From: Herminiimonas fonticola
GTDB lineage: Bacteria; Pseudomonadota; Gammaproteobacteria; Burkholderiales; Burkholderiaceae_D
NCBI RefSeq assembly: GCF_003293745.1
Contig: NZ_PTLZ01000003.1
Coordinates: forward strand, 1-64,000
DNA length: 64,000 nt
Direction: 5' to 3'
A program made the position numbers and the translations under genes. Of the stretch, positions 1 through 64,000 are shown one piece after another. The first letter of the stretch is position 1; every line of letters starts with the position of its first letter. Under the pieces are notes generated by a model. It was not told where the DNA came from, did not search any database, and saw only the letters and a program-made list of their open reading frames with translations.

Positions 1-139
1 CACCCATTGCCATCTCTTGCACAGGAGCCGTTGTCTGCGGACAGACGTAGGCAGCCATTGCTATTCCTGAGGTCAGAACGGTCATGACCAGGAAGCAAGC
101 AATTAAGCGGCAAAAAGATGAAAAGGAATGTCGGCGCAT
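1..139 (-). CDS. Partial exported protein (N-terminus only)
   Basis: Only the first 46 codons are inside the window; the gene continues past the left edge. The ATG at 139 is followed by two arginines and a histidine, a hydrophobic stretch of about 18 residues and an AMA-A type signal-peptidase site near residue 30, so the product is probably secreted to the periplasm. The mature part begins AYVCPQTTAP and looks methionine-rich. I do not recognise the family; small exported proteins of this look often sit near metal-resistance genes, but nothing here proves it. It is transcribed divergently from the sensor gene at 483. Confidence 0.5.
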   Translation of the reverse strand, partial: MRRHSFSSFCRLIACFLVMTVLTSGIAMAAYVCPQTTAPVQEMAMG

Positions 140-482
140 TTGACCTATTTATAAAACCTTTTGCAGTTTAGTGCAATTTATTTATATTCCACTGCTGGTG
201 AATTATTTCGACTTGGTACTTGTCGCTTTACATGATTTGTAAGTAGATAATATACGTATGTATTATTCAGGGGCCTGCGTATGATGATTAAGCAACAGTT
301 GCGTCTACCTACCTAAACTGGAGCGCGTTCACTCACTACTTCCGTTTCACAATTTTGAATCAGAAAACAAGCAAGATGTTGCATGCAGAATTTTTCTCCG
401 AAGTTAGAGTAAGTAATTTACACATTACGGCACGCTCAAATATGATTTTAAAGAAATTCGTGCCAGCCCTCACGGTGCAGCA
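140..482. other. AT-rich divergent intergenic region
   Basis: This 343-bp gap separates two divergent genes and is visibly richer in A and T than the core genome to the right. I see no RNA gene and no convincing -35/-10 pair. TTTACA at 227-232 is followed by TAATAT at 248-253, but the spacer is only 15 bp. An 11-codon ORF near 282 has no ribosome binding site and is not called. Confidence 0.4.
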
Positions 483-3400
483 ATGAGCGATACCGAAAAG
501 AGATCGGCAAAAGATGAACTCCGAACAGATCTCGAATTAATTCAGATTGTCGGCCAAGTTGCTCGGATCGGCGGCTGGTCACTTTCCTTGCCGTCCCGAG
601 ATTTGTACTGGTCTCCTGAAGTCCGAGCCATTCATGAAGTGCCTCCGGACTACCAGCCTGCTCTCCAAAGTAGTATTGAATTCTATCCGCCTGCATACCA
701 AAACCAAGTTGAAAAATGCGTTGAGGATTGCATCAAAAGCGGTACGCGGTTTGATTTTTCGGTGCCTATCATTACGGCCAAGGGAAGATCAATTTGGGTG
801 CGGGCTATTGGTGAATGTAGACGAAATGAAAATGGAGAAGTTTCTAGACTTGAAGGTGCGTTTCAGGAAATCACAGATGAGTACGAGAAAAATCGTCGCC
901 GCATAGAGAGTGAAGCAACGTTGTCAGCAGTATTTAGTCAATCGTATATGTTTCAGGGATTATTGAATCTCGAAGGCGTGCTAGTTGAGGTCAACGATAT
1001 CGCAGTTTTTGGTTGCGGCTTTACTCGAGAACAAGTACTAGGGAAGAAATTCTGGGAATGTGGGTGGTGGAATCTAGATATCGAGATTGCGAAAAAAATA
1101 GAACAGATAGTGATTCGTGCGCTTCAAGGTGAAAATATCGTTGAAGAAATGGATTACTTTACGGGTAGTGGCGAGCGAAGATTAACTGAATTTTCTGCAG
1201 TACCAATTCGTAATTCAGAAGGCAGCATCATGCGAATACTTGCAAGCGGTATTGATGTTACCGCTCGCAAGAACACAGAGCTGGCCTTAAAGCAAAGTCA
1301 AGAGCGTTCCAGCTCGATTGCACGAGCAACCAACGACACGATCTGGGACTGGGATCTTCAGACTAACGCAATTTGGTGGAATGATGGCATCGAACGGCTC
1401 TTCGGTTTTTCACGAAGCGAAATCGAACCAACCATTGTTTCCTGGATCAGCCGAATTCATCCGGAGGATATTTCTTCCATCGAAGACAGCATCACAAAAT
1501 TTATTAGTGAGGGTGCAACTGACGAAATCTGGTGTGGCGAATATCGTTTCTCCAAACACGATGGTAGTTATGCCAACGTATACGACCGAGGCTTTGTTCT
1601 ACGCGATTCTAGCGGCAAAGGTATACGGATGGTTGGAGGGATGGTCGATGTTACGCCGCAAAGAATGGCAGAGGCCGAAACCCGTCGTTTGAACCGTGCG
1701 CTAAAAATGCTCAGTGCTTGCAGCGAAAAGTTGATTCGCACAACAAAGGAGCAAACACTTTTAGAAGAAATTTGCAAACTGTGTGCAGAGGTTGGAGACT
1801 ATGATATGGCGTGGGTCGGCTATGCACAGGATGATGAGGAAAAATCCATTCTACCTGTGGCTCATTATGGTGATATGACTCACATTAGCCGTATAAAATT
1901 ATCCTGGTCTGCCGAAAAACCAAATGGGCAAGGCCCCGGTGGACGTACTGTGCGCTTAGGCAAGGCAATTGCTGTTAGTGACGTTCGGGAAGATCCGACG
2001 TTTGAATTATGGCGCAATAGTATCGTAGCGGTCGGTTTCCTAAGTGCCGTTTTTTTGCCATTGATCAGTCAGGGAAAGGTATTCGGTTTGCTCGGCTTGT
2101 ATGCAAGCGAGCCGCACAACATCAGCGATGACGAGATGAATATGCTGCAAGAAATGGCAGATAATCTCGCTTTTGGCGTCATGAATATTCGTGTTCGCCA
2201 AGAACAACAGCGACTTCAAACGGCTATTTTGAAGATTGCTACCAGTGTTTCAGCGCCCAGCGATACGACATTCTTTCATCAACTGGCCATCAGCATGACG
2301 GAAGCTCTTGATGCGCCCATTGGAGTAATCGCTGCGCTGAGCAAAGGTTCTTTTTCAACTGCACGTTCAATCGCACTAGTCATCGACGGCGAAATTGTAG
2401 AGAATCAGTCGTTTACGTTTCAATCCACGCCCTGCGAAGCTTCACTAACGCAAGATTGCAAATTGATATCCAGTGATCTAGCAACACTATATCCAAGCGC
2501 AACTCAATTTATAGCGATGGGAGCACAAGCCTACGTAGGAATCCCACTCCTTAGTAGCGGCGGAAATCTGTTGGGCCTGATGTTCGTACTTTACAGAGCA
2601 GCGTTGTCGGACGCTGAACTCATTGTTTCAACTCTTAAAATATTTGCCGCACGTGCATCAACGGAACTTGAAAGGTTAGAAGCAGATTCTCAGTTGCGTG
2701 AGCAGGCGTCCTTACTCGATAAGGCACATGATGCGATTCTTGTGCGTGATTTGGATCACCGTATTCTTTTCTGGAACAAGGGAGCGGAGCGGCTTTATGG
2801 TTGGACCGCAGCGGAAGCAGTCGGACAATTTGTGAATCGTCTACTTTATTTAGATGCCAGCTCATTCGATGTCGCAACTCGGAATGTGTTTGAGCAGGAT
2901 GAATGGAATGGTGAGTTAAAGCATATAGACAGGGAAGGAAAAGAAATTTTTATTGAAGGTCATTGGACTTTGGTGCGGGATGATGAAGGCAAGCCAAAAT
3001 CCATTTTAGCGATTAACACTGATATCACCCAGCGTAAAGAATCTGAGCGAGAAATTTACTCTTTGGCTTTTTATGACAGCCTTACGGGCTTGCCGAATAG
3101 ACAGCTTTTGGTCAATCGCCTGCACCAAATTATGCTGGCCGGATCAAGAAGAGAAAATAACTGCGCCATATTTTTTATTGACCTTGATAATTTCAAGGCC
3201 ATTAATGATACCCAAGGTCATGATGTGGGTGACCAGCTATTGAAGCAAGTTGCAGAACGACTCAGGGGATGTGTGCGAGAGAGTGATACGGTCTCGCGCA
3301 TTGGTGGCGACGAGTTTGTGGTGGTCTTAAGTGATTTTTCTAATTATTCAGACGATGCTGCCAGACAGGCACAGTCTGTTGCGGACAATATTCTAAGTGC

Positions 3401-4370
3401 ATTTAGTGAGCCTTTCGATCTGCAGGGCTATCTCCATTTAACTACTCCAAGTATCGGTGCCACTCTATTCAAAGACAACTCGATCACTGTTGATGAGTTG
3501 CTCAAACGCGCTGATCTAGCGATGTACGAAGCTAAAGCTGCGGGGCGAAACATTATTCGCTTTTATGATCCTGAAATGCAGGCGGCTGTGTCAAGGCGCG
3601 TCAAGATCGAAAAAGAACTACGTAGGGCATTGGAGCGTTCAGAATTTGTATTGCACTATCAACCCCAAGTAAATTTATCTACAGGAAAGGTGATTGGAGT
3701 AGAGGCTTTGATCCGTTGGCAGCACCCTGAGTTAGGGATGGTTCCTCCGAACTCTTTTATTCCTGTAGCCGAGGAAGTCGGATTGATCGTACCTATGGGT
3801 GAATGGGTACTTCGTACTGCTTGCGTCCAAATGAAAGCTTGGCATGATATGGGACTGGGTCAATTACGGATCGCAGTTAATCTATCTGCACGCCAGTTCT
3901 CTCATGGATGTATTGTGGAAATGGTTCGCAACACTCTGCAACAAAGCGGTCTTGAAGCTCAATATCTTGATCTGGAACTTACCGAAAGTTTGGTCATGAC
4001 AGATGTAGAGAGCGCAATCGGAATTTTAGAAGAACTTAGTGGATTAGGCATACAACTTTCCATTGATGATTTTGGAACGGGTTATTCCAGTCTTGCTTAT
4101 CTGAAGCGCTTTCCCATCGACGTACTTAAGATTGATCGCTCGTTTATTAAAAACATCCCGGAAAATGCTAACGAAGCCACTATCGCGCTTGCCATTATTT
4201 CGATGGCACACAGTCTTGGCATGAGAGTGCTGGCAGAGGGTGTAGAAACAGAGGCACAATGTGAATTCTTGGCAAAGAATAAGTGCGATGAAATACAAGG
4301 TTTCTTGTTTTCAAAGCCGCTGCCTTCTGAAGAATTAGAGGCCTTGATATTACTAGAATCACAGAAGTGA
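483..4370 (+). CDS. Multi-PAS/GAF diguanylate cyclase/phosphodiesterase
   Basis: A 1295-residue cytoplasmic signalling protein for cyclic di-GMP turnover, with no transmembrane segment seen. The order is three PAS domains (about 20-135, 145-265, 275-395), two GAF domains (about 405-565 and 580-735), a fourth PAS (about 745-865), GGDEF and EAL. The GGDEF motif is intact at residues 941-945 and is preceded, five residues upstream, by an RESD inhibitory-site motif (RxxD), so cyclase activity with product inhibition is plausible. The EAL motif is at 1074-1076, and ELTES, DDFGTG and KIDRSF are all kept, so phosphodiesterase activity is also plausible. The ATG at 483 has no obvious Shine-Dalgarno sequence. 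Codon use looks more AT-rich than in the genes beyond 6263. The sensed ligand cannot be read from the sequence. Confidence 0.93.
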   Translation: MSDTEKRSAKDELRTDLELIQIVGQVARIGGWSLSLPSRDLYWSPEVRAIHEVPPDYQPALQSSIEFYPPAYQNQVEKCVEDCIKSGTRFDFSVPIITAKGRSIWVRAIGECRRNENGEVSRLEGAFQEITDEYEKNRRRIESEATLSAVFSQSYMFQGLLNLEGVLVEVNDIAVFGCGFTREQVLGKKFWECGWWNLDIEIAKKIEQIVIRALQGENIVEEMDYFTGSGERRLTEFSAVPIRNSEGSIMRILASGIDVTARKNTELALKQSQERSSSIARATNDTIWDWDLQTNAIWWNDGIERLFGFSRSEIEPTIVSWISRIHPEDISSIEDSITKFISEGATDEIWCGEYRFSKHDGSYANVYDRGFVLRDSSGKGIRMVGGMVDVTPQRMAEAETRRLNRALKMLSACSEKLIRTTKEQTLLEEICKLCAEVGDYDMAWVGYAQDDEEKSILPVAHYGDMTHISRIKLSWSAEKPNGQGPGGRTVRLGKAIAVSDVREDPTFELWRNSIVAVGFLSAVFLPLISQGKVFGLLGLYASEPHNISDDEMNMLQEMADNLAFGVMNIRVRQEQQRLQTAILKIATSVSAPSDTTFFHQLAISMTEALDAPIGVIAALSKGSFSTARSIALVIDGEIVENQSFTFQSTPCEASLTQDCKLISSDLATLYPSATQFIAMGAQAYVGIPLLSSGGNLLGLMFVLYRAALSDAELIVSTLKIFAARASTELERLEADSQLREQASLLDKAHDAILVRDLDHRILFWNKGAERLYGWTAAEAVGQFVNRLLYLDASSFDVATRNVFEQDEWNGELKHIDREGKEIFIEGHWTLVRDDEGKPKSILAINTDITQRKESEREIYSLAFYDSLTGLPNRQLLVNRLHQIMLAGSRRENNCAIFFIDLDNFKAINDTQGHDVGDQLLKQVAERLRGCVRESDTVSRIGGDEFVVVLSDFSNYSDDAARQAQSVADNILSAFSEPFDLQGYLHLTTPSIGATLFKDNSITVDELLKRADLAMYEAKAAGRNIIRFYDPEMQAAVSRRVKIEKELRRALERSEFVLHYQPQVNLSTGKVIGVEALIRWQHPELGMVPPNSFIPVAEEVGLIVPMGEWVLRTACVQMKAWHDMGLGQLRIAVNLSARQFSHGCIVEMVRNTLQQSGLEAQYLDLELTESLVMTDVESAIGILEELSGLGIQLSIDDFGTGYSSLAYLKRFPIDVLKIDRSFIKNIPENANEATIALAIISMAHSLGMRVLAEGVETEAQCEFLAKNKCDEIQGFLFSKPLPSEELEALILLESQK

Positions 4371-4428
4371 TATCTCCAAATTATCGGCCTCTCATTGTTT
4401 GACGAAAGCTGATCAAACCGTACGACCC

Positions 4429-4498
4429 GAAAATCAGCCATCGCGCGCAGATTGATGCGCGTGTTTTTAAAGGTTTTCGTCGATGGTTGCTGATTTTC
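4429..4498. terminator. Nested inverted repeat, possible terminator
   Basis: The outer arms are GAAAATCAGCCATCG (4429-4443) and its complement split by three extra bases (4481-4498). Inside sits a 6-bp perfect stem CGCGCA / TGCGCG (4444-4461) followed by TGTTTTTAA. The inner stem with its T-run could end the sensor mRNA; the outer arms make a larger cruciform than a terminator needs. It lies 59 bp after the sensor stop codon and before the convergent integrase. Confidence 0.5.
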
Positions 4499-4632
4499 TA
4501 CGTCGGTCTTTAACCTGGCTGAAAACTTGATGCGTGTAAGTGATTGTCTCTGTCTAGGTGGAGACTAACTTAAGATGAATATTCCTAGCGTCTTTGCCGC
4601 CACTTTGTGGATGGGCACTGGTTGCCTAAAAT

Positions 4633-6036
4633 CTAAGTCTTCCGCATAACGATGGCGGTATCAGGCGCGGTCAGGATCAAAGCCAGACGGTCGCCGAGCA
4701 GTTGCCATGCTTCCCGTTTTTCCGTTGCGTAGTCATAGGTCTGGTACGTCCTGCGCAGTTTGTTCGGTTCGACGTGGTTTAGGCAACGCTCGATAACATC
4801 TGGCACTACTCCCAAGCTTTGCATCATGGTCGCGCCGGTTCTGCGAAGGTCATGAGGAACCCAATCCCCAGCAGATAAAATAAGCGCATTGGCTTTCTTG
4901 CTGCGGTTCGACATTGGCTTGCCACCTAGTGGTTTTTGACGGTCACGTATCTGCTTTGTAGTGGACTTTATGCAAACGTATGTTTCGTCGTCCTCACGCG
5001 GAAAACACCACGCACTTTTACCAGATAGTTGCTTCAATTTTTGGAAGTAGGGCAGGGCGAACGAGGACAGGTAGATGGTATGCGCCATCTTGTTTTTGGC
5101 GTTCTCTTTCGGGATTGTCCATATGCCGGCATCAAGATCGATATGTTCCCACCGAGCCTTGGTGACCTCGCCAATGCGACAGCAGGAGGACAGCATGATC
5201 CACATGCAAATTTCCGTGCGCTTCAGCAGGCTAGCATCTGGCAGCTTGGCGGCCAGTTCCTTGATTTCGTCAGCAGATAGCGTACGAGTGCGCTCGGCCC
5301 CGTCGTAGTCTTCAGACGTGATGCGCTTTGCTTCAAGGTGTTCCACCGGATTATCGTCGATGAGTTTTTTCCATGGCCTACGCTTCTCTGCCCATCGAAA
5401 CATCTGCTTTAGGTCAGACAGCAGCATAACGGCCATGCGGTTGGAGCCGCGATTGACTACGCCTTCAAGGATGCTGCGTATATCCTTTTCTGTGAGCGAT
5501 TTAAGTGCCTTGGTACCTATTTTTGGCAATACGTCACGGGCAAACAAACGCCGCAGCTCAGCGCCTTTGTCTTTGCGGTCAGTGGTGATAATCCATTCGT
5601 CAAAAAGGTCTTGAGTGGTTAGATTTTCCGCTTCCAGTTGCAGCTTGATCGCCGCCACTGCAGCTTCCCTTTCTTGCTTTTCTCTGGCAAGTCGGACAAT
5701 CTCGTTTTGTACAAACTCTTTTGGATCTGTACTATTTTTTCGCCAGTCGTTCAATTCGACAGCAATGCGCCGTGCAGTCGCAAGCGTTAGTCGCGCATTG
5801 GCTTCTAGTTTATATAGTGTCGTTTCAAATTCCGGCAAGCTGGCGTCGTAATCACCCAGTGCCATATAAACGGATTTAGTACCTACCTTGTAGGTGTACA
5901 TCCAGACACGCGAAACGCTCCCCGATTGACCCTTGCGAAACCGAAGTGATAACCCGTTGCCGTCCGATTTCGTTTCGTCGCTTTTGGTCGGACGGTACTT
6001 TTCAATCGCCGTAGTGGTTAGTTTTTGCGTGGCCAT
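4633..6036 (-). CDS. Tyrosine recombinase, P4-type integrase
   Basis: A 467-residue integrase that would catalyse site-specific insertion and excision of a mobile element. An N-terminal DUF4102-like DNA-binding region (about 1-100) and a SAM-like core-binding region (about 135-235) are followed by the catalytic domain. Likely catalytic residues are R287 (in CCRIGE), H395 and R398 (in HDLRRT), H421 (in LNH) and nucleophile Y436 (in TYDY). It is full length for the family. The ATG at 6036 has AAGG about 9 nt upstream. The gene points away from the tRNA-Arg fragment at 6214-6263, 178 bp from its start codon, the usual arrangement at the end of a P4-like island. No excisionase gene is visible. 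Confidence 0.93.
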   Translation of the reverse strand: MATQKLTTTAIEKYRPTKSDETKSDGNGLSLRFRKGQSGSVSRVWMYTYKVGTKSVYMALGDYDASLPEFETTLYKLEANARLTLATARRIAVELNDWRKNSTDPKEFVQNEIVRLAREKQEREAAVAAIKLQLEAENLTTQDLFDEWIITTDRKDKGAELRRLFARDVLPKIGTKALKSLTEKDIRSILEGVVNRGSNRMAVMLLSDLKQMFRWAEKRRPWKKLIDDNPVEHLEAKRITSEDYDGAERTRTLSADEIKELAAKLPDASLLKRTEICMWIMLSSCCRIGEVTKARWEHIDLDAGIWTIPKENAKNKMAHTIYLSSFALPYFQKLKQLSGKSAWCFPREDDETYVCIKSTTKQIRDRQKPLGGKPMSNRSKKANALILSAGDWVPHDLRRTGATMMQSLGVVPDVIERCLNHVEPNKLRRTYQTYDYATEKREAWQLLGDRLALILTAPDTAIVMRKT

Positions 6037-6066
6037 TTGCTGCCTTTATTATTATCTAACCGGAAT

Positions 6067-6219
6067 ATTGGTAAGAAATTGGTAAGAAGTTTTACATGGA
6101 TTGTGCTGTACGTCAATAGACGAGTTTGGACAAAAAATAATGTAACTAATTGAATATTAAAGTAAAAATTATTTATATTTGGATTGTATTGGATGTTAAA
6201 AAACATCTTATTTCTTACC
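6067..6219. repeat. Candidate integrase-binding repeats
   Basis: An 11-bp unit ATTGGTAAGAA is repeated in direct tandem at 6067-6077 and 6078-6088, just upstream of the integrase start. Its core GGTAAGAAA reappears inverted as TTTCTTACC at 6211-6219, touching the tRNA-derived attachment sequence. Position and spacing suggest arm- and core-type sites for the integrase, and the pair near the start codon could also mediate autoregulation. This function is inferred; the repeats themselves are plain in the sequence. Confidence 0.5.
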
Positions 6220-6263
6220 TACGAACCAAGGGGTAGTGGGTTCGATTCCTGCCAGCCGCACCA
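6214..6263 (+). other. tRNA-Arg 3' fragment, attachment-site half
   Basis: The stretch contains the anticodon loop CTACGAA (6219-6225, anticodon ACG), the 3' anticodon strand CCAAG (6226-6230), a T-arm GTGGG-TTCGATT-CCTGC (6236-6252), the 3' acceptor strand CAGCCGC (6253-6259) and ACCA (6260-6263). The 5' half (acceptor, D-arm) is missing and replaced by AT-rich DNA. A 3' tRNA remnant beside a tyrosine integrase is the standard mark of an island end, with the crossover in the anticodon stem-loop. The intact tRNA-Arg should lie at the other end, left of the window. Confidence 0.82.
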
Positions 6264-6280
6264 AAACAAGCAGTAAATTA

Positions 6281-6313
6281 ACGGGTTAGCGCCACAAGCG
6301 CTAACCCGTTTTT
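6281..6313 (+). terminator. Rho-independent terminator
   Basis: A perfect 12-bp stem (6281-6292 with 6298-6309), loop CACAA, is followed by a run of T. It lies 17 bp after the tRNA-Arg remnant and is most likely the original terminator of the tRNA gene, left behind on the chromosomal side of the insertion. Confidence 0.9.
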
Positions 6314-6579
6314 CTTTGTCGAATGCTTTTAGTTAGGTGGCTTTATTTTTGTTGGCTGGTTAATAATCAAGCTGGTCCTCTGTAATCTGATGCGACAAGT
6401 CAAAAAACAAGCAAAAATCAGGAAGATATGCTGCGAACGAATATCAGTTAGCTGCAAAATCAATATCTGCTGAACGTGGTTCTGCAAATCGATCTATAAT
6501 TCATTCATCCCAGTAATTATTCAGGCTGCTCTCTGCTCAAATAATTTGCTTTTGCGCAGTGTTGTCCTCATTACCTCTG
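6314..6579 (+). promoter_or_regulatory. Intergenic region with a -10 box
   Basis: The 266-bp gap before the small exported gene holds a consensus TATAAT at 6495-6500. The -35 side is weak (TGAACG at 6471-6476, 18-bp spacer). If used, transcription would start near 6507 and give a leader of about 70 nt. I see no other feature in the gap. Confidence 0.4.
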
Positions 6580-6894
6580 ATGAAATCGCGTCTTCTCGTT
6601 AATGTTTGGCTTGCCTTTGCCCTGCTGTTTGCGCAGCAGTTGGCGTTCGCCGATACGTTAACGAACATCAAGCGCGCGCAGGTTGATTATCAGTGCATGT
6701 ATGATGATGGCGCTTGTTTCGATGGCGGTGCAGTTTCGCATTTGGTCTTCGACGATTTCGATAATGGTCTGACCACATCCTTCTCCTTACTGGAATTACC
6801 TAATCTTGCAATTGAACAGCCTCAAGCTTCGTTCACGCAATTTTTCTCTGCTGTTTCCCCGTATTACTTCTCTCGCGCCCCACCTCTCCTGTAG
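6580..6894 (+). CDS. Small exported protein of unknown function
   Basis: A 104-residue ORF starting MKSRLLVNVW, with a clear signal peptide ending in the AFA-DT region (about residue 24). The mature part is acidic in its middle, has two cysteines (in QCMYDDGACF) and ends SRAPPLL. A GTG seven codons upstream (6559) is possible, but the ATG gives the better signal peptide. No ribosome binding site stands out. The proline-rich end recalls small DUF2946-like exported proteins, but this is only a resemblance and I do not assign the family. Confidence 0.5.
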   Translation: MKSRLLVNVWLAFALLFAQQLAFADTLTNIKRAQVDYQCMYDDGACFDGGAVSHLVFDDFDNGLTTSFSLLELPNLAIEQPQASFTQFFSAVSPYYFSRAPPLL

Positions 6895-7126
6895 CAGGCA
6901 TATGGTGAACGATGCGTGCGCTTGCGCGCATTGATTAGCCTCGCAGGTCAACGTCATCACAAAAACACGATGCACAACGAGTCAATATTCGTTGGATGAT
7001 TTTGACCACGTCTGGTTAGTCCTACTGTTGCCTGCAGTCACAAATCACATTCGAAACAGATCGGCATGTCCATGACATTGCCTCGATCGTTTCCACGTTT
7101 TATGACTTCTTGAGAGGTAGTTAGAA

Positions 7127-8443
7127 ATGAATAACAATCAAACAAGCGCATCGAATATTTCGAACGCAAAAGGTTACAAAAATCGGTGGGTGCAGCTCAT
7201 CATCGGCATTATCTGTATGGGCCTGGTCGCCAACTTGCAATATGGCTGGACTCTGTTCGTTACGCCTATGGACAATGCGCACCACTGGGGTAAAGCGGCA
7301 ATTCAACTCGCGTTTTCTATCTTTATCGTGACAGAAACCTGGTTGGTTCCTATCGAGGGCTACCTGGTTGATAAATTCGGCCCACGTCCGGTTGTCGCTG
7401 GCGGTGCCATCTGCGCTGGTCTCGGCTGGGTTCTGAACAGCTATGCAACGTCCTTGCCTATGCTGTACACCGCAGCTGTTATCTCGGGTATCGGCGCAGG
7501 TTGCGTCTACGGTACTTGCGTTGGTAATGCGTTGAAATGGTTCCCGGATCGTCGTGGTCTGGCTGCCGGCTTGACTGCTGCAGGCTTCGGCGCAGGCGCT
7601 GCGATCACCGTGATTCCAATCGCGAACATGATCAAAGAAGCAGGTTACGAACATACCTTCTTCACCTTCGGCATTATTCAAGGCGTAGCGATCTTCATTG
7701 CTGCTTTGCTGCTGGTTAAGCCAGTTGTTCCTAAAGGTGTGGTTGTTGCAAGAAATCTCGCAACTAAAGTTGATTACACGACCAAGCAAATGTTGAAAAC
7801 CCCAGTATTCTGGGTTCTCTACGTGATGTTTGTTCTGGTGTCTTCGGGAGGTTTGATGGCAACGGCTCAACTCGGTCCGATCGCCAATGATTTCGGTATT
7901 GCTGCCTTGCCTATGACATTGTTCGGCGCAACCTTGCCACTGTTGACGATGACGCTGTCGATCGACAACGTTGCCAATGGCTTGACCCGTCCTTTGTGCG
8001 GTTTTGTTTCAGATAAAATCGGTCGCGAAAACACGATGTTCATCGTTTTCATCGGTGAAGGTTTAGCCTTGTTGGGCTTGATGCAGTTTGGTCATAACCC
8101 ATATGCATTCATGGTATTTGCCGCCATGGTGTTCCTGTGCTGGGGCGAAATTTTCTCGATTTTCCCAGCAATCTGCGCAGATACCTTCGGTGGTAAATTT
8201 GCTGCGGGTAACTCGGGCACGTTGTACACCGCTAAAGGTACTTCTGCTTTGCTGGTTCCGTTTGCATCAGTCCTGGCGGCTGGCGGTAACTGGAATCGCG
8301 TGTTCATCGTTGCTGCGATTGTCACTGTGGGCGCAGGTTTGTCAGCCAAGTTCATCCTTGCCCCAATGCGCAAACGCATGATCGAAGACGGTGCAACTAA
8401 AGCTGCGGCAATGGAAGCGGGTAACCAACGCGTTGCAGCTTAA
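7127..8443 (+). CDS. oxlT: Oxalate/formate antiporter, MFS OFA family
   Basis: A 438-residue inner-membrane carrier with about 12 hydrophobic helices, matching the OxlT group of the major facilitator superfamily, which exchanges oxalate for formate. The two membrane-embedded basic residues known to be essential in Oxalobacter OxlT have likely counterparts here: R288 (in GLTRPLCG) and K370 (in YTAKGTS). GAGAGG lies about 11 nt before the ATG. It is a single-gene unit with strong terminators downstream. No formyl-CoA transferase or oxalyl-CoA decarboxylase gene is nearby, so the true substrate could be another small carboxylate. Confidence 0.83.
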   Translation: MNNNQTSASNISNAKGYKNRWVQLIIGIICMGLVANLQYGWTLFVTPMDNAHHWGKAAIQLAFSIFIVTETWLVPIEGYLVDKFGPRPVVAGGAICAGLGWVLNSYATSLPMLYTAAVISGIGAGCVYGTCVGNALKWFPDRRGLAAGLTAAGFGAGAAITVIPIANMIKEAGYEHTFFTFGIIQGVAIFIAALLLVKPVVPKGVVVARNLATKVDYTTKQMLKTPVFWVLYVMFVLVSSGGLMATAQLGPIANDFGIAALPMTLFGATLPLLTMTLSIDNVANGLTRPLCGFVSDKIGRENTMFIVFIGEGLALLGLMQFGHNPYAFMVFAAMVFLCWGEIFSIFPAICADTFGGKFAAGNSGTLYTAKGTSALLVPFASVLAAGGNWNRVFIVAAIVTVGAGLSAKFILAPMRKRMIEDGATKAAAMEAGNQRVAA

Positions 8444-8465
8444 TAAGATTGGGTTTTGCCCATGA

Positions 8466-8497
8466 AGTCTCCTGATCTTTCAGGAGACTCAATTTCT
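8466..8497 (+). terminator. Terminator-like hairpin after oxlT
   Basis: A perfect 10-bp stem AGTCTCCTGA / TCAGGAGACT with loop TCTT (8466-8489) is followed by CAATTTCT, a poor T-run. It is probably the first of two stops for oxlT transcription. Confidence 0.7.
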
Positions 8498-8532
8498 GCG
8501 AAGTGAGTTACCCCATACGAATGGGATAATCG

Positions 8533-8565
8533 AAAGGGTTGATGCCACAAGCATCAACCCTTTTT
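8533..8565. terminator. Bidirectional Rho-independent terminator
   Basis: A 13-bp perfect stem (8533-8545 with 8551-8563), loop CACAA, is flanked by A on the left and T on the right, so it can serve oxlT on the plus strand and the lipoprotein gene on the minus strand. The loop and closing pairs (GC-CACAA-GC) match the terminator at 6281. Confidence 0.88.
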
Positions 8566-8581
8566 CTGTATGCGCGATGAT

Positions 8582-9091
8582 TTACCAGCCGCCGAAGCCG
8601 AATTTTCCGTCACGATCAAAACGCAGGTCCGGCCCGTTTTCCATCTTGTTCACGATGCCATTGTTGTTGAAATGAACATGCATCACCGAATTCCAGACGC
8701 CGTTTTCCTTGTAGGGATAAGTCCATACTTCCAGTTGCAGGCGTGGCAAATAAGACGTTTCCGAAGGGTGGCCTATGGCGCGCACGACCTCGGTTTTGGT
8801 TGATATGCCTGGCTTAATGGTGGCGAATTTCTCCGTTGTCAGGACTTGCTCGTACGAAATCAGTCGGCCGTCATTGCTGAAGCGCGCCATATCTATGGCT
8901 TGCCCCCAGGGATTGCGGGAATATTCCAGCAGATAGCCGTTATTATCAGGAATACGCGCGGTTGGTCGTCCCAGTTTGGCGACAACCGATGCTTCTGGCT
9001 CGCCGACGTTGATTGGCGGCGGCATGAGTGAAGCACAGGCACTCAGCATGAGGAGCAATCCCCCTAATAATGCTGTTTGACTATATTTCAT
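8582..9091 (-). CDS. BamE/SmpA-like outer-membrane lipoprotein
   Basis: A 169-residue lipoprotein precursor. A signal sequence ends in lipobox LSAC with C19 as the lipidated residue. The mature part has two short repeats of the SmpA/OmlA type (VGEPEASVVAKLGRP at about 29 and PGISTKTEVVRAIGHP at about 92), each predicted to form the helix-turn-sheet seen in BamE-like proteins. It may act in envelope assembly, but it is not the canonical BamE gene by context. GAGGAAAACAGC precedes the ATG. It is divergent from rpsO. Confidence 0.72.
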   Translation of the reverse strand: MKYSQTALLGGLLLMLSACASLMPPPINVGEPEASVVAKLGRPTARIPDNNGYLLEYSRNPWGQAIDMARFSNDGRLISYEQVLTTEKFATIKPGISTKTEVVRAIGHPSETSYLPRLQLEVWTYPYKENGVWNSVMHVHFNNNGIVNKMENGPDLRFDRDGKFGFGGW

Positions 9092-9122
9092 GCTGTTTTC
9101 CTCAAATAAATGCGCTAAGTGT

Positions 9123-9151
9123 TTGAATCGTCTCGGTCTTTCCGCTATACT
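9123..9151 (+). promoter_or_regulatory. Sigma-70 promoter of rpsO
   Basis: TTGAAT at 9123-9128 and TATACT at 9146-9151 are separated by 17 bp. Transcription would begin near 9158 and give an rpsO leader of about 85 nt, long enough for S15 autoregulation as known in other bacteria. Confidence 0.65.
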
Positions 9152-9242
9152 CCGGGACTGGTCAATTTGACCTGTTTTATTAATCGTTGTTCACGGTGTG
9201 TGGGGTGAAGACTCTATGCATCGCATGTGAAAGGTAAGTCTC

Positions 9243-9512
9243 ATGTCTCTCGAAAAAGCAAGCAAAGCCGCTATCGTCGCCGATAACGCACGTGGCCAAA
9301 ATGATACCGGTTCACCGGAAGTGCAAGTCGCTCTGTTGACAGCACGTATCAACGAACTCAACGGTCATTTCAAAGCACACTCGAAGGATCACCATTCCCG
9401 TCGCGGTTTGATCATGATGGTCAACCGTCGCAAGAGCCTGTTGTCTTACCTCAAAAGTAAAGACGCGACTCGTTATCGTGATCTGATTGTAAAGCTCGGT
9501 CTGCGCAAGTAA
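9243..9512 (+). CDS. rpsO: 30S ribosomal protein S15
   Basis: The 89-residue protein matches S15 over its whole length, including the [13 protein letters not shown] and [14 protein letters not shown] segments that contact 16S rRNA helix 22. AAAGG sits about 9 nt before the ATG. It directly precedes pnp, as in most proteobacteria, with a strong hairpin between the two genes. S15 helps assemble the platform of the small subunit and in E. coli represses its own translation. Confidence 0.98.
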
Positions 9513-9544
9513 TTCATTGCGTTATTTTATCCGGCTTGCATAGA

Positions 9545-9587
9545 AAAATGCCTGCGTCAGTTTTCTGATGCGGGCATTTTGCCTTTT
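9545..9587 (+). terminator. rpsO-pnp intergenic hairpin/terminator
   Basis: A 16-bp stem with two G-T pairs (9545-9560 with 9565-9580), loop TTTT, is followed by GCCTTTT. It can act as a partial terminator of rpsO or as an RNase III cleavage site in the rpsO-pnp transcript, as known from E. coli. Confidence 0.8.
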
Positions 9588-9734
9588 GGTAGTTTGCAGT
9601 CTCGTATTTTAGTAATGCATTGCACAGTAATTTTGAGTTGAGTAATAAAGCGAACCATCATCTTGATGGAACGTTTGTGGTGAGGTGAGCGACAGCGCCT
9701 GAAAATCTGTCGGTAAAATTAGAAAGGAACACCC

Positions 9735-11867
9735 GTGTTTAATAAAGTCACTAAAACTTTCCAGTATGGTCAACATACGGTCACGCTTGAAACCGGCGAA
9801 ATCGCCCGTCAAGCTTCCGGTGCCGTACTCGTCTCGATCGAAGATACGGTCGTACTCGCAACGGTTGTCGCTCGCAAAGATGCAAAACCAGGTCAGGATT
9901 TCTTTCCATTGACCGTTGATTATGTAGAAAAAACCTACGCTGCCGGTCGCATCCCAGGCGGTTTCTTCAAACGTGAAGGTCGCCCTTCCGAAAAAGAAAC
10001 ACTGACATCGCGTCTGATCGATCGTCCGATTCGTCCGTTGTTCCCAGAAGGTTATTTGAACGAAGTGCAGATCATCATTCACGTGATGTCGGTCAATCCT
10101 GAGATTGATCCGGACATCGCTGCAATGATCGGTGCATCGGCTGCCTTGTCGGTTTCCGGCATTCCATTCGCAGGCCCGCTGGGTGCTGCTCGCGTCGGTT
10201 ATATCGATGGTCAATACATATTGAACCCGACTTCGTCGCAACTGAAAACATCGCAAATGGATCTGGTCGTTGCCGGTACCGAAACAGCCGTGTTGATGGT
10301 TGAGTCTGAAGCACAACAATTGTCCGAAGAAGTCATGCTCGGCGCGGTTGTTTACGGTCACGATCAAATGAAAGCAGTCATCGATGCGATTCACGACTTG
10401 GTGCGTGATGGCGGCAAGCCAGAAGTGCAATGGGCGCCTCCAGCAAAGAACGAAGCATTGATCGCACGCGTAGCGCACTTTGCAGAAGCAAAATTGCGCG
10501 CTGCTTACCAAACCAAAGACAAGCAGGCACGTACTGCCAAGTTGAAAGATGCGTTTGCAGAAGTCAATGTTGAACTCACTGCGGAAGCTGTTTCGGTCGG
10601 TGGCGTTGCACCTGATTCTGCTGAAGTCGGCAACATCCTGTTCGATCTGGAAGCAAAAATCGTTCGTTCGCAGATTCTCGAAGGCGAACCACGTATCGAT
10701 GGTCGCGACACACGTACCGTGCGTCCAATAACGATCCGTACCGGCGTCTTGCCACGCACTCACGGTTCGGCATTGTTCACTCGTGGTGAAACACAAGCCT
10801 TGGTTATCGCAACCTTGGGTACTGCACGCGACGAACAAAAGATCGATGCATTGATGGGCGAATACTCGGATCGCTTCATGCTGCACTACAACATGCCTCC
10901 GTTCGCTACTGGTGAAACCGGTCGTGTCGGTACGCCTAAACGTCGCGAAATCGGTCACGGCCGTTTGGCTAAACGTGCTCTGGTTGCTGCATTGCCAGCG
11001 CCTGAAGATTTCAGCTACTCGGTACGCCTGGTTTCGGAAATCACAGAATCCAACGGTTCGTCATCAATGGCTTCAGTTTGCGGCGGCTGCCTGGCATTGA
11101 TCGATGCTGGCGTTCCTATGCAAGGGCACGTGGCTGGTATCGCTATGGGCTTGATCAAGGACGGCGGTAAGTTTGCAGTCTTGAGCGATATCCTCGGTGA
11201 CGAAGATCATCTCGGCGACATGGACTTTAAAGTGGCTGGTACCGCAAACGGTATTACCGCTTTGCAAATGGATATCAAAATTCAGGGCATCACCAAAGAA
11301 ATCATGCAGGTCGCTTTGGCGCAAGCTAAAGAAGGCCGTATCCATATCCTCGGCGAAATGGAAAAGGCTGTTCCTAGCGGCACAACTGGTGAATTGTCTG
11401 ATTTCGCACCACGCCTGATCACCATCAAGATCAATCCGGAAAAAATCCGTGACGTGATCGGCAAAGGCGGCGCAGTCATTCGCGCATTGACCGAAGAAAC
11501 CGGTACCCAAATCGACATCAGCGATGAAGGCGTGGTCACCATCGCTTCCGTCGACGCAGCTGCCGGCCAGGAAGCAAAACGTCGCATCGAAGAACTGACA
11601 GCTTCAGTTGAAGTTGGCAAGGTCTACGAAGGCACGGTTCTGAAATTGCTGGATTTCGGCGCGATTGTTCAAGTCATGCCAGGCAAAGATGGTTTGTTGC
11701 ACATCAGTCAAATCGCTAACGAACGCGTCAATGCAGTTGCTGATTACTTGAAAGAAGGTCAACAAGTTCGCGTTAAAGTTCTGGAAACAGACGACCGCGG
11801 CCGTTTGAAGTTGTCGATGAAAGCTGCAGTATCAGAAGAAAGCCCTGAAGCGGCAGCGCAAGAGTAA
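9735..11867 (+). CDS. pnp: Polyribonucleotide nucleotidyltransferase (PNPase)
   Basis: The 710-residue enzyme degrades RNA from the 3' end using phosphate, as a trimer and often in the degradosome. Two RNase PH domains (about 15-230 and 310-545) are joined by a helical linker, followed by a KH domain with IGKGG (about residue 575) and an S1 domain (about 620-690). The start is GTG at 9735, with AGAAAGGA just upstream; no better ATG exists. It lies downstream of rpsO and is closed by a strong terminator at 11903. The length is normal for the family. Confidence 0.98.
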
Positions 11868-11902
11868 GCACTCTGAATCAGGCTTGCCTGAATTTAGTAA
11901 TA

Positions 11903-11938
11903 AAAACCGCTCATTGCGCAGGCATTGAGCGGTTTTTT
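11903..11938 (+). terminator. Rho-independent terminator of pnp
   Basis: An 11-bp perfect stem AAAACCGCTCA / TGAGCGGTTTT (11903-11913 with 11926-11936) with a 12-nt loop runs into a T tract. Confidence 0.9.
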
Positions 11939-11962
11939 ATTGACCTCGGTCAAGCATCTAGT

Positions 11963-11992
11963 TTGACCGTGTTCGTCGCAAAGAGCTAGAAT
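11963..11992 (+). promoter_or_regulatory. Sigma-70 promoter of tpiA
   Basis: TTGACC (11963-11968) and TAGAAT (11987-11992) are 18 bp apart, between the pnp terminator and tpiA. The start would be near 11999, leaving a short leader of about 22 nt. Confidence 0.65.
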
Positions 11993-12020
11993 AGCGGGTT
12001 ATTAGAATCCTGGGTTTCAT

Positions 12021-12767
12021 ATGCGCCGCAAACTCGTCGCAGGCAACTGGAAAATGAATGGCAGTATTGCTGCCAATGCTCTTTTGCTAGCGGAAATTAA
12101 AGCCGAGTTTGGCAATGCTGCATGTGATGCTGCAGTATGCGTTCCGGCACCTTATCTTGCACAATGCCAAGCCTTGTTATCGGATAGTGCGATTGCACTT
12201 GGTGCGCAAGATTTGTCGATACATGAAGCGGGTGCTTATACCGGCGAAGTGTCGGCAACCATGTTGCTGGAATTTGCTTGTCGCTATGTGATTGTCGGTC
12301 ACTCGGAACGTCGCGCTTATTTCGGCGAAACTGATGAGCTGGTGGCACAAAAAACAGCGCGGGCCTTACGTGCAGGACTTGTTCCTATCGTCTGTGTTGG
12401 TGAAACATTGGCGCAGCGCGAAGCAGGGCAGACAGATGCAATCGTAGGTCAGCAAATCGATGCGGTGTTGTCATTGATTGCAGAAAATGACCTGGCGAAA
12501 ATAGTGGTGGCATACGAGCCGGTTTGGGCAATTGGAACCGGCAAGACTGCAACGCCAGAAATGGCACAGGAAGTCCATGCCATGTTGCGCAAGCGCTTAT
12601 CTGCAAAGAATACGCAAGCTGCAACGGAAGTGAAGATTTTGTACGGCGGTAGCATGAAGCCCGAGAATGCGAAAGAGTTGCTCGCCATGCCGGATATCGA
12701 TGGTGGCTTGATAGGCGGAGCAGCATTGAAAGCAGCGGATTTTCTTTCGATTATCTGCGCAGCGTAA
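12021..12767 (+). CDS. tpiA: Triose-phosphate isomerase
   Basis: The 248-residue cytoplasmic enzyme interconverts glyceraldehyde 3-phosphate and dihydroxyacetone phosphate. The catalytic residues are all present: K11 in GNWKMNG, H94 in VGHSERR and E166 in [11 protein letters not shown]. The phosphate loop GGS (in LYGGSMK) is also kept. The ATG at 12021 lies close to the promoter and has only a weak ribosome binding site. secG follows 63 bp later, the usual tpiA-secG order. Confidence 0.98.
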
Positions 12768-12830
12768 GTGCTAAAAAAGTATTAAGAAGCGCTAAGCTTT
12801 ATTACGAATTACCTAAGACTGGAAATTGAA

Positions 12831-13229
12831 ATGAATAGTTTGCATACCATCATCGTCGTTGTTCAAGTGCTGTCCGCATTGACTATCATCGGCCTCGTAT
12901 TGCTGCAACATGGCAAGGGTGCCGATATGGGCGCGTCCTTCGGTTCGGGTGCATCCGGCAGTTTGTTCGGTGCGACTGGATCGTCGAACTTCCTGTCGAA
13001 GTTCACGGGTGTTGCAGCAGCTATTTTCTTTGCTGCGACTTTGGGTCTGGCATTTATCAGCAACAAGCCTGCAGAAACCAGTGCCGGCGTGATGGAAAAC
13101 TTGCCTGTGTCGGCGGTTCCTGGTGCTGAAGCAACTGCGCCGGCAGCATCAACTGCGACGCCTGCAACAGTACCTGCGACACCTGCATCGTCGAGTGGAA
13201 CTGGCCAATCAAATCAGATTCCGAAGTAA
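12831..13229 (+). CDS. secG: Preprotein translocase subunit SecG
   Basis: A 132-residue inner-membrane protein of the SecYEG channel. Two transmembrane helices (about 5-25 and 58-77) flank a conserved cytoplasmic segment with LLQHGKGADMG and SGSLFGATGSSNFLSK, typical of SecG. The C-terminal tail (about 85-132) is low-complexity Ala/Thr/Pro, as in many betaproteobacterial SecG proteins. It is probably cotranscribed with tpiA. Confidence 0.95.
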   Translation: MNSLHTIIVVVQVLSALTIIGLVLLQHGKGADMGASFGSGASGSLFGATGSSNFLSKFTGVAAAIFFAATLGLAFISNKPAETSAGVMENLPVSAVPGAEATAPAASTATPATVPATPASSSGTGQSNQIPK

Positions 13230-13296
13230 GTACGTGTAATTACGTATGAATGTGCGTATAAGAGCTGTTTTCTTCTTGTTCTTATGCAATTGCGCA

Positions 13297-13326
13297 TTGA
13301 ATAAATGTTTCAAAGCAGGTTAAAAT
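13297..13326 (+). promoter_or_regulatory. Promoter of tRNA-Leu
   Basis: TTGAAT (13297-13302) and TAAAAT (13321-13326) with an 18-bp spacer place the start within about 7-10 nt of the mature tRNA 5' end. Confidence 0.6.
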
Positions 13327-13336
13327 ATTGGTCTTG

Positions 13337-13421
13337 GCCGACGTGGTGAAATTGGTAGACACGCTATCTTGAGGGGGTAGTGGCGAAAGCTGTGCGAGTT
13401 CGAGTCTCGCCGTCGGCACCA
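13337..13421 (+). tRNA. tRNA-Leu(GAG)
   Basis: An 85-nt class II tRNA. Acceptor strands GCCGACG (13337-13343) and CGTCGGC (13411-13417) pair fully. The anticodon stem CTATC/GGTAG encloses TTGAGGG with anticodon GAG at 13371-13373. A long variable arm and an encoded CCA (13419-13421) are present. Confidence 0.97.
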
Positions 13422-13432
13422 AACAAATTAAG

Positions 13433-13462
13433 GCCAGCTAGGAATGCCTAAGCTGGCTTTTT
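13433..13462 (+). terminator. Terminator after tRNA-Leu
   Basis: GCCAGCT (13433-13439) pairs with AGCTGGC (13451-13457), extended by AGG/CCT around one bulge, and is followed by TTTTT. Confidence 0.8.
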
Positions 13463-13567
13463 ATCGGAAATTGAAGTTTGAAATTTATCGATAAGCGCAT
13501 CGTATTTAGTATTTGATTCAACGTATTTTTGCCAGCCAATTAATCGTTCAACTTAAGCCAGCTAATC

Positions 13568-13927
13568 GTGAACCTCGAAAATTACTTCCCCGTTTTACTC
13601 TTTATTCTGGTCGGTATCGGTGTCGGTGTCGCACCGCAGATATTGGGTCGCATTCTCGGTCCGCATAATCCGGACGATCAAAAACTTTCCCCGTACGAGT
13701 GTGGTTTCGAGGCATTTGAAGATGCGCGCATGAAGTTCGATGTGCGTTACTATCTCGTCGCCATTTTGTTCATTCTGTTTGACCTTGAGGTGGCGTTTCT
13801 TGTCCCTTGGGCGGCGGCAATGCGCGAAGTAGGGATGCTTGGATTTTGGGCAATGATGATTTTCCTTGGAGTGCTGACCATCGGTCTGGTGTTCGAATGG
13901 AAAAAAGGCGCGCTGGATTGGGAGTAA
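13568..13927 (+). CDS. nuoA: NADH-quinone oxidoreductase subunit A
   Basis: A 119-residue membrane subunit of complex I with three transmembrane helices. The loop between helices 1 and 2 has YECGFE, with the conserved cysteine, and helix 2 carries the [10 protein letters not shown] motif. The start is GTG at 13568, giving MNLENYFPV; the ribosome binding site is weak. It is the first gene of the 14-gene nuo operon. No confident promoter was found in the 105 bp after the tRNA-Leu terminator. Confidence 0.97.
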
Positions 13928-13930
13928 GTC

Positions 13931-14407
13931 ATGGCAATTGAAGGCGTATTGAATGAAGGCTTCGTTACGACGACAGCCGATAAACTGATCAACTGGACGC
14001 GTACCGGTTCGATGTGGCCGATGACCTTTGGTCTCGCATGCTGTGCAGTAGAAATGATGCACGCAGGTGCTTCGCGTTACGATCTGGATCGCTTTGGTGT
14101 GGTTTTCCGTCCGTCGCCGCGTCAGTCTGATGTGATGATTGTTGCTGGTACTTTGTGCAACAAGATGGCGCCGGCTTTGCGTAAAGTCTACGATCAAATG
14201 GCAGAGCCTCGTTGGGTAATCTCGATGGGTTCGTGTGCCAATGGTGGTGGTTACTACCATTACTCTTACTCTGTTGTGCGCGGTTGTGATCGCATTGTTC
14301 CGGTCGATGTCTATGTTCCGGGTTGTCCTCCAACCGCTGAAGCATTGTTGTACGGGATCATGCAGTTGCAAAACAAGATCCGTCGTACCAACACGATCGC
14401 TCGCTAA
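13931..14407 (+). CDS. nuoB: NADH-quinone oxidoreductase subunit B
   Basis: A 158-residue peripheral-arm subunit that holds cluster N2, the last iron-sulfur centre before quinone. The four ligands can be placed at C37 and C38 (tandem, in LACCAVE), C102 (in MGSCANGG) and C132 (in VPGCPPTAE). It begins 3 bp after the nuoA stop. The length is normal. Confidence 0.98.
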
Positions 14408-14424
14408 GAGACTGAATAGTTAAT

Positions 14425-15021
14425 ATGACGATCAAACTTGAACTCCTCGAAGCTGCTCTGCGCAACGCGCTGGGCGAACAGCTTCAAAGTCTGTCGCTGG
14501 CATTAGGCGAAGCTACCATTGTTGTGAAGTCGCATGACTACCTGTCCGCAATGCGTGTCTTGCGTGATCATGCTGATTTGCGTTTTGAAGAATTGATTGA
14601 TTTGTGCGGCGTCGATTACTCGACGTATGGCGATGGTGTGTGGGAAGGTCCGCGCTTCGCTGTCGTTTCGCACTTGTTGTCGATCAAGCATAACTGGCGT
14701 GTGCGTGTGCGTGTATTCGCGCCGGACGATGAAATGCCTGTCGTTGCATCGATGATCGATATCTGGCCTACAGCTAACTGGTATGAGCGTGAAGCGTTCG
14801 ACTTCTTCGGCATCCTGTTCGAAGGTCATAACGATTTGCGTCGCATTTTGACCGACTATGGTTTTATCGGTCATCCATTCCGCAAGGATTTCCCAGTCTC
14901 CGGTTACGTTGAAATGCGTTACGACCCTGAGCAAAAACGGGTGATTTACCAGCCCGTCACGATCGATCCGCGCGAAATCGTTCCGCGCGTGATCCGTGAA
15001 GAACAATACGGGATGAAATAA
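14425..15021 (+). CDS. nuoC: NADH-quinone oxidoreductase subunit C
   Basis: A 198-residue 30-kDa-type subunit of the hydrophilic arm. The family signature ERE(A)FDFFGI is present as [17 protein letters not shown], followed by [20 protein letters not shown]. It is a separate gene, not fused to nuoD as in E. coli. Its stop codon overlaps the nuoD start (TAATG). Confidence 0.98.
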
Positions 15022-16274
15022 TGGCTGAGATCAAGAACTACACCCTTAACTTCGGTCCACAGCATCCTGCGGCGCATGGTGTGTTGCGCCTGGTTCTGGA
15101 GCTGGACGGCGAAGTGATTCAACGTGCCGATCCGCATATTGGATTGTTGCACCGCGCTACTGAAAAACTCGCTGAGCAAAAAACGTATCTGCAATCTGTT
15201 CCTTACATGGATCGTCTCGACTACGTGTCGATGATGTGTAACGAACATGCATATGTCATGTCGATTGAGAAGATGCTCAATATCGAAGTGCCTTTGCGTG
15301 CGCAGTACATCCGCGTCATGTTCGATGAAATCACCCGTATCCTGAATCACCTGATGTGGCTCGGCGCGCATGCGCTCGACGTTGGTGCGATGGGCGTGTT
15401 CCTGTATGCGTTCCGCGAACGTGAAGATTTAATGGATTGCTACGAGGCGGTTTCTGGCGCGCGTATGCATGCTGCTTATTATCGTCCGGGTGGCGTTTAT
15501 CGCGATCTGCCGGATGCTATGCCGCAGCACAAGGCGTCGATCATCCGCAATGCAAAAGCCATCAGCCAATTGAATGAAAACCGTCAAGGCTCCTTGCTTG
15601 ATTTCATTGAAGACTTTACCAATCGTTTCCCGACTTATGTCGATGAATACGAAACCTTGTTGACCGATAACCGTATCTGGAAACAACGTTTGGTTGGTAT
15701 CGGTGTGGTCTCGCCTGAGCGCGCGATGGCGATGGGCTTTACCGGTGCAATGTTGCGTGGTTCAGGCGTCGAATGGGATTTGCGCAAGAAACAACCGTAC
15801 GAAGTGTACGACCTGATGGATTTTGATATTCCGGTTGGTACCAATGGCGATTGCTACGATCGTTATCTGGTGCGCGTCGAAGAGATGCGTCAGTCGAATC
15901 GCATCATCAAGCAGTGCGTTGAATGGCTGCGTAATAATCCGGGTCCTGTGATGACGAACAACCACAAGGTTGCGCCGCCGTCACGCGTGGGCATGAAGTC
16001 GAACATGGAAGATTTGATTCATCATTTCAAACTCTTCACTGAAGGTTTCCACGTGCCGGCAGGTGAGGCGTATGCTGCGGTCGAACATCCGAAGGGTGAG
16101 TTCGGTGTCTATCTGATTTCCGATGGCGCGAACAAACCTTACCGTATGAAGATTCGTGCACCGGGCTTCCCGCACTTGCAAGGTTTGGACGAGATGGCCA
16201 AGGGCCACATGATTGCCGATGCAGTAACCATCATCGGTACGCAAGATATTGTGTTTGGTGAAATTGACCGCTAA
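15021..16274 (+). CDS. nuoD: NADH-quinone oxidoreductase subunit D
   Basis: The 417-residue 49-kDa subunit lines the quinone-binding cavity with NuoB. It opens with [14 protein letters not shown], the family signature, and keeps the [14 protein letters not shown] segment. It overlaps nuoC by one base, which suggests translational coupling. Confidence 0.98.
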
Positions 16275-16301
16275 TCGCGGCTCAATAATTGAGGCATAGA
16301 C

Positions 16302-16781
16302 ATGCTGTTATCAGAACAAACGTATAAAAGAATCGACCGCGAGGTCGCCAAGTTCCCTGCAGATCAAAAGCAGTCTGCGGTCATGGCCGCACTGCAAATT
16401 GCTCAGGATGAAACCCGTTGGCTGCCGCCTGAAGTCATGCAAGATGTTGCTGACTATCTGGGAATGCCGGCGATCGCCGTGCAAGAGGTTGCGACCTTCT
16501 ACAATATGTACAACACCAAACCGGTCGGCAAGTTCAAGATTTCGGTATGTACAAATCTCCCGTGCCAATTGTCCGGTGGTGAGAAGGCTGCGCATTACCT
16601 GAAGCACAAGCTTGGTATCGATTATCGTGAAACGACGACAGATGATTTATTCACGCTGGTTGAAGGTGAATGCATGGGCGCTTGTGGTGATGCGCCTGTC
16701 ATGCTGGTCAATAACAAACGCATGTGCAGCTTTATGTCGGATGACAAAATCGACGCACTGGTAGAGGAATTGAAGAAATGA
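16302..16781 (+). CDS. nuoE: NADH-quinone oxidoreductase subunit E
   Basis: The 159-residue 24-kDa-type subunit binds cluster N1a ([2Fe-2S], thioredoxin-like fold). Ligand cysteines are visible in VCTNLPCQL and [22 protein letters not shown] precedes the ATG. Its 3' end overlaps nuoF by four bases (ATGA). Confidence 0.98.
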
Positions 16782-18073
16782 CCAGTCTGCATAATCGTCA
16801 TATCAAACCATTGATTTTGGCCGGCCTCACCGGTGATAACTGGGGCCTGGAAGAGTACGTCAAGCGCGGTGGGTATGCATCTCTGAAGCGTATCTTGAGC
16901 GAAGGCATGACGTCTGAGCAGGTGATTGCTGAAGTCAAGGCATCGACGCTGCGCGGCCGTGGTGGTGCAGGTTTCCCTAGCGGCTTGAAGTGGAGCTTCA
17001 TGCCCAAGAATTACGCAGGCCAAAAGTATCTGGTTTGTAATTCCGATGAAGGCGAACCAGGCACATTCAAGGATCGGGATATCCTTCGCTACAATCCGCA
17101 CGCAGTGATTGAGGGTATGACTATCGCTGCTTATGCAATGGGCGTCAGCGTAGGCTACAACTATATTCATGGCGAAATTTTCGCTGAGTATGATCGCTTT
17201 GAAGAAGCGCTTGAGCAGGCACGCGCTGCAGGTTTCCTCGGTGATCGTATTCTGGGTACTGACTACAGCTTCCAGTTGCACGCATTCCATGGTTTTGGCG
17301 CTTACATCTGCGGCGAAGAAACCGCTTTGCTGGAATCGCTCGAAGGAAAAAAAGGTCAGCCGCGCTTCAAGCCGCCTTTCCCTGCGAGCTATGGCCTGTA
17401 CGGCAAGCCAACCACGATCAATAATACCGAGACCTTTGCTGCGGTGCCTTTCATTTTCCAAGTGGGCGCTGAAGCGTATGCAGCACTTGGTAAGCCTAAC
17501 AACGGCGGCACTAAAATCTTTTCGGTGTCTGGCGACGTAGAGCGTCCTGGCAATTACGAAATTCCGTTGGGTACTCCATTTGCAGAGTTGTTGAAACTGG
17601 CCGGTGGTGTGCGCGGCGGTAAAAAACTTAAAGCAGTTATTCCTGGCGGTTCGTCAGTGCCAGTCGTCAAGGGTGATCTGATGATGGCGACTGACATGGA
17701 CTACGATTCGGTCGCCAAGGCAGGTTCGATGCTGGGTTCTGGTGCCGTCATCGTGATGGATGAAACACGTTGCATGGTCAAGGCGCTCTTGCGATTGTCC
17801 TACTTCTATTTTGAAGAATCCTGCGGTCAGTGCACACCGTGCCGTGAAGGTACTGGTTGGTTGTATCGCATGGTGCATCGTATCGAGAATGGTCAAGGCC
17901 GCCCTGAGGATCTGGACATGCTGAACTCGATCGCCGACAACATTCAGGGTCGCACAATTTGCGCACTCGGTGATGCAGCTGCGATGCCGGTACGCGCAAT
18001 GATTCAGCAGTTCCGTGAAGAGTTTGAATATCACATTGAGCATAAACATTGCTTGGTGCCCGCTTACATTTAG
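16778..18073 (+). CDS. nuoF: NADH-quinone oxidoreductase subunit F
   Basis: The 431-residue 51-kDa subunit is where NADH is oxidised; it binds FMN and cluster N3. The [10 protein letters not shown] loop (about residue 62) fits the NADH site, and the FMN region has [15 protein letters not shown]3 ligands are in [12 protein letters not shown] plus a later cysteine in TICALGD. It overlaps nuoE by ATGA. Confidence 0.98.
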
Positions 18074-18134
18074 CCGATCACTTGGTTAGCGTAATAAACC
18101 TAGTGAGAACACTGAAGTCAACAAAAGCAAAGCC

Positions 18135-20462
18135 ATGGTTGAAATCGAAATAGACGGTAAAAAAGTTGAAGTGCAAGAGGGCAGCATGGTAATGGATGCT
18201 GCCAATAAACTCGGCACCTACATCCCGCACTTCTGCTACCACAAAAAATTGTCCATCGCGGCGAACTGCCGTATGTGCCTGGTCGAGGTTGAAAAAGCAC
18301 CGAAGCCATTGCCAGCCTGCGCGACACCAGTTGCACAAGGCATGATCGTTCGCTCGAATAGCGAAAAAGCGGTCAAGGCGCAAAAAGGCGTGATGGAATT
18401 CCTGTTGATTAACCATCCGCTTGATTGCCCGATTTGCGATCAAGGTGGTGAGTGCCAATTGCAGGATCTGGCAGTCGGTTATGGTGATTCTTCTTCGCGT
18501 TACGAAGAAGAAAAACGCGTCGTTGCACCGAAAGATGTCGGTCCGCTGATCTCGATGCAAGAGATGAGCCGCTGCATTCATTGCACGCGTTGCGTACGTT
18601 TCGGCCAGGAAGTTGCCGGCGTGATGGAATTCGGCATGCTGGGTCGTGGTGAGCACGCAGAAATCACATCGTTTGTCGGTAAAACTGTTGACTCCGAATT
18701 GTCGGGCAACATGATCGACCTGTGCCCGGTTGGCGCACTGACATCGAAACCTTTCCGTTACAGCGCTCGTACCTGGGAATTGTCGCGTCGCAAATCAGTC
18801 AGTCCACATGACAGTCTGGGTGCAAACCTGACCGTTCAAGTGAAAGCCGGCAAAGTCATGCGCGTGCTGCCATTGGAAAACGACGACGTCAACGAATGCT
18901 GGATCTCGGATAAAGATCGTTTCGCTTACGAAGGTTTGAACAGCGAAGATCGTTTGACGACTCCAATGATCAAGCAAGACGGCAAATGGCAAGAAACCGA
19001 TTGGCAAACTGCGCTGGAATACGTTGCGCACGGTTTGCGTAACATCAAGCATGAACACGGTGCTGATGCGATCGCTGCAGTAGCGACGCCAAGCTCGACA
19101 CTGGAAGAATTGAATCTGTTGCAAAAACTCGTGCGCGGCATGGGTTCAAACAACGTCGATTTCCGTCTGCGTCAAGCTGATGCAGCATTGGACGCATCGA
19201 TCACGCCTTGGTTGGGCATGTCGATCAATGAATTCGCTGCGTTGAAACGCGCATTCGTGATCGGTTCCTTCCTGCGTAAAGATCATCCATTGCTGGCTGC
19301 GCGTCTGCGTCAAGCTGTCAAGCAAGGTGCAAGCGTCAGCATCTTGCACGCAACAGACGACGATCTGTTGATGCCGGTGGCGAACAAGATGATCAAGGCA
19401 CCATCCGACTGGTTGGCAGCATTGTCTGAAGTCGTGGCAGCAGTTGCGCAAGCTAAAGGCATTGCTGCTCCAACGGGCTTTGACAATATTCAAGCATCTG
19501 CAGAAGCCAAACAAGTCGCGGCTAGCCTGTTGTCCGGCGAACCAAAAGCAGTCTTGCTCGGCAACGCAATCTTGCAACATCCGCAAGCAGCGCAATTGCA
19601 CGCTGCAGCACAATGGATCGCACAAAACACCGATGCAAAATTTGGTTTCCTGACCGAAGCAGCAAACAGTGTTGGTGGTTATCTGGCAGGCGCAAACGGT
19701 GTTGCTGCTGCGCAGATTTTTGCGCAACCACGCAAAGCATTCTTGCTGTTGAACGCAGAACCAGAATTGGATGCTTACAATCCGCAAGCGGCACGTCGTG
19801 CTCTGGATCAGGCTGAAATGGTTGTTGCCATGTCGCCATACAAACACGGTATGGATTTCGCCGATGTCTTGTTGCCGATTGCTCCGTTCTCGGAAACTTC
19901 CGGCACCTTCGTCAATTGCGAAGGGCGTGCACAAAGCTTCAACGGTACCGTCAAGCCATTGGGTGATACACGTCCGGCATGGAAAGTCCTGCGCGTATTG
20001 GGCAACCTGGCTGGTCTGTCAGGTTTTGAATACGAAACATCGGAAGCGATTCGCAACGAAATCCTGGGCAGCAACGCTCCAGCCGACGCGAATCTGACTG
20101 CACGTTTGAACAACATCAGCAAAGTAGCGCCGCAAGCAGCAGTTGCAGTGCCTTCCTTGTCCCTGGAACGTGTGGCAGATGTATCGATTTATTCAACCGA
20201 TGCGATCGTTCGTCGTGCTCCTGCATTGCAGGAAACCAGCGATGCAGCTGCACCTAAAGCGTGGTTGTCGGCTGATCTGGCTGCCAAGCTGGGTGTTGCT
20301 GCGGGCGATCAAGTCAAAGTAAAACAAGGCGAGGGTAGTGCAGTGCTGGTCGCAGCGATTGCTTCTAACTTGCCAGTGAATGTGGTGCGCGTTGCTGCCG
20401 GTCGTCAAGAGACAGCTGGCTTGGGCGCGATGTTTGGTTCTATCAGCGTGGAGAAAGCGTAA
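18135..20462 (+). CDS. nuoG: NADH-quinone oxidoreductase subunit G
   Basis: The 775-residue largest hydrophilic subunit. The N-terminal ferredoxin domain (about 1-80) has [17 protein letters not shown]; next come the [14 protein letters not shown] region and a second set in [10 protein letters not shown], giving the N1b, N4 and N5 ligands. The rest resembles molybdopterin oxidoreductases but serves a structural role. The C-terminal half is alanine-rich and least conserved. The stop overlaps the nuoH start (TAATG). Confidence 0.97.
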
Positions 20463-21535
20463 TGGATCAATTGTTGGCATCCATCCACGCAACGGGTCAC
20501 TCGTTCCTCGGCTATTACTGGCCGCTGGTGTGGAATCTGGTAAAAATTATTGCAGTTGTCGCGCCATTGATGGGTGCAGTCGCTTATTTGACTTTGTGGG
20601 AACGTAAAGTCATCGGCTGGATGCACGTTCGTCATGGCCCCAACCGTACCGGTCCTGCAGGTTTGCTGCAACCGATCGCTGACGGCGTCAAACTCTTGTT
20701 GAAAGAGATCGTTGTCCCGGCAAAATCAAGCAAGGCTTTGTTTCTGATTGCTCCTGTCATGACCATCATGCCGGCCTTGGCCGCATGGGCTGTGATTCCA
20801 TTCGGACCTGATGCTGCATTGGCTAACGTCAATGCCGGCCTGCTGTTCGTCATGGCAATTACTTCGCTGGAAGTCTATGGTGTGATCGTGGCAGGTTGGG
20901 CATCCAACTCCAAGTATGCGTTTCTCGGTGCGATGCGTGCTTCGGCACAAATGATTTCGTATGAAATTGCGATGGGCTTCGTGCTGGTCATCATTTTGAT
21001 GGTGTCGGGCAGCTTGAACTTGTCTGAAATCGTGGCGCAGCAAACTACGGGGAATGGCGCCAACATGGGCTTGACTTTCCTGTCGTGGAATTGGTTGCCT
21101 CTGTTGCCGATGTTCGTCATCTATATCATCTCCGGTACGGCTGAATTGAATCGCCACCCGTTTGACGTGGTTGAGGGCGAATCGGAGATCGTTGCCGGTC
21201 ACATGGTTGAATATTCGGGTATGTCATTCGCGATGTTCTTCCTGGCTGAATACGCCAACATGTGGCTGATTTCGATCATGGCAACGTTGATGTTCCTGGG
21301 CGGCTGGTCGTCACCTATCGATATGGCTCCGTTCACATGGGTTCCAGGCTGGATCTGGCTCGGTGCGAAGACATGGTTCGTTGTGACTCTGTTCATCTGG
21401 TTCCGTGCATCGTTCCCACGCTATCGCTACGATCAAATCATGCGCCTGGGTTGGAAAGTATTCATTCCATTGACTTTGGTTTATCTGTTGATCGTCGCGA
21501 TCTGGATGAAAACCTCGTGGAATATCTGGAATTAA
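20462..21535 (+). CDS. nuoH: NADH-quinone oxidoreductase subunit H
   Basis: The 357-residue membrane subunit connects the two arms and forms the quinone entry. About eight hydrophobic helices are seen. The family motifs [19 protein letters not shown] (about 51-69) and the [19 protein letters not shown] loop (about 226-244) carry the conserved charged residues of the proton path. It overlaps nuoG by one base. Confidence 0.98.
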
Positions 21536-21567
21536 TGCAGCAAGGCTGAGCAAAGAGGGAAGCCAAG

Positions 21568-22056
21568 ATGGAAGCAATTAAGGATTTTTTCGGTAGTTTG
21601 ATGTTGCGTGAACTGCTCAAGGGTATGGCCTTGACAGGACGCTACATGTTTGCGCGCAAGATTACCGTGCAGTTCCCGGAAGAGAAGACGCCGCAGTCTC
21701 CACGTTTCCGTGGTTTGCACGCATTGCGTCGCTACCCGAACGGTGAAGAACGTTGCATCGCCTGCAAACTGTGTGAAGCAGTCTGCCCGGCAATGGCAAT
21801 CACGATCGAATCGGAGCAACGTGACGACGGCAGCCGTCGTACTACACGTTACGACATCGATTTGACCAAATGCATTTTCTGCGGTTTCTGCGAAGAATCC
21901 TGCCCGGTCGATTCGATTGTCGAAACACACATTTTCGAATACCACGGTGAAAAACGCGGCGATTTGTACTACACGAAAGAAATGTTGCTGGCCGTTGGTG
22001 ATCGCTACGAATCTGAAATTGCAGCTGCACGTACCGCCGACGCGGCCTATCGTTGA
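21568..22056 (+). CDS. nuoI: NADH-quinone oxidoreductase subunit I
   Basis: A 162-residue ferredoxin-like subunit with two [4Fe-4S] clusters, N6a and N6b. The ligand sets are [12 protein letters not shown] (about residues 66-77) and [12 protein letters not shown] (about 105-116). The N-terminal helix (about 1-30) anchors it to the membrane arm. It is followed by a short intergenic gap with a tandem repeat. Confidence 0.98.
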
Positions 22057-22085
22057 TTTAATAGTATTGGCAGTTGCTTAACGCA

Positions 22086-22118
22086 CTGACTTTTTGCTGA
22101 CTTTTTGCTGATTTTTTG
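22086..22118 (+). repeat. Three 11-bp tandem repeats before nuoJ
   Basis: CTGACTTTTTG occurs at 22086-22096 and 22097-22107, and as CTGATTTTTTG at 22108-22118. The array ends 7 bp before the nuoJ ATG and takes the place where a ribosome binding site would be expected; none is visible. It is the only non-coding stretch above 50 bp between nuoG and nuoL. Confidence 0.85.
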
Positions 22119-22125
22119 ACTGCTT

Positions 22126-22764
22126 ATGGAATTTACAACTGTATTGTTTTACGTGTTCTCAGCGATTCTTGTATTCGCTGCCATACGTGTCATCACTGAT
22201 TCCAATCCGGTTCATGCGGCATTGTTTCTTGTGTTGTCATTCTGTACCGCAGCCGCGCTGTGGATGTTGCTCAAGGCTGAGTTCCTCTCCATCGTACTGG
22301 TGCTGGTGTATGTCGGCGCGGTGATGGTGCTGTTCCTGTTCGTTGTGATGATGGTCGACATCAAACTAAGCAAGGTACGTGAAGGTTTCTGGGGTTACCT
22401 GCCTTTGGCCGCAACGATCGGTGTGGTGATCGTGCTGGAAATGGCAGCCGTTCTGTTCCGCGGTTTCTGGAAGTCGCATACACAAGTGCCGGAAGGCGCT
22501 GCAATGATCGGAAACACCAAGGAATTGGGCAAACTGATCTACACCGAATATCTGTATGCATTTGAAATTGCTGCGTTAATCCTGCTGGTCGGCATGGTTG
22601 CAGCAGTTGCATTGACTATGCGCAAACGCAAGGACAGCAAGTATTTCTCTCCTGGCGATGCAGTCAAAGTCAAATCGGGCGATCGTTTGCGCATCGTGAA
22701 GATGAAGGCTGTTTCGACTCGCGACGATCAAACACCAGCTGCTCCTGCAGCAGAACAAAAATAA
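22126..22764 (+). CDS. nuoJ: NADH-quinone oxidoreductase subunit J
   Basis: A 212-residue membrane subunit with five hydrophobic helices, including the conserved [15 protein letters not shown] helix (about 63-77) with its pi-bulge. The C-terminal 40 residues are charged and extend beyond the last helix, as in other betaproteobacteria. There is no clear Shine-Dalgarno sequence; translation may depend on coupling to nuoI or on the T-rich leader. Confidence 0.97.
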
Positions 22765-22774
22765 GGGGAGTGTT

Positions 22775-23083
22775 GTGGAGTTATCGCTCGTACATTACCT
22801 GATTCTCGGCGCGATCCTGTTCGCGATCTCGATAGTCGGTATTTTTCTGAATCGTAAAAACATCATCATCTTGCTGATGGCGATCGAATTGATGCTGTTG
22901 GCTGTGAATATGAATTTTGTCGCGTTCTCCTATTTCCTGGGTGACGCAGCAGGCCAAATTTTTGTTTTCTTCATCTTGACGGTAGCCGCTGCTGAAGCTG
23001 CAATTGGTCTTGCCATTCTGGTTTCCATGTTCCGTGCACTGGATACCATCAATGCCGAAGATCTTGACAGCCTCAAAGGCTAA
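22775..23083 (+). CDS. nuoK: NADH-quinone oxidoreductase subunit K
   Basis: A 102-residue, three-helix membrane subunit. The helix 2 glutamate (in [11 protein letters not shown]) and helix 3 glutamate (in [10 protein letters not shown]) of the proton path are present. The start is GTG at 22775 behind AAGGGGAG, a strong ribosome binding site that decides the start. Confidence 0.98.
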
Positions 23084-23111
23084 TTCCGAACAATAACGAT
23101 AAGGTTCACTC

Positions 23112-25208
23112 ATGGCGGGGCAACTTAACCCTAACCTCTTGCTGATCGTACCGCTGGCACCACTTGCCGGCTCCATGATTGCAGGTCTGTTTGGTACAAA
23201 ATTTTTCGGTAACATCATTGGTCGCAAGACGTCGCATACTGTGACGATACTTGGCGTGCTGATCGCTTTCATCCTGTCGCTGCACACGATGTCGCTGGTG
23301 CTCGATGGCGCTACCTTCAACGATAATCTGTATACATGGATGACCGTTGCCGGCATCAAGCTGGAGGTCGGCTTCCTGGTCGACAGCCTGACAGCCATGA
23401 TGATGTGCGTAGTGACATTCGTGTCGCTGATGGTGCACATCTACACTATCGGCTACATGGAAGAAGACGAAGGCTATAACCGCTTCTTCTCGTACATCTC
23501 GCTGTTCACGTTTGCGATGTTGATGCTCGTCATGAGTAACAACTTCCTGCAACTGTTCTTCGGTTGGGAAGCAGTGGGCCTGGTTTCGTATCTGCTGATC
23601 GGCTTCTGGTACACCAAACCGACCGCGATTTTCGCGAACATGAAAGCCTTCCTGGTCAACCGCGTGGGTGACTTCGGTTTCATTCTCGGTATTGGCTTGT
23701 TGCTGGCTTACGCTGGTTCGATGGACTACGCAGAAGTCTTCGCGAAGAAAGAACAACTCGCTACCTTGACCTTGCCTGGTACCGACTGGATGTTGCTGAC
23801 CGTTGCCTGTATCTGCCTGTTCATCGGCGCGATGGGTAAATCGGCTCAGTTCCCGCTGCACGTATGGCTGCCTGATTCGATGGAAGGTCCTACCCCGATT
23901 TCCGCACTGATTCACGCAGCGACTATGGTTACCGCAGGTATCTTCATGGTGGCACGTATGTCACCACTGTTTGAACTGTCGGATACGGCCTTGTCTTTCA
24001 TCCTGATCATCGGTTCGATCACTGCGTTGTTCATGGGCTTCTTGGGCATCATTCAGAACGATATCAAGCGCGTGGTTGCGTACTCGACTTTGTCGCAGCT
24101 TGGTTACATGACGGTTGCATTGGGTGCATCGGCGTACTCGGTTGCCGTGTTCCATCTGATGACACATGCATTCTTTAAAGCTTTGTTGTTCCTTGGTGCC
24201 GGTTCGGTCATCATTGGTATGCATCACGATCAAGACATCCGCAACATGGGTGGTTTGCGTAAATACATGCCGATAACATGGATCACATCCTTGCTGGGTT
24301 CGCTGGCACTGATTGGTACGCCACTGTTCTCCGGCTTTTATTCAAAAGACAGCATCATTGAAGCAGTGCATGCGACGCATATTACCGGCGCAGGCTTTGC
24401 CAATTTTGCAGTGCTGGCGGGTGTATTCGTGACGGCGTTCTACTCCTTCCGCATGTACTTCCTGGTATTCCATGGTGAAGAACGTTTCGGCAAGGCGCAT
24501 GCACATCACGATGATCACGCACATGCTGCTACTGCTGCGCATGATGATCATGCACACGCCGGGCATCATGTCGAACAGGAAGACGAGCATGATGAACACC
24601 ACGGTTTGGCTCCAGGTCAAAAACCGCACGAGTCGCCATGGGTAGTGACCTTGCCGCTGATTCTGTTGGCGATTCCTTCGGTCATCATCGGTTACTTTGC
24701 GATCGAACCTATGTTGCACGGCAGCTTCTTCAACGGCGTCATTGCGGTTGGTGAATCGCACGGCGCAATGGAAAGCCTGCATGAAGAATTCCACGGTGCG
24801 ATGGCGATGGCGATCCACGGTTTGATGACCATGCCTTTCTGGTTGGCTCTGGCTGGTGTGGCAAGTGCGTATTACTGCTACATGATCAATCCACGTGTAC
24901 CTGCATGGTTCTTCAAGCATTTCCACGCATTGCATACTCTGCTGGACAACAAGTACTACATGGACAAGTTCAACGACTTTTTCTGGGCAGGTGGCGCACG
25001 TTTGCTGGGCGGCGGTTTGTCAAAAGTTGGCGACAAGACACTGATCGATGGATTGATTGTGAACGGTAGTGCAAAGGTTGTCGGATGGTTCTCAGGCATC
25101 GTTCGTACCTTGCAGACCGGTTACATTTATCACTACGCATTTGTCATGATTCTCGGCGTGCTGGGTTTCCTGATTTATTTCTTGCCGTTCCCATCGTTCG
25201 CCCAATAA
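23112..25208 (+). CDS. nuoL: NADH-quinone oxidoreductase subunit L
   Basis: A 698-residue antiporter-like membrane subunit, the most distal pump of complex I. Key residues of the family are seen in GWEAVGLVSYLLIGFW (E of helix 5) and GAMGKSAQFPLHVWLPDSMEGPTP-type sequence with its conserved lysine. A cytosol- or periplasm-facing loop at about residues 460-500 is packed with histidines (13 in about 37 residues). The C-terminal part forms the amphipathic lateral helix and final anchor helix. Confidence 0.97.
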   Translation: MAGQLNPNLLLIVPLAPLAGSMIAGLFGTKFFGNIIGRKTSHTVTILGVLIAFILSLHTMSLVLDGATFNDNLYTWMTVAGIKLEVGFLVDSLTAMMMCVVTFVSLMVHIYTIGYMEEDEGYNRFFSYISLFTFAMLMLVMSNNFLQLFFGWEAVGLVSYLLIGFWYTKPTAIFANMKAFLVNRVGDFGFILGIGLLLAYAGSMDYAEVFAKKEQLATLTLPGTDWMLLTVACICLFIGAMGKSAQFPLHVWLPDSMEGPTPISALIHAATMVTAGIFMVARMSPLFELSDTALSFILIIGSITALFMGFLGIIQNDIKRVVAYSTLSQLGYMTVALGASAYSVAVFHLMTHAFFKALLFLGAGSVIIGMHHDQDIRNMGGLRKYMPITWITSLLGSLALIGTPLFSGFYSKDSIIEAVHATHITGAGFANFAVLAGVFVTAFYSFRMYFLVFHGEERFGKAHAHHDDHAHAATAAHDDHAHAGHHVEQEDEHDEHHGLAPGQKPHESPWVVTLPLILLAIPSVIIGYFAIEPMLHGSFFNGVIAVGESHGAMESLHEEFHGAMAMAIHGLMTMPFWLALAGVASAYYCYMINPRVPAWFFKHFHALHTLLDNKYYMDKFNDFFWAGGARLLGGGLSKVGDKTLIDGLIVNGSAKVVGWFSGIVRTLQTGYIYHYAFVMILGVLGFLIYFLPFPSFAQ

Positions 25209-25235
25209 GTTAGCGAAGTAAAGCAAATAAAAATC

Positions 25236-26726
25236 ATGATGCAGTCAACATTTCCCCTTCTTAGTCTCGCGATCTGGTTGCCAGTCGCGTTCGGTATCTT
25301 CGTTCTGGCCTTCGGCCGTGACGATAGTCCAAACGTTGCACGTACCGTATCGTTGATCGGCGCAATTGCCAGTTTCCTGGTGACGTTGCCGCTGGTTTCC
25401 CAATTCAACAATGCTGCGCACGGCATGCAGTTCGTCGAAAAATTCAAGTGGATCGATATTTTCAATATCAACTATTCGCTTGGCGTTGACGGTCTGTCGA
25501 TGTGGTTTGTCGTGTTGACCGCTTTCATCACGATCCTGGTCGTGATCTCGGCTTGGGAAGTAATCGAAAAGCGCGTTGCCCAATACATGGGCGCATTCCT
25601 GATCTTGTCGGGTCTGATGATCGGTGTGTTCTGTGCGCTCGACGGCTTGCTGTTCTATGTATTCTTTGAATCGACACTGATCCCGATGTTCATCATCATC
25701 GGTGTCTGGGGTGGTGCAAATCGCGTCTACGCATCGATCAAGTTCTTCCTCTATACATTCTTCGGTTCCTTGCTGATGCTGGTGGCTTTGCTGTACCTGT
25801 ACTTCAAGTCCGGTCACAGCTTTGACATCCTGGCATGGCATACATTGCCGCTGCCTATGGATGCGCAGATCCTGATCTTCCTTGCCTTCCTGATGGCATT
25901 CGCAGTCAAGGTTCCAATGTGGCCTGTCCATACATGGTTGCCTGATGCTCACGTTGAAGCGCCTACCGGTGGTTCAGTCGTGCTGGCTGCAATCATGTTG
26001 AAATTGGGCGCATACGGCTTCCTGCGTTTCTCGTTGCCGATTACACCTGATGCCAGCCATTATCTGTCCGGTTTCATGATCACCTTGTCGTTAATCGCGG
26101 TGATCTACATCGGTCTGGTCGCTCTGGTGCAGACCGATATGAAAAAGCTGGTTGCTTATTCGTCGATTGCACACATGGGCTTCGTGACACTCGGCTTCTT
26201 CATGTTTAACGACATGGCAGTGCAGGGCGGTATCGTACAAATGATTTCGCACGGCTTCGTATCCGGCGCGATGTTCCTGTGTATCGGTGTGTTGTATGAC
26301 CGTATGCATACTCGTAACATCGCCGACTACGGCGGAGTTGTGAACAAGATGCCTAAGTTCGCTGCTTTCTTTATCCTGTTCTCGATGGGTAATGCCGGCT
26401 TGCCAGCAACTTCCGGCTTCGTCGGTGAGTTCATGGTGATCCTGGGCGCAGTCAAGTTCAATTTCTGGATTGGTATGCTGGCCGCGACCGCGCTGATTCT
26501 TGGTGCTGCTTATTCCCTGTGGCTGGCCAAGCGTGTGATTTTCGGTGAAGTGTCGAATCATCACGTCGAGGAACTGACAGATATTAACAAGCGTGAATTC
26601 CTGATGTTGGGCGTGCTGGCGATTGCTGTATTGGCAATGGGCCTGTATCCGGCGCCTTTCACCGATGCGATGCAAACTTCGGTTACCGACTTGCTGAAGC
26701 ACGTCTCGATTTCGAAACTTAATTAA
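25236..26726 (+). CDS. nuoM: NADH-quinone oxidoreductase subunit M
   Basis: A 496-residue antiporter-like membrane subunit with about 14 helices. The conserved glutamate lies in YVFFESTLIPMF and the lysine in AFAVKVPMWPVHTWLPDAHV. Two successive ATG codons (25236 and 25239) can start it; the difference is one residue. It lies 27 bp after nuoL. Confidence 0.98.
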   Translation: MMQSTFPLLSLAIWLPVAFGIFVLAFGRDDSPNVARTVSLIGAIASFLVTLPLVSQFNNAAHGMQFVEKFKWIDIFNINYSLGVDGLSMWFVVLTAFITILVVISAWEVIEKRVAQYMGAFLILSGLMIGVFCALDGLLFYVFFESTLIPMFIIIGVWGGANRVYASIKFFLYTFFGSLLMLVALLYLYFKSGHSFDILAWHTLPLPMDAQILIFLAFLMAFAVKVPMWPVHTWLPDAHVEAPTGGSVVLAAIMLKLGAYGFLRFSLPITPDASHYLSGFMITLSLIAVIYIGLVALVQTDMKKLVAYSSIAHMGFVTLGFFMFNDMAVQGGIVQMISHGFVSGAMFLCIGVLYDRMHTRNIADYGGVVNKMPKFAAFFILFSMGNAGLPATSGFVGEFMVILGAVKFNFWIGMLAATALILGAAYSLWLAKRVIFGEVSNHHVEELTDINKREFLMLGVLAIAVLAMGLYPAPFTDAMQTSVTDLLKHVSISKLN

Positions 26727-26774
26727 TAAACGGCTCCGCAATCGCGCAACTGAACGCACACTAACTGCGACAAA

Positions 26775-28259
26775 ATGAATAATTTGAATCTGATATCCGT
26801 CCTTCCTGAAATATTCCTGGCAACTGCGATTTGCGCAATTTTGCTGATTGATTTGTTTCTGTCGGATGCGAAACGCTACATCACTTATGTGTTGTCGCTG
26901 GCGACATTGATCGTTTGCGCTGCACTTAGCCTGTGTGACTTCAATGCCGGTGCAACGGTCTATGGTTTTGGCAACATGGTCGTCTCCGATCCTATGTCCA
27001 GCCTGCTGAAGGTCTGCACTTGTATCGCGATTGGCCTGACATTTATCTATTCGCGCCAGTATCTGGAAGACCGTCAAATGGTGAATGGTCGTCTGGGTGG
27101 TGAGTTCTATATTCTGTCGCTGTTTACCCTGCTGGGTCAGATGGTCATGATCTCGGCCAACAACTTCCTGATCGTCTATCTTGGTCTGGAAATGATGTCT
27201 CTGGCTTTGTACGCCTTGGTTGCTTTCCGTCGCGAGAATACCGCAGCGATCGAAGCAGCGATGAAGTACTTTGTATTGGGCGCTTTGGCCTCTGGCTTCC
27301 TGCTGTACGGCATCTCGATGTTGTACGGTGCGACCGGTTCGCTCGACATGACTGAAGTTGCACGCGTTATTTCTACCGGTGCAGTCAACAAACCTGTATT
27401 GATTTTCGGTCTGGTGTTTGTGGTTTCCGGCCTGGCATTCAAACTCGGTGCTGTTCCTTTCCACATGTGGGTACCTGACGTTTATCAAGGTGCGCCAACT
27501 GCCGTGACCCTGATGTTGGGTGGCGCCCCAAAACTGGCCGCCTTCGCGATCACGATCCGTCTGTTGGTGGAAACGTTGCCTGCCTTGGTCATCGATTGGC
27601 AGCAAATGCTGACCATCCTTGCCGTGCTGTCGATGGCGATCGGTAACATTACCGCGATCATGCAAACCAATATCAAGCGCATGCTGGCGTATTCGACCAT
27701 CTCGCAAATCGGTTTCATCCTGTTGGGTATCTTGTCTGGCGTGGTAGTTGGTGCCGATGGTTCGACAACCAATGGTTATAGCGCTGCGATGTTCTATGTC
27801 ATCACGTATGTGTTGACGACGCTGGGTATGTTCGGCGTCATCATGTTGTTGTCGCGTGCCGGCTTCGAGGCTGACAATATCGACGACTTCAAAGGTTTGA
27901 ACCAACGCAGCCCATGGTTTGCACTGGTCACCTTGATGTTGATGTTCTCGCTGGCTGGTGTACCACCAGTGGTTGGTTTCTACGCGAAATTGTCAGTGTT
28001 GCAGGCTGTCCTGAGTACTGGTCAAATCTGGCTCGCAATTGTCGCTGTTCTGTTCTCGCTGATTGGTGCTTTCTATTATCTGCGCGTAGTCAAAGTCATG
28101 TACTTTGACGAGCCTATCGATAATTCGAAAATCGTTATCAACAAGGACATGAGCGTGGCATTGAGCATTAATGGCGCTTCCTTGCTGCTGCTAGGCTTGG
28201 TACCGGGCCCTTTGATGACAGCGTGCGCTGCTGCTATCGTCAAGACGCTGGCGTCCTGA
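26775..28259 (+). CDS. nuoN: NADH-quinone oxidoreductase subunit N
   Basis: A 494-residue antiporter-like membrane subunit, last of the nuo genes. Conserved features are [17 protein letters not shown] (glutamate of helix 5) and [20 protein letters not shown] (lysine of helix 7). The stop codon TGA ends at 28259 and the DUF2818 gene starts within about 16 bp. Confidence 0.98.
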
Positions 28260-28275
28260 TGACTGCTTGCTGAGA

Positions 28276-28581
28276 GTGGATGTTTCCTTAGCAAGCTGGT
28301 TCGTAATTCTGTTGGCGCTGTTCAGCGCCAACCTTCCTTTCTTCAATGAACGCCTGTTCGCGCTTGTTCCCCTTCCTTCGGGGTTCAAGCCGATATGGTT
28401 GCGTCTGATCGAACTCTTCGTTCTGTATCTTGTGGTTGGCCTCGTCGCGCGTGGTTTGGAATCGCGTATTGGCAGCGTTTTCCCGCAAGGCTGGGAATTC
28501 TTTGCCGTGACCGGTTGTCTATTTCTGGTATTGGCTTATCCAGGCTTTGTCATGCGTTATATGCGCAGACGGCATCATTGA
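28276..28581 (+). CDS. DUF2818 small membrane protein
   Basis: A 101-residue hydrophobic protein with three likely transmembrane helices (about 5-25, 38-60, 70-92). It matches the DUF2818 family, which in betaproteobacteria typically follows nuoN; an accessory or assembly role for complex I is an inference from this linkage. The start is uncertain: GTG at 28276 gives MDVSLASWF and fits the family best, while TTG at 28267 is in frame. No ATG is available in this frame and the ribosome binding site is weak. Confidence 0.8.
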   Translation: MDVSLASWFVILLALFSANLPFFNERLFALVPLPSGFKPIWLRLIELFVLYLVVGLVARGLESRIGSVFPQGWEFFAVTGCLFLVLAYPGFVMRYMRRRHH

Positions 28582-28686
28582 TAGGGCGCTTGCATCACGC
28601 TTGCTGCGCTTCAGTTCGTTTTTCTTTTTCACTCTGTTCTGCGTTCAATTTACTATTTCTGTCCGGCCTGATTTCGGAGCTTAAGT

Positions 28687-29241
28687 ATGGATAATCATTT
28701 AAAAGAAATCCGCATCGACAGCACACTGGCCTACGATGGTTCTTTCCTGAAAGTGCAGCGCGATACGGTGCGATTGCCGAATGGGCAGCCAACTACGCGC
28801 GAGTACATCAAGCATCCCGGCGCGGTGGTGATTCTTCCCTTGCTGGACGATGGCAGTGTGTTGATGGAGCGTCAATTTCGCTATCCGATCAATCGCGTAT
28901 TCATTGAATTTCCTGCCGGGAAAATCGATCCGGGTGAGGAACCATTGGCGTGCGCCAAGCGTGAATTGCTGGAAGAGACGGGCTATACGGCGACTGACTG
29001 GCAATTCGTTTGCACGATACATAATGCGATCGCATATTCAGATGAGCACCTTGATCTGTATCTGGCGCGAGGTTTGGTCGAAGGCGAACGCAAGCTGGAC
29101 GATGAAGAGTTTCTTGATACCTTCAAGGCGACACCAGACGATTTACTGACCTGGATCAGGGAAGGCAAGATTACCGATGTGAAGACGGTGATCGGCGCAT
29201 TCTGGCTGGAGAAAATTTTGAACGGTACGTGGACGCTTTAG
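28687..29241 (+). CDS. Nudix hydrolase, ADP-ribose pyrophosphatase type
   Basis: A 184-residue cytoplasmic hydrolase of nucleoside diphosphate derivatives. The complete Nudix box runs from GKIDPGEE to RELLEETGY (about residues 78-100), and the upstream EYIKHPGAVVILPLL segment resembles ADP-ribose pyrophosphatases (NudF type). GGAG lies about 8 nt before the ATG. A bidirectional terminator follows. It may be cotranscribed with the nuo operon, though a 105-bp gap separates them. Confidence 0.9.
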   Translation: MDNHLKEIRIDSTLAYDGSFLKVQRDTVRLPNGQPTTREYIKHPGAVVILPLLDDGSVLMERQFRYPINRVFIEFPAGKIDPGEEPLACAKRELLEETGYTATDWQFVCTIHNAIAYSDEHLDLYLARGLVEGERKLDDEEFLDTFKATPDDLLTWIREGKITDVKTVIGAFWLEKILNGTWTL

Positions 29242-29281
29242 TACGGAAGCTTTAATATCATTTCACGAAAAAATTATCGTA

Positions 29282-29306
29282 AAAAAAGCCGCATAGCGGC
29301 TTTTTT
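29282..29306. terminator. Bidirectional terminator
   Basis: An 11-bp perfect stem AAAAAAGCCGC / GCGGCTTTTTT with loop ATA lies between the convergent Nudix and ETF-QO genes and can stop transcription from both sides. Confidence 0.92.
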
Positions 29307-29322
29307 GTTTTGCATATTCGGA

Positions 29323-31011
29323 TTACATATTCGGATAGTTCGGCCCACCGCCACCTTCAGGCGTCACCCACACGATGTTTTGCGTAGGATCCTTGATGTC
29401 GCAGGTTTTGCAATGCACGCAATTTTGCGCATTGATTTGCAGCCTGTCTTCACCTGCATCGGTTTTGACAAACTCGTACACCGCTGCTGGACAGTAACGT
29501 GCCTCTGGCCCTGCATACCGTGCCAGATTAATGTCGACCGGGACGCTGGCATCTTTCAAGGTCAAATGGATAGGCTGGTCTTCGACATGGTTGGTGTTGG
29601 AGATGAATACCGATGACAGTCTATCGAAGGTCAGCGTATTGTCCGGTTTCGGATACGCGATCGGTTGGAATTCTGCAGCAGGGCGCAGACAGGTGTGATC
29701 CGCATGCGTATTGCGCAAGGTCCATGGTGCTTTGCCGCGCAAGATTAATTGGTCGATACCCACCATCAGTGCACCAGTGTACAAACCTTTGCTCATCCAT
29801 GGTTTGAAGTTGCGCGCGACGTGCAGCTCTTCATGCAACCATGATTTTTCGAATGCCTGTGGATAGTCGCTCAGTTCATCGTACTGACGACCACCTTGCA
29901 GGGCCGCAAATGCCGCGTCTGCCGCCATCATGCCGCTCTTGATTGCAGCATGGCTGCCTTTGATACGACTTGCGTTTAGAAAGCCTGCGTCGCAGCCTAT
30001 CAATGCGCCGCCGGCGAACACCAACTTGGGCAAGGATTGCAAACCGCCGGCAGTGATCGCGCGTGCACCGTAGGAAACACGTTTGCCACCTTTGAAAAAT
30101 TTGCTGATTTCAGGATGCGTTTTGTAGCGCTGGAATTCTTCAAACGGCGACAGGTACGGATTGTCGTAAGCGAGGCCGACGACGTAACCAACGGCGACCT
30201 GATTGTTTTCCAGATGATATAAAAATGAACCGCCGTAAGTATCGTTGGCGAGCGGCCAGCCGGCGGTATGAATCACCAGGCCGGGTTGATGCAAGGCCGG
30301 ATCGATTTCCCATAATTCCTTGATGCCGATCGCGTAGCTTTGTGGTGCCTTGTCTTTGTTCAGATCGAATTTTTCCAGCAACTGCTTGCCGAGATGACCG
30401 CGCGCACCTTCGGCAAACAAAGTGTATTTCGCGTGCAGTTCCATACCAAGCTGGAAGGCGGCAGTAGGAATGCCGGCGCGATCTACGCCCATATTGCCGG
30501 TCGCGACACCACGCACCGATCCGTCGTCGTTGTAGAGGATTTCTGCAGCCGGGAAGCCCGGGAAAACTTCCACACCGAGTGCTTCGGCTTGCTGACCCAG
30601 CCAGCGTACGACATTCGCCAGTGACACGACGTAATTGCCATGATTCTGAAAGCAGGCTGGCAACATGAAGTTAGGCGTTTTGTATGCCTTGCTTTCAGTC
30701 AGGAACAAGAAACGATCTTCGCTTACCGCTGTGTTGAGCGGTGCGCCCAGTTCTTTCCAGTTCGGCAGTAATTCGGTCAGCGCTTGCGGGTCCATCACTG
30801 CGCCGGAAAGTATGTGTGCGCCTAGTTCGCCGCCTTTTTCCAGAACGCAGACTGACACTTCATGATTTTGTTCTGCTGCAAGTTGCTTGAGTCGAATGGA
30901 GGCAGCAAGGCCGGCCGGTCCGCCACCGACGATCACGACGTCGTATTCCATCGCTTCGCGTGGGCCGTATTGTTCGAGCAGGCTGGATGCTGTGGATGCG
31001 TTTGTTGTCAT
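29323..31011 (-). CDS. Electron transfer flavoprotein-ubiquinone oxidoreductase
   Basis: A 562-residue membrane-associated flavoprotein that passes electrons from reduced ETF (acyl-CoA and amino-acid oxidation) to ubiquinone. The FAD-binding GGGPAGLAASIRLKQ motif is at about residues 29-43. A [4Fe-4S] site near the C-terminus has NCVHCKTCDIKDP (about residues 528-540), and the protein ends with the usual GGGGPNYPNM. The ATG at 31011 has no strong Shine-Dalgarno sequence. No etfAB genes are adjacent. Confidence 0.96.
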   Translation of the reverse strand: MTTNASTASSLLEQYGPREAMEYDVVIVGGGPAGLAASIRLKQLAAEQNHEVSVCVLEKGGELGAHILSGAVMDPQALTELLPNWKELGAPLNTAVSEDRFLFLTESKAYKTPNFMLPACFQNHGNYVVSLANVVRWLGQQAEALGVEVFPGFPAAEILYNDDGSVRGVATGNMGVDRAGIPTAAFQLGMELHAKYTLFAEGARGHLGKQLLEKFDLNKDKAPQSYAIGIKELWEIDPALHQPGLVIHTAGWPLANDTYGGSFLYHLENNQVAVGYVVGLAYDNPYLSPFEEFQRYKTHPEISKFFKGGKRVSYGARAITAGGLQSLPKLVFAGGALIGCDAGFLNASRIKGSHAAIKSGMMAADAAFAALQGGRQYDELSDYPQAFEKSWLHEELHVARNFKPWMSKGLYTGALMVGIDQLILRGKAPWTLRNTHADHTCLRPAAEFQPIAYPKPDNTLTFDRLSSVFISNTNHVEDQPIHLTLKDASVPVDINLARYAGPEARYCPAAVYEFVKTDAGEDRLQINAQNCVHCKTCDIKDPTQNIVWVTPEGGGGPNYPNM

Positions 31012-31182
31012 GGGTAAAAACAGTCAAATTATCTGCGGGCGAAACCGTCATTGTCCCCGGTTTCTCAGTGTATGCGAAGTGCAAAAACACGCATTGCTGC
31101 GCTTTCGTGTAATCATAACGCCTCTAACGTCACTTTTCATTTTCAGTGCGTTAATTAATCAAGAGAAAGTCAGGAGAAATTC

Positions 31183-31959
31183 GTGGGCATTGAAGTTAAT
31201 TTTGAAGGCAAAGTCGCCCTGATCACAGGTGCCTCCAGCGGACTTGGCGCGCGTTTCGCGAAAGTGCTGGCGATGGCAGGAGCGCAAGTGGTGCTGGCTG
31301 CTCGCCGTGTGGACAGGCTCAAGGAATTACGTGCCGAGATCGAAGCCGAAGGCGGCGCGGCGCATGTCGTGACGCTGGATGTCACTGATTATGCAAGCAT
31401 CAAATCGGCGATTGCGCATGCAGAAACGGAAGCTGGTGCAATCGATATTCTGGTTAACAATGCTGGTGTTTCCGGTAGCGGTCGTCTGGTCGATGTGACG
31501 CCGGAAGAATACGCATTTGTGATGGATACCAATCAACGCGGTGCCTTCTTCGTTGCACAGGAAGTTGCCAAGCGCATGATCGCACGCTACAAAGGCGACG
31601 CGCGCAAGCAGCATCGCATAGTCAACATCGCATCAGTAGCTGGTTTGCGCGTCGTACCGGAACTTGGCTTGTACAGCATGAGCAAAGCATCTGTCGTGCA
31701 CATGACCAAATCGATGGCGGTGGAATGGGGCAAGTTCGGCATCAACGTCAATGCAATCTGCCCGGGATATATCGGTACCGAGATGAACCTCGATTACCTC
31801 GGCAGTGAACAGGGCCAGCAATTGATCAATGCTTTGCCGCGCAAACGTGTCGGCAAGCCGGAAGACCTGGATGGTTTGCTGCTACTGTTGGCCGCGGAAG
31901 AATCGCATTTCATCAATGGCGCGATCATGACGGCGGATGACGGAATGAGTATTGCCTGA
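31183..31959 (+). CDS. Short-chain dehydrogenase/reductase
   Basis: A 258-residue NAD(P)-dependent oxidoreductase of the classical SDR family. It has the cofactor motif GASSGLG (about 16-22), NNAG (about 91-94) and the catalytic tetrad with YSMSK (about 166-170). The substrate is not certain; the neighbours suggest a 3-hydroxyacyl or acetoacetyl-type substrate. The start is GTG at 31183 behind CAGGAGAA. It ends 8 bp from the end of the convergent regulator gene. Confidence 0.88.
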   Translation: MGIEVNFEGKVALITGASSGLGARFAKVLAMAGAQVVLAARRVDRLKELRAEIEAEGGAAHVVTLDVTDYASIKSAIAHAETEAGAIDILVNNAGVSGSGRLVDVTPEEYAFVMDTNQRGAFFVAQEVAKRMIARYKGDARKQHRIVNIASVAGLRVVPELGLYSMSKASVVHMTKSMAVEWGKFGINVNAICPGYIGTEMNLDYLGSEQGQQLINALPRKRVGKPEDLDGLLLLLAAEESHFINGAIMTADDGMSIA

Positions 31960-31967
31960 TTCGCCGT

Positions 31968-32549
31968 TTACATTTCTGCTTTTTCAATTTGTCGCGATAC
32001 ACCCAGCAAGCGATTAATCAACTCGCTGGCCGTGGTCGCGGCAAATTTTCGCATCAATCTTGCCCTGTGCATTTCTACTGTACGCGGGCTTAATCCAATC
32101 TGACGTGCAATCGTTTTGCTGGTTTTTCCATCGACCAGCATTGCGGCGATTTCTCGTTCGCGCGGTGTTAGTTCTGCCGTAACCGGTCTTTTCTCGCTTA
32201 AATCCTCAAAGGTCCAGATTCCTGCCGCATGCGGATCGTCTGGCACTAACGCGCGACCACTGACATGACACCAGAATAACTGGCCGTCGGCCCGTTTCAT
32301 GATGCGTTCGTCGGAATAATGTCCTTTGACATTCATGATGGGAACGATACGTGCACCTGTGCGCTCGAACTCTGCGTAGCTGGGGTACAGGATGGCAAAC
32401 GACTGTCCGCTGAGAGCATCTTTGGCGTAACCGAACATGGTTGCCAGCGCATCATTGCTGGCGTGAATCACGCGATGCTGCGAAATGCACATGCCCACAG
32501 GCGCATACTGAAAAATGCTTTCATAATCGATTCTTGCTGATGTCATCAT
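31968..32549 (-). CDS. PAS-LuxR family transcriptional regulator
   Basis: A 193-residue regulator. An N-terminal PAS domain (about 5-115) should sense a small ligand or redox state, and a C-terminal LuxR/FixJ-type helix-turn-helix (about 125-185, LTPREREIAAMLVDG and LSPRTVEMHRARLM) binds DNA. The ATG at 32549 is chosen because GAGG lies 7 nt upstream; a longer ORF from 32627 has no such support. It is divergent from the CoA-transferase genes, so it probably controls them. There is no receiver domain, so it is not a classic response regulator. Confidence 0.85.
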   Translation of the reverse strand: MMTSARIDYESIFQYAPVGMCISQHRVIHASNDALATMFGYAKDALSGQSFAILYPSYAEFERTGARIVPIMNVKGHYSDERIMKRADGQLFWCHVSGRALVPDDPHAAGIWTFEDLSEKRPVTAELTPREREIAAMLVDGKTSKTIARQIGLSPRTVEMHRARLMRKFAATTASELINRLLGVSRQIEKAEM

Positions 32550-32694
32550 GCAATGCCTCGTGTTCAGATTTGTCCGGACTGATGGTGGTGTGCTAGTAGT
32601 TCTACGGTATTGTGACGATATCCGCATCGCCTTATGCTGACAGATACACTTCGCTTGCTTTCACCCGGTTTACTCTACACAAAGAAGGGTAACT

Positions 32695-33393
32695 ATGAAT
32701 AAAGTTTATCCCGATGCAGCAACGGCGCTGGCCGATATCGTCCAGGATGGGCAAACCATTGCCGTTGGCGGTTTTGGCCTGTGCGGCATCCCGGAAGCAC
32801 TGATTGCTGCACTACGCGATTCCGGCGTCAAAAACCTGACGGCAATTTCCAATAATGCCGGCATCGACGATGCTGGTTTGGGCCAGCTGCTGATGACGCG
32901 GCAGATCAAGAAAATGATTGCGTCCTACGTCGGCGAAAATAAAGAGTTTGAACGGCAATATCTGGCAGGCGAACTGGAAGTCGAATTTACGCCGCAAGGC
33001 ACACTGGCAGAAAAGCTGCGCGCTGGCGGTTCTGGCATACCCGCATTTTTTACCAAAACAGGTGTAGGTACGATAGTCGCAGAGGGCAAAGACATACGCG
33101 AATTTGATGGCGAGCAATATGTGATGGAGCGTGCATTGATTGCCGACGTCGCGATTGTCAAAGCGTACAAGGCTGACAAGGCCGGCAATCTGGTGTATCG
33201 ACACACCGCACGTAACTTCAACCCGAACGCAGCGATGTCGGGAAAAATCACAGTGGTTGAAGTGGAGGAGCTGGTAGAGATAGGCGAAATCGATCCTGAT
33301 CATGTACACACACCCGGCATCTTCATTCATCGCATTGTGCTAAACGCACATCCTGAAAAACGCATAGAACAGCGCACACTACGAGCAAGTTGA
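32695..33393 (+). CDS. 3-oxoacid CoA-transferase subunit A
   Basis: A 232-residue alpha subunit of a succinyl-CoA:acetoacetate (3-oxoacid) CoA-transferase, which activates acetoacetate for thiolysis to acetyl-CoA. The family signature VGGFGLCGIPE is at about residues 23-33 and GSGIPAFFTKTGVGT follows at about 104. AAGAAGGGTAACT precedes the ATG. The beta subunit gene follows after 73 bp. A different 3-oxoacid or donor CoA cannot be excluded. Confidence 0.92.
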   Translation: MNKVYPDAATALADIVQDGQTIAVGGFGLCGIPEALIAALRDSGVKNLTAISNNAGIDDAGLGQLLMTRQIKKMIASYVGENKEFERQYLAGELEVEFTPQGTLAEKLRAGGSGIPAFFTKTGVGTIVAEGKDIREFDGEQYVMERALIADVAIVKAYKADKAGNLVYRHTARNFNPNAAMSGKITVVEVEELVEIGEIDPDHVHTPGIFIHRIVLNAHPEKRIEQRTLRAS

Positions 33394-33466
33394 TGTGCGT
33401 GTTTGTTGAGCAGTGATCAGTACAAATCTGAATTCAAAAATAATTGAAGCATAGGTGGAGAGCGAG

Positions 33467-34120
33467 ATGGCCTGGACACGAGATGAAATGGCAGCACGTG
33501 CAGCGAAGGAATTACATGATGGCGCGTACGTCAATCTGGGGATAGGCTTGCCTACGCTGGTGGCAAATTTTGTCCCCGCAGATATTCATGTCTGGCTGCA
33601 GTCGGAAAATGGTTTGCTGGGCATAGGTCCGTTTCCAACCAACGATGAAGTTGATCCGGATTTGATCAATGCCGGCAAGCAGACCGTGACCTCATTACCT
33701 GGCTCATCGTATTTCAATTCTGCAGATTCATTCGGCATGATACGCGGCGGCAAAATCGACATTGCTTTGCTGGGTGCAATGCAAGTGTCGGAAAAGGGCG
33801 ATCTTGCCAACTGGATGATTCCGGGCAAGATGATTAAAGGCATGGGCGGTGCAATGGATCTTGTGGCGGGCGTTAAACGTATCGTCGTGTTGATGGAGCA
33901 TGTCGCGCGCGGCAAAGACGGTTCTATCTCGCACAAAATTTTATCTTCATGTAATTTGCCACTGACCGGTGTAAGCGTGGTTGATCGCATCATCACGGAT
34001 CTGGGAGTGATCGATATCACTCCGAATGGATTGCGTTTAGTCGAGTTGGCGACTGGTGTGACGAAAGAAGAAGTAATTGCGAATACCGGTGCGCCGCTGG
34101 ATATCAGCGCGCTGCATTAA
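33467..34120 (+). CDS. 3-oxoacid CoA-transferase subunit B
   Basis: The 217-residue beta subunit. The catalytic glutamate that forms the CoA thioester is E47 in [10 protein letters not shown], and the N-terminal [13 protein letters not shown] segment is typical. The ATG at 33467 is preferred because GGAG (33457-33460) lies at the right distance; a GTG four codons upstream (33455) is in frame but overlaps that site. Together with subunit A and 3-hydroxybutyrate dehydrogenase it forms a ketone-body utilisation set. Confidence 0.92.
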
Positions 34121-34206
34121 TCGCAGGAAAAATCAAAGCAGATTGCGGCTGAAAATTCTTGAAGAGTGCCGGTTAAAATTTTTAAACGGTACGAGTTCTT
34201 GAATAT

Positions 34207-35001
34207 TTATTGTGCAGTCCATCCTCCATCCATACTCCACGCGACACCACGGACCTGACTCGCGCCTTCGCTGCACAAAAATACTGCCAACGTGCCTAGT
34301 TGTTCCGGCGTGACAAATTCTCCCGATGGTTGTTTTTCGGCCAGCAAACCTTTCTTGGCATCGTCATTGGATATGCCTTCATTGGCTGCGCGTGCATCGA
34401 CCTGTTTTTGTACCAGCGGCGTCAGCACCCAGCCCGGGCAGATTGCATTGCAGGTCACTCCGGTTTGCGCAGTTTCCAGCGCTGTCACTTTGGTGAAGCC
34501 GACGATGCCATGCTTGGCGGCGACATACGCTGATTTTTGCGCAGATCCGACCAAACCATGGGCGGATGCAATGTTGATGATGCGACCCCAGTTTTTCTGT
34601 TTCATCGCTGGCAACGCTAGGCGTGTTGTGTGGAATGCGGAAGTGAGATTGATCGCGATGATTGCATCCCATTTTTCGACAGGGAAATCTTCAATGTTCG
34701 CTACATGCTGGATGCCGGCGTTGTTGACGAGGATATCGACGCCGCCGAATTTGTCGCTGGTGGCTTGCATCATGGCGACGATTTCCTCTGGCTTGGACAT
34801 ATCGGCATTGTGATAAATCGTTTTGACATTGAAGTCTTTTTCGATTGTAGTCTGCAAGGCCTTGATTTCAGCTGTATCGCCAAAACCATTCAACACGATA
34901 TGCGCGCCTTGTTGCGCCAATGCACGTGCAATACCCAGGCCGATACCGGATGTGGAACCGGTGACCAAGGCCGTTTTACCTTGAAGGGAAGTGTTTTGCA
35001 T
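34207..35001 (-). CDS. 3-hydroxybutyrate dehydrogenase
   Basis: A 264-residue SDR enzyme oxidising (R)-3-hydroxybutyrate to acetoacetate with NAD. The cofactor motif GSTSGIG is at about residues 14-20, NNAGIQHVA at about 91, and the active site is in SAHGLVGSAQKSAYVAAKHG (catalytic Ser, Tyr, Lys). These features fit D-3-hydroxybutyrate dehydrogenase better than other SDRs. The ATG at 35001 has AAAGG 7 nt upstream; the longer ORF from 35067 is not needed. It converges with the CoA-transferase genes that use its product. Confidence 0.93.
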   Translation of the reverse strand: MQNTSLQGKTALVTGSTSGIGLGIARALAQQGAHIVLNGFGDTAEIKALQTTIEKDFNVKTIYHNADMSKPEEIVAMMQATSDKFGGVDILVNNAGIQHVANIEDFPVEKWDAIIAINLTSAFHTTRLALPAMKQKNWGRIINIASAHGLVGSAQKSAYVAAKHGIVGFTKVTALETAQTGVTCNAICPGWVLTPLVQKQVDARAANEGISNDDAKKGLLAEKQPSGEFVTPEQLGTLAVFLCSEGASQVRGVAWSMDGGWTAQ

Positions 35002-35047
35002 GATGCGCCTTTCAGTCTGAAGTCCAGCTGCTGTGATCTTTGACAAG

Positions 35048-35086
35048 ATTTTACGGGTAACATCCATAGCTTAACACCCGTAAAAT
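35048..35086. promoter_or_regulatory. 11-bp inverted repeat, candidate operator
   Basis: ATTTTACGGGT (35048-35058) and ACCCGTAAAAT (35076-35086) are perfect inverted copies 17 bp apart. They lie between the divergent 3-hydroxybutyrate dehydrogenase and alpha/beta hydrolase genes. A dimeric regulator could bind both arms. The right arm overlaps the alternative hydrolase start at 35085. Confidence 0.6.
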
Positions 35087-35111
35087 GCGGCATACCCTAG
35101 ATGCGATCACT

Positions 35112-35978
35112 ATGACACAAGCTCAAATCAAAACCGTGCAATGTCTTTCTCCCGTTGGCCTGCACCAGATGGCGTACAAGGAATGGGGCGATGCAGCTAA
35201 TCCCAATGTCTTGGTGTGCGTGCATGGTCTGACGCGTGTATCGGATGATTTCGATGCGTTAGCGAAAGCGCTGGCGAACGATTATCGCGTGATCTGTCCG
35301 GACGTAGTGGGGCGCGGACGGTCGGATCACTTGCGCGATCCGCAGTTTTATCAGGTGCCGCAATATGTCAGCGATATGGTGACGCTGATTGCACGCCTGG
35401 ATGTTGTATCCGTGAACTGGTTTGGCACGTCTATGGGTGGCGTGATCGGCATGGGATTGGCATCGTTGCCCGGCAATCCGGTACACAAATTGCTACTCAA
35501 CGATATAGGCCCTTCAATTGATGCAGAAGCATTGGCGCGCATAGGCGAATATGTTGGACAGAAAGTGCAGTTTGGCACTTTCGATGAAGCATGGCAGTAC
35601 GTGCGTGCAATCTCGCTGTCGTTCGGTACGCATAGCGATGAGCAATGGCGCAAGTTGGCATCCGATGTGATGCGTCAGAATGCAGAAGGGAAATGGACTT
35701 TTGTGTATGACCCGGGGCTGGCTTTGCCATTCAAGGCAGCGACTTCGCAGAGCGCGCAACTGGATGAGCAGCGTTTGTGGGCGGCTTATGATGCGATTCG
35801 CTGTCCTACGCTGGTAGTACGCGGCGCGGACTCGGATTTGCTGTCGCGGGAAACCGCTACGGCGATGTCGCAGCGCGGGCCGAAGGCGAAAGTGGTGGAA
35901 ATTGCAGGTGTTGGCCATGCGCCGACTTTCCTCAGCGAAACGCAGATCGCGATCGCGAAAGATTTCTTTCTCGCTTGA
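35112..35978 (+). CDS. Alpha/beta hydrolase
   Basis: A 288-residue alpha/beta-fold hydrolase. The HG of the oxyanion region is in VCVHGLTR, the nucleophile elbow is GTSMGG, the acid is probably in RGADSDLL and the histidine is in GVGHAPTF, completing a Ser-Asp-His triad. The substrate is unknown; next to 3-hydroxybutyrate dehydrogenase an esterase on hydroxybutyrate oligomers is conceivable but unproven. Start ATG 35112 is chosen over ATG 35085, since the latter lies in the inverted repeat. Neither has a clear ribosome binding site. Confidence 0.82.
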   Translation: MTQAQIKTVQCLSPVGLHQMAYKEWGDAANPNVLVCVHGLTRVSDDFDALAKALANDYRVICPDVVGRGRSDHLRDPQFYQVPQYVSDMVTLIARLDVVSVNWFGTSMGGVIGMGLASLPGNPVHKLLLNDIGPSIDAEALARIGEYVGQKVQFGTFDEAWQYVRAISLSFGTHSDEQWRKLASDVMRQNAEGKWTFVYDPGLALPFKAATSQSAQLDEQRLWAAYDAIRCPTLVVRGADSDLLSRETATAMSQRGPKAKVVEIAGVGHAPTFLSETQIAIAKDFFLA

Positions 35979-36040
35979 CTCTTGTTGAACGCGCATTGAT
36001 ACCCAATGTGTATTCGAATATTTAATAAAATTAGAACATC

Positions 36041-36391
36041 ATGAACATCACACGCTTGCATATAGGGGATACGCTGTCGGAAGTAGCTATCCATAACGGC
36101 ACGGTATACTTGGCTGGACAAATTGCGGAAGACACGACGCAAAATATTCAGGGTCAGACACGCGAAGTGTTGGGCCATATTGATCGTCTGTTGGCAGAAT
36201 CCGGCAGCGATAAAACCCGCATTCTGTCGTGTCAGATTTTTATTGCCGACGTTAATGATTTCGACGGCATGAATGCAGCGTGGAATGAATGGGTACCAGA
36301 AGGGCATACGCCGCCGCGGGCAACCGTCGGAGCGATCTTTCCGGATTCGAAGCGCTTGATTGAAATAATTGTGGTTGCAGCATCTTCCTAG
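36041..36391 (+). CDS. RidA/YjgF family protein
   Basis: A 116-residue protein of the RidA (Rid/YER057c/UK114) family, trimeric enamine/imine deaminases that remove reactive intermediates of amino-acid metabolism. The active-site arginine is in PPRATVGAIF (about residue 90), and DVNDFDGMNAAWNEWVP is the typical middle segment. The gene ends 7 bp before relA, so the two are probably cotranscribed. Confidence 0.92.
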   Translation: MNITRLHIGDTLSEVAIHNGTVYLAGQIAEDTTQNIQGQTREVLGHIDRLLAESGSDKTRILSCQIFIADVNDFDGMNAAWNEWVPEGHTPPRATVGAIFPDSKRLIEIIVVAASS

Positions 36392-36398
36392 GTTCAAC

Positions 36399-38684
36399 AT
36401 GGTTTCCGTAGCATCGTCACAAAGTGACACACAAGAGCTTCTTCGCTCCGGTTTGACAGAACACGACAGTGCCCGCGTGATGGATGCGCTTGCATTCGTC
36501 AAACCGTTTTATACCGGCAAAACGGTTTCTGCCGGACAAGATGCCTTTGAGAGCGAACAGGATGCTTTCGAGTTTGCGCAAGGCGTCGCAACGGTTCTGT
36601 CACAACTGGAAACAGATGCTGATACGCGTATTGCCGCCTTGCTATTTGAACTGGCAACCATCAATCCGGCTGCGGCCGACAAGATACAAGAGCTTTTCGG
36701 CAAGGAAGTCGACGACCTGGTTGCCGGTGTGCGTCAGTTGATGCGCTTGCATGAAGTAACTTTTGTGCAGCACGAAGCCGCTCGCGGGAAAAATGCTGCG
36801 CAGGAAGCGGCGTCGCAACTGGAAGTTGTGCGCAAGATGTTGCTGGCAATGGCGACCGATATGCGCGTGGTATTGGTTCGTCTCGGTACGCGCGTCACGA
36901 CCTTGCGATATTTTGCCGATAACAAATTACAGAACGAACGCTCTAAGCAATATGCGCGCGAGACATTTGATCTCTACGCGCCACTGGCGAATCGACTCGG
37001 TGTCTGGCAACTGAAATGGGAACTGGAAGATTTGTCTTTCCGTTTCCTGCAGCCGGAAGCCTATAAACGCATCGCGTCATTACTGGAAGAAAAACGCGTA
37101 GAGCGCGAAGCCTTCGTCGAGAATTCGATCAAGCGTCTGCAATCGGAAATGGCAGCTGCCGGTATCAAGGCAGAAGTATTCGGCCGCCCAAAACATATCT
37201 TCAGTATCTGGAGCAAGTTGCGCGGCAAGGAAATTGAGTTCTCCGATTTGTATGATGTGCGTGCATTCAGGGTCATCGTCGATGATGTCAAAACCTGCTA
37301 CACGGTGCTCGGTATCGTGCACAACATCTGGACGCCGATACCGTCAGAGTTCGATGATTACATTTCACGCCCCAAAGCCAACGGTTATCAATCGCTGCAT
37401 ACCATCGTTATCGCAGAAGACGGCCGGCCTCTGGAAGTGCAGGTGCGTACCAACGATATGCATGACTTCGCCGAGTACGGCGTTGCTGCGCACTGGCGCT
37501 ACAAGGAAGCGGGCGGGTCGAATTTTTCCGGTCAAAAATACGATGAAAAAATCGCATGGCTACGTCAGTTGCTGGCGTGGAAAAGCGAAGTCGTTGACAC
37601 CGTCGTTGGACAGGAAGATGTGCATCGTGACTGGGTAGAAAAACTCAAGTCCGCCACCCTGGACGATCGTATCTATGTGTTGACGCCACAAGCGCGCGTG
37701 ATCGAGTTGCCGAATGGTGCGACGCCGATCGATTTTGCATATCACTTGCACAGCGACGTCGGGCACCGTTGCCGCGGTGCACGCGTGGATGGCACTCTGG
37801 TACCTCTGAATACCGTTTTGAAAAACGGTCAAACCGTAGACATCATTACTGCCAAAGGCGTCAGTACTGTTACAGGTACGGTAGGTCCGTCGCGCGACTG
37901 GCTTGCGCCGGGTTATGCAGCGAGTTCGCGTACACGTGCCAAGGTGCGTGCATGGTTCAATGCAATTGACCAGCAGGAAACGCTTTCCACCGGTCGCGGC
38001 TTGATTGAAAAAACCTTGCAGCGCGAAGGCAAGACAGCAGTCAATCTGGAGGAACTTGCGCACAAGTTGGGTTTCACCAAACTCGATGATTTATTCCTCG
38101 CAGTAGGCAAGGATGAGTTCAGCCTGCGCACCGTCGAACAGGCTTTGCATGCGGACGAGGCGAGTGCCGCCAAGCAGGCCGAGCTGGAAGACGTTGTTAT
38201 TCCACGCAAGAGCCGCGCATCGAGCGTGGTGCAGGGCGCCAAGTCTGGCGTGTTGGTGGTGGGCACCGACGGTCTGATGACGCAACTCGCAAAATGCTGC
38301 AAACCGGCGCCGCCAGATCCTATCGTCGGTTTTGTGACGCGCGGCAAAGGTGTGTCGATACATCGCGCCGGTTGCCGGAATTTTTCCGAGATGCGGCGCA
38401 AGGCGCCCGAGCGTGTGATTCAAACAGCGTGGGGCGGTCCGGAATCGTCGACTGTTTATCCTGTGGATATTTTCGTGCTGGCGGGCGACAGGCAGGGCTT
38501 GTTGCGCGATATCTCGGATATCTTTTTGCGCGAAAAAATCAATGTCATTGGTGTCAGCACGCAAAGTGTAAAAGGACAGGCGCGCATGGCATTTACTGCG
38601 GAGATCGGTTCAACCGCGCAATTGCAGAAGGCGTTAACGGTGATACGCGAAGTCAATGGCGTACTGGAAGCCAAGCGTCATTGA
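36399..38684 (+). CDS. relA: (p)ppGpp synthetase RelA
   Basis: The 761-residue ribosome-associated stringent-response enzyme makes (p)ppGpp from GTP/GDP and ATP. The N-terminal hydrolase-like region lacks the HD motif (LLFELATINPAA stands there), and the synthetase region has EFDD in SEFDDYISRPKANGYQS rather than RxKD. Both mark the synthetase-only RelA rather than bifunctional SpoT. TGS (about 420-480), a conserved Cys region (LAKCCKPAPPDPIVGF, about 630) and an ACT domain (about 685-760) follow. ATG 36399 with AGG upstream is chosen; TTG 36369 overlaps ridA and is unlikely. Confidence 0.96.
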   Translation: MVSVASSQSDTQELLRSGLTEHDSARVMDALAFVKPFYTGKTVSAGQDAFESEQDAFEFAQGVATVLSQLETDADTRIAALLFELATINPAAADKIQELFGKEVDDLVAGVRQLMRLHEVTFVQHEAARGKNAAQEAASQLEVVRKMLLAMATDMRVVLVRLGTRVTTLRYFADNKLQNERSKQYARETFDLYAPLANRLGVWQLKWELEDLSFRFLQPEAYKRIASLLEEKRVEREAFVENSIKRLQSEMAAAGIKAEVFGRPKHIFSIWSKLRGKEIEFSDLYDVRAFRVIVDDVKTCYTVLGIVHNIWTPIPSEFDDYISRPKANGYQSLHTIVIAEDGRPLEVQVRTNDMHDFAEYGVAAHWRYKEAGGSNFSGQKYDEKIAWLRQLLAWKSEVVDTVVGQEDVHRDWVEKLKSATLDDRIYVLTPQARVIELPNGATPIDFAYHLHSDVGHRCRGARVDGTLVPLNTVLKNGQTVDIITAKGVSTVTGTVGPSRDWLAPGYAASSRTRAKVRAWFNAIDQQETLSTGRGLIEKTLQREGKTAVNLEELAHKLGFTKLDDLFLAVGKDEFSLRTVEQALHADEASAAKQAELEDVVIPRKSRASSVVQGAKSGVLVVGTDGLMTQLAKCCKPAPPDPIVGFVTRGKGVSIHRAGCRNFSEMRRKAPERVIQTAWGGPESSTVYPVDIFVLAGDRQGLLRDISDIFLREKINVIGVSTQSVKGQARMAFTAEIGSTAQLQKALTVIREVNGVLEAKRH

Positions 38685-38788
38685 TAGGCGTCTGGAATTT
38701 TTATCGCAAATGGATATGCAAAATCGCGGTTCCGAATGATTTTTAAAACAACTTCATTTAGGGGCTAGCTAAGAAGATAATTTTCCGC

Positions 38789-38794
38789 TATAAT
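38789..38794 (+). promoter_or_regulatory. -10 box of tRNA-Val
   Basis: A consensus TATAAT lies 11 bp before the tRNA 5' end. No good -35 hexamer is seen at 16-18 bp upstream. Confidence 0.55.
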
Positions 38795-38805
38795 TTCGCT
38801 TCTTT

Positions 38806-38882
38806 AGGCGCGTAGCTCAGCTGGTTAGAGCACTACCTTGACATGGTAGGGGTCGTTGGTTCGAGTCCAATCGTGCCTACCA
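38806..38882 (+). tRNA. tRNA-Val(GAC)
   Basis: A 77-nt tRNA. Acceptor strands AGGCGCG (38806-38812) and CGTGCCT (38872-38878) pair with one G-T. The anticodon stem CTACC/GGTAG encloses TTGACAT with anticodon GAC. The T-loop is TTCGAGT and CCA is encoded (38880-38882). Confidence 0.97.
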
Positions 38883-38920
38883 ACGAAAAATTGGTAAAAC
38901 CTGTAAGAGCGAGAAAGGCA

Positions 38921-38987
38921 AACCCGGTTATGACACCGCGAACGACAACCACACTGGTTTCCGAGCGACGCTAAGTCGGGTTCTTTT
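38921..38987 (+). terminator. Branched structure with T-tract
   Basis: AACCCG (38921-38926) pairs with CGGGTT (38977-38982), closing a 50-nt interior that holds a second hairpin AACCA-CAC-TGGTT (38947-38959). TTCTTTTT overlaps and follows the closing stem. It may be an unusual terminator for tRNA-Val or the end of a small RNA. Confidence 0.4.
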
Positions 38988-39003
38988 TCGTCATTACCAT
39001 TTG

Positions 39004-39033
39004 AAAAAGCGCGGCTAGCCCGCGCTTTTTTTT
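39004..39033 (+). terminator. Rho-independent terminator before thrS
   Basis: An 11-bp perfect stem AAAAAGCGCGG / CCGCGCTTTTT (39004-39014 with 39020-39030), loop CTAGC, followed by more T. It ends 69 bp before the thrS start, so the thrS promoter must lie in between or transcription reads through this hairpin. Confidence 0.9.
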
Positions 39034-39102
39034 CGTCCGCATTTTTTGTTGTTCAATTAATCTAGTGTCAGCATGCAAGCCCCCGCTGAAACGGAGAGCC
39101 AA

Positions 39103-41010
39103 ATGATTACAGTCCGCCTTCCCGATGGTTCGCAACGCGAATTCGATTCCCCTGTCACCGTAGCGCAAGTCGCGGCCAATATCGGTACCGGTCTTGCCAA
39201 GGCGGCACTCGCCGGCAAGGTCAACGGCAATGTGGTCGATACTTCGTATCTGATCGAGCAAGACAGCGATCTGGCCATCATTACCGACAAGGATGCGGAT
39301 GGCCTGGATGTGATCCGTCACTCGACCGCGCATTTGCTGGCATACGCGGTCAAGGAGCTGTTTCCTGATGCGCAAGTGACGATTGGTCCGGTCATCGACA
39401 ACGGCTTCTATTACGATTTTTCGTACAAGCGTCCGTTCACACCAGAAGATTTGCTGGCGATCGAAAAGAAAATGACCGAGCTGGCGAAAAAAGACGAGCC
39501 GGTTACCCGTAAAGTTTTGCCGCGCGACGAAGCGGTTGAGTACTTCAAATCAATCGGTGAAGCCTACAAGGCAGAAATCATCGCGTCGATCCCAGCGGAT
39601 CAGGCTGTCTCGCTGTATAGCGAAGGAAAATTTACCGATTTGTGCCGCGGGCCACACGTACCATCGACTGGCAAGCTGAAAGTATTCAAGCTGATGAAAT
39701 TGGCCGGCGCGTACTGGCGTGGTGACTCCAAGAATGAAATGCTGCAGCGTATCTACGGCACTGCATGGGCGAAGAAGGAAGAGCAGGACGCTTATCTGAA
39801 CATGCTGGAAGAGGCCGAGAAGCGCGATCACCGCAAGCTGGGTCGCGCGCTGGATCTATTCCATTTTCAAGAAGAGGCGCCAGGCTTGATTTTCTGGCAT
39901 CCAAAAGGGTGGACAGTCTGGCAGCAAGTCGAGCAATACATGCGCCGCGTCTATCAAGACAATGGTTACCAGGAAGTCAAGGCGCCGCAGATTCTCGATC
40001 GCAGCCTGTGGGAGAAATCCGGCCACTGGGAAAACTACAAAGAAAACATGTTCACGACCGAGTCGGAAAACCGCTCGTATGCGTTGAAGCCTATGAATTG
40101 CCCGGGTCACGTGCAGATTTTCGCGTCGGATTTGCGTTCGTATCGCGAGCTGCCATTGCGCTATGGCGAATTCGGCCAATGCCATCGCAATGAGCCGTCC
40201 GGTTCGCTACACGGCATGATGCGTGTGCGCGGCTTTACGCAGGATGATGGCCATATCTTCTGTACCGAAGACCAGATTCTGGATGAGTGCGTTGCCTTTA
40301 CTGCATTGTTGCAAAAGGTTTATCTCAATTTCGGTTTTACTGATGTTGTTTATAAAGTGGCAACGCGTCCTGAAAAACGCGTGGGCACCGATGATGCTTG
40401 GGATAAAGCCGAGGCAGCGCTGATTGCGTCGCTGGATCGTTCGGGCTGCACCTACGAGATTTCGCCGGGCGAGGGTGCGTTCTATGGTCCTAAGATCGAA
40501 TACACATTGAAGGATGCGATTGGCCGTATGTGGCAATGCGGCACGATTCAGGTCGATTTTTCGATGCCGGCGCGTCTGGGTGCGGAATATGTCGCTGAAG
40601 ACAATACCAAGAAGATCCCGGTCATGTTGCACCGTGCGATCCTGGGTTCCTTCGAGCGCTTTATCGGTATGCTGATCGAAAATCACGCTGGCGCCTTGCC
40701 TTTATGGCTGGCCCCGGTCCAAATCGCAGTGCTGAACATCTCCGACGCACAAGCCGATTACGCGCAAGCTGTTGCACAAAACCTGAAGAAACAAGGGTTT
40801 AGAGTACATGTTGATTTGCGTAATGAGAAAATAACCTATAAAATACGCGAGCATTCCGTTCAGAAGCTGCCGTACATCATCGTTATTGGTGATAAAGAAC
40901 GGGACGCAGGTACAGTGGCCGTGCGAGCGCGGGGCAATGTCGATCTGGGTGTCATGCCTATCGATTTATTGGTGGAGCGCCTCAATAATGAGGTTGAAGC
41001 CAAAGCCTGA
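39103..41010 (+). CDS. thrS: Threonyl-tRNA synthetase
   Basis: The 635-residue class II synthetase charges tRNA-Thr. An N-terminal TGS domain (about 1-62) is followed by the editing domain with [11 protein letters not shown] (about 73) and the catalytic core with NCPGHVQIF holding a zinc ligand cysteine, then the anticodon-binding domain (about 535-635). ATG 39103 gives the usual start [10 protein letters not shown] and has GGAGAG upstream; an ATG ten codons earlier (39073) is less likely. It heads the thrS-infC-rpmI-rplT-pheST-ihfA cluster. Confidence 0.97.
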
Positions 41011-41070
41011 GGGATCAAACCCATAGCGCAAGAGCACGGCTTAATTATTTGATTTTAAAAGGAAATTGCA

Positions 41071-41592
41071 ATAGCTACTGATAAGTCGCATCGGATCAAC
41101 GGTGAAATTACAGCGCCTGAGCTGCGTTTGAGTGGTGTCGAAAACGAGGCACTTGGTATCGTTAGTCTGGCAGATGCCTTCCGCATGGCGGAAGAAGCTA
41201 ATGTCGATCTGGTAGAGATTGCGCCAACTGCGCAACCGCCAGTCGCACGCCTGATGGACTACGGCAAGTTTAAATACCAGGAACAGAAGAAGGCGCACGA
41301 AGCCAAACTGAAACAGAAAATTGTTTTGGTCAAGGAAGTCAAATTCCGCCCTGGCACCGATGATGGCGATTACAACATCAAGCTGCGCAATTTGATCAAA
41401 TTCCTGGACGATGGTGATAAAACCAAAATCACGCTGCGTTTTCGCGGTCGTGAAATGGCGCACCAGGACATCGGTTTCCGCATGTTGGAACGCTTGAAGG
41501 CCGATTTGGAACCATACGGCCAAGTTGAGCAGTTTCCAAAGATGGAAGGCCGTCAGATGATCATGGTTCTGTCGCCGAAGAAGAAGAAGTAA
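41071..41592 (+). CDS. infC: Translation initiation factor IF-3
   Basis: The 173-residue IF-3 binds the 30S subunit and checks start codons. The N-domain (about 1-75) is joined by a lysine-rich linker ([19 protein letters not shown]) to the C-domain, ending in LSPKKKK. Homology demands residues before the first standard start (TTG 41128): codons from 41071 read [19 protein letters not shown], the conserved IF-3 N-terminus, led by ATA. AAGGA ends 7 nt before it. So the start codon is most likely AUA (or the ATT at 41065, which is too close to the ribosome binding site). infC is known for non-standard AUU-type starts and autoregulation through them. Confidence 0.93.
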
Positions 41593-41606
41593 TAGAATTT
41601 CGTACG

Positions 41607-41747
41607 AGTCGTTCGGCAACGAACGACTTGAACAAAATAGCAGTGGACTCGATTCCACTGCATAACAAGTGAGAGTAGGCATCCAAGTGTAGCGAAATTG
41701 CTGCCACCTGCAATCATGTTAAAAATGGAGCTGTCCCCTAAGGACAG
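41607..41747 (+). promoter_or_regulatory. Hairpins in the infC-rpmI gap
   Basis: Three stems lie in this 163-bp gap: AGTCGTTCG/CGAACGACT with a GCAA tetraloop (41607-41628), GCAGTGGA/TCCACTGC (41640-41661), and CTGTCC/GGACAG (41731-41747). The last one contains the rpmI ribosome binding site AAGGA. None has a T-tract, so they are not terminators. The gap matches the place where L20 represses rpmI-rplT in E. coli; a similar role here is inferred. Confidence 0.6.
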
Positions 41748-41755
41748 ATAGTGTC

Positions 41756-41953
41756 ATGCCTAAAATGAAAACGAAAAGCAGCGCCAAAAAGCGCTTTCGT
41801 GTACGTCCAGGTGGAACCGTCAAGCGCGGTCAAGCTTTCAAACGTCATATTCTGACCAAGAAAACCACAAAAAATAAACGTCAATTGCGTGGAGCTGTGG
41901 GTGTTCATGACACCAACATGAATTCCGTACGCGCAATGATGCCGAACGCTTAA
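41756..41953 (+). CDS. rpmI: 50S ribosomal protein L35
   Basis: A 65-residue basic protein with the L35 signature [14 protein letters not shown] at its start. The ribosome binding site AAGGA (41740-41744) is partly hidden in a hairpin, which would make translation controllable. It lies between infC and rplT, the standard order. Confidence 0.98.
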
Positions 41954-41979
41954 CCTCACTCAATTAATCAGGAGCAATC

Positions 41980-42339
41980 ATGCCTAGAGTAAAACGTGGG
42001 GTCACAGCACGGGCCCGTCATAAAAAGATCCTCGATAAAGCCAAAGGCTATCGTGGTCGTCGCAGCAAGGTCTACCGTATTGCCAAGCAAGCAGTTATGC
42101 GCGCTGGTCAATATGCATACCGCGATCGTCGTAACAAGAAACGTGTTTTCCGCGCACTGTGGATCACCCGTATCAATGCAGCATCGCGTGAACATGGCCT
42201 TACATACAGCGTGTTCATGAACGGTCTGAAACGCGCATCTATCGAGCTGGACCGTAAAGTCTTGGCTGATATGGCTGTGATGGACAAACCAGCATTCGCG
42301 GCTATCGTGAATCAGGTGAAAACAACCATCGCTGCTTAA
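41980..42339 (+). CDS. rplT: 50S ribosomal protein L20
   Basis: A 119-residue basic protein that binds 23S rRNA early in large-subunit assembly. It starts [15 protein letters not shown] and keeps the [16 protein letters not shown] region. AGGAG lies 8 nt before the ATG. In E. coli, L20 represses this operon by binding mRNA. Confidence 0.98.
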
Positions 42340-42352
42340 GTTGTGATCGTAT

Positions 42353-42425
42353 GCACTGTCTTCGGACGGTGCAGCAATATCCGAGAGCGGGGCAGGGTTC
42401 ATACCTATGTCCCGTTTTTATTTTT
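42353..42425 (+). terminator. Attenuator-like hairpins before pheS
   Basis: GCACTGTC-TTCG-GACGGTGC (42353-42372) is a very stable UUCG hairpin. It is followed by a terminator stem CGGGGCA / TGTCCCG (42388-42394 with 42408-42414), with further internal pairing and then TTTTTATTTTT. The second is a real Rho-independent terminator placed between rplT and pheS, where E. coli has the pheST attenuator. Confidence 0.75.
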
Positions 42426-42469
42426 GCACGGCCTTTTCGGCTTCCTTGCTAAGGACGAAAACAAACCGC

Positions 42470-43486
42470 ATGAATCCCCTAGAACAACTTGTAACGCAAG
42501 CCCAGACCGATTTCGCCGCCGCAGATGATGCCGCCGCGCTGGAAAACGCGAAAGCGAAGTATCTCGGTAAAACGGGACAGATCACTGAACAGATGAAGAG
42601 CCTGGGCAAGCTTGCGCCGGATGAGCGCAAGACACAGGGCGCTGTCATCAATTCTGCAAAAGAAAAGATCGAAGCTGCGCTGACAGCACGTCGCGATGCC
42701 TTGTCCAATGCACAGATGGAATCCCGCCTGAATGCGGAAGCCATCGATATCACCTTGCCGGGACGTGGTCGCGGCACTGGCGGCATTCACCCTGTCATGC
42801 GTACCTGGCAGCGCGTGGAAGAAATTTTCGGTTCAATCGGTTTCGACGTGGCAGACGGCCCCGAGATCGAAAACGACTGGACCAATTTCACCGCATTGAA
42901 CAGCCCGGAAAACCATCCGGCGCGTTCGATGCAGGATACCTTTTACATCGAAGGCAACGATACGCAAGGTAAACCCTTACTGCTGCGTACGCATACCAGT
43001 CCGATGCAAGTGCGCTATGCACGCATGAACAAACCACCGATTCGCGTGATCGCACCTGGCCGTACATATCGCGTCGATAGCGATGCAACCCATTCGCCTA
43101 TGTTCCATCAGGTCGAAGGTTTGTGGATAGACGAGAACATCAGCTTCGCCGACTTGAAGGGCGTGTATCTGAATTTCGTCAAAGCGTTCTTCGAAACCGA
43201 CGATCTGCAAGTGCGCTTCCGCCCATCGTATTTCCCGTTCACCGAACCATCGGCCGAGATCGATATTGCCTTCGGCAGTGGTCCGTTAAAAGGCCGCTGG
43301 CTGGAAGTATCCGGTGCCGGCCAGGTGCATCCAAACGTGATGCGCAATATGGAATTTGATCCTGAGCAATTCATCGGCTTTGCGTTTGGCTCCGGCCTCG
43401 AACGTCTGACGATGCTGCGTTACGGCATCAACGATCTGCGCCTGTTCTACGAAGGCGATTTGCGTTTCCTGAAACAATTCAACTAG
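42470..43486 (+). CDS. pheS: Phenylalanyl-tRNA synthetase alpha subunit
   Basis: The 338-residue catalytic subunit of the alpha2-beta2 enzyme. An N-terminal coiled coil (about 1-90) is followed by the class II core with [11 protein letters not shown] (motif 1 region), [21 protein letters not shown] (motif 2) and [11 protein letters not shown] (motif 3). ATG 42470 gives MNPLEQLV; upstream in-frame codons cross the terminator and are not used. The ribosome binding site AAGGA is rather far (15 nt). Confidence 0.97.
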
Positions 43487-43564
43487 CAGTAACAAGGCAG
43501 GGCATGCTGAACAAGCGCGTGCTCTGATTTCTTTGTGGTGTCTGTGGCAAAAGGTTTTTAAATC

Positions 43565-45994
43565 ATGCAATTTTCCGAAAGCTGGCTCCGTACGATGGTC
43601 GATCCGAACATGACGTCGGACGAATTGGCGCACATGTTGACGATGTCTGGTCTGGAAGTCGAAGAAGTCGAACCAGTCGCGCCTCCATTCTCCAATGTTG
43701 TCGTCGCCGAAGTACGTGAGATCGCCAAACATCCGAACGCTGATCGCTTGAACGTCTGCAAGGTTGATGCCGGCACCGGAACCTTGTTGAACATCGTTTG
43801 CGGTGCGCCTAATGTACGCGCCGGTATGAAAGTCGTTTGTGCATTGGCTGGTGCGATATTGCCTCCGGGCGAAGACGGCAAACCTTTCGAAATCAAGGTC
43901 GGCGAATTGCGCGGCGTGGAATCGCAAGGCATGTTGTGTTCGGCAAAAGAATTGAAATTGTCGGACGAGCAGGGTGGCTTGATGGACCTGCCATCGGATG
44001 CGCCTATCGGTCAGAATTTCCGTGATTACTATCAACTCAATGATTTGAAATTCACGATCAAGCTGACACCGAACAAGGCCGATTGCCTGTCGGTTCTTGG
44101 CGTTGCGCGTGAAGTATCGGCATTGACTGGTACACCATTGAAAGCACCGACGTACCAAACAGTTGCCGCGACGATCAAAGATGTATTGCCAGTGACTGTT
44201 TCCGCGCCGGATTTATGCGGTCGTTTTTCCGGACGTATCATTCGCGGCTTGAATGCAAAAGCGAATACGCCGGACTGGATGAAACAACGTCTGGAACGTA
44301 GCGGCCAACGGCCAATATCTGCATTGGTCGATATCTCTAATTACGTCATGCTCGAGCTGGGTCGTCCAACGCACGTGTTCGATCTGGATAAGATCCACGG
44401 CGGCTTGACTGTACGTTGGGGTAAAAAAGACGAATCGCTGAAGCTCTTGAACGGCAACACGGTTGCCGTCGACGAGTGGATAGGCGTGATCGCTGACGAC
44501 CAGCAAATCGAATCACTGGCCGGCATCATGGGTGGCGACGCAACTGCAGTATCGCTCGATACGCAAGACATTTATCTGGAAGCCGCATTCTGGTATCCAA
44601 ATGCAATCCAGGGCCGTGCACGTCGCTTTAATTTCTCTACCGATGCCGCACATCGCTTTGAACGCGGCGTCGACTTTGCAACCACGGTTGAACACATCGA
44701 ACGCATTACTGCATTGATCGTCGAGATCTGCGGTCGAAAAGATAAAACAGCCGTTGGCCCGATCGACGACCATATCGTCAATCTGCCGAAACGCGATCCT
44801 GTCAGTGTGCGCACCGCGCGCGCAGTCAAGGTCATTGGCGTGGCCTTGACCGATGCACAGATCGCCGACATCTTTACGCGTCTGGCTTTGCCATTTACGC
44901 AAAAAGAAGGCGTGTTCTCGGTAACGCCACCGTCCTATCGTTTCGATATCGAAATCGAAGAAGATCTGATCGAAGAAATCGCACGTGTCTACGGCTTTGA
45001 GAATATTCCAGCCTTGCCACCAGTCGCAGCGAATGCGATGCGTATTCCGCTTGAGAACACACGTTCACTGTTCACGATACGTCGCCAATTGGCTGACTCC
45101 GATTATCAGGAAGTCGTCAATTTCAGTTTCGTTGAGCAAGCATGGGAAGCCGATTTCGCCGGCAATGCAAATCCAATCAAATTGCTGAATCCGATTGCCA
45201 GCCAGATGAGCGTGATGCGCTCATCGATAATCGGCAATCTGATCGCGAATGTGCGCTACAACCTGAACCGCAAGGTCAGTCGTATTCGCCTGTTTGAAAT
45301 CGGCGCGGTTTATTTGCGCAATAACATCGAGCAGGATGGTCCATTGTCGGTTGCCGGTTACGACCAGCCTAAACGCGTTGCTGCGATTGCGTATGGCCCT
45401 ATTACCGAAGAACAGTGGGGCCTAGACTCGCGCAACGTCGATTACTTCGATGTCAAAGCCGATCTGGAATCCTTGTTTGCGCCGAAGGCAGTTACTTTTA
45501 CCAAAGTTGAACATCCTGCTTTGCATCCTGGCCGTTCGGCCAATATTTTGCTTGACGGCAAAGTCGTCGGCTTTATTGGTGAGTTGCATCCGCGTTGGCA
45601 GCAAAAGTACGATTTGCCATTGGCACCGGTTTTATTTGAAGTTGATGCAAGTGCTTTGCAGCAAGTTGATGTGCCTGCTTACAAGGAAATTTCGAAATTC
45701 CCTGCGGTAACACGCGATCTCGCTTTGGTAGTAAAACAGACAGTACCAACGCAAGCTTTAATTGATGCTTTTGTTGCTGAAAAGCATGAAAATGCTATCT
45801 GCAATATTCTGCAAGTGGTTGTTTTATTTGATGAATATCGCGGCAAGGGATTGGAAGCTGACGAAAAAAGCCTTGCTTTCCGCTTCACCTTGCAAGATAC
45901 TCAAGCTACCCTGCAAGATGATTTGGTCGACGCCGCCATGGCTGCATTTGTAGCTGCAGCCGCTACAAAACACGGCGCCAAATTACGTGCATAA
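43565..45994 (+). CDS. pheT: Phenylalanyl-tRNA synthetase beta subunit
   Basis: The 809-residue beta subunit. An N-terminal tRNA-binding (EMAP-like) domain (about 40-150) is followed by B3/B4 editing, B5 and a C-terminal ferredoxin-fold anticodon-binding domain (about 715-809). It starts [14 protein letters not shown] as in the family. AAAGG lies upstream of the ATG. It is 78 bp after pheS. Confidence 0.97.
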
Positions 45995-46059
45995 GCAGCT
46001 ATATCCCTGAGCCAAGACTCAATTGAGAACAAAGCTGATACGAAGGCTAATACGCAGCA

Positions 46060-46488
46060 GTGAATATACCGAATATGAATGATGTGAATTCCGCTGAGCT
46101 CCAATCCGTGTTGGCAGCCGACCTGAACCGCGCAATGCTGGAAGCGCAGGTTCGTTCGCAGGCGGAAAAGAATTTGCCAACGCTGACCAAGGCTGAATTG
46201 GCTGAGTTGCTGTTCGAGCAAGTTGGCTTGAACAAGCGTGAAGCCAAAGACATGGTTGAGACCTTCTTTGATGAAATTCGTAACGCATTGGAACGTGGTG
46301 AAGCTGTAAAGTTATCTGGTTTCGGTAACTTTCAATTGCGCGACAAACCGCAACGTCCTGGCCGCAATCCAAAAACCGGTGAAGAAATTCCTATCACCGC
46401 GCGTCGCGTTGTCACCTTCCACGCCAGCCAAAAACTCAAAGGCATGGTCGATACTTCCAGCCAAGAATCGTTTGTCCACACAAGCTGA
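46060..46488 (+). CDS. ihfA: Integration host factor subunit alpha
   Basis: IHF-alpha, a DNA-bending nucleoid protein. The core ([20 protein letters not shown] to GMVDTSS) aligns with IHF-alpha; the DNA-intercalating arm [12 protein letters not shown] is intact. The ORF from GTG 46060 is 142 residues, about 38 longer at the N-terminus than E. coli IHF-alpha. Alternatives are ATG 46075 (137 residues) and TTG 46174 (104 residues, with GGAAAAG upstream), the last matching the usual length. The start is therefore uncertain. It follows pheT, the standard order. Confidence 0.94.
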
Positions 46489-46491
46489 TAG

Positions 46492-46881
46492 ATGAACGAA
46501 CGGATCAATAAACCTGAATTGGCCCCATTGCCGCCGATTCCAGCCAAACGCTACTTTACGATCGGTGAAGTCAGCGAGTTGTGCGGTGTCAAACCACACG
46601 TGTTGCGCTATTGGGAGCAAGAGTTTACACAATTGAAGCCAGTCAAGCGACGCGGCAACCGACGCTATTACCAGCATCATGAAGTGCTGCTGATACGCCG
46701 CATACGCGAGCTGCTGTACGAACAAGGCTTCACCATCAGTGGTGCACGCAACAAACTCGAAAGCCGCATTCTGGATGCCCGTGGCGATGACGAGCTGCCA
46801 CTGGATGGCGTAACGATAGATCCGAATGCCATGCTGGCGATCCGCAATGAGTTGATGGAAATTCTGACTCTGCTCAAGTAA
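46492..46881 (+). CDS. MerR family transcriptional regulator
   Basis: A 129-residue regulator with a MerR winged helix-turn-helix (about 20-90: [22 protein letters not shown] and [16 protein letters not shown]). The short C-terminal coiled coil has no cysteine-rich metal site, so the effector is unlikely to be a metal. It starts 3 bp after ihfA, a conserved pairing in many proteobacteria. The target genes are unknown. Confidence 0.93.
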
Positions 46882-46942
46882 ATCCAGTTTGCCCGGCATG
46901 CGTTTCGCATTTTTGCATGACAAAAACACAGCTTTGCTCTGT

Positions 46943-46948
46943 TATAAT
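46943..46948 (+). promoter_or_regulatory. -10 box of tRNA-Pro
   Basis: A consensus TATAAT lies 11 bp before the tRNA. The -35 side is poor. Confidence 0.5.
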
Positions 46949-46959
46949 TTCGGGCTAGT

Positions 46960-47036
46960 CGGGGCGTAGCGCAGCCTGGTAGCGTACTTGCATGGGGTGC
47001 AAGGGGTCGAGTGTTCGAATCACTCCGTCCCGACCA
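46960..47036 (+). tRNA. tRNA-Pro(GGG)
   Basis: A 77-nt tRNA. Acceptor strands CGGGGCG (46960-46966) and CGTCCCG (47026-47032) pair with one G-T. The anticodon stem CTTGC/GCAAG encloses ATGGGGT with anticodon GGG. CCA is encoded at 47034-47036. Confidence 0.97.
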
Positions 47037-47044
47037 AATAAATC

Positions 47045-47083
47045 AAAGGGTTACAGTAAACCGGCTGCAACCCTTTTTTATTT
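47045..47083 (+). terminator. Terminator after tRNA-Pro
   Basis: AAAGGGTT (47045-47052) pairs with AACCCTTT (47069-47076), extended by CAG/CTG around single-base bulges, followed by TTTTATTTTC. Confidence 0.85.
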
Positions 47084-47263
47084 TCTAATTCTTGTGCCCT
47101 TCATGTGCCCCTAATTTGTTGGTGGCTTATCCATCTCAAGTGACTCAATAGTGCAAGTAATCAACTTTATTTATAAAGCTTCGTTCCTCCTATCAAAGGC
47201 ATGGTCTATAAGGCTACCCTTTGTACGCTGATACATTGCGAGATAACCTTTTCAAAATACGTG

Positions 47264-47374
47264 TATAATAAAAACAGAGCTGAGGAAACTCGCTCGGGTT
47301 TTGCACTTTCCACTATAGGACTGGCGATACCTTCATAATTAGCCTGCTTCCATATCGGACGCAGGCTTTTTTGT
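47264..47374 (+). ncRNA. Candidate terminated structured RNA or leader
   Basis: A consensus -10 TATAAT (47264-47269) is followed by a hairpin GAGC-T-GAG / CTC-GCTC with a GAAA tetraloop (47277-47295), about 45 nt of less paired sequence, and a strong terminator AGCCTGC / GCAGGCT (47341-47347 with 47361-47367) running into T. The transcript would be about 95 nt. It could be a small RNA or a leader controlling the ModA-like gene that begins 60 bp later. It does not match a riboswitch class that I can recognise, and no -35 box is clear. The gap to its left (47084-47263) shows nothing else firm. Confidence 0.45.
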
Positions 47375-47433
47375 TTTTTGGAAACGAAACTGTAACCAGA
47401 ACGTGTGCTTGAATCATATTCATTGCAAGGCTC

Positions 47434-48207
47434 ATGGTGACAATTCATGGAATTTCTTCTCAAACAGATATGGCGTCTTCGTCGATGGATAAAGTATTGC
47501 CGGTGATCGTCGCTGCAGGGAGCTTGTGCATGGTGATGGATGAAATTATCCGGGCGTACCATGCGCAGGGCGGAAGCGCATTTTCTGTAAAATACGGTCC
47601 GTCTGGCAAGTTACGACAAGAGATAGAGGCCGGTGCAAAAGTCGATGTGTTTGCTTCAGCTTCAACCGAACATACACAAGCGCTGACACAACAAGAATTA
47701 TTGGGGCCTTCTCAGATATTTACGCATAACGATCTTTGCGTGATTGCGAGACCGGAACTGAATTTGAGCACTGGTAATATGCTGGAGGTTTTGAGCAAGC
47801 CTTCGGTGCGGGTGGCGACGTCTACTCCGGTAAGTGATCCTATGGGGGATTACACCTGGCAGTTCTTCGAGAAGGCAGAGAAGAAGTATGCCGGCTTCTA
47901 TCAGTTACTGGATGCAAAGGCGCGTAAGCTGTCGGGTACCAGTGTGCCGGCTGCGGGTGAAAAACTACCCTACATTACGGCGTTTGAAGATGACAAGGCT
48001 GATGCTTACATCATGTACTGCACTAATGCCGTAATTACAAAAAGAGCCTTGCCACATTTGAATGTGGTGCGTATTCCTGATGATCTTAATGTGCGCAGTG
48101 ACTACGGTATTGCTGCCGATTTGCATTCGGCTTTTGGGAAAGATTTTGTGCGTTTCATTATGCAGACACCGGCACAGAATATTTTGAAGAAACACGGTTT
48201 CGGTTAA
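47434..48207 (+). CDS. ModA-like substrate-binding protein, no signal peptide
   Basis: A 257-residue protein of the type II periplasmic-binding fold, similar to molybdate-binding ModA: LPVIVAAGSLCMVMDEI fits the first strand and helix, KYGPSGKLRQEIEAGAKVDVFASAS the oxyanion-binding loop region, and the end (VRFIMQTPAQNILKKHGFG) is typical. Unlike ModA it has no signal peptide, and an in-frame TGA at 47410-47412 rules out a longer N-terminus. It may therefore bind an oxyanion in the cytoplasm. No modBC transporter genes are near. AAGG sits close to the ATG. Confidence 0.72.
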   Translation: MVTIHGISSQTDMASSSMDKVLPVIVAAGSLCMVMDEIIRAYHAQGGSAFSVKYGPSGKLRQEIEAGAKVDVFASASTEHTQALTQQELLGPSQIFTHNDLCVIARPELNLSTGNMLEVLSKPSVRVATSTPVSDPMGDYTWQFFEKAEKKYAGFYQLLDAKARKLSGTSVPAAGEKLPYITAFEDDKADAYIMYCTNAVITKRALPHLNVVRIPDDLNVRSDYGIAADLHSAFGKDFVRFIMQTPAQNILKKHGFG

Positions 48208-48333
48208 TGCATGATTGGCTCATGTCATCAATCGCGTATTCAATACCTTGGTAAATTTTTATATCTGTAAAGCTGAAAAAATAATGAAACTAAGCAGGAT
48301 GAACAAATATTTTCTTTGGAATCGCGTCTGATC

Positions 48334-48798
48334 ATGCAGGGGCTTTTCGAATTTGAGCAGGATGGCCGTTATCCCTTGCGCCGCATTCCGATGATCATGC
48401 GTTCCAATCTGGATGCATGCGGAATAAAAATTTCACTGACTGCATGGATTACCTTGAGCCGTGACGAGCGGGAAGAACTGGTTGCCATGCCGTGCGCGTC
48501 AGAGTCACAGAGAGATCTTTATCGCAAACGTCTTGCGGCAATGCTGGCGCAGCACGCGGATAATCCGGATGCCGTGATTGAGTTTGTGGCGATAGACGCA
48601 GCACCGGCATGGAAGAACAGCGCAGCCTTGCCACAAAATATGAGCGCATCTCTGCAAGAGCTTGGATTGCCTTTACCTGACGTAAGGCAATGGGCAGCAT
48701 TGAATGAGCTGCAACGATTTGCGATGATCAAGCTCACGCGTTCAGGACACAAGAATGCCAATCTTTTACCTGCGATGAAAGAGTTTGGCTTGATCTGA
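48334..48798 (+). CDS. Nitrate reductase-associated protein family
   Basis: A 154-residue protein resembling the nitrate reductase-associated family (first noted next to assimilatory narB in cyanobacteria): FEFEQDGRYPLRRIPMIMRSN followed by LDACGIKISLTAWITLS and REELVAMPCASESQ. The function of the family is not established. ATG 48334 gives MQGLFEFEQ and is preferred; TTG 48316 is in frame. It follows the ModA-like gene by 126 bp, so molybdenum/nitrate metabolism is a reasonable but unproven theme. Confidence 0.65.
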   Translation: MQGLFEFEQDGRYPLRRIPMIMRSNLDACGIKISLTAWITLSRDEREELVAMPCASESQRDLYRKRLAAMLAQHADNPDAVIEFVAIDAAPAWKNSAALPQNMSASLQELGLPLPDVRQWAALNELQRFAMIKLTRSGHKNANLLPAMKEFGLI

Positions 48799-49189
48799 AA
48801 GAAGTTTTTCAATGAAGAAATAGCGTGGAGCAAGCTTCCGTTTTTCCTACACATTGTTAAGCGCTAGTCCGATATCGGTGATGTGAAGTGTTAGATAACA
48901 TTCGCTTCACTATCACCGGAGCCGGCGGTTCGAAAATATACCGGCACCAATTTCTTGTATTGCATCTACCGCATTACATTCTCCGCACTACCTCGACATC
49001 ATGTCTTCGGACGCAGCAATGTCAGCGCTCCAGGCAATAAATTCCGCCAGATTATTTCCCTTTCTACAGATAAATTTCAGTGCCTGTAATCTGACTACAC
49101 GGCAAGCGCGTGACAAGCATGTCGCTACGTGCTTTCATTGATTTACGCTATCCTGTCGGCAATGATCAGCTTCATCTTCCGGAAAAATA
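48799..49189. other. 391-bp gap with two inverted repeats
   Basis: The gap contains CGGTGAT-GTGAAG (48876-48888) matched by CTTCAC-T-ATCACCG (48905-48918), with a further small palindrome in its loop. Right after it lie GCCGG (48921-48925) and CCGGC (48941-48945). Neither has a T-tract. The rest (48946-49189) shows no ORF or RNA gene that I can support. Confidence 0.5.
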
Positions 49190-50323
49190 ATGTCCATTAA
49201 AATCAGCTCCCATTTCGATGCGGGTGCGATCGATATCGTACGTGCAGAAACTGCACAGACTATCGAACTCAAACTGCGTAAAGATACTCATGCAGATATT
49301 GCGCAATGGTTTTACTTTCGCTTGCAAGGGGCACGTGGTGAACGTTGCACGATGCGATTCTTGAATGCAGGTGAAGCAACTTATCCTGATGGCTGGAAAG
49401 ATTATCAGGCAGTCGCCAGCTACGATCGCAAGAACTGGTTTCGTGTGTCGACGGTTTTCGATGGCAGCGTGATGACGATTTCACACACGCCGCAATTCGA
49501 CAGTGTGTACTACGCATACTTTGAACCGTATTCATGGGAGCGTCATCTGGACTTGCTGGGAAGAGCACAAGCATCGTCACTAGCACATACTGAAGATCTC
49601 GGTTCTACCGTCGAAGGACGTGATTTGAATGTACTGGTGATTGGTGATCCTGCCGCACGCAAAAAAGTCTGGGTGATCGCACGTCAGCATCCGGGGGAAG
49701 CGATGGCGGAATGGTTTGCGGAAGGGATGGTCGATGCATTGCTGGATACTGCTAATCCGGTTGCGCAAAAGCTGTTGAAGCATACCGTATTTTACATCGT
49801 TCCGAATATGAATCCTGACGGTGCACTCAACGGTAACTTGCGCACCAATGCCGCAGGTGCAAACCTGAATCGCGAATGGATGGCGCCGACATTGGAGAGC
49901 AGTCCCGAAGTGTTTCACGTTAAAAATAAAATTCATGAAACCGGCTGCGATCTGTTTCTGGATATTCATGGTGACGAAGGTTTGCCTTATGTATTTGTCG
50001 CCGGTAGCGAAATGCTGGAAGGCTTTACCCAGCAGCAGGCTGATGAGCAACAGGCATTCATCACGCAGTTCCTGCGTGCTAGCGAGGATTTCCAAACGGA
50101 AGTCGGTTACGACAGTGGAAAATATCGGGCAGACATGCTGAAGCTGGCATCCAAATACATAGGCCATACATTTAAATGCGTATCGCTGACGCTGGAAATG
50201 CCGTTCAAGGACAATGCGCATTCACCAGATCCCAAGGTCGGGTGGAATGGCGCTCGTAGCGCGCAGCTGGGTCGGCAGATGCTGCAGCCGATTTTGCATA
50301 ACGTCGAACGTGGTGCGCGATGA
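49190..50323 (+). CDS. M14 family zinc carboxypeptidase
   Basis: A 377-residue metallopeptidase of the cytosolic carboxypeptidase (CCP/Nna1-like) branch of M14. An N-terminal beta-rich domain (about 1-125) precedes the catalytic domain. Zinc ligands are H and E of RQHPGEAMAEW (about residues 165-175) and H in DIHGDEG; the catalytic glutamate is likely in LTLEMPFK. There is no signal peptide. The natural substrate in bacteria is unknown. It overlaps the next gene by ATGA. Confidence 0.88.
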   Translation: MSIKISSHFDAGAIDIVRAETAQTIELKLRKDTHADIAQWFYFRLQGARGERCTMRFLNAGEATYPDGWKDYQAVASYDRKNWFRVSTVFDGSVMTISHTPQFDSVYYAYFEPYSWERHLDLLGRAQASSLAHTEDLGSTVEGRDLNVLVIGDPAARKKVWVIARQHPGEAMAEWFAEGMVDALLDTANPVAQKLLKHTVFYIVPNMNPDGALNGNLRTNAAGANLNREWMAPTLESSPEVFHVKNKIHETGCDLFLDIHGDEGLPYVFVAGSEMLEGFTQQQADEQQAFITQFLRASEDFQTEVGYDSGKYRADMLKLASKYIGHTFKCVSLTLEMPFKDNAHSPDPKVGWNGARSAQLGRQMLQPILHNVERGAR

Positions 50324-50784
50324 GTGTTGAGATCGAAAGAAAATTCCTGGTCCTCGGATCAGGATGGAAAGCGCTAGGGCAAGGTGTCGCAATCCGTCAG
50401 GGATATCTATCGACAAATCCGGATCGCGTTGTGCGTGTGCGTATCGAAGATGACGCCGCGACCTTGACAATCAAGGGACGCACGAACGGCATCACACGCG
50501 GCGAATGGGAATACGCGATTCCGTTGGCGGAAGCCGATCAGTTATTGAATGATTTATGCGAACGGCCCTTGATCGAAAAGACCCGTACCCGCATTCTGCA
50601 CGAAGGCATGGTGTGGGAAGTCGATGAATTCTTTGGTGACAATCTGGGTCTGGTCGTGGCCGAGATAGAACTGGACAGCGAAGAACAAGCGTTTTCCAGG
50701 CCGGACTGGATAGCAGAAGAAGTGACGGACGACGCGCGCTATTTCAACGCGAATCTGTTACGTCATCCGTTCTCGGCTTGGTGA
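50320..50784 (+). CDS. CYTH domain protein (triphosphate-binding)
   Basis: A 154-residue CYTH-fold protein with the ExExK signature as VEIERKFL at the N-terminus, and later acidic and basic strands (RVRIEDDAATLTIKG, EWEYAIPL, EVDEF, AEIELDSE) lining the tunnel. Family members hydrolyse inorganic triphosphate or related compounds with a metal ion. The four-base overlap with the M14 gene indicates cotranscription and coupled translation. Confidence 0.9.
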   Translation: MSVEIERKFLVLGSGWKALGQGVAIRQGYLSTNPDRVVRVRIEDDAATLTIKGRTNGITRGEWEYAIPLAEADQLLNDLCERPLIEKTRTRILHEGMVWEVDEFFGDNLGLVVAEIELDSEEQAFSRPDWIAEEVTDDARYFNANLLRHPFSAW

Positions 50785-50822
50785 AAAATACGGCGCAGTG
50801 AACACCGCGCCGGTCAGTAGTC

Positions 50823-52073
50823 TCAATGCAAATGAGTGGAACCGGTTGGCGCATCTTCCGGCATTTCTGCATGCACCAGTTCTGCATCCATGTCGGGAAA
50901 GAGCGGTGCACCGCAATCATCGCAAAATTCCATCGCAAACAATTCGGTATGGCGTTTCACATTCGTCACGCCACATTCCTCCAGCAGCGCGAGAATTTCT
51001 TCTATTGGTGATTTGCGTTCTACATCGGCAGAAATGACAGGATCGACTGGCACATCAATTTCCCGATACTGTAATTCTTCATCGTCTTCCTGCCCATATA
51101 GCGGCCATACGATGCCGTAAATTACATCAAGGTTTTCTGCTAGTGCAAAGCTGACGCGATATTCATCGACGCGTGATTCGGCGGATTCTTCTCCAAAGCT
51201 GCCGATAATGGCTTGCAGTTCATTTGGTTCGACGTCCAGTGTGTAAGTCAAATAATGCACGGCAGCACGTATGGAGGCTGGGCGGATTTGCTTGTCGCCT
51301 TCGCGGCATGCAACGAAGTAGGCCTCCGGCAACAGCAGCTCTATGCCGCAACCCGGCAACAGGCGGGTGATGTTCGGCATGGCTTGCGTATTCCATTGCG
51401 ACAAGGCTTCATCGCGCTCGGCCAGATTTGCCGATGCCTGCCAGCGAAATAATGGTTCATCTGCGGCGGCGGTTACCACGGCCAATAGATAACGCGTATC
51501 GGCGAGGAAGGGCGCGGTTTCCGGCTGCTGAGCAGCTTGCTTCAATGCGCTACCTTTCAATGCTGCTTGTGCCATGCGTTGCGTGAATGCGAAGGTTTCT
51601 GCATGGCTGCGCGGCAACTGGTCGATAGAAAACAAATTTGGTGACATCGCCATTTTTGTACCTGGCGCCAATACGTGCGCCTGCAGATGTGTGGATAAAG
51701 TCGCCGCCACATCCGCCGGGATTGGGCCTGAGGCAATAGTAAAGCGCGTCCACGCCAGGATGGGCATGGCGACCAGAAGTGCGTCGTAAGTGATGCCATC
51801 GTATTCGATCTGGCACGATTCGCTGGCAGCTTCTGCACATTCCATCAATGCATCGTAGGCAGCCGATTCCAGTTTGAACAAGTGGTCTAGCGCAGCATCG
51901 ACGACGTCTTGATGATTACCCTTCAACAGCTTTCGTAACAGGGTATCCAGCTGGCGTTCCCAGTTGCGCTCTTCCAGTCGACTGGCGGCTTGAATAATTG
52001 CTTGTGCAAGCGTAGCCAATCGCTGACTGTCAGCTGACAGTTTATGGTTTGTATTTTTTGATGGACGACGCAT
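50823..52073 (-). CDS. DUF2863 family protein
   Basis: A 416-residue cytoplasmic protein of a family (DUF2863) found mainly in betaproteobacteria; the function is unknown. It is acidic overall, has no signal peptide or membrane helix, and ends with a possible zinc-ribbon-like FCDDCGAPLFPD (two cysteines about 25 residues from the C-terminus). It stands alone, convergent with the CYTH gene. The 38-bp gap between them has no clear terminator. Confidence 0.85.
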   Translation of the reverse strand: MRRPSKNTNHKLSADSQRLATLAQAIIQAASRLEERNWERQLDTLLRKLLKGNHQDVVDAALDHLFKLESAAYDALMECAEAASESCQIEYDGITYDALLVAMPILAWTRFTIASGPIPADVAATLSTHLQAHVLAPGTKMAMSPNLFSIDQLPRSHAETFAFTQRMAQAALKGSALKQAAQQPETAPFLADTRYLLAVVTAAADEPLFRWQASANLAERDEALSQWNTQAMPNITRLLPGCGIELLLPEAYFVACREGDKQIRPASIRAAVHYLTYTLDVEPNELQAIIGSFGEESAESRVDEYRVSFALAENLDVIYGIVWPLYGQEDDEELQYREIDVPVDPVISADVERKSPIEEILALLEECGVTNVKRHTELFAMEFCDDCGAPLFPDMDAELVHAEMPEDAPTGSTHLH

Positions 52074-52220
52074 GAAGGAATGATCTGAAGAAGGCGATGG
52101 AATTTGTATTGTAGTGGATTACGTGCATCCCAAACGTCTGTGTCAAATTTAGATCGTCGTATCTTGCTTATATAGCTTTGATGCGCAGGCCACACGGTTT
52201 GGTTCGGCAACAACCAATAA

Positions 52221-52251
52221 AAAAGCCACATGCAATATGCATGTGGCTTTT
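52221..52251. terminator. Bidirectional terminator after acnA
   Basis: A 14-bp perfect stem (52221-52234 with 52238-52251), loop ATA, is flanked by A on the left, which gives a T-run on the minus strand. It lies 49 bp after the acnA stop and should end the mdh-acnA transcription unit. Confidence 0.92.
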
Positions 52252-52299
52252 GTCTGAGGCTGGCTTGTGTAACCTCGTTTTGAAGCTACACGATAGTCA

Positions 52300-55038
52300 T
52301 CAGGCGGCCAGCAATTGACGCAGAACGAAAGGCAGAATGCCACCGTGCTTGTAGTAATCGACCTCGATCGGGGTATCGATACGCAACAGAACTTTGACGT
52401 CTTGCGATTGACCGTTTGCACGATGAATCACCAGAGTCACTTCTTGTTGCGGACGCAGATTACCTTCCAGACCTTTCAGGTCAAAGGTTTCTGCACCGGT
52501 GATGCCCAGCGTGGTGACGCTGTCGTCGCCCAGGAACTGCAATGGCAATACACCCATGCCGACCAGATTGGAGCGGTGAATACGTTCGTAGGAACGTGCG
52601 ATCACTGCCTTGACTCCCAGCAATTGCGTACCTTTTGCAGCCCAGTCACGTGAGGAGCCTGTGCCGTATTCTTCACCAGCAAACACCATGGTCGGTGTGC
52701 CTTGATCGACGTAACGCATCGCAGCATCGTAGATCGACATTTCTTCACCTGTCGGCTGGAAGCGTGTGATGCCGCCTTCGACACGCGAACCATCCGGTTT
52801 GATCGGGATCATCAGATTTTTGATGCGGACGTTGGCGAAGGTGCCGCGCATCATGATTTCGTGATTGCCGCGACGTGAACCGTAGGAATTGAAATCTGCT
52901 TTCAACACGCCTTTTGCGGTCAGGTATTTACCGGCTGGGCTGGTGTCCTTGATCGAACCTGCAGGCGAGATGTGATCGGTGGTGATTGAGTCGCCGAATA
53001 CGCCGAGCGCACGTGCGCCGGTGATGCCGGTGGCAGCAGCTTTCGGTTCCATCGTGAAGTCATCGAAGAATGGTGGTTCGGCGATATAGGTCGAATTTGG
53101 CCAGTCATAGACTTGACCTTCAGCTACGCCCTTGATGCCTTCCCACAATTTGCCTGGTGCGGTTTTGACCTGGGCGTAGTTGTCCTTGAATACTTTGGCG
53201 TTCATCGCAAACTTCATCAGCTTGGAAACTTCCTGTGAAGTTGGCCAGATGTCGCCCAGATAAACGTCGCGCATCTTGCCATCGGCACCTTTGCCGCGAC
53301 CGACTGGTTCCGTCATCAGGTCGCGTGTCATGTTGCCGGCGATTGCGTAGGCGACAACCAGCGGTGGCGATGCCAGAAAGTTGGAGCGAATGTTTGGATG
53401 AATACGTGCTTCAAAGTTGCGGTTGCCCGACAACACGGCCGACGCGACGATATCGTTTTGCACGATGGCTTCATTCATCGCCGGTGTCAGATCGCCAGCG
53501 TTACCTATACAGGTTGTGCAACCGTAGGCGGTGACACCGAAGCCGAGTTTTTCCAGGTAGGGCAGCAGGCCGGCAGCTTGCAAGTATTCGGTCACGACAC
53601 GTGAGCCAGGAGCGAGCGAAGTTTTGATATGCGGCGAAACTTTCAAGCCCGCTTCTACTGCTTTTTTCGCCAGCAAACCTGCGGTCAGCAAGACGCTAGG
53701 GTTGGAAGTGTTGGTGCAAGAAGTAATCGCGGCAATCAGTACGTCGCCGTTTTTGACTTTGACGCCGTCGCTGTTGGTGTAGGTTGCATCCAGATCTTCC
53801 GGTTTTTTATTGAAACCGTTTTCCGATACCGGTTTGGCAAACAGTTCTGCGAAATTTTGTTTGACGTTGCCGATTTCAATGCGATCTTGCGGACGTTTCG
53901 GGCCGGCCAATGATGGCGCGACGGAGCCGAGGTCAAGTGCGACGACGTGGGTGTAATCGATTTCGCCGGATTTTGGAACACCGTACAAACCTTGGGCTTT
54001 GAAGTAATTTTCAAACGCATCGATTTCTGCTTTGGTGCGGCCTGTGCCTTTGAAGTAATCGATGGTGGCATCGTCGACCGGGAAGAAGCCCATCGTTGCG
54101 CCGTATTCCGGTGCCATGTTGGCGATGGTGGCGCGGTCGGTCAGCGACAGCGATTCTGTGCCTTCGCCAAAGAATTCGACAAACTTGCCGACGACTTTTT
54201 CCTTGCGCAGCAATTCGGTGATGGTGAGCACCAGATCGGTTGCGGTCACACCTTCACGCAACTGGCCGGTCAGATTCACGCCAACCACGTCAGGCGTCAG
54301 GAAATAAACCGGTTGGCCCAGCATGCCGGCTTCGGCTTCGATACCGCCTACGCCCCAGCCAACGACACCGATGCCGTTAATCATCGTGGTGTGCGAATCG
54401 GTACCAACCAGTGTGTCCGGATAGTAGACGTCGGTCTTGCCGCCGTCATTGCGTTTGTGTACGCCGCGCGCCAGGTATTCCAGATTTACCTGATGCACGA
54501 TGCCGAAGCCTGGTGGCACCACGCCGAAAGTATCAAACGCTTGCATGCCCCATTTCATGAACTGATAGCGCTCGTTGTTGCGCTGGAATTCCAGTTTCAT
54601 GTTCAGGTCGAGTGCTTTCTTTTCACGGAAATGGTCGATCTGGATCGAGTGATCGACCACCAGATCGACCGGTACCAGCGGTTCGATGTTCTTTGGGTTT
54701 TTGCCCAGTTTGCTGGCGACATTGCGCATCGCAGCCAGATCGGCCAGCAATGGCACACCGGTGAAATCCTGCAATACCACGCGTGCGACGACGAAAGGAA
54801 TTTCATCCGTGCGTACGGCTGTCGGCGACCAGTTGGCCAGTTGATGGATGTGTTCTTCGGTTACTTTTTTGCCGTCGCAATTGCGTAGCACCGATTCCAG
54901 CACGATGCGAATCGAGATCGGCAAGCGGGAAACATTCACGCCAAGTTTTTTACCCAATGCAGGCAGTGAATAAAACGTGCCTTTTTTTGAACCTGAAATA
55001 TTGAATTCCTTAAGTGTATTCAATGTGTTGCGCGACAT
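52300..55038 (-). CDS. acnA: Aconitate hydratase A
   Basis: The 912-residue [4Fe-4S] enzyme isomerises citrate to isocitrate in the TCA cycle. Cluster ligands are in [12 protein letters not shown] and [10 protein letters not shown]. The swivel domain carries [11 protein letters not shown] near the C-terminus. The length fits the AcnA/IRP type. AAGGAGAAAAATC precedes the ATG at 55038. It lies last in the minus-strand run mdh, citE-like, MliC-like, acnA. Confidence 0.97.
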
Positions 55039-55154
55039 GATTTTTCTCCTTGATACAAAATAACCGATACGAAAATTACTTAATGCTTGAAATACGATTC
55101 GATGCTGCCATCTCGATGCTACGGTTCATTTATGACAGTATCGTTTTCAACTGT

Positions 55155-55664
55155 TTAACTTTTTGTTTTGGCGGCAAATGCTTTGGCCTGTTCAGGATCT
55201 CTGCATTCGTTAGCCAGTTGCTGGCCTTTTTTAGAATCGAGCAACATGGCTTTGGTTGGGATGTTGATCCATACCAGAGCATCTTTACGATTCTCGAAAC
55301 GATTGGCGCCTGTGCTGGTGCCGATTCTGCGCAGACGATGAACTTTGTCTTTCCAGCGGATGGCCATGTATTTGTCATCGCCAGCATTGGAGTAGGTTGT
55401 AATCTTGTTGCCGAGTTCGCAATTGAAATGCGTAACAGTCGAACCTTCGATATTGGCTTCGCCAAGATCTTCGTTTTCATCGTCATTGGCGCTTGCACCA
55501 GCAACTGCAGGTGCTACTTTTTCTTCAACGTCTTTTTTGCTGGTTTTCTTTACTGGTTTTTTTGTAGCTTCTTTTTTAGGAGCGGCATTGCTTGATTGCG
55601 CGAAAGCAGGATTGAGCATCGAAGACATGCTGGCCAGCAGTAAGATATAAAACAGTTTCTTCAT
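55155..55664 (-). CDS. Exported protein with MliC-like domain
   Basis: A 169-residue precursor with a signal peptide ending at AFA-QSS (about residue 22), a Lys/Ala-rich linker (about 25-70), and a C-terminal domain (about 78-155). That domain has the pattern of MliC, the periplasmic inhibitor of c-type lysozyme: a cysteine in FNCELGN, a GTSTGANRF segment in place of the SxSGxxY loop, and a late cysteine in NECRD that could form the disulfide. The MliC link is by pattern only. GGAGATTTGGA precedes the ATG. Its presence between TCA genes is unexplained. Confidence 0.68.
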   Translation of the reverse strand: MKKLFYILLLASMSSMLNPAFAQSSNAAPKKEATKKPVKKTSKKDVEEKVAPAVAGASANDDENEDLGEANIEGSTVTHFNCELGNKITTYSNAGDDKYMAIRWKDKVHRLRRIGTSTGANRFENRKDALVWINIPTKAMLLDSKKGQQLANECRDPEQAKAFAAKTKS

Positions 55665-55690
55665 TCCAAATCTCCAATAAATTTTGATGA

Positions 55691-55721
55691 TTCGTTTGCA
55701 TCGTCATCTGTTGCAAACGAA
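55691..55721. repeat. Intergenic hairpin, no T-tract
   Basis: TTCGTTTGCA (55691-55700) and TGCAAACGAA (55712-55721) are perfect inverted arms. The hairpin fills the gap between the CitE-like and MliC-like genes and could be an mRNA processing or stabilising element. Confidence 0.6.
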
Positions 55722-55728
55722 CAGGTAT

Positions 55729-56694
55729 TTATAAAATAGTGCGTGCCGAATCGGGTAAGGCTAAGCCGCTAGCTTGTGCGCGCTGCAGTATCGTCCAGTA
55801 ATAACGGTAGCTGGCGCGATCATGCAATTTACCATTGTGCTGGATCGGGCCCCATTGCACCGCTTGCGCTTGTGACAGGATGGCGGCTGCTTCGTTCACT
55901 TCAGAAAGCTGTGGTGCAAACGATGCCAGAATCGGCTTGATCTGGCCCGGGTGAATGCTCCACATCCGGGTGTAGGCAAACTCTGCCGCGGCACGATGTG
56001 CGTCGCTGGCGACAACCGAGGTGTCGCTGATTTCTGTTGTAACGTTATGCGATGGCGTCTTGCCGTGCGCGTGGCAGGCTGCTGCAATTTCCAGTTTCGC
56101 GCGCGCCAGCAGAGGGTGCGTAAATTGTCCAGGCGAACGCATCGCGCTGCCGGGAATCGCACCGTAATGTGCGGAAACAAAATCCATGATGCCGAAGGAC
56201 AGACATTCGACTTGCGGCAGCGCAGCGATTGCGTAGGCATCTTTCAATGCGCCATGTGTCTCGATCAATACGTGTACAGGCAAGTCGCTACGACCATTTG
56301 CATGGCGATTGATCAGGCTGATTGCATTTTCCACGTCGGCGACGCTATCGACTTTTGGAACCACTAGATAAGCCAGTCGCTGAGCTGCGTGTTGCAGGAT
56401 GATTTTTATATCTTGTTCGAAAAATTCACTGGTGATGTCGTGTACCCGCGCACCGATACGGCCGAACGGATTTTCTTCACCGGCAATCAAAGTGCCGATC
56501 AAATGTGCATGCGCTTGTTCATTGCCATGCGCCGCGCCATCTTCGCAATCGAAAGTGATGTCGAACACAGGTCCCAGTTCTTTTTGCAATGCGAGCGATT
56601 TGCGCATCAGTTTTTCTGAGCCTGCATAGTGATCGCAGACCGGAATCGAAACTGGTGGCAAAGTGCCTTGAAAGAGAACTTCTGAAGGATGCAT
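55729..56694 (-). CDS. CitE-like CoA-ester lyase (HpcH/HpaI family)
   Basis: A 321-residue protein of the citrate lyase beta / malyl-CoA lyase family. Metal- and substrate-binding residues are visible in TFDCEDGAAHG, LIETHGALKDAY and SIHPGQIKPIL. No citD or citF genes are near, so it is not part of citrate lyase; an L-malyl-CoA, citramalyl-CoA or malyl-CoA thioesterase activity is more likely. It lies downstream of mdh and upstream of acnA, consistent with a link to C4-dicarboxylate metabolism. No clear ribosome binding site is seen. Confidence 0.82.
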   Translation of the reverse strand: MHPSEVLFQGTLPPVSIPVCDHYAGSEKLMRKSLALQKELGPVFDITFDCEDGAAHGNEQAHAHLIGTLIAGEENPFGRIGARVHDITSEFFEQDIKIILQHAAQRLAYLVVPKVDSVADVENAISLINRHANGRSDLPVHVLIETHGALKDAYAIAALPQVECLSFGIMDFVSAHYGAIPGSAMRSPGQFTHPLLARAKLEIAAACHAHGKTPSHNVTTEISDTSVVASDAHRAAAEFAYTRMWSIHPGQIKPILASFAPQLSEVNEAAAILSQAQAVQWGPIQHNGKLHDRASYRYYWTILQRAQASGLALPDSARTIL

Positions 56695-56740
56695 GAATAG
56701 TGAGTAAATTCGCGCTGGCTAAATGGCTGGCTGCAGGGAA

Positions 56741-56769
56741 GGGCAAATGATCGCGTCGATCATTTGCCC
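56741..56769. repeat. 13-bp hairpin between mdh and citE-like gene
   Basis: GGGCAAATGATCG (56741-56753) and CGATCATTTGCCC (56757-56769) are perfect arms with a 3-nt loop, 9 bp after the mdh stop. On the minus strand it is followed by TTCCCTG, not a T-run, so it is more likely an RNA processing or 3'-stabilising structure than a full terminator. Confidence 0.7.
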
Positions 56770-56777
56770 ATGGCTCA

Positions 56778-57767
56778 TCAAGCCAGAAGGTGTTTGACGC
56801 CTTCGCGTTCTTCCGTCAATTCCTTCAATGTCAGATTGATGCGCTCTTGTGAGAATGCATCGATGTCCAGACCTTGAACGATTTTGTATTCGCCATTTTC
56901 TGTCGTCACAGGGAAACCGAACATGGTGTCTTTCGGAATGCCGTACGAACCATCGGATGGAATACCCATCGTGACCCATTTGCCGTTGGTGCCGAGTACC
57001 CAATCGCGCACGTGATCGATCGCTGCGTTGGCTGCGGAGGCTGCCGACGACACGCCGCGTGCTTCGATAATGGCAGTACCGCGTTTGGCGACGGTAGGCA
57101 GGAAGGTATCTTTGTTCCATGCATCGTCGTTGATGCTTTCTTTTACCGATTTGCCATCGATGGTGGCGAAGCGGTAGTCGGCGTACATGGTTGGCGAGTG
57201 ATTGCCCCAGACTGCGAGTTTTTCAATCGATGCAACTGGTTTGCCGGTTTTCGCTGCGATTTGCGACAAGGCGCGGTTGTGATCCAGACGCAGCATGGCG
57301 GTGAAGTTTTTCGCAGGCAGATTTGGTGCCGATTTCATTGCAATGTAAGCATTGGTATTGGCCGGGTTGCCGACCACCAGAACTTTGACGTTGCGCGATG
57401 CAACTGCATCCAGCGCTTTGCCTTGTACTGTGAAAATCTGCGCATTCGCTTCCAGCAGATCCTTGCGTTCCATGCCGGCGCTACGTGGACGGGCACCGAC
57501 CAGCAAGGCGATATCTGCATCCTTGAATGCGGTCATTGGATCGCTGTGAGCGGAGACGCCAGCCAGCAATGGGAATGCGCAATCGTCGATTTCCATAATC
57601 ACGCCTTTGAGGGCGTTTTGTGCTTTTTCGTTATCGATTTCCAGCAATTGCAAAATGACTGGTTGGTCTTTGCCGAGCAAATCGCCGTTAGCGATGCGGA
57701 ATAACAGGGAATAACCGATCTGACCGGCGGCACCGGTAACGGCAACACGCATAGGGGCTTTAGCCAT
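56778..57767 (-). CDS. mdh: Malate dehydrogenase
   Basis: The 329-residue NAD-dependent enzyme interconverts malate and oxaloacetate. The cofactor motif [18 protein letters not shown] is at about residues 12-29. Substrate arginines are in [13 protein letters not shown] and LDHNRALSQ, and the catalytic histidine is in [11 protein letters not shown]. It belongs to the longer MDH type found in betaproteobacteria and the cytosol of plants and animals. GGAGA lies 7 nt before the ATG. It has a strong promoter at 57937-57965. Confidence 0.97.
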
Positions 57768-57936
57768 GTTGAATCTCCAAGGTAATGATGAAATCGAGGT
57801 TGGGTATGGGGAAAATATTCCGCGTGGCGCAATGATACAGTTGAATACCTTATAAGTCAGCGGGGGCTATCCACAAGCAAGCCATGAACTTTGCGATTGC
57901 TTGAATAAAACGACTGGCGGAAACAATGTTGCTGGA

Positions 57937-57965
57937 AGTGTAGACTTTCGATATTGCACTGTCAA
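57937..57965 (-). promoter_or_regulatory. Sigma-70 promoter of mdh
   Basis: Read on the minus strand, TTGACA (57965-57960) and TACACT (57942-57937) are 17 bp apart, close to consensus. The start would be near 57930. The palindrome at 57975-57994 lies just upstream of the -35 box. Confidence 0.75.
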
Positions 57966-57974
57966 TATGTATCT

Positions 57975-57994
57975 TATGTCTTATATAAGACATA
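57975..57994. promoter_or_regulatory. 20-bp perfect palindrome, candidate GntR operator
   Basis: TATGTCTTATATAAGACATA reads the same on both strands. It lies between divergent mdh and the GntR regulator gene. The centre carries a TATATA that could be the -10 of the regulator promoter (TGTCAA at 57960-57965, 16-bp spacer), so binding would repress the regulator itself. For mdh it sits about 54 bp upstream of the start. Symmetry and position fit a HutC/GntR dimer site. Confidence 0.72.
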
Positions 57995-58051
57995 TTAATT
58001 TCCAATCTTTTACTGGACGGCACTACTGGTTTTGTGTTGAAATCTACATCC

Positions 58052-58840
58052 ATGAGTTCAGCCCATTCTTCATCGAACAGCAATCCGGCACATCCAGCTA
58101 CTGGCGGGCAGTCTGCGGGATCTTCGCCTACGTTCAGCCCGCTGTATCAGCAAATCAAGGCCTTAATCACGCAAAGCCTGCAATCAGGTGAGTGGCGTCC
58201 GGGTGAGCTGATTCCTAGCGAAATCGAGCTGGCCAATCGCTTTAAAGTCAGTCAGGGCACGGTACGCAAAGCGATTGATGAGCTTTCTGCCGAAAACCTG
58301 GTGGTGCGTCGACAAGGGAAGGGGACCTTTGTCGCAACGCATCATGAAGCGCGCGCGCAGTTCCGTTTCTTGCGTTTAAAGCCGGATGTCGGCGACGCTC
58401 AATATCCAGAGAACAATATAGTAGAAGCAAAGCGCTTGCGGGCGCCGGCCGATATCGCACGTCAGCTGGATATCAAAACCGGCGACTCGGTTTATTTTAT
58501 CAAGCGTATTCAATCGTTTGGCGCTGCGCCGACGATTCTGGAAGAGTTGTGGTTGCCGGGTGCTATCTTCAAAGGCTTGTCGGTTGAGCGCGTGCTGGAA
58601 TACAAAGGTCCCATGTACGCCTTGCTGGAAACTGAATTCGGCATCCAGATGATCCGTGCGGTTGAAAATATCCGTGCTGTGGTTGCGGATGAAAGTGCAT
58701 CAAGCCTGCTGGCGGTGGAGTTGAACACGCCATTGTTGAGCGTGAATCGGGTTTCGTTTACATACGGAGATAAAGCAGTCGAGGTCAGGCGCTCTTTGTA
58801 TGTAACAAATAATCATCATTATCAAAACGAATTGAGCTGA
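58052..58840 (+). CDS. GntR/HutC family regulator of the TCA block
   Basis: A 262-residue regulator. A Ser/Pro/Ala-rich N-terminus is followed by a GntR winged helix (PSEIELANRFKVSQGTVRKA, about 58-77) and a UTRA effector domain (about 110-255), which in this family binds a small metabolite. Its place between mdh and sdhC suggests that it controls both TCA operons in response to a carboxylate; this is inference. ATG 58052 is chosen; GTG 58034 in the same frame adds six residues. No strong ribosome binding site is seen for either. Confidence 0.9.
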   Translation: MSSAHSSSNSNPAHPATGGQSAGSSPTFSPLYQQIKALITQSLQSGEWRPGELIPSEIELANRFKVSQGTVRKAIDELSAENLVVRRQGKGTFVATHHEARAQFRFLRLKPDVGDAQYPENNIVEAKRLRAPADIARQLDIKTGDSVYFIKRIQSFGAAPTILEELWLPGAIFKGLSVERVLEYKGPMYALLETEFGIQMIRAVENIRAVVADESASSLLAVELNTPLLSVNRVSFTYGDKAVEVRRSLYVTNNHHYQNELS

Positions 58841-58921
58841 GCATATGGCGATGCGATTGTCAGTCCCTGGTTTGTCAATCAAACAAGGGAAAATTGTCAA
58901 ACAAGATTTAATAAAAGATTT

Positions 58922-58944
58922 ATTTTGGTGCAGCACACCAAAAT
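58922..58944. promoter_or_regulatory. 9-bp inverted repeat upstream of sdhC
   Basis: ATTTTGGTG (58922-58930) and CACCAAAAT (58936-58944) flank CAGCA, 43 bp before the sdhC start. A third half-like GGTG follows at 58946. It could be an operator for sdh or an mRNA hairpin; it does not match the 20-bp palindrome at 57975. Confidence 0.5.
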
Positions 58945-58986
58945 CGGTGAAAATTACAAGTTCATCTCGTTTGGGAAAGTCACGCC

Positions 58987-59397
58987 ATGTCTGATTCACT
59001 CAAAACCAGCAAGCCGGAATTCCGCAATATTCACATTACGGACATAGCGCGTTACCGTTTGCCGCTGGCCGGGATTTTATCGATCCTGCATCGCGCCAGT
59101 GGCGCGTTGATGTTTGTGTTGCTGCCATTTATCTTGCTGCTGCTCGATAAAAGTCTGATGTCTGAAATTTCTTTCGAATATTTCAAAGGCATTGTTTCTC
59201 ACTGGTTTATCAAACTAATCATTCTCGCCCTGTGCTGGGCTTATTTGCATCATTTGTGTGCAGGTATTCGCCATCTATTCATGGACGTCCATTTCGGACT
59301 GAATAAAGAGCAGGCGAAAAAATCAGCTGCGGTGGTGTTTGCAATCAGCTTGCCATTAACCGTGCTTGTCGCGCTCAAACTGTTTGGAGTGTTCTGA
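58987..59397 (+). CDS. sdhC: Succinate dehydrogenase cytochrome b556 subunit
   Basis: A 136-residue membrane anchor with three helices. It has the SILHRASGALMF quinone-site segment (about residues 32-43) and the haem-ligand region LHHLCAGIRHLFMDVH (about 86-101). The stop overlaps the sdhD start (TGATG). It is the first of the sdhCDAB genes. Confidence 0.96.
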   Translation: MSDSLKTSKPEFRNIHITDIARYRLPLAGILSILHRASGALMFVLLPFILLLLDKSLMSEISFEYFKGIVSHWFIKLIILALCWAYLHHLCAGIRHLFMDVHFGLNKEQAKKSAAVVFAISLPLTVLVALKLFGVF

Positions 59398-59762
59398 TGC
59401 CAAAAGATAATATCGGGCCACATCGTCTGGTCGTCGGCGCGCATTATGGTTTCAAGGATTGGCTGGCGCAGCGTGTGACGGCGATTATCATGATCGCTTA
59501 CACGCTGGTTTTGTTAGTCGCTTTTCTAGTAGCCAGCGATTTCAGTTATGAAGGTTGGGCCGGGCTGTTTGCTCAGCAATGGTTCAAGATGTTTACCTTC
59601 GTCACCTTCCTCGCGCTGTTCTATCACGCGTGGGTCGGCATGCGCGATATCTGGATGGATTACATCAAACCGGTTTCTATACGCCTCGCATTGCAGGTTG
59701 CCACGATCGTGTGGCTGGTCGCTTGTGCCGGATGGGCGGCACAGATTCTCTGGAGAGCGTAA
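59397..59762 (+). CDS. sdhD: Succinate dehydrogenase membrane anchor subunit
   Basis: A 121-residue membrane protein with three helices and the haem-side histidine in [17 protein letters not shown] (about 78-94), typical of SdhD. It overlaps sdhC by one base; the sdhA start lies 1 bp after its stop. Confidence 0.96.
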
Positions 59763-59763
59763 C

Positions 59764-61542
59764 GTGGCAGCAATCAAATCAAGCATTCCTTCACGTCATT
59801 TTGACGCCATCATCATCGGTGCCGGCGGTTCGGGTATGCGCGCATCGCTGCAGCTTGCAGAAGCCGGATTGAATGTTGCAGTCTTGTCGAAGGTATTTCC
59901 AACGCGTTCGCACACAGTTGCTGCGCAAGGCGGTATCGGTGCTTCGCTAGGCAATATGGCGGAGGACAATTGGTACTGGCATATGTTCGATACCATCAAA
60001 GGTTCGGATTATCTGGGCGATCAGGATGCGATCGAATTCATGTGCCGCGAAGCCCCGAAAGTGGTCTATGAGCTGGAACATTTCGGCATGCCTTTCGACC
60101 GCAATTCTGACGGCACGATTTATCAGCGCCCATTCGGCGGTCACACTGCCAACTTTGGTGAAAAACCGGTGCAACGCGCTTGTGCGGCGGCCGATCGTAC
60201 TGGTCATGCCTTGCTGCACACGCTGTATCAACGCAATGTACGCGCCCGTACGCATTTCTTCGTTGAATGGATGGCGATCGATCTGATGCGCGACGCCGAA
60301 GGCGACGTGATCGGCGTGGTCGCGCTGGAAATGGAAACCGGCAATGTCATGATGCTGGAAGCAAAAACAACTATGTTTGCAACCGGCGGCGCTGGCCGTA
60401 TCTGGGCTGCATCGACCAATGCTTTCATCAATACCGGCGATGGCATGGGCATGGCGGCGCGTGCCGGCCTGCCTCTGGAAGACATGGAATTCTGGCAGTT
60501 CCATCCAACCGGCGTGGCTGGTGCTGGCGTGTTGATTACGGAAGGCGTGCGCGGTGAGGGCGGCATTTTGGTGAATAGCCAGGGCGAACGTTTCATGGAA
60601 CGTTATGCGCCAACCTTGAAGGATCTGGCACCGCGCGATTTTGTTTCGCGCTCGATGGATCAGGAAATCAAGGAAGGTCGCGGTTGCGGCCCGAACAAGG
60701 ATCACGTGATGCTGGATCTGCGTCACATCGGTGCCGAGACGATACAAAAACGTTTGCCATCGATTCTGGAAATCGCGCACAAATTCGCCAACGTTGATGC
60801 GACGCGCGAAGCTATTCCTGTGGTGCCAACCATTCATTATCAAATGGGTGGCATTCCAACGAATATTCACGGTCAGGTGGTTGAGCCGAAAAACGGTAAT
60901 CCGAATCATGTCGTGAATGGTTTGTACGCCATCGGCGAGTGCGCTTGCGTATCAGTGCACGGTGCGAATCGTTTGGGTACCAATTCATTGCTTGATTTGA
61001 TCGTATTCGGTCGTGCGGCTGGCAATCACATCGTTCAAAGCCATCTGAAACAACGCGAGCATAAACCTTTACCGGCTGATGCCGCCGATCTGGCGCTGTC
61101 GCGCCTGGCGCATCTGGAAAGCAGCACCGGTGGCGAACGCGTGCAGGATGTTGCCAACGATATTCGTGCGACGATGCAGCAATACTGCGGCGTGTTCCGC
61201 ACCGATGCATTGCTGCAAACCGGTTACAAGAAAATCATGGAACTGGATGAGCGCCGCAAGCACGTTTCGTTCAAGGATAAATCCAAGGTTTTCAATACTG
61301 CACGTATCGAAGCACTCGAACTCGATAACCTGATTGAAACAGCCAAGGCCACCATCACCTCGGCAGCGGCACGCAAGGAATCACGTGGCGCGCATGCGCA
61401 TCGGGATTTCGAAAAACGTGACGATGAAAATTGGTTGAAACATACATTGTTTTATTCGGAAGGCAATCGTCTCGATTACAAGCCGGTGGTAATGAAGCCG
61501 CTGACGGTCGATACCTTCAAGCCTAAACCACGTACTTTCTAA
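59764..61542 (+). CDS. sdhA: Succinate dehydrogenase flavoprotein subunit
   Basis: The 592-residue catalytic subunit oxidises succinate to fumarate with covalently bound [13 protein letters not shown] (about 18-27) binds FAD, and the histidine for the covalent link is in SHTVAAQGG (about 46-54). The active-site arginine and histidine regions HPTG and [13 protein letters not shown] are present. The start is GTG 59764 behind GGAGAGCGTAAC; the open frame extends upstream through sdhD but that part is not SdhA-like. Confidence 0.97.
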
Positions 61543-61553
61543 AAGGTCAGAAC

Positions 61554-62264
61554 ATGGCACGGACGCTAAGACTTCAGATTTACCGCTATGATCCTGACAA
61601 GGATGCGAAACCGTACATGCAGGATGTGACGGTGGAGTTGCAGGATAATGACAAAATGTTGCTGGACGCCTTGCAGCGCATCAAGGCCGATGTAGACGAT
61701 TCACTGGCGCTGCGTCGCTCCTGCCGCGAAGGCGTATGCGGCTCGGATGCAATGAATATCAATGGCAAAAACGGCCTGGCTTGCACTACCAATCTGAACG
61801 AGTTGACAGAGCCTATCGTCCTGCGTCCATTACCTGGTTTGCCAGTGATACGCGACCTGATCGTGGACATGACGCAATTCTTCAAGCAATACGATTCAAT
61901 CAAGCCGTATCTGATTAACGATACAATCCCGCCTGAGAAAGAACGTTTGCAATCGCCAGCCGAGCGCGAAGAACTTGATGGTCTGTACGAATGCATCTTG
62001 TGTGCATGCTGCTCGACTTCATGTCCTTCATTCTGGTGGAATCCTGATAAATTCGTCGGCCCGGCAGGTTTGCTGCAAGCCTACCGCTTCATCGCAGATA
62101 CACGTGATCATGCGACCGGCGAACGTCTGGATAATCTGGAAGATCCATACCGATTGTTCAGATGTCATACAATCATGAATTGCGTGGATGTTTGCCCTAA
62201 AGGTTTGAACCCGACTCGCGCAATCGGAAAGATCAAGGAATTGATGGTGCGGCGCGCGGTGTAA
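61554..62264 (+). CDS. sdhB: Succinate dehydrogenase iron-sulfur subunit
   Basis: A 236-residue subunit with three clusters that pass electrons from FAD to quinone. The [2Fe-2S] ligands are in SCREGVCGSDAM (about 58-69), with the fourth in LACTTN; the [4Fe-4S] and [3Fe-4S] ligands are in CILCACCSTSCPSFWWNPD and CVDVCPKGLNP. It lies 11 bp after sdhA. Confidence 0.97.
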   Translation: MARTLRLQIYRYDPDKDAKPYMQDVTVELQDNDKMLLDALQRIKADVDDSLALRRSCREGVCGSDAMNINGKNGLACTTNLNELTEPIVLRPLPGLPVIRDLIVDMTQFFKQYDSIKPYLINDTIPPEKERLQSPAEREELDGLYECILCACCSTSCPSFWWNPDKFVGPAGLLQAYRFIADTRDHATGERLDNLEDPYRLFRCHTIMNCVDVCPKGLNPTRAIGKIKELMVRRAV

Positions 62265-62384
62265 GCTTCGTGCAGTGGCAAATCGGTGACGATGCGCCAC
62301 ACTGCTCCTTCCTCAGTCATAGACTGACGTAGATGGTAGTAACAAATGACGTGGAAAAGCGTTAAACAGATTGAATGAAACTCC

Positions 62385-62654
62385 ATGTCGAACACCCATC
62401 AAGCTGATCCTGTAAAACGTGCACGCCTGAGATGGCGCGGCCGCCGCGGCTTGCTTGAAAACGATTTGCTACTCACACGTTTTCTGGATCAACACGAAGA
62501 AACGCTGACGGATGAAGAGGTGGAAGCCTTTTCGATATTGCTGGAATTGCCGGATAACGATTTACTGAATTTGCTGTTGTCACGCACCGAACCACAGGAC
62601 GAGACCGATGTGCCTCATGTTCGTGCGCTGCTGACAAGATTGCGCGCCATTTGA
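62385..62654 (+). CDS. sdhE: FAD assembly factor SdhE
   Basis: An 89-residue protein of the SdhE/YgfY family that promotes covalent flavinylation of SdhA. The RGxxE motif is present in RGRRGLLENDLLL (about residues 18-30). It lies between sdhB and gltA, supporting the role. The 120-bp gap before it contains an imperfect hairpin (GCAGTGGC 62272-62279 with GCCACACTGC 62296-62305). Confidence 0.94.
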   Translation: MSNTHQADPVKRARLRWRGRRGLLENDLLLTRFLDQHEETLTDEEVEAFSILLELPDNDLLNLLLSRTEPQDETDVPHVRALLTRLRAI

Positions 62655-62752
62655 TTGAAACTGATCAGGCGTGCATCGATAAAGGTTTTTTTAATTTAGC
62701 GATTTATTAGTTCTTAAATCGACTTACCCCTTGTTATTTAGAAGGAAGAGCC

Positions 62753-64000
62753 ATGCCCCACTCTCAATCTGACACCAAAGCCACACTGTCGTTTTCCGAC
62801 GGTACGCCATCATTGGAGTTGCCGATCTATAAGGGCACTATCGGTCCTGACGTGATTGATATTCGCAAGCTCTACGGCGCGAGCGGAAAATTCACCTACG
62901 ATCCAGGTTTCATGTCGACCGCTTCATGCAACTCGACCATTACCTACATTGACGGTGATAAAGGCGAATTGTTGTATCGCGGTTACCCGATCGAACAATT
63001 GGCGGTGAATTGCGACTTCCTGGAAACCAGCTACTTGCTGTTGAAAGGCGAATTGCCTAACGCGCAGCAGAAAAAAGATTTCGTCGCGACTGTCACCCGT
63101 CACACGATGCTGCATGAACAGATGCAATTTTTCTTCCGTGGTTTCCGTCGTGACGCACATCCTATGTCGGTGCTGGTTGGTACGGTTGGTGCACTGGCTT
63201 CCTTCTATCATGACTCGCTTGATATCACTGATGCGCATCACCGTGAAGTATCGGCGATCCGCCTGATCGCGAAGATGCCGACGCTGGTCGCGATGTCGTA
63301 CAAGTATTCGGTTGGTCAGCCATTCGTGTATCCACGCAATGACTTGTCGTACAGCGCGAACTTCATGCACATGATGTTCTCTACGCCAGCTGAAGAATAC
63401 AAAATCAATGACGTGCTGGTGCGCGCACTGGATCGCATTTTGATTCTGCATGCCGATCACGAACAAAACGCTTCGACATCGACAGTACGTTTGTCGGGTT
63501 CGTCAGGCGCCAATCCATTTGCGTGTATTGCAGCGGGTATTGCCTGTCTGTGGGGTCCTGCACATGGCGGCGCGAATGAAGCAGCATTGAACATGTTGAA
63601 AGAAATCGGTTCGGTCGACAAGATTCCTGAATTCATTGCTAAAGTTAAAGACAAGAATTCTGGTGTCAAGTTGATGGGCTTCGGTCATCGCGTGTACAAG
63701 AACTTCGATCCGCGTGCCAAGTTGATGCGCGAAACCTGCCATGAAGTGCTGGAAGAACTGGGCCTGCACGATGATCCATTGTTCAAGCTGGCAATGGCGC
63801 TGGAAAAAGTGGCGCTGGAAGACGAATACTTCGTATCACGCAAGCTGTATCCGAACGTCGATTTCTACTCAGGTATCGTGCAATCGGCATTAGGTATTCC
63901 TGTGTCGCTGTTCACCGGTATTTTCGCGATGGCGCGTACCGTAGGTTGGGTCGCGCAATGGAATGAAATGATTTCAGATCCGGAACAAAAAATCGGTCGT
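62753..64000 (+). CDS. gltA: Citrate synthase (3' end outside window)
   Basis: The first 416 codons of a type II citrate synthase, which condenses oxaloacetate and acetyl-CoA; the gene runs off the right edge with perhaps 15-20 codons missing. Active-site histidines are in [12 protein letters not shown] and [15 protein letters not shown], and the region with the catalytic aspartate (NVDFYSGI) is inside the window. The regulatory N-terminal domain of the hexameric NADH-sensitive type is present. GAAGGAAGAGCC precedes the ATG. It closes the sdh-sdhE-gltA unit. Confidence 0.97.

Follow-up and report, generated by a model that had tools for sequence, protein, structure and literature searches.

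The right end of an island in a tRNA-Arg(ACG) gene carries an integrase that looks like a natural chimera with matched arm-type repeats

A displaced piece of a tRNA gene next to an intact integrase gene raises the question of which DNA belongs to the mobile element and how its integrase recognizes the two ends. Such an arrangement is found in the window analyzed here, a 64,000-nucleotide stretch of the Herminiimonas fonticola genome.

Results

A displaced tRNA-Arg(ACG) fragment marks the right end of an island

The 45 bases from CTACGAA to CACCA are present at 6219–6263 (plus strand), equivalent to tRNA positions 32–76 and assigned as attR. The 5′ half is absent, as the first-pass annotation had described, and ARAGORN calls no tRNA there. 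At a distance of 182 bases lies a complete open reading frame for a 467-aa tyrosine integrase (4633–6036, minus strand) with N-terminal arm-binding, core-binding, and catalytic domains. A G+C-rich hairpin and T run, read by eye at 6281–6314 (plus strand), directly follow the fragment and probably represent the native host tRNA terminator, left behind the displaced sequence. The integrase and the terminator had both been noted in that annotation. A similar hairpin also follows the intact tRNA in three relatives (G006, G009, and G012), and a different hairpin follows the intact tRNA on contig C1 of the present genome. That intact tRNA-Arg(ACG) (C1:1475097–1475173, plus strand) lies 9.8 kb before the end of C1 and was found by the genome search that the annotation had proposed. 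The fragment is identical to it at 44 of 45 bases, the sole mismatch being A for C at window position 6235 (tRNA position 48). Beyond the fragment itself and this tRNA, one further genome match reaches E ≤ 0.001, a tRNA-Arg(CCG) at 83%.

Comparison with relatives lacking the insert was also informative. All 12 same-genus genomes contain an intact tRNA-Arg(ACG), identical at 77 of 77 bases. The flanking chromosomal gene outside the island (7127–8443, plus strand; its product is presumably a transporter) has an orthologue after this tRNA, on the same strand, in G008 (0.9 kb away), G001 (2.65 kb), G002 (2.65 kb), and G005 (2.98 kb), and no relative of the integrase was found between tRNA and flank in these four genomes. 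The spacing of 2.65–2.98 kb in three of them leaves room for other short inserts. In the remaining eight relatives the site is otherwise occupied or uninformative. In G010, a single contig carries tRNA, island, integrase, fragment, and right-flank gene in the predicted order, and its integrase is 86% identical to the window integrase over residues 117–466. G007 is a decayed remnant that keeps the left end and two cargo genes but has lost the integrase and fragment. The original reading of window positions 1–6263 as the right end of a large island in a tRNA gene is supported by these data.

The further DNA that the annotation expected to the left is absent from contig C3, at whose very start the window begins. 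The 5′ part of an exported-protein gene, read by eye (1–139, minus strand), is cut by the contig start, and the first ~190 bp of C3 are 95–96% alike to the end of contig C2. The island ends sit on separate contigs, C1 and C3. No direct overlap was found between the end of C1 and the start of C3; the ends of C1, C7, and C6 overlap by exactly 127 bp, the interval from C6 to C3 is unread, and we infer the join. Because C7 collapses two copies of a repeat that face in opposite directions, the island may instead be arranged as an inverted isomer. Genes on C6 recur inside the G010 element (60–96% identity, best stretch each) and two recur inside the G007 remnant (79 and 66%). Contig-end overlaps and G010 synteny suggest a single island, which would total about 61 kb plus the unread gap when the pieces are summed.

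Such an island would carry genes for chromate and copper, a factor of the AlpA type, a two-partner adhesin, and a 1295-aa PAS/GAF/GGDEF/EAL sensor protein (483–4370, plus strand; Pfam EAL 7e-79, GGDEF 3.4e-45, several PAS, and GAF). The AlpA-type protein, located near the left end (L004:10442–10678; PF05930, E=1.3e-18) in domain scans of 20 proteins, is a predicted directionality factor of the kind expected in P4-type islands. The chromate, copper, and sensor genes had no match in the G010, G007, G006, G003, and G011 stretches, so their membership is assigned by position alone. Islander defines such islands by an intact tDNA, a displaced 3′ fragment that points the same way, a tyrosine integrase, and an anticodon-type crossover class, and the islands it describes share the tDNA/fragment/integrase layout seen here (PMC4383910). 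The present genome holds an intact tDNA and its cognate fragment (44/45) with the integrase inside the interval. A downstream fragment in the same orientation, 2–200 kb away on one replicon, fits the G010 synteny and contig-end overlaps, the island's own ends being on different contigs. In itself, the island is of an ordinary kind, a tRNA island that carries metal-resistance genes.

Position 48 and the crossover point

Fragments were compared with intact tRNAs in 30 of 35 genomes; the other five (G377, G649, G172, G371, and G168) lacked a clear intact copy or a readable fragment. For L154, position 48 was entered by hand in the tree analysis below, no T-loop being found automatically; the pair comparison gives A. 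C48 is changed to A in the displaced fragment in 13 of the 30 pairs. Among 392 family genomes, 4 contain a tRNA-Arg sequence with A48, each as a single copy and invariably in a fragment, and A48 clusters on the C-domain tree of the related integrases (8 changes, against a mean of 14.3 in shuffles, of which 1 in 500 was as low). Both observations would fit A48 being carried by the element, with strand exchange 3′ of position 48. However, the G125 and G411/G356 elements have right ends that are near-identical over ~330 bp and fragments that differ at positions 42 and 48, and position 42 matches the tRNA of each host. Near-identical elements with unlike fragments point to a crossover 5′ of position 42. 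On this comparison, element-borne A48 was dropped as the main reading and is kept as an unlikely rival. G003 has an A48 fragment 4.7 kb from its tRNA, no integrase relative was found at the site, and an arm pair is present at neither end. Unless G003 once had an integrase that has disappeared, this makes a tie between A48 and the present integrase subfamily less likely. Inspection by eye for a symmetric core half-site accounting for A48 gave nothing convincing. The recurrent C48-to-A substitution, a parallel change affecting one base of displaced fragments, calls for a functional explanation.

Putative arm-type repeats track the integrase N-domain

Two copies of TTGGTAAGAA with an 11-bp period lie at 6068–6088 (plus strand) and form a putative pair of arm-type sites; an additional GGTAAGAA copy adjoins the tRNA fragment (6212–6219, minus strand). 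The TTGGTAAGAA tandem pair is found at both island ends in a shared orientation, with a 12-bp period 57–78 bp after the intact tRNA at the C1 end. Other pairs in the set include GTGCCTTA and AATCACCCCCACA. A tandem pair with a period of 11–12 bp was detected in 42 of 49 related loci, compared with 1.4% of shuffles; the other seven had no pair at 9/10 or better. L041 (partial, 29%), 10 of 40 matches without a locus of their own, and L188, L191, L196, and L198, which repeat earlier loci, were dropped before counting. A repeat finder allowing wider spacing returned chance or tRNA-derived pairs in several loci, and its rule was replaced. Separately, the DNA that separates the arm pair from the fragment is enriched in GGAC/GGAT repeats (41 regions; 2.95 per region versus 1.31 in shuffles).

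Across these loci, which include several near-copies and are not independent, repeat similarity follows that of the N-domain (Spearman 0.506; 0 of 1000 permutations as high) and not that of the catalytic domain (Spearman −0.055; 910 of 1000 as high). Repeat classes require 14 changes on the C-domain tree and 5 on the N-domain tree, the latter a weak tree with 7 of 39 branches starred; the C-domain tree also clusters them slightly (the mean in shuffles is 17.8, and 6 of 200 shuffles were as low). The attR repeat predicts the attL repeat in 25 genomes (own 0.872 versus other 0.621; 0 of 2000 permutations); G080, G392, G403, G236, and G305, part of the fragment comparison, had no detected attR pair and fall outside these 25.

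The tandem repeats might instead serve some accessory protein, for instance a recombination directionality factor, given that the sites of such factors are direct repeats one helical turn apart (PMC7498355). The repeats here occur at both ends in the same orientation and their sequence tracks the N-domain rather than the catalytic domain, and we regard this explanation as improbable. Less probable still is a decayed relic, with fragment and integrase surviving from an old element to which the sensor and metal genes, as ordinary parts of the chromosome, do not belong. G007 illustrates such decay, and those genes are unmatched in the other islands compared, but the integrase ORF is intact with its R/K/H/R/H residues conserved, the arm pairs are undegraded at both ends, the fragment retains 44 of 45 bases, and the stretch between tRNA and right flank is missing in four relatives.

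The integrase looks like a natural chimera

The integrase has the Pfam domains PF13356 (arm-binding; the former DUF4102), PF22022, and PF00589, all above curated cut-offs, as in P4/IntSXT-type enzymes. Over 49 relatives, R287 is conserved in 48 and K314, H395, R398, and H421 in all 49. A candidate catalytic tyrosine lies inside TYQTYDY (from residue 430) in the window integrase; no tyrosine passed a 94% conservation filter over the 49 relatives. Sequence comparison with solved structures gave a single weak match (2kj5, residues 160–220, E=0.0041).

Alignment with the G010 sister revealed 24 of 120 identical positions in residues 1–120 and 275 of 300 in residues 141–440. The apparently exchanged part corresponds to residues 1–120 (5677–6036, minus strand), as judged from this comparison and from the N-domain neighbors of the window integrase (L150–L154 and L157). 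Its N-domain lies close to N-domains of integrases whose catalytic domains are distant (N similarity 0.34–0.72, C 0.35–0.42), whereas the catalytic sister is far away in this domain (N 0.07, C 0.89). Identity breaks sharply at residues 120–140 in three of four sister pairs; in the fourth, L194/L195, the step is merely soft (38/120, followed by 236/300). Rapid divergence of a single domain without exchange, which would accord with the lower conservation of arm-binding than catalytic domains (PMC8138268), deserves hardly any credence given this neighborhood and the sharp breaks. The window integrase looks like a natural chimera whose front end was swapped together with matching repeats at both island ends, judging from sequence comparison. 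The linkage across loci indicates that arm domain and arm sites have repeatedly been exchanged in nature within this subfamily, the repeats being the presumed binding sites.

Discussion

The locus is very probably the right end of an island placed in tRNA-Arg(ACG) by a chimeric P4/IntSXT-type integrase whose N-domain and arm repeats were exchanged as a matched module. Strand exchange would occur in the anticodon loop; the island would supply a 3′ half and a terminator of its own to restore the tRNA, and the host 3′ half (6219–6263) would be pushed to the far side. The N-domain would grip the tandem TTGGTAAGAA arm sites at both ends, the core-binding and catalytic domains would act on the tRNA core, and the AlpA-type protein near the left end may steer excision. 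N-domain and repeats would have been swapped repeatedly, as one module, onto a conserved core-binding/catalytic part. More tentatively, and with considerable doubt, such an exchangeable address module might let each of the islands that compete for one tRNA core be recognized as its own within a tandem array; the fragment would tend to gain A48, and clean loss would rebuild a damaged tRNA, locking the island in.

Lambda and HK022 share arm specificity. Integrase specificity is modular in this pair as it is here, but there the core specificity changed, whereas here it is the arms whose specificity varies, on an unchanged core target (PMC8371274). Precedents for arm exchange do exist as isolated cases in phages. 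In cluster K mycobacteriophages, arm-site differences accompany N-terminal substitutions, as here, and Pixie and Tweety have a common attachment site and unshared arm sequences; the account concerns a few phages only, and we found in it no domain-by-domain comparison of the Pixie and Tweety integrases, which are only 44% identical (PMC3203893). For the IntF/IntB prophages of Oenococcus oeni, unlike N-termini were proposed to bind different direct-repeat sets at the same core, in one pair with integrases 92% identical and with repeat number and spacing changed (PMC8074189).

Among islands, IntSXT/DUF4102 integrases have the same arm-binding, core-binding, and catalytic domains and serve genomic islands and ICEs; we found no description there of closely related integrases exchanging the arm domain along with matching arm sites (PMC8138268). 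Arm sites and integrase hybridity likewise lie outside the Islander definition, and the ends of the window island are on different contigs (PMC4383910). The literature searched, which mostly excluded subscription journals, yielded no account of arm domains and arm sites being exchanged throughout a family of tRNA-island integrases.

The related set forms a natural experiment in which related catalytic parts, mainly two tRNA targets (Arg-ACG and Pro-GGG), and many arm domains with matching repeats are combined. It makes arm-site recognition directly testable, and the integrase N-domain could serve to predict both island ends in draft genomes.

A displaced tRNA-Arg(ACG) fragment marks the right end of an island

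The first-pass annotation had placed the right end of an integrated island at a tRNA-Arg gene, and this finding is upheld. A tRNA 3' part extending from the anticodon loop to CCA, with no 5' half, is present at 6219-6263 of the window. A complete integrase ORF (467 aa; 4633-6036; Arm-DNA-bind_3, Phage_int_M, and Phage_integrase domains) has its 5' end toward this fragment, with 182 bases between them. In the 3.1-Mb genome (11 contigs), three places match 100 bases around the fragment: the window, tRNA-Arg(ACG), and, at 83%, tRNA-Arg(CCG). The intact tRNA-Arg(ACG) expected elsewhere in the genome was located on the plus strand of contig C1 (C1:1475097-1475173), 9.8 kb ahead of the contig end, and matches the fragment at 44/45 bases over positions 32-76. 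The element DNA expected farther left cannot lie on this contig, because the window starts C3; it was sought on other contigs, and the probable other island end is on C1.

The tRNA-Arg(ACG) is identical (77/77 bases) in 12/12 genomes of the genus. Relatives without the insert, proposed earlier as the comparison, were available: in G008, G001, G002, and G005, an orthologue of the right-flank gene (7127-8443; identity 66% in G008, 82-83% in the other three) lies downstream of the tRNA on the same strand, at 0.9, 2.65, 2.65, and 2.98 kb, respectively, and no relative of the window integrase was found there. The corresponding distance from the fragment in the window is 0.86 kb. The single contig of G010 contains, in order, the tRNA, a 31.6-kb element, integrase, displaced fragment, and right-flank gene; its integrase is 86% identical to that of the window over residues 117-466. 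A small ORF (6559-6894) has a similar counterpart at the equivalent place right of the G010 fragment. G007 holds a decayed sister island: its left end is similar (83% over 113 bp) and two cargo genes persist, but integrase and tRNA fragment are missing. The locus (L071, 1870-8379) has kept the left end, the right terminator, and the two-partner genes. Fragments in G006 and G003 belong to other or unidentified elements, and G011 has 24.8 kb from tRNA to right-flank gene, without a fragment. G004, G009, and G012 give no information, owing to contig breaks or lack of a close orthologue.

Island extent and cargo

Beyond the intact tRNA, C1 has an ORF of 228 aa with no Pfam family, followed up to the contig end by genes for an AlpA-family protein (PF05930, 1.3e-18), a PAS hybrid kinase, and the proteins ChrA (1.3e-75) and ChrB (2.7e-44). 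Over 127 bases, the C1 end is the same as the start of contig C7, which C9 also enters; at its other end, C7 shares 127 terminal bases with C6 and 127 with C3. This makes C7 a collapsed two-copy repeat. It carries genes for multicopper oxidase, CopB, CopC, and CopD and, judged by a look at the sequence, a sensor/regulator pair. This copper-resistance cluster (L131, which is C7; L132; start of L136) represents two collapsed inverted copies, and the stretch between them may invert. C6 begins with efflux genes of the CusB and CusA types and also encodes ShlB/TPS two-partner proteins, DUF932, and YqaJ. Counterparts of six larger C6 genes lie within the G010 element (60-96% identity in the best stretch of each), and two of the six also have counterparts within the G007 remnant (79 and 66%). 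The chromate, copper, and sensor genes had no match in the G010, G007, G006, G003, and G011 stretches; either cargo varies between islands or the island membership of these genes is only putative. Using the tRNA-to-flank orientation of relatives, the proposed order would be C1, C7, C6 reversed, an unread gap, and C3, giving 9805 + 7638 + 37521 + 6263 = 61,227 bp plus the gap. An alternative isomer is possible because the C7 copies are inverted relative to each other.

Tandem repeats resembling arm-type sites

A tandem pair of TTGGTAAGAA is located at 6068-6088 (period 11) and again on C1, 57-78 bp past the intact tRNA (period 12). G010 carries GTGCCTTA in its place, with four copies on the tRNA side and two on the integrase side. 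The comparison covered 49 integrase loci, of which 30 came from 392 family genomes (40 matches, 30 of them with a locus), 5 from named records, and 14, all new, from 399 order-level genomes. Requiring at least 9/10 matches and a period of 11 or 12, we found such a putative arm pair between integrase and fragment in 42/49 loci, and in 1.4% of dinucleotide shuffles; L155, L156, L158, L162, L165, L166, and L169 had none under this rule. Scanning single periods from 6 to 20 gave 13 loci at period 11, 30 at period 12, and no more than 3 at each remaining period. Where the T-loop is readable (41 loci), its distance from the pair is 160-197 bp.

GGAC/GGAT repeats are enriched in the interval that separates the arm pair from the fragment (6089-6210 in the window, and 40 related regions), with 2.95 per region and 1.31 in shuffles; they are possible directionality-factor sites. 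A contig titled as a Klebsiella pneumoniae metagenome bin (L036), possibly mis-binned, has a subfamily integrase (55% identity) beside a tRNA-Arg-type fragment.

In G025, an element (L178:1842-16100) has AATCACCCCCACA repeats at both ends. The TTGGTAAGAG repeats behind its fragment apparently belong to a second, tandem element whose left end has a different arm type and which occupies the same tRNA-Arg(ACG). Different arm modules may thus keep neighbouring elements apart at one core site, an idea that G411 and G356, which have like repeats behind the fragment, do not fit.

Repeat type tracks the integrase N-domain

Across the 42 loci, repeat similarity correlated with that of the N-domain (Spearman 0.506, as high in 0/1000 permutations) but not with that of the catalytic domain (-0.055; 910/1000); partial correlations were 0.510 and -0.086, respectively. 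With repeat classes defined coarsely by single linkage, class changes numbered 5 on the N-domain tree (minimum 4; shuffled mean 18.0, as low in 0/200) and 14 on the C-domain tree (17.8; 6/200). As an independent test in 25 genomes, we looked past the intact tRNA for a match to the integrase-side pair: similarity was 0.872 to the genome's own tRNA side and 0.621 to others (0/2000 permutations), with the same orientation in 25/25. The ungapped match was weak (13-15/21) in G267, G374, G023, and G097, where the tRNA-side period is 12, not 11.

Sister integrases were read along the protein as sums of 20-residue bins. The G000 (window genome) and G010 proteins share 24/120 residues at the start and 275/300 over 141-440; L151/L167 share 28/120, then 271/300, L164/L168 27/120, then 287/300, and L194/L195, with a softer step, 38/120, then 236/300. 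Nearest to the G000 N-domain are the tRNA-Pro-seated integrases L150-L154 and L157, all with GGTAAGA-type repeats. The simplest reading of these sequences is that the N-domain would have been exchanged together with the arm sites of both ends. By analogy with the lambda-type model, the repeats are putative binding sites of the N-domain.

Terminators and the crossover site

One hairpin type follows the intact tRNA in G000, G003, G007, and G010 (L004:9175-9220; L071, L072, L078), and a second follows the fragments of G000, G003, and G006, as well as the intact tRNA in G006, G009, and G012. Thus the terminator behind the intact tRNA appears to have come with the element, and the host's own is probably the hairpin at 6281-6314. 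There are exceptions: an island-type hairpin behind the G010 fragment, perhaps left from an earlier element, and a third type in G001, G002, G005, and G011.

Three results point to strand crossover in the anticodon loop. Fragments of the integrase subfamily begin there for tRNA-Arg and tRNA-Pro targets alike. Right ends in G125 and G411/G356 (L173 vs. L175/L176) are near-identical over ~330 bp, yet the fragments disagree at positions 42 and 48; the base at 42 agrees with each host's tRNA, which places the crossover 5' of this position. A caveat is that repeats resembling the element's own lie behind the G411 and G356 fragments, whose fragment side may derive from an earlier element. In both G267 and G348, base 68, opposite G5, is T in the intact tRNA but the matching C in the displaced fragment, which identifies the 3' end of the intact gene as that of the element. 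The G125 and G411/G356 hosts represent two genera, and their near-identical right ends suggest recent transfer.

A recurrent C48-to-A change in displaced fragments

Of 47 readable fragments, 25 had C and 22 had A at position 48; G and T did not occur. In 30 genomes with a fragment and intact tRNA-Pro, 13 fragments had C48A; all other differences were one each at 44, 46, and 67, and 65 with 68 in two genomes. A48 also occurs at window 6235 and in L073, L078, and L178, almost the sole change over 45 bases. None of the intact tRNAs compared (13/13 tRNA-Arg of the genus, 30/30 tRNA-Pro) had A48. The exact 29-base A48 tRNA-Arg sequence was found in 4/392 family genomes, always in a fragment, a search that tRNAs differing elsewhere within these 29 bases would escape. 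Among nine tRNA-Arg fragments from seven genomes without a hit of the integrase subfamily, eight had C48 (G006, G028, G031, two each in G032 and G181, G211) and one A48 (G003).

Position 48 pairs with base 15 in the tRNA core, and excision would thus rebuild a tRNA carrying A48. Three observations speak against the idea of a simple lock: the change is confined to one base, though many changes would damage a tRNA; 17/30 fragments lack A48; and G003 has A48 without recognisable arm sites.

Discussion

Taken alone, the tRNA-Arg island is an ordinary finding, of a class defined by Islander (PMC4383910). Arm-binding domains as such are well described (PMC8138268), and isolated natural cases in which arm sites differ while the core is kept have been published for mycobacteriophages (PMC3203893) and Oenococcus phages (PMC8074189). 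No report of family-wide exchange of arm domain and arm sites was found in searches of the openly licensed literature. What raises the island above the ordinary is, besides the recurrent single-base change C48A, the integrase comparison, with its systematic, internally cross-checked case for exchange of the arm domain together with the arm sites.
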